Source: a virus
Length of the DNA: 49,325 nt
Reading direction: 5' to 3' (one strand)
Virus record (IMG/VR): IMGVR_UViG_3300022200_000068
Span: 1 to 49,325 of that record
Part shown: piece after piece, positions 1 through 49,325 of the stretch
Layout of the letters: every line of letters begins with the position of its first letter
Numbering within the stretch: the first letter of the stretch is position 1
The notes under the pieces: generated by a model
The model's database searches: none
What the model saw: the letters and a program-made list of their open reading frames with translations, nothing else
Told to the model about the DNA's origin: nothing
Translations under genes and position numbers: made by a program

Positions 1-77
1 AAAGTACCGGACATCGCCGGACTGGTGGCCATTCCACCAGTTACGGGAAATGTTGCGGCGGGAGTAATAGTAGCCAT
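1..77 (-). CDS. Major capsid (coat) protein, N-terminal fragment
   Basis: An ATG at 77 on the minus strand has a good ribosome-binding site (GAGGAAG, about 5 nt upstream) and opens a frame that runs off the left edge. The 25 visible residues begin MATITPAATF and are rich in Thr, Pro, Gly and Ala. The identity is inferred from position: it is the next gene after scaffold in the order terminase, portal, scaffold, where tailed phages usually carry the coat protein. No fold can be seen from so short a piece. It could also be a decoration or other head protein. Confidence 0.55.
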   Translation of the reverse strand, partial: MATITPAATFPVTGGMATSPAMSGT

Positions 78-136
78 GACTACTTCCTCGTTTTACAAAG
101 ATTTAGGTAAGCCGCTGCAAAACGAGGTCAGTTTGG

Positions 137-1087
137 TTAACTGTGCACACGTCCTTCAGCGACCGCTCGGTTAATTTCCATCTCCGTCTCCTTGCCCTGC
201 GAAGGGTCGATGCGTCCACGCCAAAGGCTGTCGTAGAACTGCTCGATCTCCGCGAATGAGTACGTGCGCTGGTTAGCCGGAACCTCGCTAGATACCGGCG
301 TCTGAGCACGCGAGCGTGAAGGTGACACCTGAGACTGCAGCTTGGCGTTAGCCTGCTGCTTGCTGGCGGTTTCTGCCTTGCCAGACTGTCCTTCAAAAGC
401 ACGAAACACCGCCGCCACCCGGTCAGCGTCAAGCGCAGATTCGCCGTCTTCCAACAAGCTCTGCCAAGAACGCTTCGTGTACGGCTCTACACCACGCAGC
501 CACTCCAGCCACACCGGGTTAGCGTTGATCTCTCGGAAATTAGGTACTGCCTTTTCCAGATCGCGCATAAACATCTGTGTAGCGGAGTAGTTGCTTCTGT
601 CGTCAACCTGACCGACACGGCCCTCTAAAGCCTTAAACTGGTTTACAAATGCATTCAACTTCGCGTCAAACGCACCCATCGCATCAGCGACGGCCTTACG
701 CGACGCACGCTCAACAAAACGAACTTGGTCAGCGCCGAAAGTCTCGATATCTTCATCAGAAACACCCGGCACCGACTCTGGCGCAGGCTCTTTCTGCTTC
801 TCAAGCCGCGCCTGAATTTCCTCGATCTTCGCCTGCAGATGCTTAACTTCCTCGTTCTTACGCCCAAGCTCCGCGTCGAAGTGGCCCTTGTACGACAAAT
901 AGCGCTGCTTCCACAGCTCGGGGTCTTCGCCACGCGGCTGCTCAACAACCTCTGACTCCTGCGCGGCAACGGCTGGCTCCTGGTCTACCTCTTGCTCCTG
1001 CGGCTGGGCCTGCTTCTCCTTAAACCCATTCATAGCAAGTTCAGCCTGATCCAGTTGCTCCTGTACTGCTTTTGGCAAGTTAGACAT
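137..1087 (-). CDS. Probable capsid scaffolding protein
   Basis: The 316-residue product is highly charged. Residues 1-60 are rich in Gln and Glu, and a heptad-like stretch around residues 75-100 (GRKNEEVKHLQAKIEEIQ) looks like a coiled coil. A Gln/Ser-rich segment follows and then a charged C-terminus. This build, and its place between portal and coat protein, fit a scaffolding protein that guides procapsid assembly and is later lost. GGAG lies just upstream of the ATG at 1087. No protease domain is visible, so it is probably a plain scaffold rather than a protease-scaffold fusion. The assignment rests on composition and synteny. Confidence 0.7.
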   Translation of the reverse strand: MSNLPKAVQEQLDQAELAMNGFKEKQAQPQEQEVDQEPAVAAQESEVVEQPRGEDPELWKQRYLSYKGHFDAELGRKNEEVKHLQAKIEEIQARLEKQKEPAPESVPGVSDEDIETFGADQVRFVERASRKAVADAMGAFDAKLNAFVNQFKALEGRVGQVDDRSNYSATQMFMRDLEKAVPNFREINANPVWLEWLRGVEPYTKRSWQSLLEDGESALDADRVAAVFRAFEGQSGKAETASKQQANAKLQSQVSPSRSRAQTPVSSEVPANQRTYSFAEIEQFYDSLWRGRIDPSQGKETEMEINRAVAEGRVHS

Positions 1088-1107
1088 TTATCAGCTCCGA
1101 AAGTCGG

Positions 1108-1338
1108 TCAGCGTTTGTTGAGCTTCTCAAGGACATCACGAGCGTTAGCAATGTCGTTAAGAAGTAAGGATGCCAGTTGCGCCTTACCTTGGCACTGGTA
1201 CATCAGCCTATCTGCGTCAGCTACCTCCAACCTGTCCCTAGCCTCTTTGTATAGCGCCTTTAGATACGCCACAAACGGCTCGAACTCAGGCTGTGTAAGC
1301 GCGTGCAGACAAGCTGCGGTACGTACGTCCTGCTTCAT
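1108..1338 (-). CDS. Small helical protein of the head operon
   Basis: The 76-residue product is predicted mostly helical and charged (starting MKQDVRTAAC and ending in LEKLNKR). It lies between portal and scaffold on the same strand, 20 nt before the scaffold start. Small helical proteins are common at this position in phage head operons, but I recognise no family. It may be a head-assembly accessory factor. A frame of this size in a syntenic late operon is probably real. Confidence 0.6.
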   Translation of the reverse strand: MKQDVRTAACLHALTQPEFEPFVAYLKALYKEARDRLEVADADRLMYQCQGKAQLASLLLNDIANARDVLEKLNKR

Positions 1339-1385
1339 ATGTATTGTTATAACATAACAACTAACACTGTCAAGATGTTAGCAAG

Positions 1386-1514
1386 CTAGTGAGTTAATGT
1401 CACTAACAGCGCAATCAGGTAATCGCTAGCAATAACCAAGACAGCGAACAATGCTAAACACGCAGCAGCAGACACCAACGCTGCTAACAACACAACACCA
1501 ATAGCCCGCAGCAC
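1386..1514 (-). CDS. Possible 42-aa membrane protein
   Basis: A short frame fills most of the gap between portal and the 76-residue gene. From a GTG at 1514 it reads 42 residues that are almost entirely hydrophobic (for example VVLLAALVSAAACLALFAVL), enough for one or two membrane segments, and it stops at TAG 1386. No good ribosome-binding site is visible and the start is uncertain, but the gap is otherwise unexplained. It could be a holin-like or other membrane peptide, or a chance hydrophobic frame. Confidence 0.35.
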   Translation of the reverse strand: MLRAIGVVLLAALVSAAACLALFAVLVIASDYLIALLVTLTH

Positions 1515-1519
1515 AGTAG

Positions 1520-3571
1520 CTACATACCGACAGGAGGTGTTGGAAACGCGTTCTCTACCGGAGCGCCGTTCATTAACTCCTGGCCTTGTGGCTGAGCCTG
1601 TTGGACAGGCCGCGCCCCTGGTATCAGCGGGGGTTGCGTCGGCGCTTTCGGCACGACTTTGTCCGTGTGCATGTCGAGATTCTTAGCCACTTCGCGCAGA
1701 ACTTCCGCACGCCCCTCGATGCCGGTAATCTGCATGTCGTATGGGTTTGCCGTGTCACGCAGGAACTCAAGACGCCTCGCCTGCGCCGCCTCACGAGCGA
1801 TCAGGCTCTTAGCCCCGCGAGCACGTACTTTTACATCGCCTTTAATCTCCTGGTCGTCGGCGTACATCATGTTGTGCTGGTACAAACGTTCGAGCAATGG
1901 GGTCATTATATGCAGGTCGATCATCGCCACAGCCTGCTGCATAACCTTGCCAGCATTCTGCATGAGCATGTTCATGCCTGTTGCCGTGCGGCCAATGCCA
2001 CCACCAGGAGCCGTGCCAGACATATAACGAGGGACTGCCACAACTTCGTCAGCGATAGCCGCGAACCGCTCGTACACGGCCATCAGTTCAGCCGCGTTGC
2101 TGTCGGGTTGAAAGAACCCCATCGGCGGGGTAGTGGCGTTGGTCATCGGGTCGTTGATGAACTGGTGGATTTTCCACGGGTACAGGTTGGTGATGTCCTC
2201 CCCTTGTGGGAGACGGTCTACGTTTATCCACACCTGCGGACCCGACGCGATCCCCATGTTGTTAGCCAGAGCGCGTGCTGACGCGTTGCACATATCCTCG
2301 CAGTCGCGCATCTGGTCCATCGGGCTGTTGCCCCAGAACATCCCCGGCAGTTCTTCCCACGAAACCTTGTAGTACCCACGACGCCCCAGCGGGTCCGGGT
2401 TAAGCACGGCCTTAATAACCCAACGCCCTACCAGCCATACCTCCGCTTCGTACTCAGCCAACGGGTCAGGCACTTCTTCCTCAGACATCCCCCACTCGAC
2501 AAGCATACTTCCCGGCACCGACCCCCACATCTGCAGGGCATCTATCAGCTTGCTGGAGTTTTCCGACGAAGTCACAGCGTCTTCCGCTGACGCCCGCTCA
2601 GCGTCAAGGTCCGTCCAGTCACGCAGCCCGCCACGTCCGTACTCATCCAGCACGGCGTCAATGGCGCTGTCAGAGTACCCCTCCACACCCTTCATCGCGT
2701 GCAGGTCTTTGCGGTTGAGGCGGTGCATCTCAATAAAGTCGCCATCATCCGGCGTCGCCGCGCCCTCCGACGGGAACACCATGAACGGATCGACGCGCTC
2801 CCACTCCAGGCGCAGTTCTTCTCCAGTCGTCACCTCCCACGCGCCGCCAATGCCTTGGCCCCACTGCGCCGTCGTGCGCTTACGCACTACCGGGCCTTTT
2901 ATCACCATCGCAGGAAACGTCGTGAAGTCGTCCAAACACTCCGACAGCGCCTGCATGAACCCACCTTCGACCAGCTGATCCTCCATGTAGGTCTCCATAC
3001 GCTCAGCGACTTCACGCGACTCCTGCTGCATCTCCTCCGTGATCTCAGCTTTTATCTGTTTCAACACCGCCCGCATGTCGATGGGCTGACCCGATGCGGC
3101 AAGCAGCTGCATCTCTGCTTCTGCACGGACCCACGCCTCCTGCATTTTCTCCGGCGACATCTCCGGCAGAGGCGTCGGGTCCACCGTCCACGGCTTCTCC
3201 GTCCCGTTAGCCAACAGCCCGTCACGCAGCCAGCTGGATATAGCCCGCGCCTTCGCGCTGGAGATCATCATGTAAACCTCCGACCCACCCTGCTCGCGTA
3301 TCTGCTGGAGTTTCTCCGGCGAATACTCGCCGCGCCGCTGACGCAACGACCGCAGCATACGGTCCTCGACGTTCTGCTTTACGCGCTTGTTAGTCTCCCA
3401 CACCTTCCGCACGTGCCCCGCCAGCCCCTGTATGATGGGTCGGTTGTTCATTTTCTCCGCTTCGTCGCGTGCCTGCTTGTCCAGCACGTGCTGGCCGACC
3501 GCCGACATCACGCCGCCGAGGGACAAACCGCCCGACGGAGCCGGGTTGGAAATCTGTACGACATTGCTCAT
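1520..3571 (-). CDS. Portal protein
   Basis: This 683-residue protein follows the large terminase directly and has the size of the larger portal family. Portals form the dodecameric ring at the capsid vertex through which DNA is packed and ejected. The N-terminal half has the charged helical character seen in such proteins (for example SSAKARAISSWLRDGLLANG), and the C-terminus is Pro/Gln-rich. I place the start at ATG 3571, because GGAG sits 6 nt upstream and overlaps the terminase stop. An in-frame GTG at 3583 would add four residues and lacks its own ribosome-binding site. The assignment comes from size, sequence character and position. Confidence 0.85.
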   Translation of the reverse strand: MSNVVQISNPAPSGGLSLGGVMSAVGQHVLDKQARDEAEKMNNRPIIQGLAGHVRKVWETNKRVKQNVEDRMLRSLRQRRGEYSPEKLQQIREQGGSEVYMMISSAKARAISSWLRDGLLANGTEKPWTVDPTPLPEMSPEKMQEAWVRAEAEMQLLAASGQPIDMRAVLKQIKAEITEEMQQESREVAERMETYMEDQLVEGGFMQALSECLDDFTTFPAMVIKGPVVRKRTTAQWGQGIGGAWEVTTGEELRLEWERVDPFMVFPSEGAATPDDGDFIEMHRLNRKDLHAMKGVEGYSDSAIDAVLDEYGRGGLRDWTDLDAERASAEDAVTSSENSSKLIDALQMWGSVPGSMLVEWGMSEEEVPDPLAEYEAEVWLVGRWVIKAVLNPDPLGRRGYYKVSWEELPGMFWGNSPMDQMRDCEDMCNASARALANNMGIASGPQVWINVDRLPQGEDITNLYPWKIHQFINDPMTNATTPPMGFFQPDSNAAELMAVYERFAAIADEVVAVPRYMSGTAPGGGIGRTATGMNMLMQNAGKVMQQAVAMIDLHIMTPLLERLYQHNMMYADDQEIKGDVKVRARGAKSLIAREAAQARRLEFLRDTANPYDMQITGIEGRAEVLREVAKNLDMHTDKVVPKAPTQPPLIPGARPVQQAQPQGQELMNGAPVENAFPTPPVGM

Positions 3572-3573
3572 GA

Positions 3574-5913
3574 CTAACTCCACACGTAGTTAACGCGTTT
3601 GACTTCCCGGCGCTGCGGCTTGCCGAACGCCGTGCCCCGCAGCTGGTTGCCCTCTATCACCATGCACGCGTACTGACACGCGTCGGCGCTGTGGCTGAAC
3701 TCGTTTTTCTCCGGTTTTGCCGACGCCTGTCCCTTGCGGTTCAACTCGTAACGATACCCGTGCCGAAACCCTTGTATCACCACCCGACACTCGGGGTTTA
3801 TCTGGAACACCTGTTTGCCGCCTATGTTGCTCGACAACAGACGCTCGACGGCCCCAATGCGCGGGTCTATGCGGTTGCTCGCTGGCTTGGCCACCTGAAA
3901 CCCCGCCATTTTCACCACATCTATAGGCGTTATCTCGCCCACCTGCTGCTTGTCCCACCCCGCCGGGTCCGCAGCGACGACGAACGTACACCCCGCCCAA
4001 CGGCCTTGGGCCAGCATCGGGCGCAGCTTACGGTCCAAGAACGTATCTATGCTCATATTCTCGCTGGTCAACTCAGCCAGCACGACCACCTGTCCGGTCA
4101 CGTTACGCTGCATGAGCACCGCCGCAGGCGTCCGCCCGAAGTCCAGGCCGATAATCACCGGGTACGCCTCCGAGCGCAGAGGCAGGTAGGGCTTCTTAGC
4201 CACGTGCACGTCGTAGTCGAACGTCTTGTCGTACACCGGCACACCAGACAGCGACCGTCCGTACCTACACCGCAGGTATACGTCTACGTAGTCCTGCGAT
4301 TTGCCGGGGATGATGTCTATATAATAGGTGGGGTCGAGGTTGGCGACGTTGTCCGCATCGGGGTTGATCCACCACTTCGTATCGTCGTAGCCCTCTACAG
4401 GCTCTCCGTCCGGCTCCTCGTTGCGCCTGCTCAGCCACTCGTCGCGGCTGAGTATGGCTGGCGGCTGTATGTGTATGCTCCAGTTCGACGGCGGTTCGTC
4501 CATTTTCTCCTGGTGCCACGTGTCCATATCCGGCATGTTCGTATCGAACAGAGCGCATGAGCGCGTCGGCGTGCCGTCAGCACCAGAGGGGTAGCGTTTG
4601 AGACGAGCCAACAGGCCGTCGACAACATCCGGGTGCAGCTCGCGCCACTCGTTCCCGTACAAGAACGTAATTTCCAACGAAAGTGCACGCTGTACATCCT
4701 GCGGCGTGTCCAACGGCATGAACCACACCTCGAAATCAAGGGTGGTGCCGTCGCTCAGCGGCTGCTTTATATAATAGGACTTCTCGCTCTCCTTCCACGC
4801 ACCCCACACACCCGGCGGGAACCACGCAAAAAAAGTCTTTCGCACCGTCTTGGCAAGCTGGTCAGCCGTGTTACGCACAATGAGTGCGCGAGACTTGCGC
4901 TGCCCTTGGGCATTAGGTTCTTGTTGCAGCGCTAGACTGACCAGATCATGACAGCAGCACACGGACTTGCCGGAGTTGTGGTGGATAGTTCCATCTACGG
5001 TCACATAGTTGTTCGTGTCAAGAACTTGTAAGTCCCAGTAAGTTTCCTTGATGTCCTTCCGACTAACGCTTATGCTAGCGTTAGACCACTCGGGTGTGGA
5101 GTAAGCGTGTGAACAAGAGCGCCCAGCTTGTAGCCGCCTACGCAGACGGCGAACGAAGCTCAACGGAAATTGCAAAAATCGTCGGACTAAGCCCACGGTA
5201 CGTACGTCGGCTGATGCTGCGTCATAACATGCCACGGCTGAAGGAAGGGGCGCAGCACGCTGAAAACAATCACCAGTATAGAGCTGGCCGATCAGTTGAC
5301 CTGGACGGGTATGTGCTGGCGCTCGCTCCAGAAGACCACCCGCTCCTGCGTAAGCGTAATGTCTACGAACATCGTCTGGTGATGGAGAAGAAACTTGGCC
5401 GTTACCTCCATAAAGATGAAGTAGTCGACCACGCAGACGGGCTGACTCTGCATAACACGCCAGAGAATCTACGGCTTTTTCAGTCAAACGCAGATCATCT
5501 GCGTGAGACGACAACGGGAACCCCGCGACGTTGGAGCCAAGAAGGTCTGAGCAACATTGGCGCACGGACTGACCGTGGGCGAAAGATTCGACGGGTCGAT
5601 ATGTACCGTCGGCGCAGAGAAGCTGGTGAAATCCGGCTGCGTCAAATCCTCCTTGCGGCGTTGAAACTCGGTACAGATAGTCCGCACCTTTGGGGAACGC
5701 TCCACCACTTAGAGCCATTTCAAATCGACCCGTCTTCTCGTTCCAGCTTAGAACGCGCATTGGTCGGTCTATACGAGAAATGGGGAGTGGGCCATACTCT
5801 GTAACGACTTCCGTGTCTCCGTGCAGACACCCCACAGGGCCAGCCAGCACGCGCACGTACGCCTCTGACTGCATGAAATCCCACTGAGTGGGCGTAGCGA
5901 CAAACTCCGTCAC
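3574..5913 (-). CDS. terL: Terminase large subunit, interrupted by an intein
   Basis: The reading frame encodes 779 residues, 285 of them an intein (residues 29-313). Joining the flanks gives a 494-residue terminase, a usual length. The join recreates the Walker A loop GPVGSGKS: GPVG lies before the intein and SGKS after it. The C-terminal nuclease half shows RNase H-fold acidic motifs: GLDFG, then AADPAG, then HSADA near the end. The enzyme is the ATP-driven packaging motor and the headful or cos nuclease. Because the intein splits the P-loop, the precursor should be inactive until it splices. The start overlaps the small-subunit stop by 4 nt, and the stop lies just before the portal start. 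Confidence 0.93.
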   Translation of the reverse strand: MTEFVATPTQWDFMQSEAYVRVLAGPVGCLHGDTEVVTEYGPLPISRIDRPMRVLSWNEKTGRFEMALSGGAFPKGADYLYRVSTPQGGFDAAGFHQLLCADGTYRPVESFAHGQSVRQCCSDLLGSNVAGFPLSSHADDLRLTEKAVDSLACYAESARLRGRLLHLYGGNGQVSSPSPDDVRRHYAYAGAGGLLERAPAHTRPGQLIGQLYTGDCFQRAAPLPSAVACYDAASADVRTVGLVRRFLQFPLSFVRRLRRRLQAGRSCSHAYSTPEWSNASISVSRKDIKETYWDLQVLDTNNYVTVDGTIHHNSGKSVCCCHDLVSLALQQEPNAQGQRKSRALIVRNTADQLAKTVRKTFFAWFPPGVWGAWKESEKSYYIKQPLSDGTTLDFEVWFMPLDTPQDVQRALSLEITFLYGNEWRELHPDVVDGLLARLKRYPSGADGTPTRSCALFDTNMPDMDTWHQEKMDEPPSNWSIHIQPPAILSRDEWLSRRNEEPDGEPVEGYDDTKWWINPDADNVANLDPTYYIDIIPGKSQDYVDVYLRCRYGRSLSGVPVYDKTFDYDVHVAKKPYLPLRSEAYPVIIGLDFGRTPAAVLMQRNVTGQVVVLAELTSENMSIDTFLDRKLRPMLAQGRWAGCTFVVAADPAGWDKQQVGEITPIDVVKMAGFQVAKPASNRIDPRIGAVERLLSSNIGGKQVFQINPECRVVIQGFRHGYRYELNRKGQASAKPEKNEFSHSADACQYACMVIEGNQLRGTAFGKPQRREVKRVNYVWS
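4975..5829 (-). mobile_element. Intein in the TerL Walker A motif (285 aa)
   Basis: The insert begins with Cys (block A, CLHGDTEVVT), as class 1 inteins do. It has a block B-like segment with a conserved His (GFHQLLCADGTYRPVE), and it ends with block F and block G features (YWDLQVLDTNNYVTV, then HHN) before a Ser +1 extein residue. These are the residues needed for protein splicing. On the sense strand, about 150 residues between block B and block F look like no known nuclease and are Arg- and Ser-rich. That stretch is the reverse complement of the HNH gene on the other strand. The intein is therefore a mini-intein on one strand with its endonuclease on the other. Confidence 0.9.
5109..5804 (+). 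CDS. HNH homing endonuclease, encoded antisense inside the TerL intein
   Basis: The 231-residue protein has an N-terminal helix-turn-helix (about residues 15-40, SSTEIAKIVGLSPRYVRR). An HNH_3-type nuclease domain follows at about residues 86-123 (YEHRLVMEKKLGR, then EVVDHADG, then TPENLRLF). The C-terminal part (about 165-196) is basic and resembles tails I recall from phage HNH proteins. I choose GTG 5109 because GGAG lies 7 nt upstream; GTG 5094 is in frame but has no such site. The whole gene lies within the intein and runs against terL. From about 5560 rightward it overlaps, on the other strand, the intein's own splicing domain (blocks A to B). It would cut intein-free terL alleles and so drive homing. 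Confidence 0.87.
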   Translation: MNKSAQLVAAYADGERSSTEIAKIVGLSPRYVRRLMLRHNMPRLKEGAQHAENNHQYRAGRSVDLDGYVLALAPEDHPLLRKRNVYEHRLVMEKKLGRYLHKDEVVDHADGLTLHNTPENLRLFQSNADHLRETTTGTPRRWSQEGLSNIGARTDRGRKIRRVDMYRRRREAGEIRLRQILLAALKLGTDSPHLWGTLHHLEPFQIDPSSRSSLERALVGLYEKWGVGHTL

Positions 5914-6365
5914 GCTTCTATCCAGTCAATATCGTTGGCAGGCATGTTGATAACCGTCTCGTGCCTTGCACCTCCTGGCGCAACTATGGTGAACGTGAGC
6001 GCCGGACCTGTCTGTGCGGAGTTATCTTTAGGCTCCAGGTTAGCCAGCTTAGCCAACGTCTTGAACGCCTCTATGCGTGTGTTGCCCGGCATATCAGGGT
6101 CGTGAATAACATCCCGCATCTGCGGCAACGAATCGTGTACGACTTTTCTGCACCGCGCCCTGAAGGCTGTCCCGTCGTCATCTACCGCCTGCTTCGCAAC
6201 GAGCAACTTCTGATTGAACAACACATCCTGCTCGTACGCACGTATAGCCTCTGGGTCAAGACTGTATGTGTGGCACACGTCATCGAACGACTCCGTACCG
6301 ATTGCTACATCAATAAAGAACCGCTCAGGGATATCGTCCAGGTTATAAGAGACTAACGCGCTCAT
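5910..6365 (-). CDS. terS: Terminase small subunit
   Basis: The 151-residue protein lies directly upstream of terL, with a 4-nt stop/start overlap, in the usual packaging-gene order. It is helical and acidic at its N-terminus, where a segment (FDDVCHTYSLDPEAIRAYEQ) could form a DNA-binding helix-turn-helix. A middle segment (TRIEAFKTLAKLANLEPKD) is typical of small-terminase-like proteins. The C-terminus is beta-rich. The small subunit recognises the packaging site and regulates TerL. No strong ribosome-binding site precedes ATG 6365. It appears to be the first gene of the leftward late operon. Confidence 0.8.
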   Translation of the reverse strand: MSALVSYNLDDIPERFFIDVAIGTESFDDVCHTYSLDPEAIRAYEQDVLFNQKLLVAKQAVDDDGTAFRARCRKVVHDSLPQMRDVIHDPDMPGNTRIEAFKTLAKLANLEPKDNSAQTGPALTFTIVAPGGARHETVINMPANDIDWIEA

Positions 6366-7044
6366 ATCACCAAGTTTACGATCTGCGCAAGAGGTTTACA
6401 AGGTGGGGTTAATCGCCGGTAGGATTGAGATTCCAGTGTGGCTGGTTGCTTGTGGGGTTGTAGCTAACACAGCTAGTTGCCGGTAAGAACGTACTTCTTA
6501 AAACCGATTTTTTACAAATCATGTGAGAGGCATGGGTAAGTGGGGGGCAGGGGGTGCCGGTGGCCTGGGTCCGGTGGGGTCTGTGACAAACCGCCTAGGG
6601 TGAAGGGCAAGCCGTAAGAAGCCTAGTGAGGCGCGGCCCAACCTTCTAGCTGATCTTGCCTGATAGGATTCGGAACGCGCGGCCCAGGTTGCGGGCCAAA
6701 CCGGGGTGCCGGTATGCGCGAACCGACAGGTTCCGGGGGTCAGTGAAGCCTGTAGCCGGTCCGATTCGGCACAGGTTCCCTAGATGGAGGCAACTGGTAA
6801 GCCTCGCGCACCGACCACCCGACGGGCTTTGGCCTTATGGGTAACGAATTGAATCACCGTAGCAGAACACTTGGGAAAGAAAGTGACGCCGCTAGCGGTT
6901 AGCCTGCTCAGGATACCCGCGACGCACAAAGCCCTACCTTATAAACGCGGGCCGCTCTAGGTAGTCCGCTAGCACGCGAAGCGTTCCGACCTTAGCTAGT
7001 ACGCTACGGTATGGGAAACGCCAAACCGACCTATAGGAAACGAT

Positions 7045-7076
7045 ACCTGCGCCCCTAGAAACATAGGGGCGCAGGT
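7045..7076 (+). promoter_or_regulatory. Perfect 13-bp hairpin in the leader
   Basis: The arms at 7045-7057 and 7064-7076 pair perfectly over 13 bp and enclose a GAAACA loop. No T-run follows in either direction, so it is not a standard terminator. It lies about 65 nt upstream of the 166-residue gene and may be the 3' end of the structured region or a leader or stability element. Confidence 0.55.
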
Positions 7077-7096
7077 GTGGCCGTATGCAATAGCAT

Positions 7097-7117
7097 GTGC
7101 CTTGATTGTCAAGGCAC
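7097..7117 (+). promoter_or_regulatory. 8-bp hairpin just upstream of the 166-aa gene
   Basis: GTGCCTTG at 7097-7104 pairs with CAAGGCAC at 7110-7117 across a 5-nt loop. It lies 15 nt before the GGAG ribosome-binding site of the next gene. It could be a translational operator, an mRNA 5' structure, or (as a DNA palindrome) a repressor site. Confidence 0.45.
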
Positions 7118-7141
7118 AGGTGATTGTGTATGGAGAAAGCC

Positions 7142-7642
7142 ATGAAAACAACTGAAATCACAGACAAAAACTTTGGCACGAAGCTCGGAGATTGGAAACG
7201 CTCAGCCGGTTCGATGCGCCAAGGGTTGCAAGACATGGTAGTTTTCGCCCTCAGTGTGTACCGTGACGTCGGCGACGCGGGGTACTTGTCGCGCCTCGTG
7301 GTGGCGGCGAACGAAACCAAGGGCGTCAACGGCAAGCTGTTCCTTGACTTTGTGCGGGGGCACGCCAACGTCACGTGGCAGCACGAAAAAGGGTCATTCC
7401 GCAAGTCAGGCGGCAAGGGGGAGCCCGCTAGCGTCACCATGCCGTCGACCAATTGGTGGGAGTTCGACAAGCCGAGGAACGAGAGCGACAAGGGCAAAAC
7501 GATTGACGTCAACAAGCGGCTTGCTAGCCTGCTGGACGCTATCGAAAAGGCGGATGATATCGCCGTCGACCACAAGACGGCGCGGGAGTTGCTGCACAAG
7601 ATTGAACAAGCCATTAACCCCGTCAAAGCCGTCGCGGCATAG
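7142..7642 (+). CDS. Conserved-looking early protein, unknown function
   Basis: The 166-residue product starts at ATG 7142, with GGAG 6 nt upstream; an in-frame ATG at 7130 has a poorer context. It is soluble, with aromatic residues in the middle (PSTNWWEFDKP) and a helical C-terminus (LASLLDAIEKADD). I recognise no family. The gene stands alone between the structured leader and a strong terminator, so it is probably a separately regulated transcript, early or expressed in the lysogen. A 230-codon frame on the opposite strand over the same bases is a shadow. Confidence 0.75.
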   Translation: MKTTEITDKNFGTKLGDWKRSAGSMRQGLQDMVVFALSVYRDVGDAGYLSRLVVAANETKGVNGKLFLDFVRGHANVTWQHEKGSFRKSGGKGEPASVTMPSTNWWEFDKPRNESDKGKTIDVNKRLASLLDAIEKADDIAVDHKTARELLHKIEQAINPVKAVAA

Positions 7643-7649
7643 CACCCGC

Positions 7650-7676
7650 AAGCCCCTAGTTACCTAGGGGCTTTTC
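7650..7676 (+). terminator. Intrinsic terminator
   Basis: A 10-bp perfect stem (7650-7659 with 7664-7673; GCCCCTAG paired to CTAGGGGC) with a 4-nt loop is followed by TTTTC. It lies 8 nt after the stop of the 166-residue gene and should end that transcript. Confidence 0.88.
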
Positions 7677-7741
7677 TATGCTGGTTTACCCAAGCCAGCA
7701 TAGATGGTCAGTGTGTCCATAACACACTAATGAGGTAGGTC

Positions 7742-7903
7742 ATGGTTACTTACACCAAGTCAAAAAGCGGCGTGTACGCGCCGCCAGCGTGGTGGGTAAA
7801 AGCCCACCCAGTGTACCGGGAGGTGCTGCACCATTCGAGCGTGGTGATATGGCGAGATGTGTACACCCGAGAGCAAATCCACGTTCGGCGTGTTTCTCAG
7901 TAG
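7742..7903 (+). CDS. 53-aa protein of unknown function
   Basis: A 53-residue frame starts at ATG 7742, with GAGGTAGG upstream as the ribosome-binding site. It begins MVTYTKSKSGVYAPPAWW and is rich in aromatic and basic residues, with a short beta-like C-terminal half (VVIWRDVYTREQIHVRRV). It lies between the terminator and the repeat region. I recognise no family. The start signal and amino acid mix suggest a real gene. Confidence 0.6.
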   Translation: MVTYTKSKSGVYAPPAWWVKAHPVYREVLHHSSVVIWRDVYTREQIHVRRVSQ

Positions 7904-7920
7904 CTAGCTACTGACTTGTA

Positions 7921-8087
7921 AGGTCTAAAGAAACCTTCGACTTTGCACCTGCGCCCAAGATTTTCATGCCCTAAGATTTCTTTAGGGCTGTCTCAGTAAG
8001 CGCGTACCAGCTTGTAGAGCCCTAAGATTTCTTTAGACCCCCAGCCAGCGTAAAATTTTTTGCTGCCCCTAAGATTTCTTTAGGGCT
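7921..8087. repeat. Four copies of a CCTAAGATTTCTTTAGG-type element
   Basis: Three direct copies lie at 7968-7989, 8019-8036 and 8067-8087, spaced 48-51 bp apart. A fourth, diverged inverted copy lies at 7921-7937. Each direct copy is a partial palindrome, with CCCTAA and TTAGGG arms complete in copies 1 and 3. The set borders the AT-rich region and may be binding sites for an initiator or a repressor. A shorter related piece (TAAAGAAACC) recurs near 8748. Confidence 0.75.
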
Positions 8088-8202
8088 CACCGATGTAAAA
8101 GACAAAAAGCTCGCGCAAACAACAAGTTACGAACAAATAGTTAAGACTTTTTTCGTGTAAAATTGTCTTAAACTTGCTAATTTTGTTTTTATAAAACAGT
8201 AA

Positions 8203-8672
8203 GTTAGATTAAAAACACGAAAGAAACGTGCAAACGGCGCGTCGGCGGCGCACTTCTGCACTATTGGGAATTTGCACCCTCAACTACTAGACAAAAATAA
8301 AGAATTTAAGTATTTGTCTAGTGTTTTGCCTAGATAAATGTCTTAACGCTGCACGTGCAATTCCCTCTTTTATATATATATTTATCTGTTATAAGAAATA
8401 TACATAGGTAAATTTGTATATATACGCACGGAAAAAATAAAAAACAACTTTAATTCGGCTGCCTAACAAGCCCGTGCAACGCTACGAAAAAAATTTTTGC
8501 AGACCCTCATTGGTTTCGAAATTTTTGTCTGCGGGCACCACTTTTAATTCTCACACCCTTACTTTTCAATCACTTAGACAAAAAAGATTAAGACTTTTAA
8601 CTAGACAAAATCGTTTACTTCTGTCTAGTAGTCCGATTTTTTTCCAAATTTCTTTCGTGTTTTCAATCTAAC
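8203..8672. repeat. 24-bp inverted repeat, arms 423 bp apart
   Basis: The left arm 8203-8226 (starting GTTAGATT and ending CGAAAGAAA) is repeated in inverted orientation at 8649-8672 with one mismatch. The arms bracket most of the AT-rich region. Such a long pair is unlikely by chance, even in AT-rich DNA. It could nucleate a large stem or mark the edges of a regulatory or inserted segment. Confidence 0.8.
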
Positions 8673-8712
8673 CCATTGAATTCGTGCTAAAAGACAAAAT
8701 AAAATTTTTGTC
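8287..8712. repeat. Inverted pairs of an AGACAAAA motif
   Basis: CTAGACAAA at 8287-8295 faces TTTGTCTAG at 8313-8321. CTAGACA at 8601-8607 faces TGTCTAG at 8622-8628. GACAAAA at 8693-8699 faces TTTTGTC at 8706-8712. Further single copies lie near 8100 and 8575. The repeated dyads look like binding sites for one dimeric protein, either an origin-binding initiator or a repressor. Confidence 0.7.
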
Positions 8713-8808
8713 TACTACGAAGATTCCTATCGACTAACTAACACTTGTAAAGAAACCTGCGTGGTGTTAGTTTGTGTTTTACTAGCTAACAAACCACCAG
8801 GAGCCGTC

Positions 8809-9264
8809 ATGACCGTATTTTCCCGCGTGCTGGAAAAGTCACATATCACTGTCTCGCGCCTCGCCCGTGAGCTGCAGGGGCTCGTGAGTCACTCGTACAT
8901 CCGCACATTCAAAAACACGGGCGAGTGCCCGGACAGCCGTAAGCTCATGCATATCGCCGACGCTATGGGCGTCGAGTATTTCACCCTGTTGGGCGATTAT
9001 CTCGGCAAGCCCAGTGTGCGAAGCGGCCCGTCCGTCCTGCACGACGGCAATCTGGCCGACGTGCAAATTCGTATGACAGTGCCGAAGTCGGACGTCGAGA
9101 ACATCCGGCGTCTTGTTGCAAGACTGTCCGCTCGTGCCATTACGAAACGCGGCTTGCCAGATCAACTGACCGGCCAGCCCAGCTCAACCTCAAACCACGA
9201 AGGGGGTACAAGCAGTGAACAGACAGTTGCCGCTGCACGTTCTCCATCGGGACGTGCCGAATGA
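8809..9264 (+). CDS. XRE/Cro-CI-like HTH DNA-binding protein
   Basis: The 151-residue product starts at ATG 8809, with GGAG 5 nt upstream. Residues 1-60 resemble a Cro/CI helix-turn-helix domain: SRLARELQG, a recognition-helix segment (SHSYIRTFKNTGECPDS), then HIADAMGVEYFTLLGDYL. The C-terminal third is Ser/Thr-rich and probably disordered. It is the first gene of the early operon and lies beside the dyad repeats, which it may bind. It is the best candidate for a lysogeny or early-gene regulator here. I see no CI-type peptidase domain. Confidence 0.65.
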   Translation: MTVFSRVLEKSHITVSRLARELQGLVSHSYIRTFKNTGECPDSRKLMHIADAMGVEYFTLLGDYLGKPSVRSGPSVLHDGNLADVQIRMTVPKSDVENIRRLVARLSARAITKRGLPDQLTGQPSSTSNHEGGTSSEQTVAAARSPSGRAE

Positions 9265-9433
9265 CTCTAGCACGCCGTATGTGCTCAACACAGCGGCGTT
9301 TGTAGCCTATATGGCTACCCTACCAGCCCGTCGCCACGCGGGCTTCTTACAGCGCCTTACAAGGCGCATTTCCAACCAACCCGCCCTGCGTGCCAACCAG
9401 GGCTACATTTACCAGAGGGGTATAACCACGTGA
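9215..9433 (+). CDS. 72-aa early protein, unknown
   Basis: A GTG start at 9215 has a G-rich upstream stretch (GAAGGGGG). The frame overlaps the end of the HTH gene by 50 nt and ends in a GTGA overlap with the next gene. The product is basic (for example FLQRLTRRISNQPALRANQG) with no recognised domain. The overlap pattern supports translation, though a 50-nt overlap is longer than usual here. Confidence 0.5.
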   Translation: MNRQLPLHVLHRDVPNDSSTPYVLNTAAFVAYMATLPARRHAGFLQRLTRRISNQPALRANQGYIYQRGITT

Positions 9434-9789
9434 TTATCACCACTAACAAAACCACGGCTGAAACCGTGCACCAGTTGCTGAAAGACCCGAATCCGGCTAA
9501 CGACAGTTTCCGGCGTATCTACCAGTTTTTCAGCTTTTACTCGGGCTCGTACCCGAGTATTACTTTTGTCACTAACGACGGATTTCGCTCGTCTTACGAC
9601 GAGGACAATCACTGCCAGGAAATCAATTTCCAGGTGTATGCGTTGGCATATGACAAGTACGACGAGGTCATTACCGACCCGGCCCACTACTGGAACCCAC
9701 CCGACGGGTGCCAGCATCGCCCCATCCTCACTGGAGGATGGGTAAACCACGGCTCTTACGACGAGCCTGACTGGAGCAGCCACACATGA
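9430..9789 (+). CDS. Small early protein, unknown (119 aa)
   Basis: It starts at GTG 9430 in a GTGA overlap with the preceding stop, with GAGGGG upstream. The acidic, aromatic product includes YDEDNHCQEINFQVYALAYD and a YWNPPDG motif near residue 80. The next protein has a similar YWDPP motif after a GGWV- or GWV-like turn, so the two may be distant relatives. I recognise no family. Confidence 0.65.
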   Translation: MIITTNKTTAETVHQLLKDPNPANDSFRRIYQFFSFYSGSYPSITFVTNDGFRSSYDEDNHCQEINFQVYALAYDKYDEVITDPAHYWNPPDGCQHRPILTGGWVNHGSYDEPDWSSHT

Positions 9790-10166
9790 ACGACATGGAC
9801 TATGCGGTGTTGGTGGCTTTCCTGCAGCGCACGGGTTGGAAAATGTCCGTCACCGACGGCGTGTGGGACTTCCATAACGGGCTGTCGCTGGCCGAGGATA
9901 GCTGGCAGGAACCTATCGAGACGCTCTCTGGCACTGAGATCACCACCACCCACGGCTGGGTGGGCTACGCCGAGACATACGAGCGCGGCACGTATTGGGA
10001 CCCCCCGATCACCGACGTGCAGGAGATATGCCGGAGTGCGCGGCTCACGGACGTGCTGACCGAGCTGGCGACGGTGGACCTGCGCAACGAGCTGGACAAT
10101 ATGTTTACGTATATCTACGAGGCTAACTACCTCGTAGATATGGACCCGACGGAGGAGTACGCATGA
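9786..10166 (+). CDS. Small early protein, unknown (126 aa)
   Basis: It overlaps the previous gene by ATGA and begins MNDMDYAVLVAFLQRTGWKM. It is acidic, with Trp and Tyr in the middle (TTHGWVGYAETYERGTYWDP), and ends in a helix. It shares the YW(N/D)PP motif with its neighbour. No family is recognised. It belongs to the coupled chain of early genes that may act on the host. Confidence 0.65.
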   Translation: MNDMDYAVLVAFLQRTGWKMSVTDGVWDFHNGLSLAEDSWQEPIETLSGTEITTTHGWVGYAETYERGTYWDPPITDVQEICRSARLTDVLTELATVDLRNELDNMFTYIYEANYLVDMDPTEEYA

Positions 10167-10372
10167 TTAACAGCAAGTACAACCCTCTCATCAAGTGCAG
10201 CTGCAGGCTGTGTCGTGCGGGTTCCCGCACTGTGTTTGGCAGGCACTGTCACCACGCAGCTGCCAGCAAGCTGCGCCATGCCTGGACGTTGATCGCTAGG
10301 CGTATTATCACCGGCTCGGACCCCGACGAGCTGGACACCCTGCCGGTGGTTTCCATCGGCTACACCGACTAA
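10163..10372 (+). CDS. 69-aa Cys/His-rich protein
   Basis: It overlaps the previous gene by ATGA. Residues 12-30 carry a cluster of metal-binding residues (CSCRLCRAGSRTVFGRHCHH) that could hold a zinc ion. The rest is basic and helical, with a short acidic end. It may be a small zinc-binding DNA or protein adaptor. No family is recognised. Confidence 0.6.
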   Translation: MINSKYNPLIKCSCRLCRAGSRTVFGRHCHHAAASKLRHAWTLIARRIITGSDPDELDTLPVVSIGYTD

Positions 10373-10394
10373 CCCATAACACAGGAGAGCACAC

Positions 10395-11501
10395 ATGAGT
10401 AAGTCCATACTCACGCAGGCTGCGAGCAACCTGCTGAAAGTCACGTTGTCCGGCACCGCAGGATGGTCGCCCAACCACAAAGTGTCTAATGGCGGCGCGG
10501 TGCTGGCTAACGAGTTCGGTGGCGACGCCAAGGCGTTCAAGGGCAGCGAGAACATCCTGCCGAGCCCGCACGACCAGGAATACAAGGCGCTGGTGAAGGC
10601 GTACAACGCCGTGCGGACGCACTTCTACGAGAGCACGATGCCGTTCGGCAACACGACGGACGCTAAAGGCGGCACCAAGGCCAGCGGCGAGCGTGCCATC
10701 ACGGTCAAGGCACTGGCCGATGGGAGTTTTCTCACGAAGAACGCGACGTTGCTGGCTGACCTGGATAATGCACGCACCGACTTCGCCAGCACCATAACCC
10801 AGAGAGTGTCCGAGGTGCAGTATAGCGGTGTGCTGGGCTCGCGTTTTGACGCGGGCAATTACCCGGACCCGGCGGACATCCACAACATGTGGCGTTACGA
10901 GCCTCTCGTGCCGGAGCCCATCACCGACGGGAGCAAGCTCAGCGGCATGAACCTGCCGAGGGATATGGTCGAGTCCATCGAGCGTAACTTGAACGACCAG
11001 ATCACTCAGCAGGTGAAATTCGGGCAGCAGCAGCTGGTCGACGACACGGTGAAGACCGTATCGGCTATGGTGGACAACCTCAGTAAGCTCTCAGGGTGGT
11101 TCACTGACCAGAAAGGCAAGCGTCCGTCCGTGTACGACAGCTTGGTGACCAACGTGCAGGACTCGATCAACAAGATGCGTGATTACGCACTGCCCGAGAC
11201 CAACCAGGGCGTGCGGCTGCTGGACCTCGCCGACGAAGTGGAGAAGCGGCTTAACCTGACCAACATCAACTCCAGCCAGTTTAAGAGCAACCACTCCCAG
11301 ACGGCACAGACTGTCGAAGCGGCGACGGAGGTACGTGACTTGCTGGAAGGCTGGGACTTCGAGACCGACGACCATCCTGAGCAGGCGGCACAAACCGAAC
11401 AGACCAGTGCACCTATGCCTGAAACCGAAGCGCAGCGCACGACTTCCGCCCTGCCTGACCAGATGGACGAGCTGGACGCCCTGCTGGCTGGTGGTTGGTA
11501 A
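10395..11501 (+). CDS. DUF3150-like protein, partner of the MoxR ATPase
   Basis: The 368-residue product starts at ATG 10395, with AGGAGAG upstream. Its N-terminal layout (SGTAGWSPNHK, then ENILPSPHDQEYKALVKAYN, then a segment before MPFG) resembles my recollection of DUF3150 proteins, which often sit next to a MoxR AAA+ gene in phages. The middle is helical and probably coiled-coil (residues about 195-290). The C-terminal 60 residues are acidic and low-complexity and end in DELDALLAGGW, an SSB-tail-like motif. The function is unknown. The neighbouring AAA+ and VWA genes suggest one remodelling machine. Confidence 0.6.
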   Translation: MSKSILTQAASNLLKVTLSGTAGWSPNHKVSNGGAVLANEFGGDAKAFKGSENILPSPHDQEYKALVKAYNAVRTHFYESTMPFGNTTDAKGGTKASGERAITVKALADGSFLTKNATLLADLDNARTDFASTITQRVSEVQYSGVLGSRFDAGNYPDPADIHNMWRYEPLVPEPITDGSKLSGMNLPRDMVESIERNLNDQITQQVKFGQQQLVDDTVKTVSAMVDNLSKLSGWFTDQKGKRPSVYDSLVTNVQDSINKMRDYALPETNQGVRLLDLADEVEKRLNLTNINSSQFKSNHSQTAQTVEAATEVRDLLEGWDFETDDHPEQAAQTEQTSAPMPETEAQRTTSALPDQMDELDALLAGGW

Positions 11502-11533
11502 GCACTCACTCACAATCTAAAAGGCACATAACA

Positions 11534-12718
11534 ATGACTACGAGCGTACTGGATATCGTTAACAACGCACCGATGTTGTTCCGCACCATGCAGAACGGGC
11601 GGCCTATGCCGGTGTATATGTCTGGCCCTCCCGGCTGCGGCAAGTCAGCGCTGGTCGAGACGGTGCTGCCTAACGTGCTCGAAGGGCACTTCTTCCACGA
11701 CGTGGAACCCGTCAAGCGGGAAGCCAAGCCCAATGTGCGGTGGTCGGCTGGCGGGACGGTCGCCGTGGTGACGGAGATTCTCTCCACGATGGAGTACGTG
11801 GATATTCGCGGTGTGCAGTATCCGATCAAGGATAAGGACACCGGACGGCATGAGCAGGTGTGGCTGGTGCCTAACCTCGTACGTACCGAGCAGTGGTGCT
11901 ACGACCAGGGGGCGAAGATCGTTGTGCTGTTCTTCGACGAGCTGCCGCAGGCTAACGCCGACGTGCAGAAAGCCGTGACCGACGTGAAGCTTAACGGACG
12001 TATCGGCTCGCACGGACTGCGCCGCACGACGTGGTGCTGGTCGGCGGGTAACAGGACGAAGGACCAAGCCGGAGCCAACCGGCTGTTGAGTATTCTTAGG
12101 AACCGGGTGATTAACTACGAAGTCAGTATGCCCGTGGCACCTTATGTTGCCTGGGCGAAAGATAACGGCATGGTGCCTGTTGTCAGTTCGTTCGTGGAGT
12201 TTAGGTCCGACCTGCTGGCCGACGTGCAGCCGACAAAAGAAGGACCGTTTCTCACTAACCGCTCGCTGTTCCAGGCGAGTCAGGCGATCAACGAATTCCG
12301 CAAGGCCGAGAAGATCACTGACCCGATGGTGCTGCCGGGCAGTGCGTTTGCTCGTGACACGGTGTCCGGGATCATCGGTGAACCTGCGATGGTCGAGCTA
12401 TATGCGTTCGCTGACACGGCAGCTGATCTGCCTAAGATCGCTGACATCGCACGTGACCCGATGGGTGCGAAGCTGCCGAGCAGCGAGAAGATGGCGGCGC
12501 AGTACGCAGTGGCGGGGCTGATAACTAGCGGGGCCACGCTGAGCAACTTTAGCCAGATGTGGAAGTACGCTGAGCGGTTGATGCGGGATATGCAGGTGAA
12601 GATTGCTAACGATCTGTTAGCTAGCCCGGAGTTCGGCGGCGCACTGTATAACGCGCCGGAGTTCAGTAAGTGGCTGGCGACTAATCGGTCGCTGGTTCGT
12701 GCGACGTTCACTGTTTAG
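11534..12718 (+). CDS. MoxR-family AAA+ ATPase
   Basis: The 394-residue product starts at ATG 11534. The Walker A motif GPPGCGKS lies at residues 31-38, Walker B (VVLFFDELPQA) at about 130-140, and a sensor-1-like Asn in WSAGNR near residue 171. MoxR AAA+ proteins form hexamers that remodel or activate target proteins, and they usually work with a VWA-domain partner, which is encoded 1.2 kb downstream. A longer frame begins at 11495 but lacks a better start. The stop lies 3 nt before the AGGAGG of the next gene. Confidence 0.88.
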   Translation: MTTSVLDIVNNAPMLFRTMQNGRPMPVYMSGPPGCGKSALVETVLPNVLEGHFFHDVEPVKREAKPNVRWSAGGTVAVVTEILSTMEYVDIRGVQYPIKDKDTGRHEQVWLVPNLVRTEQWCYDQGAKIVVLFFDELPQANADVQKAVTDVKLNGRIGSHGLRRTTWCWSAGNRTKDQAGANRLLSILRNRVINYEVSMPVAPYVAWAKDNGMVPVVSSFVEFRSDLLADVQPTKEGPFLTNRSLFQASQAINEFRKAEKITDPMVLPGSAFARDTVSGIIGEPAMVELYAFADTAADLPKIADIARDPMGAKLPSSEKMAAQYAVAGLITSGATLSNFSQMWKYAERLMRDMQVKIANDLLASPEFGGALYNAPEFSKWLATNRSLVRATFTV

Positions 12719-12727
12719 GAGGTGAGC

Positions 12728-12946
12728 ATGGCTGAGTATGACGAGGAGCTGGTGCGGGTGTTGGCGCGGCATCGGCTGAGTGAGTGCACCATCGTCGACT
12801 TGATGGTGTTCGCTGAGAGAGCGATGGAGGCTGTTATCAAACAGACGATGTCCGCTGAATCTGTAGCTGAAGAATTGAAAGACAACGACGTCGACGTAAG
12901 CGGGCACCTTCAAGTAATGCACGCTGAGCACGGAGGACACCAGTGA
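12728..12946 (+). CDS. 72-aa acidic helical protein
   Basis: AGGAGG lies 5 nt before ATG 12728. The product is helical and acidic (starting MAEYDEELVRVLARHRLSEC). Its opening, an acidic stretch followed by ELVR, recurs in the next gene (LTDEELVRTVR), so the two may be related. It overlaps the next gene by GTGA. No family is recognised. Confidence 0.65.
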   Translation: MAEYDEELVRVLARHRLSECTIVDLMVFAERAMEAVIKQTMSAESVAEELKDNDVDVSGHLQVMHAEHGGHQ

Positions 12947-13134
12947 ACACGAATCTGACTGACGAGGAGCTGGTGCGGACGGTGCGTAACACAGGCTGCG
13001 GGCCGTTGGCTGAGCGGTTGGCTGAGCGGTTGGAGGATGCCATTGACCGGGAGCAGGAGACACGCGCTGCTCTCGACGCACTGTATAAACGGCTTGTCGC
13101 ACTGAGCGAGGACGTGAGCTACATAGGAGGGTGA
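12943..13134 (+). CDS. 63-aa helical protein
   Basis: It starts at GTG 12943 inside the stop of the previous gene, with GGAGGAC upstream. A short duplicated motif (GPLAERLAERLEDAID) gives a strongly helical, charged middle. The DEELVR start resembles the preceding gene. The function is unknown. It lies between the ATPase and the first Gly-X gene. Confidence 0.62.
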   Translation: MNTNLTDEELVRTVRNTGCGPLAERLAERLEDAIDREQETRAALDALYKRLVALSEDVSYIGG

Positions 13135-13168
13135 CGTGATCTGTCTGCGTACGTACGCCACCATAAGT

Positions 13169-13960
<792 letters not shown>

Positions 13961-13982
<22 letters not shown>

Positions 13983-15106
13983 CGGAAGCTATCAGCGCAG
14001 TGTTGGCTAGCCCAAAGACGGCATTCTTTGCTGTGTATCTCATGCAGCGTATGCAGATTAAGTATGACCCAGCGGTTAAGACAGCACGCACTAACGGACG
14101 CGACATCGTGGTTGGTGACTGGTTCTGCGGGCTGAACACTAAGCAGGCCGTGTTCGTGCTGGCTCACGAGATACTGCACGGAGTGCTGGACCATATGCCA
14201 CGCGCTGAGCTGTACCGACAGCGGGGGTTCGGCATCGACCTCAAGCCGTTCTCCGACCAGCGTGCCAACAAGGCGATGGATGCTGTTATTAACGCAGCAT
14301 TAGTTGAGGCACGTATCGGTGAGATGCCGGAGGGCGGGATATTCCGCAGCCGAGACGACGCGGATAAAACCTGGGACGCCATCTACCCAGAGTTCGAGGA
14401 GGACGAAGAAGACGAAGGGTTCGACGAGCACGAACCAGCACCCGACGGTGCCGAAGAAGGTGACGCTGACCATAAGCAAGCGCTGCAGCAAGCGGTGAAC
14501 GCAGCCAAGGCGCAGGGCACACTGCCCGGTGCCATCGGTAGGATGGTGGAGGAAGTGCTTAACCCGACGCAGCCGTGGGTAGATGTGCTGCGTGACTTTG
14601 TCACTAACTGCACAGGGAGAGACGAGACCAGCTACCGTAGGCTGAACCGTCGCAGGCTGGTGACGCCCCCTAACTTGGCGTTGCCGGGGTACGACGGGCA
14701 CCATCTGGACACTATGGTGGTTGCTATAGATACGTCAGGGTCCATCTCCGACAGAGAGATGAGTGCCTTTACCGGGGAACTGGCAGGCATCATCGAGGAC
14801 GTCAGCCCCCGTGAGCTGCACGTGATCTGGTGGGACACTGAGGCTGTCGCTGAGCTTATCGAAGACGGGACGGTGGACGATTTGGATCAACTCGAAGCTT
14901 ACGGTGGCGGCGGCACGAGCTACGACTGCGTGCCTAAGAAGATCGACGAACTGGGCATCGACCCGGACGTGGTGGTTTGCTTTACAGATGGGTATGTTAG
15001 CTGGCCCGGTGCCGACACTATCCAATGGCCACACATAACAGTGTCAACATCTACTAACGGCGCACCCTTCGGTGCCAACATACAGGTAGAGGTAAGCAAT
15101 GGATAA
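13961..15106 (+). CDS. Metallopeptidase-like plus VWA-domain protein (DUF2201-like)
   Basis: The 381-residue product starts at ATG 13961, with GGAGA 6 nt upstream. The N-terminal domain has a zinc-peptidase signature, HEILH (residues 69-73) followed by DH. A very acidic linker (about 143-170) follows. The C-terminal VWA-like domain has a MIDAS motif DTSGS at 256-260, a GGGGTS loop, and CFTDGY near the end. This layout matches VWA-like metallopeptidases that pair with MoxR ATPases, and that ATPase is nearby. Whether it cleaves protein is unknown. A longer frame that reads through the repeats as Arg/Leu/Gln is a shadow. Confidence 0.85.
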
Positions 15107-15296
15107 ACCCAAGTCATACGCTGGTTTATTGGCTGGTGTCGGTCGGTACTGGGGCCGATGCACTATCGCCGACCGCACAGGCATATCTAAGACGGACCAA
15201 TACATGCTGCTGAGCGGCCAGATGAAAGAACCGCGCACCAGCGGGCAGCGTGTAGCAGTGCACCGGGCGTGGAAAGAACTCTACTGGGATGAATAA
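15099..15296 (+). CDS. 65-aa small, possibly HTH protein
   Basis: ATG 15099 overlaps the end of the VWA gene, with GAGGTAAG upstream. The middle (IADRTGISKTDQYMLLSG) could form a helix-turn-helix, and the rest is basic and aromatic. It may be a small regulator, but the match is weak. It is 65 residues long, and the next start overlaps its end by 8 nt. Confidence 0.55.
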   Translation: MDKPKSYAGLLAGVGRYWGRCTIADRTGISKTDQYMLLSGQMKEPRTSGQRVAVHRAWKELYWDE

Positions 15297-15480
15297 TATG
15301 CGCTACACGATTGATGTAAAAGTGACGGGGTATGCGAGCGTCGAGGTCGACGCTGTCAGTTTGGAAGTCGCAGAGGAGGCGGCAGCTAATGACGTGTTGG
15401 CTAACTACTCAGTGTCAGAACTGCGGTGGAAAGAGCTGACTACTACGACGCTGACGTCTAACGAGATTTCAGGAGGGTGA
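15289..15480 (+). CDS. 63-aa beta/helix protein, unknown
   Basis: It starts at ATG 15289 or, equally likely, at ATG 15298. The opening (MRYTIDVKVTGYASVEVDA) reads as beta strands and then a helix (EVAEEAAANDVL). This resembles small phage proteins in which a beta hairpin precedes a helix, but no family is assigned. The stop lies 1 nt before the start of the next 23-codon gene, whose AGGAGG lies inside this gene. Confidence 0.6.
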   Translation: MNNMRYTIDVKVTGYASVEVDAVSLEVAEEAAANDVLANYSVSELRWKELTTTTLTSNEISGG

Positions 15481-15481
15481 T

Positions 15482-15553
15482 ATGAGACGGCAAGTTATCG
15501 ACGGCGCTGCCGCTGAAATCAACGATAAATTGGAGCGTGGGCATGACTACTAA
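15482..15553 (+). CDS. Possible 23-aa micro-gene
   Basis: A strong AGGAGGGTGAT precedes ATG 15482. The frame encodes 23 residues (starting MRRQVIDGAAAEIN) and overlaps the next gene's start by 11 nt. The excellent ribosome-binding site argues that it is translated, either as a real peptide or to couple translation to the downstream gene. Confidence 0.45.
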   Translation: MRRQVIDGAAAEINDKLERGHDY

Positions 15554-15722
15554 CAGGCGCAACGAAGTGTGTAAAGAGATCAGGCACCTGCTGAGCCAAG
15601 CAGCGGACTTGAGCGCTAAGATGTGGACGGACGATGACTCGTACGACTTGGTCATGGCGCGTAACTTTCTGCTGGCACTTAACAGCCGACACAAGAAAGA
15701 GGCGAGCGATGACGCATCTTGA
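15543..15722 (+). CDS. 59-aa helical protein
   Basis: It starts at ATG 15543, with GGAGCG upstream, inside the end of the micro-gene. The product is helical and charged (for example EIRHLLSQAADLSAKM, then YDLVMARNFLLALNSR). It overlaps the next gene by 14 nt. The function is unknown. Confidence 0.55.
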   Translation: MTTNRRNEVCKEIRHLLSQAADLSAKMWTDDDSYDLVMARNFLLALNSRHKKEASDDAS

Positions 15723-15891
15723 GTACATAAAAAACCTAATACCTTACGCAGACCTGTGGATGCAGGAGCAGATAGCCGCAGAACTGGAGGTGCGGGATGA
15801 AAAAATCACAGCGTTACGACTCGCTGTGCGGGAGCTACGCGAGCGAGTGGCAGAGCTGTCCGCTGAGGGCGCAGCCAATGAGGGTCCATAA
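15709..15891 (+). CDS. 60-aa coiled-coil protein
   Basis: ATG 15709 follows GAGGCGAG. The C-terminal half is a clear amphipathic helix (DEKITALRLAVRELRERVAE), probably a dimeric coiled coil. Proteins of this kind are common filler genes in phage early operons. It overlaps the next gene by 14 nt. The function is unknown. Confidence 0.58.
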   Translation: MTHLEYIKNLIPYADLWMQEQIAAELEVRDEKITALRLAVRELRERVAELSAEGAANEGP

Positions 15892-16393
15892 CACAATTAC
15901 GGAAAACTGGGATTGGGCAGACGATATATTCGACCGCTTTCTGGCGGACACAAAACGTGTCGGCTTGAGGTTCACAGGCGTAGAGCGCCAAGAGAACCCG
16001 GACGGTACGACGCGGCTGCTTGTACACGGTTGGGTTAACGTGCCAAACCTGTTGAAAAAGATGCCTGCGGTTGTCGCTCCGCTATCCGTGATTCACCATT
16101 TTCTGTCAGTGGGTGGGGAGATATACGCGGACTTTTTTCCTCACTACAACGGAAGCGGGGTACGCCTGTCCGTAGAACACACTAACTACGCAGGGTTGGT
16201 CGATGCATCGGTGCCAATAATAGCTGCAAGCCTGGACGACTGGTGCGACGAGCTGCGGGATGACATCGACACGCTCGCGGTCAAGCTGCGGGACATCATA
16301 AACGGATACGTAGGCAAACTCGCTGACTCACTGGACGATGAGCTTGCGTACCTGGAGGCTAACGAGGTGCAAAATGCAGACAGTCGTGGTTGA
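15878..16393 (+). CDS. 171-aa early protein, unknown
   Basis: I start at ATG 15878, with GAGGGC upstream; a longer frame from 15797 overlaps the previous gene fully. The N-terminal half looks like a beta domain (RLLVHGWVNVPNLL), and the C-terminal half is a long acidic helix (DWCDELRDDIDTLAVKLRD). It overlaps the DNA polymerase gene by 20 nt. No family is recognised. The location suggests a replication-associated role. Confidence 0.6.
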   Translation: MRVHNTITENWDWADDIFDRFLADTKRVGLRFTGVERQENPDGTTRLLVHGWVNVPNLLKKMPAVVAPLSVIHHFLSVGGEIYADFFPHYNGSGVRLSVEHTNYAGLVDASVPIIAASLDDWCDELRDDIDTLAVKLRDIINGYVGKLADSLDDELAYLEANEVQNADSRG

Positions 16394-18275
16394 CTACGAG
16401 ACGTACTGGTCGCAGACATACAGCCTCAGTAAACTCACACCGATAGAGTACGTGTTCGGCGATGAGTTCGAAGTGCAGACCTGCGCTACGAAGATTGGCA
16501 CTGAACAGACGATTTTCACTATCGGCTACCAAGAAACCAAGGCGCTGTTCAACACTATAGACTGGGATAACTCAGCGCTGATAGGGCACAATGCCAGCGG
16601 GTTCGACCATTTGATATCCCGGTTCGTGTTCGGGGTTAAGCCGAGGCTGTGGCTGGACACGATGGACATGGCACGCCCGTTCGATGCGAAGTTTGGGCTT
16701 TCTCTGAAAGCTCTGGCGAAACGGTACGGGCTGCCGGACAAGGGGTCGTTGGAGACGGTCAACACTAAGGGCAAGCGGCTGTCTGAGTTCACGCAACACG
16801 AACTGCAACTGATGCGCGAGTACAACGTGCAGGACACAGACATAACTTATGAGCTGTTCCGCATACTGCGTAAGAAGACCAGCGCCGACGATCTGCGGCT
16901 TATAGACCTTACGGCTCGAATGCTGCTGTTTCCTCAGTTCGAAGCTGACACTAACCTGCTGCAGCGGGGGCTGGCAGCGGAGCGCAACCAGAAACAACGG
17001 CAACTTTTGCACCTTGCGAAGCTACTCAACGTCGAGAGCGCTGAAGAAGTCCGCGCTATGTGTGCGTCGCAGCCGAAGTTCAAAGCGTTGTTGGAGTCTC
17101 TCGGTGAGTGCGTACCGACTAAGACCAGTCCGAGGACAGGCAAAGATATACCCGCTATCGCTAAGACGGACAAGGCGATGGAGGCGTTGTTGGAGCACGA
17201 CAACCCGACGGTCGCAGCTGCCGCCCAGGCACGTATCGGGGTCAAGTCCACGCAGTTGGAGAGCCGCATAGAGCGGTTCCTCGTGGCAGCTGACGCGTTC
17301 GGCGGGCGTATGCCTGTCCCGTTACGCTATGCCGGTGCCGACACGACACTGCGTTTCTCAGGGACATTCAAGCTGAACATGCAGAACTTGCCGCGCATAG
17401 GAAAGAAACCAGCTATATCCGACGTGCTGCGGCGCAGTCTGCGTGCGCCGGAGGGATATAAGGTTGTCGTTGCTGACGAGTCCGCTATCGAGCTACGCGT
17501 CAACCACACGCTGTGGCAAGTCGAGGACACCATGCGTCGATTCAAGGAAGACCCAAAGGCTGACGTATATAAAGCGTTTGCAGCGGTGTTGTACTGCGTG
17601 AGCATAGAAGACGTTACCAAAGAGCAGAGGTTCTCGGGCAAAGTCGCTCAGTTGCAGCTGGGGTATAGGTCCGGTGCCGCCAAGCTTGCCGACGCAGCAC
17701 GTATCATGAGCGGCGGCGCAGTTACAATGAGTCTGGAGGAAGCCAAGCAGATACTGTGGGCGTGGCGCACCGAGTATAAAAACATATACGACGCGTGGCG
17801 TACGCTGGACGAGGCGATAGTTCGTATGGATGCCGAGGACAATATGTTTCCTCTTGATGAGTGGGGGCTGTGCTACGCGTCCAAGCACGGCATAAAAACT
17901 CCCAAGGCCGTGCTGACTTACCCAGGCTTAACGTATAAGGCTAACGACAACGGGCACTCGGAGTGGTACTACAAGTCCAGCCGAGGTATGAAGAAGATAC
18001 ACGGCGGGGTTTTGTGTGAGAATCTCTGCCAACACTTAGCCGGGCAGGTTATGCGCGATGCTATACTGGCGTTTGACAGAACTGCGTTAGGTAAGAAGTA
18101 TAAGCTAGCACATCAAGTACACGACGAGGCTATCTACGTTGTCAAAGACAAGGACGCGCAAGCAGTGTTAGACCAGCTACAGGAGTGTATGCGTAAACCA
18201 CCCGACTGGTGGCCTGAGTTAGTCACATGGTCGGAAGGCGCATACGCTCAGGATTATGGCTCCGTAGAGAAATAA
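16374..18275 (+). CDS. Family A DNA polymerase with 3'-5' exonuclease domain
   Basis: The 633-residue product starts at ATG 16374. Exo motif I is VDYETYW near the start, exo II lies in IGHNASGFDHL, and exo III is near VQDTDITYELF. The polymerase half carries motif A (VVVADESAIELRVN, about residue 365), motif B (VAQLQLGYRSGAAK, about 425) and motif C (HQVHDEAIYVV, about 580). All catalytic acids are present. Motif A has ESAIELR where many family A enzymes have YSQIELR. There is no 5'-3' exonuclease domain. This is the replicative polymerase of the phage. Confidence 0.93.
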   Translation: MQTVVVDYETYWSQTYSLSKLTPIEYVFGDEFEVQTCATKIGTEQTIFTIGYQETKALFNTIDWDNSALIGHNASGFDHLISRFVFGVKPRLWLDTMDMARPFDAKFGLSLKALAKRYGLPDKGSLETVNTKGKRLSEFTQHELQLMREYNVQDTDITYELFRILRKKTSADDLRLIDLTARMLLFPQFEADTNLLQRGLAAERNQKQRQLLHLAKLLNVESAEEVRAMCASQPKFKALLESLGECVPTKTSPRTGKDIPAIAKTDKAMEALLEHDNPTVAAAAQARIGVKSTQLESRIERFLVAADAFGGRMPVPLRYAGADTTLRFSGTFKLNMQNLPRIGKKPAISDVLRRSLRAPEGYKVVVADESAIELRVNHTLWQVEDTMRRFKEDPKADVYKAFAAVLYCVSIEDVTKEQRFSGKVAQLQLGYRSGAAKLADAARIMSGGAVTMSLEEAKQILWAWRTEYKNIYDAWRTLDEAIVRMDAEDNMFPLDEWGLCYASKHGIKTPKAVLTYPGLTYKANDNGHSEWYYKSSRGMKKIHGGVLCENLCQHLAGQVMRDAILAFDRTALGKKYKLAHQVHDEAIYVVKDKDAQAVLDQLQECMRKPPDWWPELVTWSEGAYAQDYGSVEK

Positions 18276-18336
18276 CCGCAGGTGTAGTAGAGTTAAGGTG
18301 CAAGCACGATGTTGTACACACACACACGAGCACACC

Positions 18337-18873
18337 ATGAGCACACTACACGAAATAAAAAAGGCGGCGGACTGGCTGGTGTCTGTAGAAGACTATAGGT
18401 CAGTGAAGCGTGAGGTTGTCACGCTGTCGAAGACTGCCAGTGGCGTATTCGCTGGCGACTTGGCGGTGTTAAACCCACTGGTAGACCTTGGTCGGCGGCG
18501 TGGGTTGGCGAAACTGAACGCAGTGCTGCTGTTAGTGGAGAACGCCAGAGCACCGTCAGGTGGTGACGATAGAAAACGCAGATACCAACGAGTGCACATG
18601 CGTGCCAGACGGCAGCGGCTGTCAAAAGCCGTGCAGCTGTACGAGAAAGTCACTGGCAAAGAGCTGACAGCCGAAGACAAGTCCCAGCTGCGGCACAGTC
18701 TGCAGGCAGCGTGGATGGCGCAACGTGACGAGGTACTGGAAGGCACAGACGACCTGCCAAGGTCGGACAAGAGCCGGTTGATCGAGCTGTTCTGGGAAGA
18801 AATCGAGTCAGATTTAGACGCTGGCTTGACTGAGAACAACGAACAGCGTGCAAGAAAAGTGTTAGGGTTATAG
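18337..18873 (+). CDS. 178-aa helical basic protein
   Basis: It starts at ATG 18337; a longer frame from 18298 runs back over a CA-repeat tract. The product is helical and highly charged, with a basic middle (DRKRRYQRVHMRARRQRLSK) and an acidic end. It could bind nucleic acid. It lies between the polymerase and the PD-(D/E)XK nuclease, which suggests a role in replication or recombination. No family is recognised. Confidence 0.62.
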   Translation: MSTLHEIKKAADWLVSVEDYRSVKREVVTLSKTASGVFAGDLAVLNPLVDLGRRRGLAKLNAVLLLVENARAPSGGDDRKRRYQRVHMRARRQRLSKAVQLYEKVTGKELTAEDKSQLRHSLQAAWMAQRDEVLEGTDDLPRSDKSRLIELFWEEIESDLDAGLTENNEQRARKVLGL

Positions 18874-18882
18874 GAGTTTCAT

Positions 18883-19584
18883 ATGCCTGCTTGGAGTTAC
18901 TCTGCTCTTACAAGCTACGAGACGTGCCCACTGAGGCACTACGAGACAAGGGTGGCGAAGACTACCCACGACAAGAAAGGTGCCCCGGCATTGCTAGGAG
19001 ATGCCGGGCACAAAGCGCTTGAGCTGCGTGCGTCGCGTGACGTACCTATCCCGAAGGTAATACAAGTGACCGACGCCGACGGCAAGACTGAGTCGATGCC
19101 AACTCACGGATGGGAGAGCACCATCGAACGCGTGCTTCAGGCACCGGGCGAGCTTGTTGTCGAGCGTAAGATTGCGCTTAACGATAGATTTCAGGAGACT
19201 GATTGGTTCGCAAAAGATGCGTGGGTTCGGGGCATCATCGACTTCGGTAAAATCAACGGCGATAAGGCGCTGCTGCTCGACTGGAAGTCAGGAAAGCGTA
19301 AGCCTGATCTGGATCAGTTAGAGTTGTTCTCAGCGTTCGGGTTCCACGTGTGGCCTGCGTTAGAGAAAATCGTGACTGGGTTTGTGTGGTTGAAGTCTAA
19401 CGCTATAGATAAAAGTCGCTACTCCCGTGCGGACTTGCCAAAAATTTGGGACAGGTTCCTACCCAGAGTCGCTAAGTTATTTCGTGCGTACGAAGACAAC
19501 AAATGGGAACCCAGGCCGTCGGGGTTATGCAGGGCGTGGTGCCCGTGTACCGACTGTAAGTACAACGGACGACATGGAGAATAA
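18883..19584 (+). CDS. PD-(D/E)XK nuclease, Cas4/RecB-like
   Basis: The 233-residue product starts at ATG 18883. It has RGIIDF and LLDWKSGK (the D, then DxK, of the PD-(D/E)XK core), followed by DQLELFS (a QxxxL-type motif). A Cys near the start (YETCPLRHYE) and three or four Cys near the end (CRAWCPCTDC) resemble the four-cysteine iron-sulfur site of Cas4/AddB-like nucleases. It probably makes or trims DNA ends for recombination. Its neighbours are replication genes. Confidence 0.85.
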   Translation: MPAWSYSALTSYETCPLRHYETRVAKTTHDKKGAPALLGDAGHKALELRASRDVPIPKVIQVTDADGKTESMPTHGWESTIERVLQAPGELVVERKIALNDRFQETDWFAKDAWVRGIIDFGKINGDKALLLDWKSGKRKPDLDQLELFSAFGFHVWPALEKIVTGFVWLKSNAIDKSRYSRADLPKIWDRFLPRVAKLFRAYEDNKWEPRPSGLCRAWCPCTDCKYNGRHGE

Positions 19585-19589
19585 CAAGA

Positions 19590-19733
19590 ATGTCTGAGCT
19601 GATGTGGTTAGAACCAGAGGAACTTATCGCTATGGTAGCAGAAGGCAGCAGCGAGCTGGAGCGAGCCCTTGCGCAGAAGCTGCGCGAGGCGTTGGTTGTC
19701 CTTGCTGAGTTGGAAGCTGCCTATGACACCTGA
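19590..19733 (+). CDS. 47-aa acidic protein
   Basis: A 47-residue frame from ATG 19590, with GGAG 10 nt upstream, overlaps the VRR-NUC start by 11 nt. It is a single acidic helix (SSELERALAQKLREALVVLA). It may couple translation of the nuclease. No function is recognised. Confidence 0.5.
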   Translation: MSELMWLEPEELIAMVAEGSSELERALAQKLREALVVLAELEAAYDT

Positions 19734-20058
19734 AGGGCGGGTGAAAAAACAGGTAAAACAGTGGCTCGAAGACCACGGTGCCTACTACTACATGCCTATG
19801 CAGAACGGCATGGGTAGGTCAGGCATACCTGACTTCATTTGTTGCTTACCCTGGCTGAACGGGCGCATGGTGGCTATCGAAACCAAAGCTCCCGGCAAGC
19901 GGAGCAACACCACGCGCAACCAGGACCGAGAACTGCGTAGTATAAACAAAGCGGGCGGGCACGCTGTTGTCGTCGACGACGTGTCACAGCTCGCGGCACT
20001 GGAGGCTGTGTATGCTGGTAAAACCGAAACACAAAAAGCTGATACTGAACCTGCGTGA
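19723..20058 (+). CDS. VRR-NUC domain nuclease
   Basis: The 111-residue product starts at ATG 19723. It carries the catalytic pattern of VRR-NUC: an N-terminal EGRVKK, then SGIPDF, then AIETKAPG and a downstream Gln (NQDRELR). Phage VRR-NUC proteins are short, stand-alone domains that usually sit next to an SNF2-like helicase, as here; the helicase starts at 20012, inside this gene. A role in cleaving branched DNA is likely from the family. Confidence 0.88.
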   Translation: MTPEGRVKKQVKQWLEDHGAYYYMPMQNGMGRSGIPDFICCLPWLNGRMVAIETKAPGKRSNTTRNQDRELRSINKAGGHAVVVDDVSQLAALEAVYAGKTETQKADTEPA

Positions 20059-21565
20059 CCCGACCAAGGTCACAAACGTCCTACCCACCGCTGGCACGAT
20101 ACTCTATAAAGGCGTAACACTTACCGTCGTGCCACACCGCACGCAAGAGGTACGAGTGCTGCGTAACCTGGGCATCAACGCGCCCAGCCCGATGGACTAT
20201 TACTACAGCTGGCCGATACGCCACGGCTGGGCACCGATGGAACACCAAAGAACCACGGCGACGTTCTTAGCCAGCCACAACAGAGCGTACTGTTTGAATG
20301 ATCTGGGTACTGCGAAGACGCTCAGTTCTCTGTGGGCCTACGACTTCCTAAAACAAGAGGGGTCCGTCGACAAGCTGCTGGTTGTCTCGCCACTGTCTAC
20401 CGTCGAGCGCACCTGGGCGGATGAGATATTCACTAACCTGCCGCACCTGTCCCATGTAGTAGTGTATGGGTCGCGGGAGCAAAGACATAAGCTGCTTAGC
20501 GAGGATGTCGACGTCTACATCATAAACCATGACGGTGTAAAGGTTGTTCTTGACGCACTGGAAAGCATGAAATTCAGCTGTGTCATTATCGACGAGCTGG
20601 CGCAGGTCGCTCGCAACTCAGGTACGGATCGCTGGAAAGCACTGAAACGTGTAACCAAAGACAGCTCGGTGGTGTGGGGTCTGACCGGCACGCCGATACC
20701 GAACGAACCGACGGATGCGTGGGCACAGTGCAGGCTGCTTACACCATCGACGGTCCCTGCGTACTACAGCCATTTCCGCTCACGAGTCATGCAGCAGGTG
20801 GCGACCTACAAGTGGGTGCCAAGAGACGATGCGTTGGACGTAGTGCATGAAGCGATGCAGCCGGGCATACGGTTCAAGCGCGACGAGGTGATAGACCTTC
20901 CGCCAATTATGTATGAGACACGGCAGACGCCGCTGACCGTCGAACAGAAACGCATGTTCGACGAGATGACCAACGAGCTTTACACAGAGTACAAGGGGCA
21001 CGGGATATCCGCTGTCAACGAGGGCGTAAAAGCCATGAAGCTCGTGCAGATATGCTGCGGGTCCGCTATAGGCGATAACGACACCATCGTCGCACCACCT
21101 AAGCACCGGCTCATAGAACTGGTCAACGTCATAGAGGAAGCGGCGGCGAAGGTCATCGTGTTTGTCCCGTTCCGCGCACCGCTGGCGATGATAGCCGACG
21201 TACTGTCCAAGCGGTACGCAGTGGAGCAGATACATGGCGGGGTAGGTAAGACTGAGCGCAGCAGGATATTCAAAGCGTTCCAATCATCTCACGGTGGGGC
21301 GCAGGTGCTGGTCGCTCAGCCCGCTGCGATGAGCCACGGCCTGACACTGACCGAAGCCAACGTGATCGTGTGGTTCGCGCCGGTCAACAGCGCTGAGATT
21401 TACGAGCAGGCCAACGGGCGTATCACTCGGCCCGGACAGAAGCACAACCAGTTCATCATCCACCTGCAGGGGACGTGGCTCGAAGCCAATATGTACAAAC
21501 GGCTAAAGAACAAGAGCGATATGCAGGGTGTGTTGCTCGATATGTTCAAAAAGGGGGTTGACTAA
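20012..21565 (+). CDS. SNF2-like superfamily 2 helicase
   Basis: The 517-residue product starts at ATG 20012, with GGAGG upstream. Motif I (NDLGTAKTLSS) is a variant of the usual DEMGLGKT. Motif II is VIIDELAQ, motif III is LTGTPIP, and the C-terminal domain ends with motif VI (EQANGRITRPGQKH). This matches phage SNF2-type translocases, thought to remodel DNA during replication or recombination, and it pairs with VRR-NUC. All core motifs look intact. Confidence 0.9.
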   Translation: MLVKPKHKKLILNLRDPTKVTNVLPTAGTILYKGVTLTVVPHRTQEVRVLRNLGINAPSPMDYYYSWPIRHGWAPMEHQRTTATFLASHNRAYCLNDLGTAKTLSSLWAYDFLKQEGSVDKLLVVSPLSTVERTWADEIFTNLPHLSHVVVYGSREQRHKLLSEDVDVYIINHDGVKVVLDALESMKFSCVIIDELAQVARNSGTDRWKALKRVTKDSSVVWGLTGTPIPNEPTDAWAQCRLLTPSTVPAYYSHFRSRVMQQVATYKWVPRDDALDVVHEAMQPGIRFKRDEVIDLPPIMYETRQTPLTVEQKRMFDEMTNELYTEYKGHGISAVNEGVKAMKLVQICCGSAIGDNDTIVAPPKHRLIELVNVIEEAAAKVIVFVPFRAPLAMIADVLSKRYAVEQIHGGVGKTERSRIFKAFQSSHGGAQVLVAQPAAMSHGLTLTEANVIVWFAPVNSAEIYEQANGRITRPGQKHNQFIIHLQGTWLEANMYKRLKNKSDMQGVLLDMFKKGVD

Positions 21566-21610
21566 CAAACTAACACAGATTAACATAGCTAACACTTTAA
21601 GGAGAGCGCT

Positions 21611-21994
21611 ATGTCTAACATAGAAGAAGACGTAAAGAAATTTGTAGCGATAAGAAATAAGAAAACGGAGATCGCGGCAGAACATAAGGACGTGATGGGG
21701 CGTATTAACAAGGCACTGGATACCCTCAAGGCTCGCATTCGAGAGAAGCTGCACGAAGCCGGTGCCGAGTCGGTACGTACTCCCGCTGGAACGTGCTATC
21801 TTTCTGTAAAGACATCGGCGAAAGTCGATAGCAGGGACGCGTGGATAGCCTTCGTGGAGGGAAACCACGCGTGGGACTTCGTCGAGTCCCGCGTCAACGC
21901 AAAAGCAGTAGAAGCATACCTCGAAGAAACCGGCGAACTCCCGCCAGGGGTAGTGCTGTCCCGGTTTGAAGACATCGGCGTGCGCCGTTCTTAA
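21611..21994 (+). CDS. 127-aa coiled-coil protein beside SSB-like gene
   Basis: ATG 21611 follows AAGGAG. The N-terminal half is a charged coiled coil (EIAAEHKDVMGRINKALDTL), and the C-terminal half is a small fold (for example SVKTSAKVDSRDAWIAF). Proteins of this shape often lie next to the phage SSB and recombinase genes, but I cannot name the family. It may be a recombination or host-nuclease factor, by analogy only. Confidence 0.65.
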   Translation: MSNIEEDVKKFVAIRNKKTEIAAEHKDVMGRINKALDTLKARIREKLHEAGAESVRTPAGTCYLSVKTSAKVDSRDAWIAFVEGNHAWDFVESRVNAKAVEAYLEETGELPPGVVLSRFEDIGVRRS

Positions 21995-22007
21995 TCTAGG
22001 AGACGTT

Positions 22008-23036
22008 ATGAGCAACATCATCCCTTTCAACACTGACTCCGCCAACCTGCCCGCATATGTCAAGCGTGCTCGTGGTAACACGGCTGACCTGACTAACGGC
22101 GTAGGTGGTGGGTTCGCCCGTTTGTCCATCAAGGGTAAGAGCTTCACCGTCGTGCGGGGGCGCGACGACAAGAAAACCCTGATGAATCCAAAAGACCCCG
22201 ACAGCCCAGCCAGTTACATCGGTGTTGTGGTTGTCGCTGCTAGCCCGAGCCTGAGCAGGACTTACTACGCCAAGACGTTCGACGACACTGGGGCTGACGT
22301 AGCGCCCGACTGCTCCAGCGCTAACGGCGATAAGCCTGACCCCGGCGTATCCAGCCCACAAGCCAAGAGCTGCGCAACGTGCAAGCACGCTGTGTATGGC
22401 ACGGGGACTGGGGGTAAAGGGTTCCGCTGCTCTAACCACCGCAGGCTGGTAGTCACTAAGCCTGGGGCGTACACCGAGGACGACATTATGCTGTTGTCCG
22501 TGCCGGGTGGCAGCCTCAAGAACCTTGCGTCGTTTGCGAGGGCTATCGGCCAGCGTGGGTTTGACTATGAAATGGTTATAACTAAGCTGAGTTTCGATTC
22601 GGCGGAAGCGACGCCCAAGCTGGTGTTCGAGCCCTACGGCCTGCTGTCTAACGACGCTTATGAGGAAGTCGAGGTGTTGCGCGACTCCGACACCGTTAAG
22701 CAGATTCTTGGCAGCGGCGGCGGCATGACAGGCAACGTCGACACCCGCTCGAACGACGAGAGCGAAGACGAGGCAGAGGAGCTGCCACCCGCTGCCAAGA
22801 AGTCCAAGGCAACGCCGAATAAGTCCAAGGCAACGCCGAAGAAGGCTGACCCGACGCCGGAGATCGACGAAGACGAGTTGGCCAGCGTGCTTGGCGAGGA
22901 CACCAACGAGGACGACGAGTCCAACGTCGTGGAGATCGAAGCCAAGAAGCCCAAGGCAACGCCGAAGAAAGCCAAGAAGAAAGATGTAGAGGAGGCAGAC
23001 GAGCTGGACGATCTGCTGGCTGAATTCGACGCCTAG
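22008..23036 (+). CDS. SSB-like protein with zinc-finger and acidic tail
   Basis: The 342-residue product starts at ATG 22008, with AGGAG upstream. A beta-rich N-terminal part (ARLSIKGKSFTVVRG) leads to a CATCKHA cysteine pair and a later Cys/His pair, probably a zinc site. The C-terminal third is a repeated KATPKK linker ending in an acidic tip (DELDDLLAEFDA), like the protein-interaction tail of SSBs. It probably coats single-stranded DNA. Its place between replication genes supports this. It could be another DNA-binding protein of the replisome. Confidence 0.7.
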   Translation: MSNIIPFNTDSANLPAYVKRARGNTADLTNGVGGGFARLSIKGKSFTVVRGRDDKKTLMNPKDPDSPASYIGVVVVAASPSLSRTYYAKTFDDTGADVAPDCSSANGDKPDPGVSSPQAKSCATCKHAVYGTGTGGKGFRCSNHRRLVVTKPGAYTEDDIMLLSVPGGSLKNLASFARAIGQRGFDYEMVITKLSFDSAEATPKLVFEPYGLLSNDAYEEVEVLRDSDTVKQILGSGGGMTGNVDTRSNDESEDEAEELPPAAKKSKATPNKSKATPKKADPTPEIDEDELASVLGEDTNEDDESNVVEIEAKKPKATPKKAKKKDVEEADELDDLLAEFDA

Positions 23037-23052
23037 TCTACACCACCCTGCT

Positions 23053-23080
23053 GCCCCGGTTCGTCCGGGGCTTTGCTTTC
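23053..23080 (+). terminator. Intrinsic terminator between SSB-like and primase genes
   Basis: GCCCCGG at 23053-23059 pairs with CCGGGGC at 23065-23071 across a TTCGT loop, followed by a T-rich stretch (TTTGCTTTC). It lies 17 nt after the stop of the SSB-like gene. It may end or attenuate transcription before the primase-helicase gene. Confidence 0.75.
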
Positions 23081-23093
23081 TAAGGGACCAGCC

Positions 23094-26000
23094 ATGCAGA
23101 CGATAGACTTTTTACGAGCGATACTGCCGAGCGAAGGGTGGTACTACTCTTGTGAGTGGATACCAAAACCTGAGTACAAAACAAAAGGGTTCTGGAAAAA
23201 CACACCGCACGACAGCTTGGAGTCGCTGGCGCAGGCGTTAGAAGATTCATCGCAGCGAGGCATCAACGCTTATATGTCGTTAGCGGGGTTCGCCCAAGAT
23301 GCGTATTATGAAGAATACAACGGGAAAGAAAAGCGTAAGACCCGCACCCAAGACAACGCGGAGCGGTTCAAGTGTATGTGGCTGGACATCGACGTCGGTG
23401 CCAGTGGCACGTCTAAGCCATTCAGCTCACAACGAGAAGCACTGCAAGCTCTGATCGGATTCGTCAACGACAGCGGGCTGGCGAAACCTACGTACATCGT
23501 AAGCTCCGGCTACGGGCTGCACGTTTACTGGGTGTTCGACAGAGAGATCAGTAAGGACAAGTGGTCGTGGCAGGCGCAGCGCGTTAAGGACATCGCGCAC
23601 AGTATGGGGTTCTCGCCTGACGACAGCCGAACAACAGACTCAGCCAGTGTGCTGCGGCCTGTTGGGGCGAACAACTATAAAAACCCAGACGACCCAAAAC
23701 CTGTAACCGCGCTGCACCAGGGCGCAATAGTCGACACGAAACAATGGTTCACGGCGCTGTATGAGCAGCACAAAGCACTGAACATAAAAACAAAGACCGT
23801 AACCAAACGCCGCAGAGTATCGCACAACGACGACCTGACCGGCGGTATGACAAGCGTGCCGAGTTGCGCGGAGCAGCTGGCAGACAAATGCCCGACCATA
23901 CGGGCTATGCGCGACTCTCGCGGCGCTAACCACACAGAAGGCATGGAGCCGCTGTGGCGGGCCTGTCTTGGTGTGCTGCTCTACACGGAGCAGGGCGACG
24001 CTGTGTGTCACGAGTGGTCCGAAGGGCACCCGGAGTACGACGAAGACGCGTGCCAAGCTAAGATCGACGCACGGCGCGATACACCGCCATCTCTATGCAG
24101 CACGATACGGGACATGACTGGCAATAAATGCCAAGACTGTCGGTACGAAGTCAATACGCCTATCGTGCTCGGCTACCCGGAGCCTACCCAAACCGAAACT
24201 GAGGAGCTGGAAGACGGCACAAGTGTTCCGCTACCTACGCTGCCCCCGGTGTTGAACCGCGATTTTCGGTTCGATGTAGCCCAAGGTGGGCTCATGTGGA
24301 GAGCGCCGCTTAAAGAAGTGAAAGGCGACGCGGCACCTGCGCGGGACTGGGTGTGCATATGCTCGGCCTTAATAACGCTGGAGTACCTGTACACAGACAC
24401 AGACGGTGAGCACTACGCACACCTGAACATACGAGCCAGACCCGGCGTCGTTGAGATGTGCGATATAAAAGTGTCACAACTAGCCCAAGGCGGCACCCAG
24501 CTAATGGGCGCACTGGGCAGTGGTGCTGGCGTCATACCTAACAACCCGAAGGGAGTGACCCGTTTCATGCAGACGTGGTACGACAGCTTACGACAGGGCA
24601 GCGAGCTTCAGACGATGCGCCGTCATATGGGGTGGCAGACTGATGGCACGTTCGTACTAGGCAACCGGATGTACACCGAGGACGGCGAAGTGAAGCGCTG
24701 CACGCTGGCCAAGGGCGTGACCAAGTACGCTGAAGCGCATGAACCCATCGGCTCCTACGAAAAGCAGGTGGCGATGATCGACGCTTTGTACAACAAATCG
24801 CAGCGGGAGGTGTACCAGTTCACCCTCGCCGCATCCCTCGGCGCTGTGCTTTACGTGTTGCTGGTAAACGATCTAGCAGCGGTGCCGATAATCTTGTGTG
24901 GGTCGGAGACGGGCAAAGGCAAGACGACCGTGTGTAAAGCAGCCATAGGGCTGTGGGGCGACCACAAGGGCAACGGGCAGCAGGCGAACGCAGACGGCGT
25001 CACCGAGTTCGCGCTGTACGTAATGGCGGGCATACGCAAGCACCTGCCCATGCTGGTTGACGAAGCGTCGGACTGGGACGCAGAGCGGTCAGCGAAATTC
25101 GCGTACCGCTTCAGCAGCGGGCAGTCTCGTGTGATGGGTGATCCGTCAGGTGGGCTGCGTGACAACAGCCACCTGAACTGGACGAACTTCATATTCATCA
25201 CATCCAACGAGTCGATCATAGGTAAGGTGGAGGCGACTAACAAGAACCCAGGACCGAAGATCGCACGTTTGTTCGAAGTTCAGGTGCCGGACATAAAGCT
25301 AAACGTGGAGGACTACAACCTCGTTAGAGAACTGCAGAGGAACACGGGGCATATCGGCCCAAGGTTTTTAGAGTACGTCGTACGTAATCTTGGCTATGTG
25401 AAGAAGCAGCTAGAAACAATGTACTCATCGCTGACCAAGAACGTCGACGATGACTCCGGTGCACGTTACTGGCTGCAGACAGCAGCGTGCGTGATAGTGG
25501 CGAACAACATAGCCAACGACATAGGCGTGTTCCACTGGGGCAAGTCGCACCTGACAAAGTGGATCGCCAACCAAGTCCGCACCTTGCGGAGAATCGCCGA
25601 CGACACGCTGAACACCGTGGAAGAAATGACGAGCATGCTGTTCGCCGACATACAGCCGCAGCTGGTCGTCACCCACAAGTGGGGCGACCGTGATAGCCGA
25701 GCAGCGATAAACCCGGAGTTCCCGCCACCGCGTGGGCGCGAGTGCCTTGGACGGTACATCACCAGCACCAACGAACTGTTCGTCACAACCCGCGCCATAA
25801 AAAAGTGGTGTGTAGAGAACAGCATTGCTTACAAAGACCTCGCAAATATGATGACTAACGCCGGAGTCATGCAGAACCCTGGTGCGAAAAAGTCGTTGAC
25901 GGCTGGCACGGCGTTAGGCAGTGTGGGGCAGTCAAGGTGCTGGCATTTGAAGTTCAGCCAGCCGCAACTGCATGTAGTGGAGGTGTCAAGTGGAGCGTGA
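23094..26000 (+). CDS. Primase-helicase (AEP-like primase plus AAA+ helicase)
   Basis: The 968-residue product starts at ATG 23094. The N-terminal part has archaeo-eukaryotic-primase-like motifs: MWLDIDV (about residue 95), SSGYGLHVYW (about 138) and LRPVGANNYK. A cysteine-bearing segment (about 345-355) could bind zinc. The C-terminal half is a DUF927-like helicase with Walker A GSETGKGKTT (about 605) and Walker B LPMLVDEA (about 656). Such fusions unwind DNA and lay down primers in phage replication. The stop overlaps the next gene's start. Confidence 0.9.
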   Translation: MQTIDFLRAILPSEGWYYSCEWIPKPEYKTKGFWKNTPHDSLESLAQALEDSSQRGINAYMSLAGFAQDAYYEEYNGKEKRKTRTQDNAERFKCMWLDIDVGASGTSKPFSSQREALQALIGFVNDSGLAKPTYIVSSGYGLHVYWVFDREISKDKWSWQAQRVKDIAHSMGFSPDDSRTTDSASVLRPVGANNYKNPDDPKPVTALHQGAIVDTKQWFTALYEQHKALNIKTKTVTKRRRVSHNDDLTGGMTSVPSCAEQLADKCPTIRAMRDSRGANHTEGMEPLWRACLGVLLYTEQGDAVCHEWSEGHPEYDEDACQAKIDARRDTPPSLCSTIRDMTGNKCQDCRYEVNTPIVLGYPEPTQTETEELEDGTSVPLPTLPPVLNRDFRFDVAQGGLMWRAPLKEVKGDAAPARDWVCICSALITLEYLYTDTDGEHYAHLNIRARPGVVEMCDIKVSQLAQGGTQLMGALGSGAGVIPNNPKGVTRFMQTWYDSLRQGSELQTMRRHMGWQTDGTFVLGNRMYTEDGEVKRCTLAKGVTKYAEAHEPIGSYEKQVAMIDALYNKSQREVYQFTLAASLGAVLYVLLVNDLAAVPIILCGSETGKGKTTVCKAAIGLWGDHKGNGQQANADGVTEFALYVMAGIRKHLPMLVDEASDWDAERSAKFAYRFSSGQSRVMGDPSGGLRDNSHLNWTNFIFITSNESIIGKVEATNKNPGPKIARLFEVQVPDIKLNVEDYNLVRELQRNTGHIGPRFLEYVVRNLGYVKKQLETMYSSLTKNVDDDSGARYWLQTAACVIVANNIANDIGVFHWGKSHLTKWIANQVRTLRRIADDTLNTVEEMTSMLFADIQPQLVVTHKWGDRDSRAAINPEFPPPRGRECLGRYITSTNELFVTTRAIKKWCVENSIAYKDLANMMTNAGVMQNPGAKKSLTAGTALGSVGQSRCWHLKFSQPQLHVVEVSSGA

Positions 26001-26187
26001 TCTTATCGAACGCTATGGGAATTACTTAACGCTCAAGGATTTAAGCGACGTGTTGCATATGTCCTACGGGTCGCTGCGCGTGGCTATGTCTGCGGGTAGG
26101 TTCCCTATCAAAACATTTAAGGTAGGGAGAAGGCGGTTAGCCAGAGCAATTGATGTAGCCGAGTATGTTGACAAGAACCTAGAGTAA
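25990..26187 (+). CDS. Small winged-HTH, excisionase/AlpA-like
   Basis: It starts at GTG 25990, with GGAGG upstream. The 65-residue product has a MerR/Xis-like HTH (LTLKDLSDVLHMSYGSLRVA) followed by a basic wing (KVGRRRLARAIDVAEYV). Proteins of this size include AlpA-type regulators and excisionases. As the phage has an integrase but no other obvious excisionase, this is a candidate Xis, though it sits 2.4 kb from the integrase on the opposite strand. It could also be an early-gene regulator. Confidence 0.65.
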   Translation: MERDLIERYGNYLTLKDLSDVLHMSYGSLRVAMSAGRFPIKTFKVGRRRLARAIDVAEYVDKNLE

Positions 26188-26233
26188 GCGTACAACTTAC
26201 ATCACTGCCTAACAAATAACAGAGAGGCTAACT

Positions 26234-26443
26234 GTGGCACAGATGGTACAAAAGTGGCTGTCAGAAGACGGCACAAAGGAGTTTGGCACGCGCCTCGAAG
26301 CGCTGACCTACGACATCAGCGTAGGTCAGAAAGAGCGCCTGGACAGATACATCAAGTCCAAGACCTGGGGACGCGGGCGTGACACCGTCGCAAGAGGGAT
26401 GATCGCAGAGTTCCTGGCGTTTGAGATGCTCGACGAGGAATAG
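26234..26443 (+). CDS. 69-aa protein, unknown
   Basis: GTG 26234 follows GAGAGG. The product is charged and helical (for example ISVGQKERLDRYIKSKTWGR) with an acidic end (FEMLDEE). It may be a small DNA-binding or ribbon-helix-helix-like protein, but no family is clear. The stop abuts the exonuclease start. Confidence 0.6.
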   Translation: MAQMVQKWLSEDGTKEFGTRLEALTYDISVGQKERLDRYIKSKTWGRGRDTVARGMIAEFLAFEMLDEE

Positions 26444-26445
26444 TG

Positions 26446-26970
26446 ATGCACGTGATGATCGACTTGGAAACTATGGGGTGCGGGCCACAAGCGGCTATCG
26501 TCGCCATAGGTGGCGTGATGTTCAGCAGCAAAGGGATCGGTGACGAATTCTACTGTCTGGTGGACCTTGAATCATCCATGAAGGCAGGGCTGCAGGTAGA
26601 CGCCAGCACTGTGAAGTGGTGGCTGGGGCGCGAGAAGGCAGCTCAGGACGCGCTGTTAGGCACCGGGGGCGTTGTCGAGCCTATCGCTCTTGAGCGGGCG
26701 TTGTCGGATTTGAGCGGGTGGGTACGCCCAGACGACCACGTGTGGGGCAACGGTGCCGATTTCGACAACGCCATACTGTCTAACGCCTATCGCTTGTGCC
26801 ATATGCGCCAGCCTTGGAAATACATAAACAGCCGGTGCTACCGCACGTTGAAGAACCTGTACCCCGACGTGCTGCCTGAGAAACGAACCGGCGTGTACCA
26901 CAACGCGCTGGACGACGCACGATACCAAGCACGGCACGCAGCGAAAATCCTGGCGACCAAGATGCTCTGA
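26446..26970 (+). CDS. DEDDh 3'-5' exonuclease (Rv2179c-like)
   Basis: The 174-residue product starts at ATG 26446, with GAGGAA upstream; a GTG at 26443 is in frame. The DEDDh residues are visible: D6 and E8 in IDLETMG, Asp in GNGADFDN, and His and Asp in HNALDDARYQ. A KWWL segment is typical of Rv2179c-like enzymes. Phages encode such proteins for RNA or DNA trimming during replication. It is followed by a short CCCC/GGGG hairpin without a T-run. Confidence 0.88.
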   Translation: MHVMIDLETMGCGPQAAIVAIGGVMFSSKGIGDEFYCLVDLESSMKAGLQVDASTVKWWLGREKAAQDALLGTGGVVEPIALERALSDLSGWVRPDDHVWGNGADFDNAILSNAYRLCHMRQPWKYINSRCYRTLKNLYPDVLPEKRTGVYHNALDDARYQARHAAKILATKML

Positions 26971-27075
26971 CCCCACAACGGGGTGTGGGTTAGCCGGTGA
27001 GTGCCACGCATAGAAACCCCGGCAGCTGCCGCCGCGTGCTCTATGAACCCTTCTGGCAGCGGTGAGGCAGCAACT

Positions 27076-27285
27076 ATGACTGACAACGTAAACCATCCCG
27101 TTCACTACACGGACCACCCCTCGGGGATCGAATGTATCCAGATCACTGAGCACATGAGCTTCTGCTTGGGGAACGCCATGAAATACATCTGGCGAGCCGG
27201 GCTGAAGGGGAGTCAGGTGGAAGACCTGGAAAAAGCCGTGTGGTATCTGAAGCGGGAAATCGAACGAGTAAAAAGCAATGGGTGA
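27076..27285 (+). CDS. DUF3310 protein
   Basis: The 69-residue product starts at ATG 27076, with TGAGGCAG upstream. The pattern NHPVHYTDHPSGIECI followed by FCLGNAMKYIWRAG is the hallmark of DUF3310, a very common small phage protein sometimes annotated as nucleotide-kinase-like. Its function is not established. A longer frame to 27001 is not supported. In the 105-nt gap upstream, a 22-codon frame (26998) has no good start. Confidence 0.88.
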   Translation: MTDNVNHPVHYTDHPSGIECIQITEHMSFCLGNAMKYIWRAGLKGSQVEDLEKAVWYLKREIERVKSNG

Positions 27286-27472
27286 CTGGTGGCAGCAGAA
27301 CTTAAGAGCGTACTTCATCGAGGGCCAGGAAGACGCGGAAGAGGGGAAGTATGACCCTCCCTGGCCTATCAAGGGCACAGCCGCGTATGACGAGGACGAA
27401 AACTTAGCTTACCAACGCGGTTGGGACTCAAAGCAAAAAGAACTTAAAGAAGGCGGTAACAGTGGGCATTAA
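27278..27472 (+). CDS. 64-aa protein, unknown
   Basis: ATG 27278 overlaps the DUF3310 end. The product is acidic and aromatic (starting MGDWWQQNLRAYFIEG, with AYQRGWDSKQKE near the end). The YxxGWxxxxxE pattern resembles the RMF-like tail motif in some small phage proteins. The function is unknown. It overlaps the next gene by 11 nt. Confidence 0.6.
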   Translation: MGDWWQQNLRAYFIEGQEDAEEGKYDPPWPIKGTAAYDEDENLAYQRGWDSKQKELKEGGNSGH

Positions 27473-27872
27473 GAAACTAACAACAGCCGCGCTGCGTGAA
27501 CGTATGGCACGCGGAGAAACGCTAGCCGAAATCATGCAAGAGCACCCGATCTTGACAGACATGGGGCTTGAGGTGGTGTGGGTCGGCACCAGCGGCAAAG
27601 TGCGTGATGACGGCGCGAAATTGCGTAAACCGTTCAGGCAGTACGGCGTGAGGTACTTGTGCTGCGACAGCACGGCGGTGCTTAACAACACCGCGTTAAG
27701 CTCACGGCTGAGCCGTGGCTCCAAAATGTGCAGACGGTGCTCGCGCAAGAACAACAGCCACGCTGCAGGTAAGCGCAGAAAGCAAGAAAGCCTCGTGCTC
27801 AACCAACACGTGTGGGCGATGTCGTTAATGCCTGTATCTAAAAACGCCGACCCTAACTGGTGCCCGAGATGA
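27462..27872 (+). CDS. 136-aa protein with HTH-like start and Zn-ribbon
   Basis: It starts at GTG 27462, with AAGGCGG upstream. The N-terminal segment (LTTAALRERMARGETLAEI) may be a small HTH. Two cysteine pairs (LCCDST and MCRRCSR) and a C-terminal Cys (NWCPR) suggest a zinc ribbon. It is probably a DNA-binding or host-directed protein. The stop overlaps the next start by ATGA. Confidence 0.6.
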   Translation: MGIKKLTTAALRERMARGETLAEIMQEHPILTDMGLEVVWVGTSGKVRDDGAKLRKPFRQYGVRYLCCDSTAVLNNTALSSRLSRGSKMCRRCSRKNNSHAAGKRRKQESLVLNQHVWAMSLMPVSKNADPNWCPR

Positions 27873-28051
27873 AATTCAAACAACGTATGGTGTGCCTTGG
27901 TGCCGTCTTGCAAGAAAGCACTATCGAAGCGAACGACCCAGCGGAAGCTTGGAAGTTGTCGCACCCCGAGATAGCCGACCCTCTGTTAGCCTGCCAGCGC
28001 GGTAAGCCAGTGTGCTGGGTAGAAGTGTCAGAGGTAGAGAGTGAGCGCTGA
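27869..28051 (+). CDS. 60-aa protein, unknown
   Basis: ATG 27869 overlaps the preceding stop. The product reads MKFKQRMVCLGAVLQEST and so on, a small alpha/beta-like domain with a Cys. It overlaps the next gene by 11 nt. No family is recognised. Confidence 0.55.
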   Translation: MKFKQRMVCLGAVLQESTIEANDPAEAWKLSHPEIADPLLACQRGKPVCWVEVSEVESER

Positions 28052-28202
28052 ACCGTGGGTCCACGCAGCGCAGCTGCTAGCGGACTTGCTCGATAAGGAT
28101 GTTTACATCGTAGGCACGTGCTACGGCACGCTCTCGCTAAGCACAACGATTTTCGGCGCATTCAAAATTATCGAAAGGGTTTCTCCGAATGTTCGAAAAT
28201 AG
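28041..28202 (+). CDS. 53-aa protein, unknown
   Basis: A GTG at 28041 with GAGGTAGAGA upstream opens 53 residues (starting MSAEPWVHAAQLLADLLDKD, then a hydrophobic VYIVGTCYG stretch). It overlaps both neighbours, matching the local gene style. No family is recognised. Confidence 0.5.
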   Translation: MSAEPWVHAAQLLADLLDKDVYIVGTCYGTLSLSTTIFGAFKIIERVSPNVRK

Positions 28203-28386
28203 AAAACTGTTCGACTACATTAAGCCAGCTCCCTGCGACGACGGATGTAAGAATTTCGGATACTGCAGGGGCAACAACGCTGCGTGCACTGAGTTTCAAG
28301 CATATGTCGGGACTGTGGCACGAGAGAAAATAAAGCTCGTCAACCGCATCCCGAGTACAGCGGTCTACAAAAGAATCTACGGGTAG
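28189..28386 (+). CDS. 65-aa Cys-rich protein
   Basis: ATG 28189 overlaps the previous gene by 14 nt. Four Cys in a short span (PCDDGCKNFGYCRGNNAAC) suggest a zinc site. It is the last gene of the early operon; its TAG is directly followed by the stop of the integrase gene on the other strand, with no terminator between. Confidence 0.62.
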   Translation: MFENRKLFDYIKPAPCDDGCKNFGYCRGNNAACTEFQAYVGTVAREKIKLVNRIPSTAVYKRIYG

Positions 28387-29361
28387 TCACCCCAATTTGT
28401 CAGTAACCGCAGCGCTGGTTGGTCTTGTATAAACTTTCAAGCTGCCCCACCCCGAGTGCCGGGTTATCATCTGCACTTCGGGGATGGACAGCCCTTTTTC
28501 AAAGTACCGGCTCGTAGCCTCCCTTCTCAAGTCGTGCAGGCGTAGGTCTTCGATGCCAGCACGGCGGCAAGCTCGGCTGAACGCTTGAGTGATTGAGTCC
28601 CCACGAAGCCCAAACCCGTCAACGCCAAGGCTGGATACGAGCGCACGGGCTTTCTTTGACACAGGTATGGTCGTCGTTTTCCCCGTCTTATCATCAGTTA
28701 TACGCAGACCGTCCGGGCGCAGGTCGGCGGGTCTTACACGTACCACCTCGTCGCGCCTCATAGCAGTCTCTAAGATCAGGCGAACTACTTTCCGCATAGT
28801 CTCGTTACTATGTAACGCCCGGAGCAGACGCTTATACTCACCAGGGTACAACCTACGCGACCGCTCAACTTTACGGCGCAACACTCGCTGCCGATTAAGC
28901 GCGGACACCGCGTCCTGCACTGGGTTTGTCTGCAGCGAATACCCCCACGACGTTCTAGCTAGGTGCACAACAGCAGACAACAGACTCAAATCTCTGCGCA
29001 CTGTGTCAGATTCAACAAGCTGCAGTCTTGCACTGGCGTACCCCATCACTCTATCCGCAGACAGCTGAGCTAAGCTCACCTTTCCGAACGCGTCTTCTAG
29101 CAGGCGCAGGCGAGACCTCTCTTTATTCCCCCCTTTTTTCCCCGGCAGCACTTCCTTCTCGTACTTCTCGAACAACTCCCCCAACGTCACGCGTTTTGCT
29201 GCACCTGTCGTTACCCACCCCGACTCATACGCCTGCTCCTGCTCTCTGGCCCACGTCTCTGCCATCGCCTTGGTGCGAAAGACTTTTGACTGACTAGGGA
29301 CACCCGAGTGCCGTACCTGCGCTCGCCACTTGCCGTTTTGGAGTTTGCGTATGGATGCCAT
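28387..29361 (-). CDS. int: Tyrosine-family integrase
   Basis: The 324-residue product from ATG 29361 has an N-terminal arm-binding-like region (IRKLQNGKWRAQVRHSG) and a full catalytic set: Arg in ETAMRRDEVVR (about residue 200), Lys in DKTGKTTT, HDLRR at 276-280, RHSGW at 301-305 and Tyr 311 in KVYTRPT. It should catalyse site-specific integration at the nearby attP. A GTG at 29388 would add nine residues. Arm-type repeats overlap the start region, so the protein may repress its own gene. It is convergent with the early operon, with no gap. Confidence 0.94.
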   Translation of the reverse strand: MASIRKLQNGKWRAQVRHSGVPSQSKVFRTKAMAETWAREQEQAYESGWVTTGAAKRVTLGELFEKYEKEVLPGKKGGNKERSRLRLLEDAFGKVSLAQLSADRVMGYASARLQLVESDTVRRDLSLLSAVVHLARTSWGYSLQTNPVQDAVSALNRQRVLRRKVERSRRLYPGEYKRLLRALHSNETMRKVVRLILETAMRRDEVVRVRPADLRPDGLRITDDKTGKTTTIPVSKKARALVSSLGVDGFGLRGDSITQAFSRACRRAGIEDLRLHDLRREATSRYFEKGLSIPEVQMITRHSGWGSLKVYTRPTSAAVTDKLG

Positions 29362-29365
29362 CTGC

Positions 29366-29384
29366 GTGTGCAATTCGTGTGCAA
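29366..29384. promoter_or_regulatory. Arm-type integrase sites (pair 1)
   Basis: Two copies of GTGTGCAA lie at 29366-29373 and 29377-29384, 11 bp apart (one helical turn). They lie across the start of the integrase gene. The same paired motif occurs on the other side of attP. Confidence 0.75.
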
Positions 29385-29437
29385 ACACAGGTTAACACCA
29401 AATAACGCCACTTAACAAATCAATGAGTTACGCGCCC

Positions 29438-29463
29438 AAAAAAATGCCCCTTGGGGGAGGGGC
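29438..29463 (-). terminator. Intrinsic terminator on the minus strand
   Basis: Read on the minus strand, GCCCCT and AGGGGC pair over 6 bp across a CCCCCA loop and are followed by a run of Ts (7 A's at 29438-29444 on the plus strand). It ends leftward transcription coming from the giant virion gene, so late transcription stops before the integrase gene. Confidence 0.82.
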
Positions 29464-29508
29464 TAGGGAGCACTGGAGACGTAGGATGCTGTTTTACTTA
29501 GAGAATAT

Positions 29509-29558
29509 TGGTGGAGCCGAGGGGGATCGAACCCCTGACCTTCGCATTGCGAACGCGA
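29509..29558 (-). other. attP: attP core: 3' half of a tRNA-Ala(CGC) gene
   Basis: Read on the minus strand, the sequence folds as the 3' half of a tRNA: anticodon stem TCGCG/TGCGA with loop TTCGCAA (anticodon CGC), a 5-nt variable loop, a T arm with loop TTCGATC and perfect 5-bp stem, the acceptor strand CGGCTCC, discriminator A, and an encoded CCA. No D arm or 5' acceptor strand is present upstream, so this is not a working gene. Phages that integrate into tRNA genes carry exactly this kind of piece, which restores the host gene. It sits between the integrase gene and the late gene end. Confidence 0.85.
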
Positions 29559-29593
29559 TAACCTTGCAGTAATTATAAGCACTTACGCACGGT

Positions 29594-29612
29594 GTGTGCA
29601 ACAGGTGTGCAA
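29594..29612. promoter_or_regulatory. Arm-type integrase sites (pair 2)
   Basis: Two copies of GTGTGCAA lie at 29594-29601 and 29605-29612, again 11 bp apart. Together with pair 1 they flank the core symmetrically (about 125 bp on one side, about 36 bp on the other), as in tyrosine-integrase attP sites. Confidence 0.75.
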
Positions 29613-32600
29613 TCACAAACCAAACAGGTCGGCGTTGTTCTCAACGAACTGCCGGTTGCCACGGTCGAACTTCACCCCGCCAAGAGTGTCTCGTTCGCGC
29701 TTCCGCTTAGCCTGCACGCTTCGCGTCAGCTCCGACATAGGCGAAGGCTTGAACCCTTCACGACGCTTCGTAGTCTGTAGCTTGTGCCACGCGTTGCGTT
29801 GCTTCTGCATCTCTGCCTTGTCGCCTGACTCAACAGCTTCGGCATAAGCCCGCTTAATCTCCGTGGTGCGGCTAGAAAATTTATCCTCGTAGGACTGAGA
29901 AGCCCCCTGCACGTCGTAGCGCTTCTGCAGCTTGTCAGGCTGCAGACCAAGGGCAACAAGCAGATCGTCAGTGAACGACACTTCTTCTGGTGACAGCACG
30001 CGGTCCCCGTTATACGTCGTCTCGCCTTTAGACTCCAAGCGGTATAGCTTCGCCATGTTGTTCATGCCGGTCGGCAAGAACTTCTCGAACGCCTTGAGCG
30101 TTTCGCCCTGGCTCAACAGCCCCATACCCTGCCACCACTTCGGGCCAAGACCACCAATGGTAGGTCCAAGACCGGCAACGATAGCCTTCTCGTAGAAGCT
30201 GCGGTCCATGCTGAAGTCGGTGTAAGGTATCCAGCTCAGCATATTCGCCGCGCCGGTCTTGGACGACAGGTCGACACCAGCGCCCATAGGCACCCCTTTA
30301 AGGAGCATGTCGGCGAACTCGCTACCGATGCCGAGGCTCTCCAGCCCACGGCGTACCTTCACCAGCTGAGCATCTTTATCCCACGGCTCGTCGTCATCAC
30401 CGAACGCAGCGCCTAGCATTTGCACGATGGTCTGGATAGCGGCCACACCCGGCAAGCCCATAGCGCCAGCAACAGCGGCATAGTTAGCGAACGTGTACCC
30501 CAGTGCGGCACGCGCCGCTTCCTTGGTGTTGTCGTCGATTTGCGTTTTCTCATCGCTGCCGCGCATCGCTTGGTAAGCCAAACGACCGAATATGCCCGCT
30601 TGAAGAATCTGAAACTTGCGGTACTGGAATACAACCTTGGCTGGCAGGTTTTTGTGGAACGCAGGGCTTATCCAGCGCGGTGCGCTTAACTGATCGTACA
30701 ACCCCTGAGTAACTCGCACCGTCTTAGACGCGTACTCAGAAGCGACGTCGTGGCCTTCGGACTCCGCCAGCCTGTACGCAGCAAGCGCAGACGTAGTGCG
30801 GTTGATCGTTTCCAACATAGTGGGCAAGCGACGCAGTGTGTTGTCGTACCACTGACCAAACTTGCCCGTTGCATGCCCGCCAAGATCGGACCCGAGACCG
30901 AAGTCAAGATAGCCCTTCTCCAACAGGTCTTCCAGCATGGCACGCTCGCCGTCGTTGCGAGCCGCCGCAGTCGGGTCAAACGGTATAACCTGATTCGCTG
31001 AGACCTTAGCGGTCCTCAGCATGGGCAACAAGCTGCGATACGCGTCAAACAATGCGGACCACGAGGCTTTGTACCCATGCGTCTTAGCCAACCACGGCTG
31101 AGTCATCAACACAGGCTGAAAGGCGTTCTGAATGTAGAACGCGGGAGACAGAACCAAATGCCACCCAGCATTAAGAGACGTTACAAAATCCTGCACGGGT
31201 GAAGGCGTGTACTCCATGTTCGCCTGCACGCGGGACCACAGCTCATTAGTCACGCGGCGAACGTCGTCCTTAGCGTCCAGCGGGGCTTTCTCCGCGATAC
31301 GTGTCATCTCACCCAGCGCGGAGTTTATTTCGTTAAGGTACTGCAGGTTAGCTACGTAGTGAGACTGTGACTGCGCGTTCGACCGAAACGCCCGCATCAT
31401 GTCTCGTGGCTGGCCAGCATCTTCACCCATACCAGCACCAAAAACATTCTTGCGCGTATGCTCGGTCTGCCTCGCGTGCTGCTGCGAGACGATGCCAAGT
31501 TCTATTTCATCGAGCATCTTGAGTACAGACTTTTGGAACGCCTTGTCTTTGTCGCTCTTAACCGCGCTGTTCTCAACAGCGGCACGCAGGCGGCTCAGCT
31601 CAGTAAAACCGACAGGCGAGCGGTCGCGGTATTGAGCCTTTTCGAAACGCTCCGCAACGGCATAACGCTTAGCGACTTTGTTGCGCATGCTGTTGGCTTC
31701 GTACCGATTTGTGGCGAAGTCCAAGAAGTAGTGCCGCTCATCACGGCGCATCGTGTTCAGCTTTTTACGGATAGCATCCGCGTCCTGAGTGTCAGCGGTT
31801 TTCAGCTGCTCGCTAAGCGCGGCGAACTCCTGCGACATGCCGACCACTACGTACTTACCATCGCGCATGATGGTTGCATATGGCCCTTGCAGCTCCGATA
31901 GCTTAATAGGCTTGGCACCCGTGGCCGCAGCTAGATCGTCGAGCGCCTGCTGCTTCTGCTTGAGGGACTCGGCGTTCCACTTGTTGACGCCAACAACAAC
32001 CTCTTGTGCTGCGGGAGTGAGCGCGTTGAAAGCACTGCGCATCTTGTCGTCGATGACGGCCTTACTGGTTGGCGTCCAGCCGTACTTGACTGGGTCATAC
32101 CCCCACTTCTGGCTCATCGTGGAGTCCAGCAGGAATCTGTTGACTTGCTTCTGATCGTTGGCACTCAGGTCAGCGAACGCACGCGTGGTATCCGACGCCC
32201 TCTCCATCATCTTTGACTGAGTAACCGACCGACGCCCGATCAAATCGAGCAGGCGTTTCGCGTGCGGGGCCATTGCTGGGAATTTCTCAGTGACATAGTC
32301 AGCAACGTCATGCGTAAACGCCAGCCCCATGTGCGCCTGCTTAGCGGCGTTCTTAATGACGTCAACCACGTTGCTGACAGTCTCACGGTACTGCTGTGTG
32401 CCGTTCAGCGCGTTAGCAGACGCACGGAGAGCGTCGGTTATAGCTGGAGCGGCGGCTTCACCGAACAAAGGCTCGTCGTTCTGCACCTTGCGTAAATCGG
32501 CTTTTCGATATATCTTATTACCAGAGCCGTGTTTAAGGTGGGTAGCAACCCTGGGCAATCGAAGCCCAGAAGTCCCGCGTAAGACACGGCTTTGCTTTTC

Positions 32601-35600
32601 GTCAAAGTACCGCATCAGACCCGCATCAGACCACCTTTCAAACGGCTTCCCACCGACAGCATCGTATGCGTTGACAAGCAGGCTTACATTGTTCGCCCCC
32701 GCCTGGATGTCGGGCGTGACAACCATGACTACCGGGTCGCCGTTGACCGTCTCTGGTGCCACGATGACCAGCCGCCCGTTGACCGTCTCTGAGTCGAACA
32801 CAGCCACGGGGTCTTCTAGCCACTTAGGGATTTTCTTCCAGTGCTCGGCGGTCAGATGGTGGTTAAAACGGCTGTCGATAATCTTGCTCTCTGCCGCGTA
32901 CAGCCCGCCGCTTCCAAACCCCAACATCTCCAACAGATTCGAGTGGTCGAGCACTTTAACGCCTGCACGCGCCGCTTTAGAGTTAGGGGCAAACAGCTCG
33001 TCTATACGCTTCTCGTACGCCTGAATAGTAGCGTCGCTACGCGCTTCTCCGAACATCGTGTTGCTGTCTTGAACAGCGTCAGCGTCCAGCACTGTGCGGG
33101 CAGCGCCCCTGGCGAAGTCAACCAGATCCTGTGCGGTCAAGTCGTGCCTGCCGAGACCCCACTTAGACAGTGCGCGTTTAACAGCTTTCAGCAAGCTGCC
33201 GAACCATTGACCGAGCTGGGTCTTGGAACTGATCTCCGTGGGGTTTACACCAAGAGCGACAGCTTCCTCAACGAAGTACGCCACCAGCTCCTGGCCAACG
33301 GCAGCGGAAGGAGTTTTCGCAGCCTCTACACGCTGTATGGCGCGTCGCGCCGCCTGAACTTCGATAGAGTCGCCAGAGCCGTCCGCCCAGCGCTGCACCT
33401 TCTTAGATAGGCGAGACAGCTGCGGCTTAGTCAGCACGCCTTCGATGCCGATGTGCGAGCCAACCTCGTGGAACACGGCAGACAGCTCGCGCCCCTTGGC
33501 GATACGGCTGAGTATAAATGTCGCGTGCGGCACGCCGTGTTTTTTGGCGACGATGCCATAGGCTCCGTACCCGGAGTTACCACGAAGGTGCTCAGCCGGT
33601 ACGCCATCGGCGTAGGCTTCTTCCGGTGTGTCGTAGACCTTAATGCGCCAATGGTGGTTCTTACCCAGCAGGGTAGTCAGCGCAGCATCGAACGCCTCCC
33701 GTGTCGTTGGGTTAGTGGCACCGGGGTTCTCGCCCAGCCGGGCGTCGGGGTCTACGTGTCGTCGCTTTTTGACGGCGATCCTGGGAGCAGCCCCGCCGCT
33801 TGCATCAGGCGCTTGTGCCCGTCCGCTCGTGCCAGCATCGCTACTGACTTCGGGTCGTTCTGGTACGCTGCTCGAACTTCCGGCGGCGTCTCCGCCAACT
33901 CCAGAAGTATCTTCGACATACTTGGTTGCTTGGTCTGGCCCACTTAACATCTCCTGCCGTAGTTGCTTACCAGCCGAAATGAACGCTTTCACCTGCTTAC
34001 TGACTGGTAATTCTTCAGCCTGCGCTACAAAGTCTAGCCACTGCTCACGGTTTTGCTCAGACAGGTTTTCGAACGGCACGTCGGGCATAACTTTACCCCA
34101 CACAGACCGCGCCTTTGCCTCTAACTGCTGCATTCGCTGTGCGTTGCTCTCAGCTAGAGCCGCCGCCTGCGCTTCTTCATGCACCCGTCGCTGCTGCTCG
34201 TACAGCTCGAACTTCTCAGCGGATGCCGCACTGAGATTCTCTGCGCCGTCGATACCCAGCTGGTTAACACCGCCAGCCCCACGAGAGCGTATAGCAATGC
34301 CGGAGTCTTCCGGTTTTACAAAGTCCACAGCACCTGTGTCTTCTTCGAGAACATTCAGATTAGCGTCATTCTCGGCGCGGGCGGCTTCAGCAGCGGCGAA
34401 CTGCTCTCGCACCGCTGCAATAAGCTGCGGGTTGTCTCTCTCCAAACGCGCAGCGTGCTCCATGAGTTTCTTCATACCCGACTGAATAAGACGCACAGCA
34501 GTCTGCGGGTGGTCGTTCTTAATTAGCCCGGCCTTGTGCATCTTCTGCGCCAGCGCACGGGTGGTCATCTGCCCAGTTTCCGACACCTCAACATCAATGC
34601 CGTCAACATCGAAACCAAAGTCTAGCTGGATAGCCGCAGCTTCAGCATCTGTCAGTACGCCGGTCGCTCCCCCTATCGCAACGAGGGCTTGTGTCGGACT
34701 GTCGTAAGTCAGAGCTGGAGCACGCACGTTAGCAACAGGGGGAGCGACCGGCGCAGTCGGAGCAGGCACGTCAGCAACCGGAGCAACAGGCGCAGTCGGA
34801 GCAGGCACGTCAGCAACCGGAGCAACAGGCGGAAACAGTTCCGCACGGCGGGCCAGCACCATGTCCAGCTTAGCAGCGGTTCCTGCACCAAACATATGGC
34901 GAGAGTTCTCTGAGCCGTACTGCTTTTCCCACTTGTCTAAGCTAGCGCGAGCTTCAGCTGCTAGCTCTGGTGTCTTGGTGCTGAGTCGCGCCAACGTCTC
35001 CTCGAACTTGAGCAGGTTGCGAGTAACAGCATCTGGCTTCGGCGACTCCGTAACCGCCGTACGAGCTTCAGGAGAAAGCGTAGACAGCAGACTCTCGGCG
35101 GCAGCTTGCTGCTCCTCGCGCTTGATCTGAGCCTTTGTCTTAGGCTTCGGTGCTGACTGCTTCTCGGCAGTGTCCGCCTTCTTGGTTTCTTTAGGTACTT
35201 CGCCTGTCGCTCGGTAATACAGCTCCTCGCCTACAGATAGCTCGCGCTCTACCTGCGTAACTGGGTCGCGGACGATAGTGCCAGAAGGCTCATCGTAGGC
35301 AGCGGTAAGTTCCTTCTCGATCTGCTCACGCTCTTTTTTGTCCGCAGGTTTGGCGTACTGGTCTAGAGTCGCGTCAATGCCCTCGCTCGTCAGGCCACCG
35401 TTCTGCAGCAAGTCATAACTTCCAAGCCCGGCGGGTGCACGAGCCAACGTGTTAGCCTGCGCCACGCCTTGTTTAATGTCGCTCTGAAGCTGGTTGTAAG
35501 CGCCAATTTTAAGGCCGAGGCTTTCACGCACAGCCTGATCGCGCAGCTCCGCAGCGGCGTCTTCCTGCGCCCGGCGACGAGCTTCCGGGTCGCCGATCAG

Positions 35601-36629
35601 CAAGTTGGTCGGCACGGTAACAGTAGAAATCCCAGCGCCGCCAAGGCCACCAGCCAGCATCGACTGGCGCAGTTCTTTGTAATACTCGTCAGTGCCTATT
35701 TCTTTGTTAGCACCAAGGTACTCAAGAGGAACCTGCAGCCCTTCCTCACCCGCTTCAGTAAGTATGCTACCAGCGGCGATAGAGCCAGCTCGCACAGGAG
35801 CCGGACCTTTGGAAGCGAAGTCGGTGATACGCCCAAGACTGGGAGCCAACCTACCTGCACCGAGCAGAATCCAATCACTGAGCCCTTCAACAGCGCCAGA
35901 TGCCAGACCTGCGAGACCAACACGTAACAAGTCAGGGTCACTGCCAGTTCTAGCCGCTTCGTCAACAGCTTCTGGATAAATCTCGCCTATTGTTTGGCCG
36001 GTTCCATACGCAGTCAGCCCAGCACCGAACCCTACTTTCGCGGCTTTCTCGATAGCAGATTCGGCAGCGTTTTTAACGACACCCTTTGCGATCTGCTTAC
36101 CAACCAACCCGGCACCAAGTCCGCCCGCCAACGACGGTATCACCTTAGCGCCATAATACTGCGCGGCGTCCACCCAATCGCCAAACCCGCCCTCGTTAAG
36201 CAAGTAGTCAGCGTCGTACTGTTGGCGCTGGTTACGCTGCACATCTTGCATGTTTTCTTGGAACGTGTTGTAGCCCCAGTCCCGCACGCTATCAAGGCCG
36301 AGCGCATCCCCCACATACCCCACCAGACCGCCGCCCAACCCCTTGGTTTCTGACCACGCATCGGACAGTGCGCGGCTTACATCTCCAGGAGCAGGCGCAA
36401 CCTCGCCGTATTTGTACTCGTACGTCCCACGAAGTTCGTCATCTGTTAACGGATCGTCTGGAGCGGAAGCACGATAGCGCTCTACCCAGTTGTTGTAGTC
36501 GTCTTCAGTTGGGCCAACGCCGTATTGCTGGCGGTAATGTTCTGTCAGTGCGAACGTATCAGCGTTAGGGTTCGCTTCGACGTTAGCTTGTATAAACTGG
36601 TGAAACGGCGTGACGAACTGGTCTGCCAT
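29613..36629 (-). CDS. Giant polyvalent virion protein (2338 aa)
   Basis: This is the largest gene of the window. Hydrophobic/Gly-rich segments lie at about residues 155-280 (for example SLAGGLGAGLVGKQIAKG), a Pro/Ala/Val repeat (APVADVPAPTAPVAP) near 590-645, and a metallopeptidase-like FHEVGSHIG near residue 1050. A segment near 1290-1345 (VFDSETVNGRLVIVAPET) resembles MuF-C/PBECR-type nuclease domains as I recall them. The C-terminal end (LLVALGLQPDKLQKRYDV) resembles PLxRFG proteins. This fits the large polyvalent proteins injected with phage DNA, probably carrying several enzymatic activities into the cell. Domain names are tentative. Confidence 0.75.
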   Translation of the reverse strand: MADQFVTPFHQFIQANVEANPNADTFALTEHYRQQYGVGPTEDDYNNWVERYRASAPDDPLTDDELRGTYEYKYGEVAPAPGDVSRALSDAWSETKGLGGGLVGYVGDALGLDSVRDWGYNTFQENMQDVQRNQRQQYDADYLLNEGGFGDWVDAAQYYGAKVIPSLAGGLGAGLVGKQIAKGVVKNAAESAIEKAAKVGFGAGLTAYGTGQTIGEIYPEAVDEAARTGSDPDLLRVGLAGLASGAVEGLSDWILLGAGRLAPSLGRITDFASKGPAPVRAGSIAAGSILTEAGEEGLQVPLEYLGANKEIGTDEYYKELRQSMLAGGLGGAGISTVTVPTNLLIGDPEARRRAQEDAAAELRDQAVRESLGLKIGAYNQLQSDIKQGVAQANTLARAPAGLGSYDLLQNGGLTSEGIDATLDQYAKPADKKEREQIEKELTAAYDEPSGTIVRDPVTQVERELSVGEELYYRATGEVPKETKKADTAEKQSAPKPKTKAQIKREEQQAAAESLLSTLSPEARTAVTESPKPDAVTRNLLKFEETLARLSTKTPELAAEARASLDKWEKQYGSENSRHMFGAGTAAKLDMVLARRAELFPPVAPVADVPAPTAPVAPVADVPAPTAPVAPPVANVRAPALTYDSPTQALVAIGGATGVLTDAEAAAIQLDFGFDVDGIDVEVSETGQMTTRALAQKMHKAGLIKNDHPQTAVRLIQSGMKKLMEHAARLERDNPQLIAAVREQFAAAEAARAENDANLNVLEEDTGAVDFVKPEDSGIAIRSRGAGGVNQLGIDGAENLSAASAEKFELYEQQRRVHEEAQAAALAESNAQRMQQLEAKARSVWGKVMPDVPFENLSEQNREQWLDFVAQAEELPVSKQVKAFISAGKQLRQEMLSGPDQATKYVEDTSGVGGDAAGSSSSVPERPEVSSDAGTSGRAQAPDASGGAAPRIAVKKRRHVDPDARLGENPGATNPTTREAFDAALTTLLGKNHHWRIKVYDTPEEAYADGVPAEHLRGNSGYGAYGIVAKKHGVPHATFILSRIAKGRELSAVFHEVGSHIGIEGVLTKPQLSRLSKKVQRWADGSGDSIEVQAARRAIQRVEAAKTPSAAVGQELVAYFVEEAVALGVNPTEISSKTQLGQWFGSLLKAVKRALSKWGLGRHDLTAQDLVDFARGAARTVLDADAVQDSNTMFGEARSDATIQAYEKRIDELFAPNSKAARAGVKVLDHSNLLEMLGFGSGGLYAAESKIIDSRFNHHLTAEHWKKIPKWLEDPVAVFDSETVNGRLVIVAPETVNGDPVVMVVTPDIQAGANNVSLLVNAYDAVGGKPFERWSDAGLMRYFDEKQSRVLRGTSGLRLPRVATHLKHGSGNKIYRKADLRKVQNDEPLFGEAAAPAITDALRASANALNGTQQYRETVSNVVDVIKNAAKQAHMGLAFTHDVADYVTEKFPAMAPHAKRLLDLIGRRSVTQSKMMERASDTTRAFADLSANDQKQVNRFLLDSTMSQKWGYDPVKYGWTPTSKAVIDDKMRSAFNALTPAAQEVVVGVNKWNAESLKQKQQALDDLAAATGAKPIKLSELQGPYATIMRDGKYVVVGMSQEFAALSEQLKTADTQDADAIRKKLNTMRRDERHYFLDFATNRYEANSMRNKVAKRYAVAERFEKAQYRDRSPVGFTELSRLRAAVENSAVKSDKDKAFQKSVLKMLDEIELGIVSQQHARQTEHTRKNVFGAGMGEDAGQPRDMMRAFRSNAQSQSHYVANLQYLNEINSALGEMTRIAEKAPLDAKDDVRRVTNELWSRVQANMEYTPSPVQDFVTSLNAGWHLVLSPAFYIQNAFQPVLMTQPWLAKTHGYKASWSALFDAYRSLLPMLRTAKVSANQVIPFDPTAAARNDGERAMLEDLLEKGYLDFGLGSDLGGHATGKFGQWYDNTLRRLPTMLETINRTTSALAAYRLAESEGHDVASEYASKTVRVTQGLYDQLSAPRWISPAFHKNLPAKVVFQYRKFQILQAGIFGRLAYQAMRGSDEKTQIDDNTKEAARAALGYTFANYAAVAGAMGLPGVAAIQTIVQMLGAAFGDDDEPWDKDAQLVKVRRGLESLGIGSEFADMLLKGVPMGAGVDLSSKTGAANMLSWIPYTDFSMDRSFYEKAIVAGLGPTIGGLGPKWWQGMGLLSQGETLKAFEKFLPTGMNNMAKLYRLESKGETTYNGDRVLSPEEVSFTDDLLVALGLQPDKLQKRYDVQGASQSYEDKFSSRTTEIKRAYAEAVESGDKAEMQKQRNAWHKLQTTKRREGFKPSPMSELTRSVQAKRKRERDTLGGVKFDRGNRQFVENNADLFGL

Positions 36630-38374
36630 CAGTTATGCCCCACAGCCCCGTTGTTAGGTGCGGTGCCCAGGTCTCGAAAACTAGGCCACTTGCCGGTTGC
36701 TTCGTAATATTTAAGTGCGTACTCGCGTTGCTTCTGCTGCTCTAGCCGGGGGTCCCGGTCCAGCTCCGCACGGTCCTTACCCGCCTGCCGTCTCGCGGTG
36801 GCGTCCGCTTGCCTGCGCTGCGCCGCTCTGTGTGTCTCGTCGGCCTCGAACTGCCTGTCGGAGTTCGCCTGAGTCGCTTGGAACCTAGCGCTGTCTAAAG
36901 CCGCCTGCGCCGACCGATACTGTGCCGTACGGTCTGCTTCCAAGGCCCGCTGGCTGGCAGCTGCTGCTTGTAGCCCATAGTTATCCTGGTGCCTGCGGTC
37001 ATCAGCCGCCATGCTCGCCTGTCGGTACAGCGAGTCGTTAATCAGTTTCTGAGCCGCGAGTTCGTCTGAGCTGCCGTCCTGCTTGTAGCTAGCGCCGATA
37101 GCAGAATTCAGCATGTTGGCGATAGCCGCCTTCTCTGCCGGGTCGCGGCTCCAACGCAGCGACTGCAGCATGTCCTTCACTTCAGGGCTGTCCAGCCGCA
37201 AAGCTTTCTCAGGAACACCCGTCGCAGTGCCTGCGCCAAAGCCAGTCTTAGCGGGAGTCGCTGGGGGCGGCGTGCCGTATACACGCTGGTCTGCCAACTG
37301 CCTTGCTTGGTCATACCCATACCCAGAAGCCATAGCCTGCTTAATGACATCAAGGCGCTTCTCAGCGCGAAGTCCTTCTATCACGCTTTTAGAATCATAT
37401 GAATTGAACGCAGGGTTCTTGTACTCCGGCGGAATATCCGACGCCCCCGTGCGCACCCCGCTGGCTTCCATGTAGTTGTTAGTATCACGCATCGGGGCGG
37501 GTATTGGCCGACCGTCTGGCGCAAAACCAGGGGGCGGGGCATAGTTCATCGCGGCATCGCCCAATCCAGTGGGGGAGGTAACAGGAGACTGAGCACCCAC
37601 ACGCAAACCAGTAGGCCCGTAAGCGTCCAATACGCCGCCGGTCGAGCCGTCGTCAGTCGCGCCGTACGGGACTGAGTGCCCATGCATCTGGGGGTTCTGT
37701 GGTTGTGGTGGCTTACCGTTATAAAGGAACTGATCGCGGAGGACAGGACCAATCTGCTGCAGCACACCCGGTATCGCAGCTGCACCTTGCACAGCTCTCG
37801 TATGCCAATCACCCAACGTGCCAGAAACATCCGCGCTCAACCCCGGCGCAGCTGGGGCGCTGTAGCCAAACACGTTGTTGCCACGCATGCCGTATGGCGT
37901 AGGCTGGTCTACAAACGGGCCGAAATCCCGCGCAAGGCTAGTGCCATACGGTCGTACCGCTTCGACGGCGTTACTAACACCCGCACCGATAGCATCCCAG
38001 GCTTGGTAGCCACCGGGTTGGTAGCCAGTAGCCTCACGAGTCCACCCCGCTCGTGGAGCAGCCATACTATCTGGCGGAGGAGCGAAGCCCACAGCGTTGT
38101 TGCCACGCATACCGTACGGCGTAGGCTGATCTACAAAAGGGCCGAAGTCACGCGCAAGGCTGGCACCGTATGGGCGTGCCGCTTCAACTGCTTGATTGAT
38201 GCCCGCACCAATTGCATCCCAGGCTTGATACCCACCCGGCTGGTAGCCAGTAGCCTCACGAGTCCACCCCGCGCCCGGCGGAGCACCAGTTGCGTACCGA
38301 GCGTAGCTATCTGCGACACCCTGCAGATCGACAGGCAATGTTGCGGAGTCTTGTGCTTTATCTTTCTCAGCCAT
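36629..38374 (-). CDS. Virion protein with 74-residue tandem duplication
   Basis: The 581-residue product is rich in Gly, Pro, Ala and Tyr. Residues 35-93 are repeated almost identically at 109-167 (GWTREATGYQPGGYQ, then ARDFGPFVDQPTPYGMRG). The C-terminal third is charged, helical and Ala/Gln/Arg-rich (for example SQRALEADRTAQYRSAQAAL). It lies directly upstream of the giant protein with overlapping stop and start. It is probably an internal or tail-ejection protein; no enzyme motif is visible. Confidence 0.62.
   Translation of the reverse strand: MAEKDKAQDSATLPVDLQGVADSYARYATGAPPGAGWTREATGYQPGGYQAWDAIGAGINQAVEAARPYGASLARDFGPFVDQPTPYGMRGNNAVGFAPPPDSMAAPRAGWTREATGYQPGGYQAWDAIGAGVSNAVEAVRPYGTSLARDFGPFVDQPTPYGMRGNNVFGYSAPAAPGLSADVSGTLGDWHTRAVQGAAAIPGVLQQIGPVLRDQFLYNGKPPQPQNPQMHGHSVPYGATDDGSTGGVLDAYGPTGLRVGAQSPVTSPTGLGDAAMNYAPPPGFAPDGRPIPAPMRDTNNYMEASGVRTGASDIPPEYKNPAFNSYDSKSVIEGLRAEKRLDVIKQAMASGYGYDQARQLADQRVYGTPPPATPAKTGFGAGTATGVPEKALRLDSPEVKDMLQSLRWSRDPAEKAAIANMLNSAIGASYKQDGSSDELAAQKLINDSLYRQASMAADDRRHQDNYGLQAAAASQRALEADRTAQYRSAQAALDSARFQATQANSDRQFEADETHRAAQRRQADATARRQAGKDRAELDRDPRLEQQKQREYALKYYEATGKWPSFRDLGTAPNNGAVGHN
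37874..38272 (-). repeat. Tandem 222-bp-period duplication in the virion gene
   Basis: Units 37874-38050 and 38096-38272 encode nearly the same 59 residues. They differ at many silent positions and a few residues (for example INQ versus VSN). The duplication is thus not brand new, and the protein sequence has been conserved. Confidence 0.85.
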
Positions 38375-38375
38375 G

Positions 38376-38846
38376 TTAATAGCTCACTCTGTGCCTGCGC
38401 GTGTGTAGTTCAAAAGACAGGGACTTAATAGAAAATGTGCCGCCGTTGTAGTTACTTATCGTAACGCCGGGATACCGTGACTCGAAACCTCGGCCAAGTT
38501 TGATGCGCCGAGCGTTGTCGTCGCCTAACCACGGCGGCTCCTCGTGTTGCTGGCTATATTCAGCGCCTTCCTGCTCTACGTCCTCGGAAACAACGACCCC
38601 TTTAGACGCTTCGCCAACTACGTACACAGAGGCCACAGTCTTCGCCATAACCGGGTCGCCGAAATGCATACGCCCGAGTTGGACATAAGCGTCGATGTCC
38701 GCGCCGTTGTCGTCACTGCCAGAAAACGCGTCTAACGACGTAGTGGACAGGGCGTAACACGTCTCCCCAGCGGATACGACGTCCACTGCTGACAAGCTGT
38801 ACTCGCTTATACCTAGCGTCTCTGCGTTGAGAGCGTATACGGTCAT
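38376..38846 (-). CDS. 156-aa virion protein, unknown
   Basis: The start is ATG 38846, overlapping the previous gene by ATGA; a longer frame to 38891 is less likely. The product is beta-rich (for example MAKTVASVYVVGEASKGVVV) with an acidic loop and a basic end. This suggests a structural domain, perhaps a small tail or head-completion protein. No family is recognised. Confidence 0.6.
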   Translation of the reverse strand: MTVYALNAETLGISEYSLSAVDVVSAGETCYALSTTSLDAFSGSDDNGADIDAYVQLGRMHFGDPVMAKTVASVYVVGEASKGVVVSEDVEQEGAEYSQQHEEPPWLGDDNARRIKLGRGFESRYPGVTISNYNGGTFSIKSLSFELHTRRHRVSY

Positions 38847-39958
38847 GCGCACGCCTTCTCGCAGTAGCTGTGGTTCTCGGAGTAACTCCACGGAGCAGAG
38901 GTGCTGAGACCGACGTCGCTAGCGGCGAGCGCCGCTTGGCCTAGCCCAGCCACCATCTGAGCGATGTTAGTCAGCACACCGAGCACATGCGGCACCAGCT
39001 GGCTAACCCGCTGCAGCTGGACGTTCACTTCGCCGTCTTCCAAGCGGAACCCCTTATCCAGCCTAGTAGTCTCGTAAAGGTGTCGAACCCGCTCGCTTTC
39101 CAGCTCCAACCCCGCCGGGGCCAGCCGCGCCTTCCACAGCTCAGACACAGCCTGCGTGCGAGTAAGGATGCCCTGCCACTGCAGCCCAAACGCTTTAAGG
39201 GCCAGATCATCTCGCGCAATCAACGCGTTGCTGATAGCTATACCGTTAGCCACTACAGCCGTAGCAGCTTCTAACAGCCTTTGTTGGTGAGTGTTGTGCT
39301 CTCCGATCCACATATTCTCAAAAGCGTTAGCGTCGACAACGGCGTTGCGAATGTCCTCGCGCCGCTGCGTAGCCTGCGTATGCACTTGATCGAGCCTGGA
39401 CTTAGCAAGATTGCGGCTGGTGATGTCCGCGACTTTGTTAAGTCGAGCTAGGGATGCTTCAGAAGGCAGCTTCCAGCCGCGACGTGCACCGTTATCCGTC
39501 GCTTCGCGCTCAGCTTCAATTTGCTCGCGGCTTAGATCGTCCTCGACAGCATCGTACATACCTTGGTACGCGGCATCAGAGATCAAGCCCGTCCCGCCTA
39601 GTGTGCTGGTAAGGACCGCTTTAGTCTCAGTCTTAACCTCCGGCGTATAGGCAGCGTCGGTGTAGTCCAACGGGTCCAAGTCGCCCTGCGTGCTGAGCGT
39701 CGGCATCGTCGGTTCTTCGCCAGTAAAGTCCGGCTCGGTGTCGTCTATCGTCGGCGGGGAGTAGGTTAGGTTTATGCCCTCGTCGAACGTCGGTTCGTAC
39801 ACTAAGCCGTCCAACGCGGACAGCAGCGTGTCCGCAGACGAAGCGAGCGTGTCCATGCGCAGTACGGCGTCGTTTTTTAAGGCTTCAGCGATAGCGAAAA
39901 CCTCTTGTATCTGGGCTATCGCTAGGTCTGTAATTTGTCCAGGTATCGTATCAGCCAC
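38843..39958 (-). CDS. 371-aa helical virion or ejection protein
   Basis: GTG 39958 follows AGGAGTG. The product is helical through most of its length (for example ITDLAIAQIQEVFAIAEALK, then SEASLARLNKVADITSRNL) with a hydrophobic C-terminal stretch (HVLGVLTNIAQMVAGLGQAA). It lies with the other large virion genes and is probably an internal or injected protein. No family is recognised. Confidence 0.6.
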   Translation of the reverse strand: MADTIPGQITDLAIAQIQEVFAIAEALKNDAVLRMDTLASSADTLLSALDGLVYEPTFDEGINLTYSPPTIDDTEPDFTGEEPTMPTLSTQGDLDPLDYTDAAYTPEVKTETKAVLTSTLGGTGLISDAAYQGMYDAVEDDLSREQIEAEREATDNGARRGWKLPSEASLARLNKVADITSRNLAKSRLDQVHTQATQRREDIRNAVVDANAFENMWIGEHNTHQQRLLEAATAVVANGIAISNALIARDDLALKAFGLQWQGILTRTQAVSELWKARLAPAGLELESERVRHLYETTRLDKGFRLEDGEVNVQLQRVSQLVPHVLGVLTNIAQMVAGLGQAALAASDVGLSTSAPWSYSENHSYCEKACA

Positions 39959-39968
39959 GACCGCACTC

Positions 39969-41204
39969 CTAGTTGACAGCTATCAGCAGCTGGTTAACGC
40001 CCTCGCCACGGTCTCTGTAAGCAAACCTAACGGTGGCGTTAGTTGTGTCGACCCGCATCCGCCGGTTGGTTACGTGCCGCACCTGTGAGTTAGGCAGGCA
40101 GGCTACAAGCCCGTCCTGGTCGACCAACAGCACAACTTTTGTGTCAGCATCGCTCACAGATACTCTGTCCGTCGACTCCACGCAAAACCCTTTCGCGTAA
40201 CACTTATTGTTGATTTTAGTCGCATTCCAGTCTTTTGGCTCGGACGCGCCGGTTGCTACCCAGTACAGCCCGCCAGCCGTGGCGACGTAGAACCCGCTGT
40301 TGTCCGGCGCGGCGACAGCCCGCACCTCGTGCTCGAAGCTCATGACGTTGGTAGGGTCAAATAGGTGCGGTGTCTGCCCTTCGGAACGAAACACAAACGT
40401 GTCGACCCACGTAAGGACATAGCCGTTAACCTCAGATACACCGTTGCCGGGTATCGGACCTCTTAGATACTGCGTGCGGCACGGGGCTCTTGAGACTCGC
40501 ACATCAGACACCGTTGCTGGCAGGTTGCCTATTGCTACACGCTGGCACCAAAGCAGTGACTCACGGTTGTCGCCAGAAGATACGTATATGTTAGCATAAG
40601 TCGCTGACGCGTCGGGGGAATCGAGGTCGACGACTATATCCTGAGAAGCAGAGATCGTGATTTCTCCCACAGGCGTGGCACCATGCTCTCGCCCCAGCGC
40701 GTCTTCCAGCGTACACACAACACGGTACGTACCTGCCGACAAAGACCCTGCCTGTGCGCTTAACAGCGGAGCGGCGGGCACTGTGAGACCCCACGGGTAG
40801 GCGTCCCCCTGGTACACCATGCCTGTGCTGCCGTCATCCATCCAGAACACCGTCTCAAAGTCCCACTCATGGAACTCTATATCCGCTCCAGATAAACCGC
40901 TGGCTAGCTCATCCGTAGAATACGCCTCGCCTTCAGTAACTTTGTACAGACCCGCGCCATCTTGGAGCAACAGAACGCCGCCGCCGTAGAACCCACGAGC
41001 TATGGCCGTACCGGCGAGTTTCTGCGTTACGCCGTCGCGCATACGAACCCAGCCATCCGCATCAATGTCGACGTTATAAGCTCGTCTAAGACGCGGCGAA
41101 GGTCCGTCCCGCCGTGAAGGCTGCTGAAAAACAGAAGACGTTGGGGTGGACACTGTATCTTGCCCCAACGGCCAAGGACCAACACCTTCGACAGAGACTT
41201 TCAT
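39969..41204 (-). CDS. 411-aa beta-rich virion protein
   Basis: The product begins MKVSVEGVGPWPLGQDTVST and carries a motif (AYNVDIDADGWVRMRDGVTQ) of the kind seen in phage proteins that pair an N-terminal strand with a beta-propeller-like body (repeats such as GVLLLQDGAGLYKVTEGEA and GGLYWVATGASEP). It may be a tail or baseplate structural protein. The start ATG overlaps the preceding stop (TAATG). Confidence 0.65.
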   Translation of the reverse strand: MKVSVEGVGPWPLGQDTVSTPTSSVFQQPSRRDGPSPRLRRAYNVDIDADGWVRMRDGVTQKLAGTAIARGFYGGGVLLLQDGAGLYKVTEGEAYSTDELASGLSGADIEFHEWDFETVFWMDDGSTGMVYQGDAYPWGLTVPAAPLLSAQAGSLSAGTYRVVCTLEDALGREHGATPVGEITISASQDIVVDLDSPDASATYANIYVSSGDNRESLLWCQRVAIGNLPATVSDVRVSRAPCRTQYLRGPIPGNGVSEVNGYVLTWVDTFVFRSEGQTPHLFDPTNVMSFEHEVRAVAAPDNSGFYVATAGGLYWVATGASEPKDWNATKINNKCYAKGFCVESTDRVSVSDADTKVVLLVDQDGLVACLPNSQVRHVTNRRMRVDTTNATVRFAYRDRGEGVNQLLIAVN

Positions 41205-41353
41205 TATCCGGTTTCTCGATTTGGGTTATTGAGCAGGTGTATTTCCTTGAACCCAGTCTTGTATGTGCCGTAGCACGCAGGTGGCTCAGGCGTGCTAGGA
41301 GGAACAAGGATGCCTGTGTACTCATAAACTTTCCCAGTAGCACCGCCCACCAC
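41204..41353 (-). CDS. 49-aa protein, unknown
   Basis: The gap between two virion genes holds a 49-residue frame ending in a TAATG overlap with the next gene. From GTG 41353 it reads MVGGATGKVYEYTGILVPPS and so on, with balanced composition. No strong ribosome-binding site is seen and the true start is unsure. The overlap with the next start supports it. Confidence 0.5.
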   Translation of the reverse strand: MVGGATGKVYEYTGILVPPSTPEPPACYGTYKTGFKEIHLLNNPNRETG

Positions 41354-41408
41354 TAGGACAACTGCTTGTGCCTAGTTAAAGCCATCAATACGTACCACGA
41401 TCTAACAC

Positions 41409-43697
41409 CTATGCATACCCGATAAATCGTTTATTTCGACTAGTCAATTCTCCCTCATCCGCTTGATAATTACCTGTCCATAGATACTCATCGGGAGAGT
41501 TTTTGTAAAAGGTGTCACCTTCTATTGCCGACACGTCTAACGGCATCGACACAGGGTAAAACGGCTCGTAAATGGTAATGGTTTTCCGCCAAACGCTAGA
41601 ATCTGTTTCATCTAGCGTTATACTCCCGTGTGAAGTTACTAAGTTTGCGATGCATATATCAGTTAAATTGCTTACTGACGTATGTCCCCAATTAGCCATT
41701 CCATAAAAATAGCCTTCGTCCTCCCCAGGACCACAGTTATCCGCCCCGTTACTGCCCTCTCTTTGTATAACTTGTTGGTACGGGCCTAGCACTGCGCCAT
41801 TATTCACACTTGTATACTGAGACTTTATCAATAAGTTTTGGTATCTTCCTTTTATATCTTCTTCGTATATTCCATTAACTCCATAAACAGATTCGGTAGC
41901 ATAAACTCCTTCTGCATCGTCAGTTATAAAAAAGTATTTTCTAGTAGAGGCGTTTTGCATATAACGCCTATATGTTATGCAAGTACCGCTACCTATAGTG
42001 TGCTCAATATAGTAGCAGTCTGTGTGAGAGAGCGAAAACCATTGGCACCTTGCTGCATTATTTACAGCTACCCACCAAAAAGGGTTGGAACCGCACAGCC
42101 CGTGACAGTAAACATATACATCACGAGCGCAGTTGCAATTGACAGTCCCCTCCACTGCCCATTCGTACACGCGCTCGTAACTATCATAAGTCCCTTCGGT
42201 CAGAAACGTAATATTGCAGTCGGGGTGCTGATCAAAAGTAAACCCAGTGGTTGCTGAACCGGCTGGGTATGTTTCAATGAGCTGGGACATCTGGGTGCAT
42301 GTTTCAGTTGCTAAACTAGCGTAATTTAATGTCGCACTAGATGAGTGATATTCATAGGTATATCGCATAATCTCCCAGTCGTTTTTATCCCTACTCCAAA
42401 ACGCGTAGAACGCAGTATCGTTCCCCTTAGAGACATATCCGCTAGATAAACAGTTCCACCAATAGGGGAGCGCCGTACCACTAATCGGGATAAACAAATA
42501 GTCGGCACCTGGATGCGGGAAGAAATCTCCGCTTTCTTCTTCGCTAATTGTTGCCGTTACGTTATTTTCCGTAACATCAAAAACTATTTTATAGAGCCAT
42601 ACTGTTGTGTAGTATGCTCCAGAAGTTGAGCCGTCGGCTTCTCGCCAAGTAGTTATCATGCCCTCTGTTGGGTCGTCGTACTCCGTTTGTGGCGAATATT
42701 TCCAACCGTGTGGCCCCCAAGCAACCTTACCCCCTTCATAGACGTCTTCCAGCTCCGCTGAAGTCAACACCTCTATTTCTGACCCATCAACAGGGATCAG
42801 CAGCGACAAATAGTAGCCCTCGATGCGAATCTCATCGTCAGCACTAAGTAAGCCGCCAGTAAGCATTTCTTTTAGACACTCGCCACCTTCCCACTCATCC
42901 GACGGTGCGAGCTTCACGGCTTTGCAGCCCGAAGAATCTGTCCTTATTAACCAATAGTTATATTGCCCATCATGAAAAACAGCATCGTTTACTCCGAGAT
43001 TACAATCAATAAAAGCACGGGGGCTACTAGGCCAAGGAGATATTTCGCCTATGGAATGCCCTGCTTGGAGTTTACATTGGGCGGCAAATCTAGCTTTTCC
43101 TGTGTACCAAGTAGGACTTACTATGTGCCCCTGGGTGGAAGCTAACGCACCAGAAGTAGTAAACCCTTCGGATGTATAACTATTCTCATCACTTAGAGGA
43201 AACGTATCTGGCCACGATAAACACGCGCCGGGGGGATCGCTCTCTCTGTACCCCCAGAACAAATAACGGTTTTCGTCGTATCCTGGAAGGCTACTACCCC
43301 CACCAGTAACGTACCCGTCGAGCCCTTCGCCTAAGTAAACTTCGAGGGGAAAATTTCCGTAGATCGTAGTGCCGTATATAGACGTAGCTGCGGTGAATAA
43401 TAGAAGCCCAGACTCTATCCCGTAATAGTAGTATGTTTCTGTCGCTTCGTGCAGACTCAGACTCGGGCTATAAACTCGAACAATCCTGATCGGTGCAGCT
43501 TTGGCTACCGACGCAATCGAAGTGACCTCTATACGCGTACCGTCAACCGTAGTACGCCGCCACGTGCCACGTGTCTGGTTAGTCTTGCGCATACGAGCCT
43601 CAAGCTGGCCTAGCAACTTGAGAGCAAATTTGTGCCACTCCTTGGCGGCGTCCTTGTCGCCTTTATATTTGTTCGTATGTGGGCCTGTTACGCGCAT
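41409..43697 (-). CDS. 762-aa virion protein in an AT-richer segment, possible receptor-related
   Basis: The product is unusually rich in Tyr, Trp, Ser and Cys (for example CARDVYVYCHGLCGSNPFWW). It begins with a short helical basic part (residues 1-50) and continues as long beta structure. The DNA is more AT-rich than either neighbour and uses different codons. This suggests recent acquisition. Tail or receptor-binding genes are the usual place for this. No fold or family is recognised. The start overlaps the preceding stop (TAATG). Confidence 0.65.
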   Translation of the reverse strand: MRVTGPHTNKYKGDKDAAKEWHKFALKLLGQLEARMRKTNQTRGTWRRTTVDGTRIEVTSIASVAKAAPIRIVRVYSPSLSLHEATETYYYYGIESGLLLFTAATSIYGTTIYGNFPLEVYLGEGLDGYVTGGGSSLPGYDENRYLFWGYRESDPPGACLSWPDTFPLSDENSYTSEGFTTSGALASTQGHIVSPTWYTGKARFAAQCKLQAGHSIGEISPWPSSPRAFIDCNLGVNDAVFHDGQYNYWLIRTDSSGCKAVKLAPSDEWEGGECLKEMLTGGLLSADDEIRIEGYYLSLLIPVDGSEIEVLTSAELEDVYEGGKVAWGPHGWKYSPQTEYDDPTEGMITTWREADGSTSGAYYTTVWLYKIVFDVTENNVTATISEEESGDFFPHPGADYLFIPISGTALPYWWNCLSSGYVSKGNDTAFYAFWSRDKNDWEIMRYTYEYHSSSATLNYASLATETCTQMSQLIETYPAGSATTGFTFDQHPDCNITFLTEGTYDSYERVYEWAVEGTVNCNCARDVYVYCHGLCGSNPFWWVAVNNAARCQWFSLSHTDCYYIEHTIGSGTCITYRRYMQNASTRKYFFITDDAEGVYATESVYGVNGIYEEDIKGRYQNLLIKSQYTSVNNGAVLGPYQQVIQREGSNGADNCGPGEDEGYFYGMANWGHTSVSNLTDICIANLVTSHGSITLDETDSSVWRKTITIYEPFYPVSMPLDVSAIEGDTFYKNSPDEYLWTGNYQADEGELTSRNKRFIGYA

Positions 43698-44332
43698 TAG
43701 CCACGAATTTCTCTCAGCTTCTGGATCGAACCAATCTGAGCCGTTACCGCGCTGGCTCCGGCTGCGTCATTGACATTAACGTGCACACGGCAGAGTAAAG
43801 AGTCACCCGAGGTTAAACCAGACGTGTCTACGACAAAGTCATAGTTAGCCATCGTCGTCGTGTTAATGCTTTGCGCTGCTGTGCTGCACAGGTCAGAACT
43901 CAAACCCGCGTCGCCGTCGGGAGCATACACAACTAAGTCGAGCGTCGCGCTCGTGTCAGCGGCGTTATCCGCCATGCCCGCATAGAATCGCAGAGTAAAA
44001 TCATCCCCTGCGGTAAAGTTATCCTCCAGCTCTACTTCGAACGCCGCATACCGATCTGTCGACCCTGCGGTCTTTAGATCGCCCGCCTGAAGCACAGGGC
44101 TGTTAGTCGCCCACGTGCCAGTAATCAGGCCCAAGTCATCGTTCGCTGCGGCACTAGGTAAGAGAGAAGACAAAGCGTCCCACACGCGCATTGACGTCAG
44201 AGGGATCGCTTTAGCCATTTCAACTAGCGACAGCTTCGTGCGAGTGATAGCGTTGTCGGGGAAGATTATCGTGCCCCGCTCAGAGTCTATCGTGCCGTAG
44301 TTAATAAAAGTCTTACCGCGTTCGTTTTGCAT
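43697..44332 (-). CDS. 211-aa beta-rich virion protein
   Basis: The product starts MQNERGKTFINYGTIDSERG and continues as a beta-sandwich-like domain (for example DDFTLRFYAGMADNAADTSA, then SLLCRVHVNVNDAAGASAV). It is probably part of a tail or fibre complex. The stop is overlapped by the next gene. No family is recognised. Confidence 0.6.
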   Translation of the reverse strand: MQNERGKTFINYGTIDSERGTIIFPDNAITRTKLSLVEMAKAIPLTSMRVWDALSSLLPSAAANDDLGLITGTWATNSPVLQAGDLKTAGSTDRYAAFEVELEDNFTAGDDFTLRFYAGMADNAADTSATLDLVVYAPDGDAGLSSDLCSTAAQSINTTTMANYDFVVDTSGLTSGDSLLCRVHVNVNDAAGASAVTAQIGSIQKLREIRG

Positions 44333-44341
44333 AGTGTTATG

Positions 44342-44575
44342 TCACTCCGGGTAGGTTCCTAACATAGTACCTATAGTCGTCGTAGCTATAGTCACTGGCG
44401 CTTGGGCGGACGCTGAGCTAGCGGCGTCGCGTCTTGTCCAGTCAGGGTGTAAGAACCCTGCGCGGCAGCTACGACGTAAGTTGCGAGCAGGTTCGCAGCC
44501 TGTCCGGTGTAGGTGTAACTTCCGTAGGCCGTCGGCGGTAATGCGCAGTTTTAGCTCGAGGTCTTTGTCGGCCAT
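44342..44575 (-). pseudogene. Frame-shifted small virion gene
   Basis: From ATG 44575 the frame reads MADKDLELKLRITADG and then turns into an odd Arg/His/Cys-rich stretch. At that point the +1 frame continues sensibly (AYGSYTYTGQAANLLATYVV and GSYTLTGQDA), a repeat style I recall from phage structural proteins. Later the first frame again looks sensible (APVTIATTTIGTMLGTYPE). Two compensating frameshifts, sequencing errors, or a recombination scar would each explain this. As it stands, the gene is probably not intact. Confidence 0.5.
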
Positions 44576-44579
44576 AGGA

Positions 44580-44870
44580 TTAGATCGGGTAAATGGTGAC
44601 GCCGACGCGCCCGCCGTGCCCTTGCCATGTCGGCATGACAACGTGGGCATGGAGTACCCACACGCCATCCTGATCGACGTCGCCCGATTGCAGCGTGTAG
44701 CTTACACCGCTTTGCACGCCATCAATCGTAGACACTGATCCGGCCCATTCTCCGGTACTGTTGTCCGGTTTTTTGTATTTAATCCCTACTGTGGTCGACG
44801 TTGATATGTCAACGCCCGTATCGAGTTCGATCACAGTGCCAACATCGCCAACGTGTATTCCCGTGTTCAT
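44580..44870 (-). CDS. 96-aa beta-rich virion protein
   Basis: The product starts MNTGIHVGDVGTVIELDTGV and is a small beta domain (for example TTVGIKYKKPDNSTGEWAGS) that resembles Ig-like pieces of phage tail proteins. It overlaps the previous gene's stop by ATGA. No family is recognised. Confidence 0.62.
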   Translation of the reverse strand: MNTGIHVGDVGTVIELDTGVDISTSTTVGIKYKKPDNSTGEWAGSVSTIDGVQSGVSYTLQSGDVDQDGVWVLHAHVVMPTWQGHGGRVGVTIYPI

Positions 44871-45037
44871 TCTACAGAATCCTCAAACAGTGGCGAGGAG
44901 AGTGTCTTTGTCAATGTCGCAGGCGATGTAAAAATAGCCGATGCACTCAGATGCGACGCCAGTTGTGCGTACTGAATCGCCAACGACGAAAAGTGAACAA
45001 CTGGCGTTATTGCAGATGACTTCCGTATTAGTTCCAT
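44867..45037 (-). CDS. 56-aa ORF, ATGA-coupled to the next gene
   Basis: ATG 45037 has GGAG 8 nt upstream, and the stop overlaps the next ATG. The product is MELIRKSSAITPVVHF and so on. Another frame over the same bases (WSPDYGTNTEVICNNA, ending LLATV) also looks protein-like, with GC-rich third positions, and starts at a TTG. Translation signals favour the first. Only one may be real. Confidence 0.5.
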   Translation of the reverse strand: MELIRKSSAITPVVHFSSLAIQYAQLASHLSASAIFTSPATLTKTLSSPLFEDSVE

Positions 45038-45171
45038 AGTCTGGACTCCACAATTACCCGCCGGGCGATGCCAGATGCTCGGCGTATTAACTCCCGCACA
45101 TCAGAAATTACGCTATCAACAACGCCGAGTCCAAACGAATACACGGGGCGTTTTAGGCCGAATCTCATCAT
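45028..45171 (-). CDS. 47-aa ORF, basic
   Basis: ATG 45171 (with a second ATG at 45168) overlaps the stop of the upstream gene, and the stop overlaps the next start. The product begins MMRFGLKRPVYSFGLGVV and is basic (VRELIRRASGIARRVIVES). It fills the gap in the operon chain. No family is recognised. Confidence 0.55.
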   Translation of the reverse strand: MMRFGLKRPVYSFGLGVVDSVISDVRELIRRASGIARRVIVESRLWN

Positions 45172-45746
45172 CTCGGCGTGATCTCGCTAATGTCGTCATT
45201 CGAGTCGAACTCAGCAAATGGCGTCACGTTATCATCTTCGAAAACAGTAATGACACGGGTTGTCGCATTACGGGACCGCCTATGCATGTGCGACTTGTAG
45301 ATGGCGGACATTTCTGCCGATTGCTCGGATGTGAGTCCGTTGATCAGTCCCATCAATTGGTCGTGTTCAGTCGATGTCAACGCCGAACCGCCCACCGAAA
45401 CTACCGTGGACGCCGCACTCTGTATCAGCAAAACCTGCACGCCCGCCGAATAAGCCACGGGATCGCCGCCGATACCGCCCACCAAATTGCCGCCGCTGAT
45501 CTTGGCGATGTAATTGCCTTCCCAGAAATGGAGCTGCCAGTTGTTCAGCAGGTCGGTCGTAATGCCCACCGCCACGCTATCGCCCAAATCCTCTTTGCCG
45601 CTGGCCCCAGCGATGGCCGGATAGGTGATCCCTAGTTCGCTCGCCTCCTCGGCGCGTATCGCGTCGATGAGCGTCTGTATATCCACCGTCACCTGCGGGT
45701 TGGTGACTTCGATCAGCGCGTTAGGTTGGTCAAATACCAATGCCAC
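45168..45746 (-). CDS. 192-aa virion protein
   Basis: The product (MALVFDQPNALIEVTNPQVT and on) is beta-rich with a helical middle (for example TEHDQLMGLINGLTSEQSAE), a pattern seen in phage tail proteins of unknown role. It overlaps neighbours on both sides. No family is recognised. Confidence 0.65.
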   Translation of the reverse strand: MALVFDQPNALIEVTNPQVTVDIQTLIDAIRAEEASELGITYPAIAGASGKEDLGDSVAVGITTDLLNNWQLHFWEGNYIAKISGGNLVGGIGGDPVAYSAGVQVLLIQSAASTVVSVGGSALTSTEHDQLMGLINGLTSEQSAEMSAIYKSHMHRRSRNATTRVITVFEDDNVTPFAEFDSNDDISEITPR

Positions 45747-45993
45747 CGTTCACCCCGTCAATTAAATGCAGGTACGGCGGCACCCAATACCACGCGCCAT
45801 CGACGCCGATCTCAATCGGCATTTTCATGGTCCGCCAGATCATGCGCGAATAATCGTATTTCATGCCGTGGACGTTGCGGGCAATCAGCACAAAGGCCAG
45901 CTCGGCCTCCTGCCCATCCATCATCAGGCGCTTGGCGCTCAACTCCGGGCCAACACCCCAGGCCGTGCCGCCGTAATCGTAACGCTCGCTCAT
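45730..45993 (-). CDS. 87-aa virion protein
   Basis: The product (MSERYDYGGTAWGVGPELSA and on) includes a Trp/Tyr-rich run (GAWYWVPPYLHLIDGVNG) and resembles small beta proteins in phage tails. It overlaps the preceding gene by 4 nt and the next by 17 nt. No family is recognised. Confidence 0.6.
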   Translation of the reverse strand: MSERYDYGGTAWGVGPELSAKRLMMDGQEAELAFVLIARNVHGMKYDYSRMIWRTMKMPIEIGVDGAWYWVPPYLHLIDGVNGGIGI

Positions 45994-46382
45994 GCCACAA
46001 TCGAATCGACAATCTGCGACACATAGAAAAATGCGCCGTCTCTGCCCTGGTGCGCATAGGTGCGCAGCGGCAAATATTTGGTGCCGGAGCTGGCTTTTCG
46101 CACGCGCAGTTGCAGCAGTTGCGGGTTGGCGTACACCGGAATACCCGTCAACTCAACCGTGGTGGCCGCCGCCGTGCCAGACGCCAGCACATTGGACTCG
46201 TCCGCATTGGGCACCAGCCAATAGCGCGACCCTACGATGATATTTTCCAACGTCACGTCCGAATAGAACAACGGGTCGGCGGGCAGGCGGTTGAGCGTAA
46301 CCACCACGCCCGCATCATCGAGGGTGCGCCCGGTCTGGATGCCGGAATGAACCATGAACGCACCAAACGCGACGGTACTCAT
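45990..46382 (-). CDS. 130-aa virion protein
   Basis: The product (MSTVAFGAFMVHSGIQTGRT and on) is mainly beta (for example NIIVGSRYWLVPNADES). It lies in a chain of ATGA-coupled small structural genes. No family is recognised. Confidence 0.6.
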   Translation of the reverse strand: MSTVAFGAFMVHSGIQTGRTLDDAGVVVTLNRLPADPLFYSDVTLENIIVGSRYWLVPNADESNVLASGTAAATTVELTGIPVYANPQLLQLRVRKASSGTKYLPLRTYAHQGRDGAFFYVSQIVDSIVA

Positions 46383-47806
46383 GAGAACTCAACGTCAGGG
46401 CAGATGAATACGACATCCTCTGACGTGTTGGCCGTTTTGGCCCACATCAGCGTTACGAGTACCGCCGTATCTTGCTTGATTGAATACTGGGTGGTAAGCG
46501 CCAGTTTTACCGACGTAAACGAGGCCGCGCCGTAAGTGGTGGCGGACCAGCCAGCCGATCCAGAATCCAGCGAACCGCCGTCAATCTCATAGGTCGTTTC
46601 GTTCCGTACCGTTCCGCCACTGTCGGTATAACAGACATGGATGCACGCCTCTTCTTTATTTGGCACGCCATAGGTCGTATTGACCAGCATATAAAGCGTT
46701 ATAGTTTTTGCAGCGGCGCTTTGCGTGTAGATTTTAGAAAACGGCGGAAGCGGGAATACTCTGTTGGCAGAGGCGCTGTGTGCGTACAAACGACACGAAA
46801 CGGGCGTGCTTGAACTATCCGGGCGTGCAGCGTTTAGATAGGGGTAATACCCATCGTCTCTCGAATCGAGATCGCCGTAAGGGCTGGAAACATAAATGCC
46901 GCCCAGTCCATCGCCCCCTTGCGAATAGACCCATCGTGGGCTACCTGTATGCCGCACCTGACAATAGCGAGGATACTGAAATCCTAAAAAGTGCACATCG
47001 CCACCCGTGCCAGACCCTCCAACAAGCAAAAAGCCTTCGGGTATCCCATCGCCAATCAACGCGCCGCCGACAAACCGCACACAGCCTCCGTATGACCCTG
47101 GCTGTACGAAAAAATCGTCGTCTTCATTCAAGTCAGTCTTTTCTATTGTGCAATTTATAAAATTCATCGTGCCGTATTGCGTACCCTCAAACGGCTGTTG
47201 GTAGATATACCGATACTTGATATAGCAGTTCTCGATTGAGAATAAAGAACCTGATCCTGTGTTACTTGTAGCCGCGATTAGCTTATAGCCACCACCAGAA
47301 ACGCCTGACCCATCCAGGGTGTTATCCAGGTACAAACCGACAATTCGCGTGCCGTGGTCCAAGCCAAGAAGCGTCGCCGTGCTACTGTTTGTTACCCATT
47401 TGTAAATAACCTCCCAATTTAGGTCTTTCCCTAGAATATGGTTATATGACCGCACACGAAAACCGACATTATCGCCGGTAATTTCCAGCTCTATCGTGCC
47501 TTCGACGCCAGACCAAATAACGCCCGCGTCGATGACCCACACAATAGGATCGGCAGATGTTGCTGCCGCGCTGCCGATGTACGTTGCTGCCGCGCTCGCT
47601 GTCACTGTTATTGCAGACCCGGAGGAATCCAGCGAGCGAACATAGACACGATCCCCAGCCGCCAACGTGCCATAAGCCGGAGTGGTTTCTCCGGCAAATA
47701 TAGAAATATCGTTCCAGGCTCCCGCTGCGCCCGCCGATGCCGCCTCGCTAGACGTGGTGCCGTCGCCGCAGTAGGTCGCGCCGTCGATAATGAACTTATC
47801 CGCCAT
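46379..47806 (-). CDS. 475-aa possible tail fibre or beta-helix protein
   Basis: The product begins MADKFIIDGATYCGDGTTSS. Its middle (for example FSIENCYIKYRYIYQQPFEG, then MNFINCTIEKTDL) has the spaced N/I/C pattern of a parallel beta-helix, as in pectate-lyase-like folds and tailspikes. The C-terminal part is beta-rich and may be a binding domain. It lies next to another large structural gene. This is the best candidate for a tailspike, with function unproven. Confidence 0.6.
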   Translation of the reverse strand: MADKFIIDGATYCGDGTTSSEAASAGAAGAWNDISIFAGETTPAYGTLAAGDRVYVRSLDSSGSAITVTASAAATYIGSAAATSADPIVWVIDAGVIWSGVEGTIELEITGDNVGFRVRSYNHILGKDLNWEVIYKWVTNSSTATLLGLDHGTRIVGLYLDNTLDGSGVSGGGYKLIAATSNTGSGSLFSIENCYIKYRYIYQQPFEGTQYGTMNFINCTIEKTDLNEDDDFFVQPGSYGGCVRFVGGALIGDGIPEGFLLVGGSGTGGDVHFLGFQYPRYCQVRHTGSPRWVYSQGGDGLGGIYVSSPYGDLDSRDDGYYPYLNAARPDSSSTPVSCRLYAHSASANRVFPLPPFSKIYTQSAAAKTITLYMLVNTTYGVPNKEEACIHVCYTDSGGTVRNETTYEIDGGSLDSGSAGWSATTYGAASFTSVKLALTTQYSIKQDTAVLVTLMWAKTANTSEDVVFICPDVEFS

Positions 47807-47807
47807 A

Positions 47808-49193
47808 TCAGCTCACCACGCCATCCGTCGTGCGAATCGCAGAGACCGTCGCGCCCGTGCTGCCGATAGTCGTTTCAACCTCGAAGGGCAAAATGCCGTA
47901 CTTGCGCACTCGCACCAACGCCGCGATGTCGCTGCCGTAGGTCATGCTCGCGGAACTGACCGATGTGCCGCTGGCCTCCTCGTCGATGAGCGGCACGAAG
48001 GCGCTCACGCTGTTGTTGTCCTCGCCCAGCGTGCCGGACAGTGTGAACACAGAACCCGCCCAGGACGTATAGGCGTAGCGTGTGCGGGCCGTGCCCAGGC
48101 GCAGCGTGCCGCTGGCGGGAGTGTCCGCGCTGATGCTGGTCGTGACCGTCACCGTGCCGCTGCCGCTGCTGTTGCCGCTGGCCGCCGTGGTGTACTCAGA
48201 CGTGTCGATGCTGCCGCCCGCGCCGGTGAGGCGGAACACCGCCACTCGATCACCGCTTACCACCTTGTCGATGGTGATATTGATGGATACCGGCGGCGTG
48301 CGCTGCGTGCCACCGGCGTCGATCAGCACGATGTTGTTGGCGTCGTTACCGTGCATGTTGCGCACCAGTACGCCGCGTGCGCCAAAAAAGATACCGCCCG
48401 CAAATGTACCGAAGGGGGCGCTGGCAATGGGCGTATAGGCCGCATCCGCCGCCTTGTACTGCTGGCCCTGCACGCCGCCCAGGTCCGTGGTCGAGCCGCG
48501 CCGGGTGATGTACTTTAGGTAGGTATAGACGTCGGCCAGGGTGTTCCCGCCGCAGTCCACATCGACATCGTAGGTTTCGTTGGATGAGTCACCGTCCACG
48601 TCCGCCGTGTAGCCGCCCACAAACCCCAGCACCACTCCGGTAACGGCACCGCCGGTCTCGTCGTCGTTGATGTCGTCCTCGGTCGAGATAGCCGCCACCG
48701 CACGCCCGCCGGTCGCGGTCACATCAAAAAACGTGTACCGATCCCCTAGCTCTCGGGCGAGCACGATCAGGTTTCCGCTGTCGATCAGTGATCCCGCGTC
48801 CTTGACCTTTATCAGTACGTCTATGTGGCCGGTTGTCCACCAGCCGGTTAGCACCGATCCGTTCTGCGCGATATAGATTTGCGTTGATGCTTGCAGCGGC
48901 GAACCGACCGAATAAATGTTGGCCCATACCGTGTCATCTGAAGTCCGCGTAATCGCGCCGCCGTACAGATATTGAATGTCGGTGGCAGGCGTGCCGAAGT
49001 CCCAGCCGTTGATTAGGCTGTACTCCGTGGGCGTTTGGGCCGACATAGGCACATCGTCATCAAGCTGGCCTAATTCGTCGAACGTGTCCTGCAAATACGA
49101 ATACAGCGCATTGACCGTGTAGATTGTCGAGCCACTGGTATGCTCAATCGTCTTTGCGTCGTAGTCAATTGTCCAATCGTCTGAAATAGCCAT
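47808..49193 (-). CDS. 461-aa beta-rich virion protein
   Basis: Start ATG 49193. The product (MAISDDWTIDYDAKTIEHTS and on) contains an N-terminal segment resembling a virion-attachment domain (residues 1-30), then long beta structure with Gly-rich turns (SAASGNSSGSGTVTVTTSIS). A TTG at 49205 is in frame but has no better signal. It may be a tail or fibre protein. No family is recognised. Confidence 0.6.
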   Translation of the reverse strand: MAISDDWTIDYDAKTIEHTSGSTIYTVNALYSYLQDTFDELGQLDDDVPMSAQTPTEYSLINGWDFGTPATDIQYLYGGAITRTSDDTVWANIYSVGSPLQASTQIYIAQNGSVLTGWWTTGHIDVLIKVKDAGSLIDSGNLIVLARELGDRYTFFDVTATGGRAVAAISTEDDINDDETGGAVTGVVLGFVGGYTADVDGDSSNETYDVDVDCGGNTLADVYTYLKYITRRGSTTDLGGVQGQQYKAADAAYTPIASAPFGTFAGGIFFGARGVLVRNMHGNDANNIVLIDAGGTQRTPPVSINITIDKVVSGDRVAVFRLTGAGGSIDTSEYTTAASGNSSGSGTVTVTTSISADTPASGTLRLGTARTRYAYTSWAGSVFTLSGTLGEDNNSVSAFVPLIDEEASGTSVSSASMTYGSDIAALVRVRKYGILPFEVETTIGSTGATVSAIRTTDGVVS

Positions 49194-49194
49194 A

Positions 49195-49254
49195 TCAACA
49201 CCCAATCAATACAGTAGTCGGCGCAAACCAATAAACCGTGTAGAAGAAAGTCAT
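49195..49254 (-). CDS. Possible 19-aa micro-ORF
   Basis: ATG 49254 overlaps the preceding stop (ATGA) and reads MTFFYTVYWFAPTTVLIGC, a single hydrophobic stretch. It ends 1 nt before the next gene's start. It may be a small membrane peptide or a coupling element. Confidence 0.35.
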   Translation of the reverse strand: MTFFYTVYWFAPTTVLIGC

Positions 49255-49325
49255 TGTTGGTGCTCGTCCAGGTGTTTCATCTCAACCTCCAGTCGCTCTA
49301 CTCGAATCCAGCAGCCATCGCACCG
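49251..49325 (-). CDS. Partial CDS at the right edge
   Basis: A frame enters from the right edge and ends at 49251. The visible residues are CDGCWIRVERLEVEM and a short charged end, possibly part of a small helical protein. Its start lies outside the window. No identity can be given. Confidence 0.5.
   Translation of the reverse strand, partial: RCDGCWIRVERLEVEMKHLDEHQQ

Follow-up and report, generated by a model that had tools for sequence, protein, structure and literature searches.

An HNH endonuclease gene antisense to a P-loop intein in a viral terminase and in other ATPases

In a 49,325-base viral record, referred to here as the window and used for all position numbers, the gene for the large terminase subunit (TerL) is interrupted by an intein that carries an HNH endonuclease gene on its opposite strand. 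We interpret this element as a mobile intein of class 1 type with its homing endonuclease encoded separately, as an antisense gene, and give this reading a probability of roughly 0.88. A stop-codon test and its controls exclude chance as the origin of the arrangement. We infer splicing, antisense transcription, target cleavage, and homing. Judging from the anatomy, TerL would be made with the intein inside, and the intein would then excise itself, restoring GPVGSGKS. The nuclease, which combines a helix-turn-helix (HTH) with an HNH domain, would be produced from an antisense transcript that has a start site of its own. It would cut TerL genes lacking the intein, at the conserved codons of the P-loop, after which repair would copy the intein into the cut gene. 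Through most of the HNH gene, the intein frame would stay open merely as a linker.

The intein and the gene opposite it

TerL is encoded by a single unbroken open frame of 779 amino acids on the minus strand (3574-5913), which rules out a split or fractured intein. The intein splits the Walker A loop as GPVG/C...HHN/SGKS and occupies exactly 285 codons, with Cys1 at 5827-5829, the block B His68 at 5626-5628, and His284-Asn285 at its end, followed by Ser+1 (Table 1). The sequence-only reading had described class 1 ends in this frame, namely a first Cys, a block B His, and HHN before Ser; these residues are all present, and C1, H68, H283, H284, and N285 are invariant in a 21-sequence alignment. 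HHN followed by Ser or Thr is found in the window and in the relatives of its clade, and the Thr of the block B TxxH motif is Ala in the window and variable among relatives. The terminase profile match begins at TerL residue 311.

Table 1. Features of the interrupted terminase region, in window positions
Feature	Position	Strand	Basis or remark
Portal-like gene (putative)	1520-3583	-	Follows TerL on the minus strand
TerL C-extein, SGKS..., ATPase and nuclease	3574-4974	-	PHROG_2 terminase large subunit, E=1.5e-19
Intein, 285 aa: Cys1...His68 (block B)...His283-His284-Asn285	4975-5829	-	Frame, alignment, profile, fold
Intein C-terminal splicing blocks F and G, residues 251-285	4975-5079	-	Pfam, alignment, AF2
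Weak promoter-like element, candidate, TTGATG-17-TATGCT	5048-5076	+	8/12 matches, under scan threshold
Central linker of the intein (residues 90-250), read from the strand opposite the HNH gene	5080-5562	-	pLDDT; low sense conservation
Shine-Dalgarno-like GGAG	5098-5101	+	7 nt 5' of GTG 5109
HTH-HNH endonuclease gene, 231 aa, GTG start	5109-5804	+	HNH_3, PHROG_10730, AF2
HNH motif: H108, N116, N120, H130	5430-5498	+	All four invariant in alignment
HNH residues 168-227, dual-coding zone opposite intein blocks A-B	5610-5789	+	Both proteins conserved
Intein N-terminal splicing blocks A to B, residues 1-72	5614-5829	-	Alignment; AF2
TerL N-extein, ending ...LAGPVG at the Walker A start	5830-5913	-	Empty alleles read LAGPVGSGKS
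Gene in small-terminase position (putative)	5910-6365	-	Gene order

Separate database matches, proposed earlier as a check, were obtained for both proteins. By itself, the window sequence has a weak Pfam Intein_splicing match (E=0.02, under the cutoff); 15 of 19 aligned relatives match this domain at E<0.01 (best, 2.5e-9), and a profile built from the family alignment picks up the Spl DnaX mini-intein (4e-7) as well as DnaB inteins. In the AF2 model, residues 1-80 have a pLDDT of about 75-96 and the C-terminal residues 251-285 are also confident, while the linker, at about 30-50, is predicted to be mostly disordered. Foldseek gives DnaB and DnaE mini-inteins as the best PDB matches of this model (top E 5.6e-5; the structure alignment was made without the rows of named phages). 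The HINT fold of a class 1 intein is thus found through both the Spl DnaX profile match and Foldseek. A canonical endonuclease domain between blocks B and F of the sense frame was considered and rejected: the HNH gene is antisense, and the sense center is unconserved and predicted to be mostly disordered, as anticipated by the earlier remark that the sense frame has no nuclease motif.

The plus-strand open frame runs from 5094 to a stop codon at 5802-5804, and the gene likely starts at GTG 5109, behind GGAG. Its product has an HTH at the N-terminus and an HNH_3 domain (E=3.5e-7, above the cutoff), and matches PHROG_10730 "HNH endonuclease" almost end to end (E=7.5e-55). A full HTH plus HNH protein had been placed on the opposite strand, wholly inside the intein, and 5109-5804 does lie within 4975-5829. 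Comparison of the HNH model with the PDB by Foldseek gave no strong match; the only match, to I-HmuI, is weak, and we therefore claim no structural family. On the basis of its invariant motif and a putative target site of its own, for which empty alleles are found, the protein appears to be an HNH homing endonuclease.

Conservation on each strand and evidence of mobility

HNH relatives were gathered from IMG/VR, GTDB genomes, and phage records. The codon-position comparison suggested with the original observation indicates that the HNH protein is held opposite the linker and that both proteins are held opposite blocks A-B. Opposite the linker, differences concentrate on HNH position 3, the counterpart of intein position 2 (0.27/0.21/0.50 at HNH positions 1/2/3); those in the flanking parts of the intein and in the extein are at sense position 3. 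HNH identity opposite the linker is 0.53 versus 0.16 expected, and sense identity is 0.24 versus the 0.19 expected from the HNH protein alone, the expected values coming from full resampling that ignores shared ancestry, an effect that is small as judged from the free sense linker and from HNH residues 151-167 (identity 0.25). In this stretch, the HNH protein alone is conserved, and the sense protein hardly at all.

A different pattern is found where the splicing blocks are read. In the window's clade, in which the HNH protein has about 230 amino acids, its last ~60 residues face intein blocks A-B, and all three codon positions are held there (0.19, 0.23, and 0.21 per site). By the same resampling, HNH identity in this zone is 0.53 versus 0.21 expected and sense identity 0.54 versus 0.19, and the AF2 model of the HNH protein has a pLDDT of about 90-95 across most of residues 168-227. 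Because both proteins are conserved beyond mutual constraint and the HNH model is confident, the zone encodes two conserved domains on complementary strands. The alignments show blocks A-B and the HNH C-terminal domain to share ~60 codons in the window's clade, with selection acting on both.

Because the nuclease is encoded on the strand opposite TerL, it would need a promoter of its own, as the sequence-only reading had said. A sigma-70 promoter scan found none above threshold. Just 5' of the HNH start, an inverted repeat, CTAACGCT-TATGCT-AGCGTTAG (5063-5084), overlaps the promoter-like element in Table 1. Across the family, Shine-Dalgarno-like matches are longer ahead of HNH starts (mean 4.5) than ahead of starts in alternative plus-strand frames (3.5; Mann-Whitney p about 1e-6).

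Three TerL relatives with 54-58% identity (L102-L104) are empty at the exact insertion site and read LAGPVGSGKS without interruption. The intein DNA is more similar than the host gene in many pairs, and HNH DNA is 93-98% identical in pairs in which the C-extein is 72-88% identical, a pattern that movement of the element between hosts would produce. Distances between intein and HNH correlate at 0.58 in Mantel comparisons and those of each with the extein at 0.51-0.54, correlations that by themselves do not distinguish homing from vertical inheritance or co-inheritance. The DNA of one relative, L101, is identical to that of the window for 2.36 kb apart from 15 substitutions within 78 bp (5217-5294), where the HTH region of the HNH gene ends; they look like the trace of a short gene conversion.

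Some relatives have lost parts of the nuclease. The inteins of L234 and L255, 135 and 152 amino acids long and in the same P-loop, lack the HNH core, and their leftover antisense frame carries stops while the splicing blocks are intact; L260 retains the HNH C-terminus alone, and the HTH is gone from L237 and L266. A mini-intein that remains after endonuclease loss is a familiar end state of intein evolution, and the relatives without the HNH core are ordinary mini-inteins of 135-152 amino acids. Their intact splicing blocks suggest that splicing needs neither the HNH protein nor the linker. Broken plus-strand frames in homologues had been named as grounds for rejecting the nested gene, and such breaks are confined to these few shortened inteins, L234 and L255, which resemble ordinary endonuclease loss.

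One interpretation of the decayed genes, together with the correlation between HNH and extein distances, is that the intein is real and vertically inherited, with a plus-strand HNH gene that has become a relic and has ceased to drive homing. We consider this improbable, since HNH conservation is far above what the sense strand imposes, substitutions fall mostly on HNH position 3, Shine-Dalgarno matches are enriched at HNH starts, intein DNA exceeds the host gene in similarity in many pairs, and relatives have empty sites.

Distribution among relatives and the open intein frame

The recommended search for relatives with the same antisense layout was productive: 97 of 98 HNH relatives with a spanning opposite-strand frame share one antisense phase and lie inside P-loop inteins. 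Dozens of divergent lineages of viruses have kept this arrangement. In this phase, intein codon positions 1/2/3 face HNH positions 1/3/2. The IMG/VR and GTDB loci were picked via the HNH protein, so that openness of the opposite frame was not selected for. A reciprocal search with the sense protein found the HNH gene in 79 of 79 inteins, one of them N-terminally shortened, and no true internal HNH stops; the stops flagged in 37 HNH frames fall outside the gene, either ahead of the start or level with or beyond the natural C-terminus. When only the last 42 residues around the C-terminal junction were used as the query, the HNH gene or a remnant was found in all 73 inteins with enough upstream DNA to be counted. 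In a second group of relatives, with a shorter HNH protein, the gene appears to sit between blocks B and F. A plasmid search gave two partial matches, both outside inteins. The sequence-only reading had noted neither that the antisense layout is common to the family nor that the DNA for the HNH C-terminus also encodes splicing blocks.

The interrupted P-loops are mostly in terminases of several families, and the named carriers include Ymer-group Pectobacterium phages, Pseudoalteromonas phage PHS3, and an Enterobacter cloacae chromosome. P-loop inteins with an antisense HNH gene are also found in Sak4-like, TraG-like, and helicase-like ATPases (L045, L050, L063, and L065). In some phages, HNH proteins neighboring the terminase have a part in packaging, and the HNH protein here could chiefly serve such a role, for example by helping terminase packaging, with its antisense placement used for regulation. 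This is marginally less probable still than the relic, because the family also occurs in P-loop inteins of the non-terminase ATPases and because the HNH gene is nearly always within an intein at the putative target site.

In PHS3 (L001, KX912252.1 17336-18511), the annotated TerL start lies after the intein, and the full TerL frame, L001:1691-3814, takes in the N-extein and the intein. In the Ymer-group Pectobacterium phages (L002-L005), the whole TerL-intein frame is called "hypothetical protein", with no annotation for the antisense HNH gene.

To obtain expected stop numbers, the HNH gene was reshuffled synonymously with its protein and wobble usage kept. The intein frame across the HNH gene contains 0 stops versus about 400 expected in 63 non-redundant loci, and stop counts in the two other antisense frames and the two sense alternatives are roughly as expected. 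Among HNH relatives outside inteins, L098-L100 have 10 stops versus 12 expected and ten from phages and plasmids have 81 versus 82, so that the thirteen controls together have 91 in that frame versus about 94. The absence of stops, with controls at expectation, indicates that translation of the intein, and not the HNH sequence, keeps the frame open. The idea that an HNH gene landed antisense in TerL, leaving TerL broken or in two pieces and its own reverse complement open by accident, might appeal to the annotation of PHS3 as an HNH plus a shortened TerL and to the barely conserved sense protein opposite the linker, but it is the least probable explanation given these stop counts, the invariant splicing residues, and the HNH-less mini-inteins that retain both frame and splicing blocks.

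Comparison with known elements and implications

Canonical inteins carry their endonuclease in frame within the intein protein. Like canonical homing-endonuclease inteins, the present element combines a splicing domain and an endonuclease at a conserved active-site motif, and has empty alleles and mini-intein derivatives; unlike them, it encodes the endonuclease in a gene of its own on the other strand. Split inteins in fractured genes, accompanied by a free-standing endonuclease, were reportedly described by Dassa et al. in 2009. They resemble our case in having an endonuclease gene separate from the intein frame, but in those systems both the intein and its host gene come as two parts, whereas here the intein frame is unbroken across the endonuclease gene.

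Two further kinds of element offer partial parallels. ShiLan-type HNH insertions in phage methylases are on the same strand, in a third frame, and without splicing blocks, and the host methylase has been proposed to tolerate the insert unspliced (PMC11855218). As in those insertions, the HNH gene here overlaps a host frame that is open through the insertion, and its distribution is disjunct; however, the window's HNH gene is on the opposite strand and a splicing domain is present, which argues against a ShiLan-type element. An HNH relative does lie inside a gene of Cylindrospermopsis phage Cr-LKS3 that is annotated as a DNA methylase (L186:956-2806; OM373202.1 39044-40894), on the same strand and out of frame with that gene, which stays open; this cyanophage thus has a ShiLan-like element. 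Antisense homing endonuclease genes also occur in group I introns, among them Didymium L2066 and S956, and antisense expression was demonstrated for L2066 (PMC9548176). These introns share with our element an antisense endonuclease gene in a self-splicing mobile element, but they are RNA elements in rDNA with no opposite protein frame and hence no dual coding.

An HNH-family intein is known (Dalgaard et al. 1997, as cited in PMC5050341 and PMC8966425). The literature searched contained no antisense endonuclease within an intein, and a preprint with "non-canonical architecture" in its title (Gosselin, Arsenault, and Gogarten, bioRxiv 2025.01.02.630785) may cover related cases. Term searches for an antisense endonuclease found no mention in the accessible text of PMC5050341, PMC7156551, PMC8966425, and PMC10448857, on phage and other inteins, and the main text of the Ymer-group paper contains neither HNH nor endonuclease (PMC11445585). 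Annotation overlooks such elements, as exemplified by the TerL and HNH genes of the Pectobacterium phages and the shortened TerL of PHS3.

Inteins are usually viewed as single proteins that splice and in many cases also cut. With splicing and cutting as two genes on opposite strands, the nuclease could be regulated apart from the essential packaging protein. Natural examples of complementary strands that each encode a conserved domain are rare; the clade with dual coding at blocks A-B is a well-sampled one and can serve studies of overlapping genes and of engineered gene entanglement. We lean, by a small margin, toward the broader view that these elements are a widespread and undescribed class of P-loop inteins. 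In such a class, the two strands would entangle a splicing domain with a homing endonuclease, ~60 codons would specify two conserved folded domains at once, the entanglement would have been fixed in one phase, and the endonuclease would be tied to an essential host frame. If so, entanglement with that essential host frame may slow the loss of the endonuclease.
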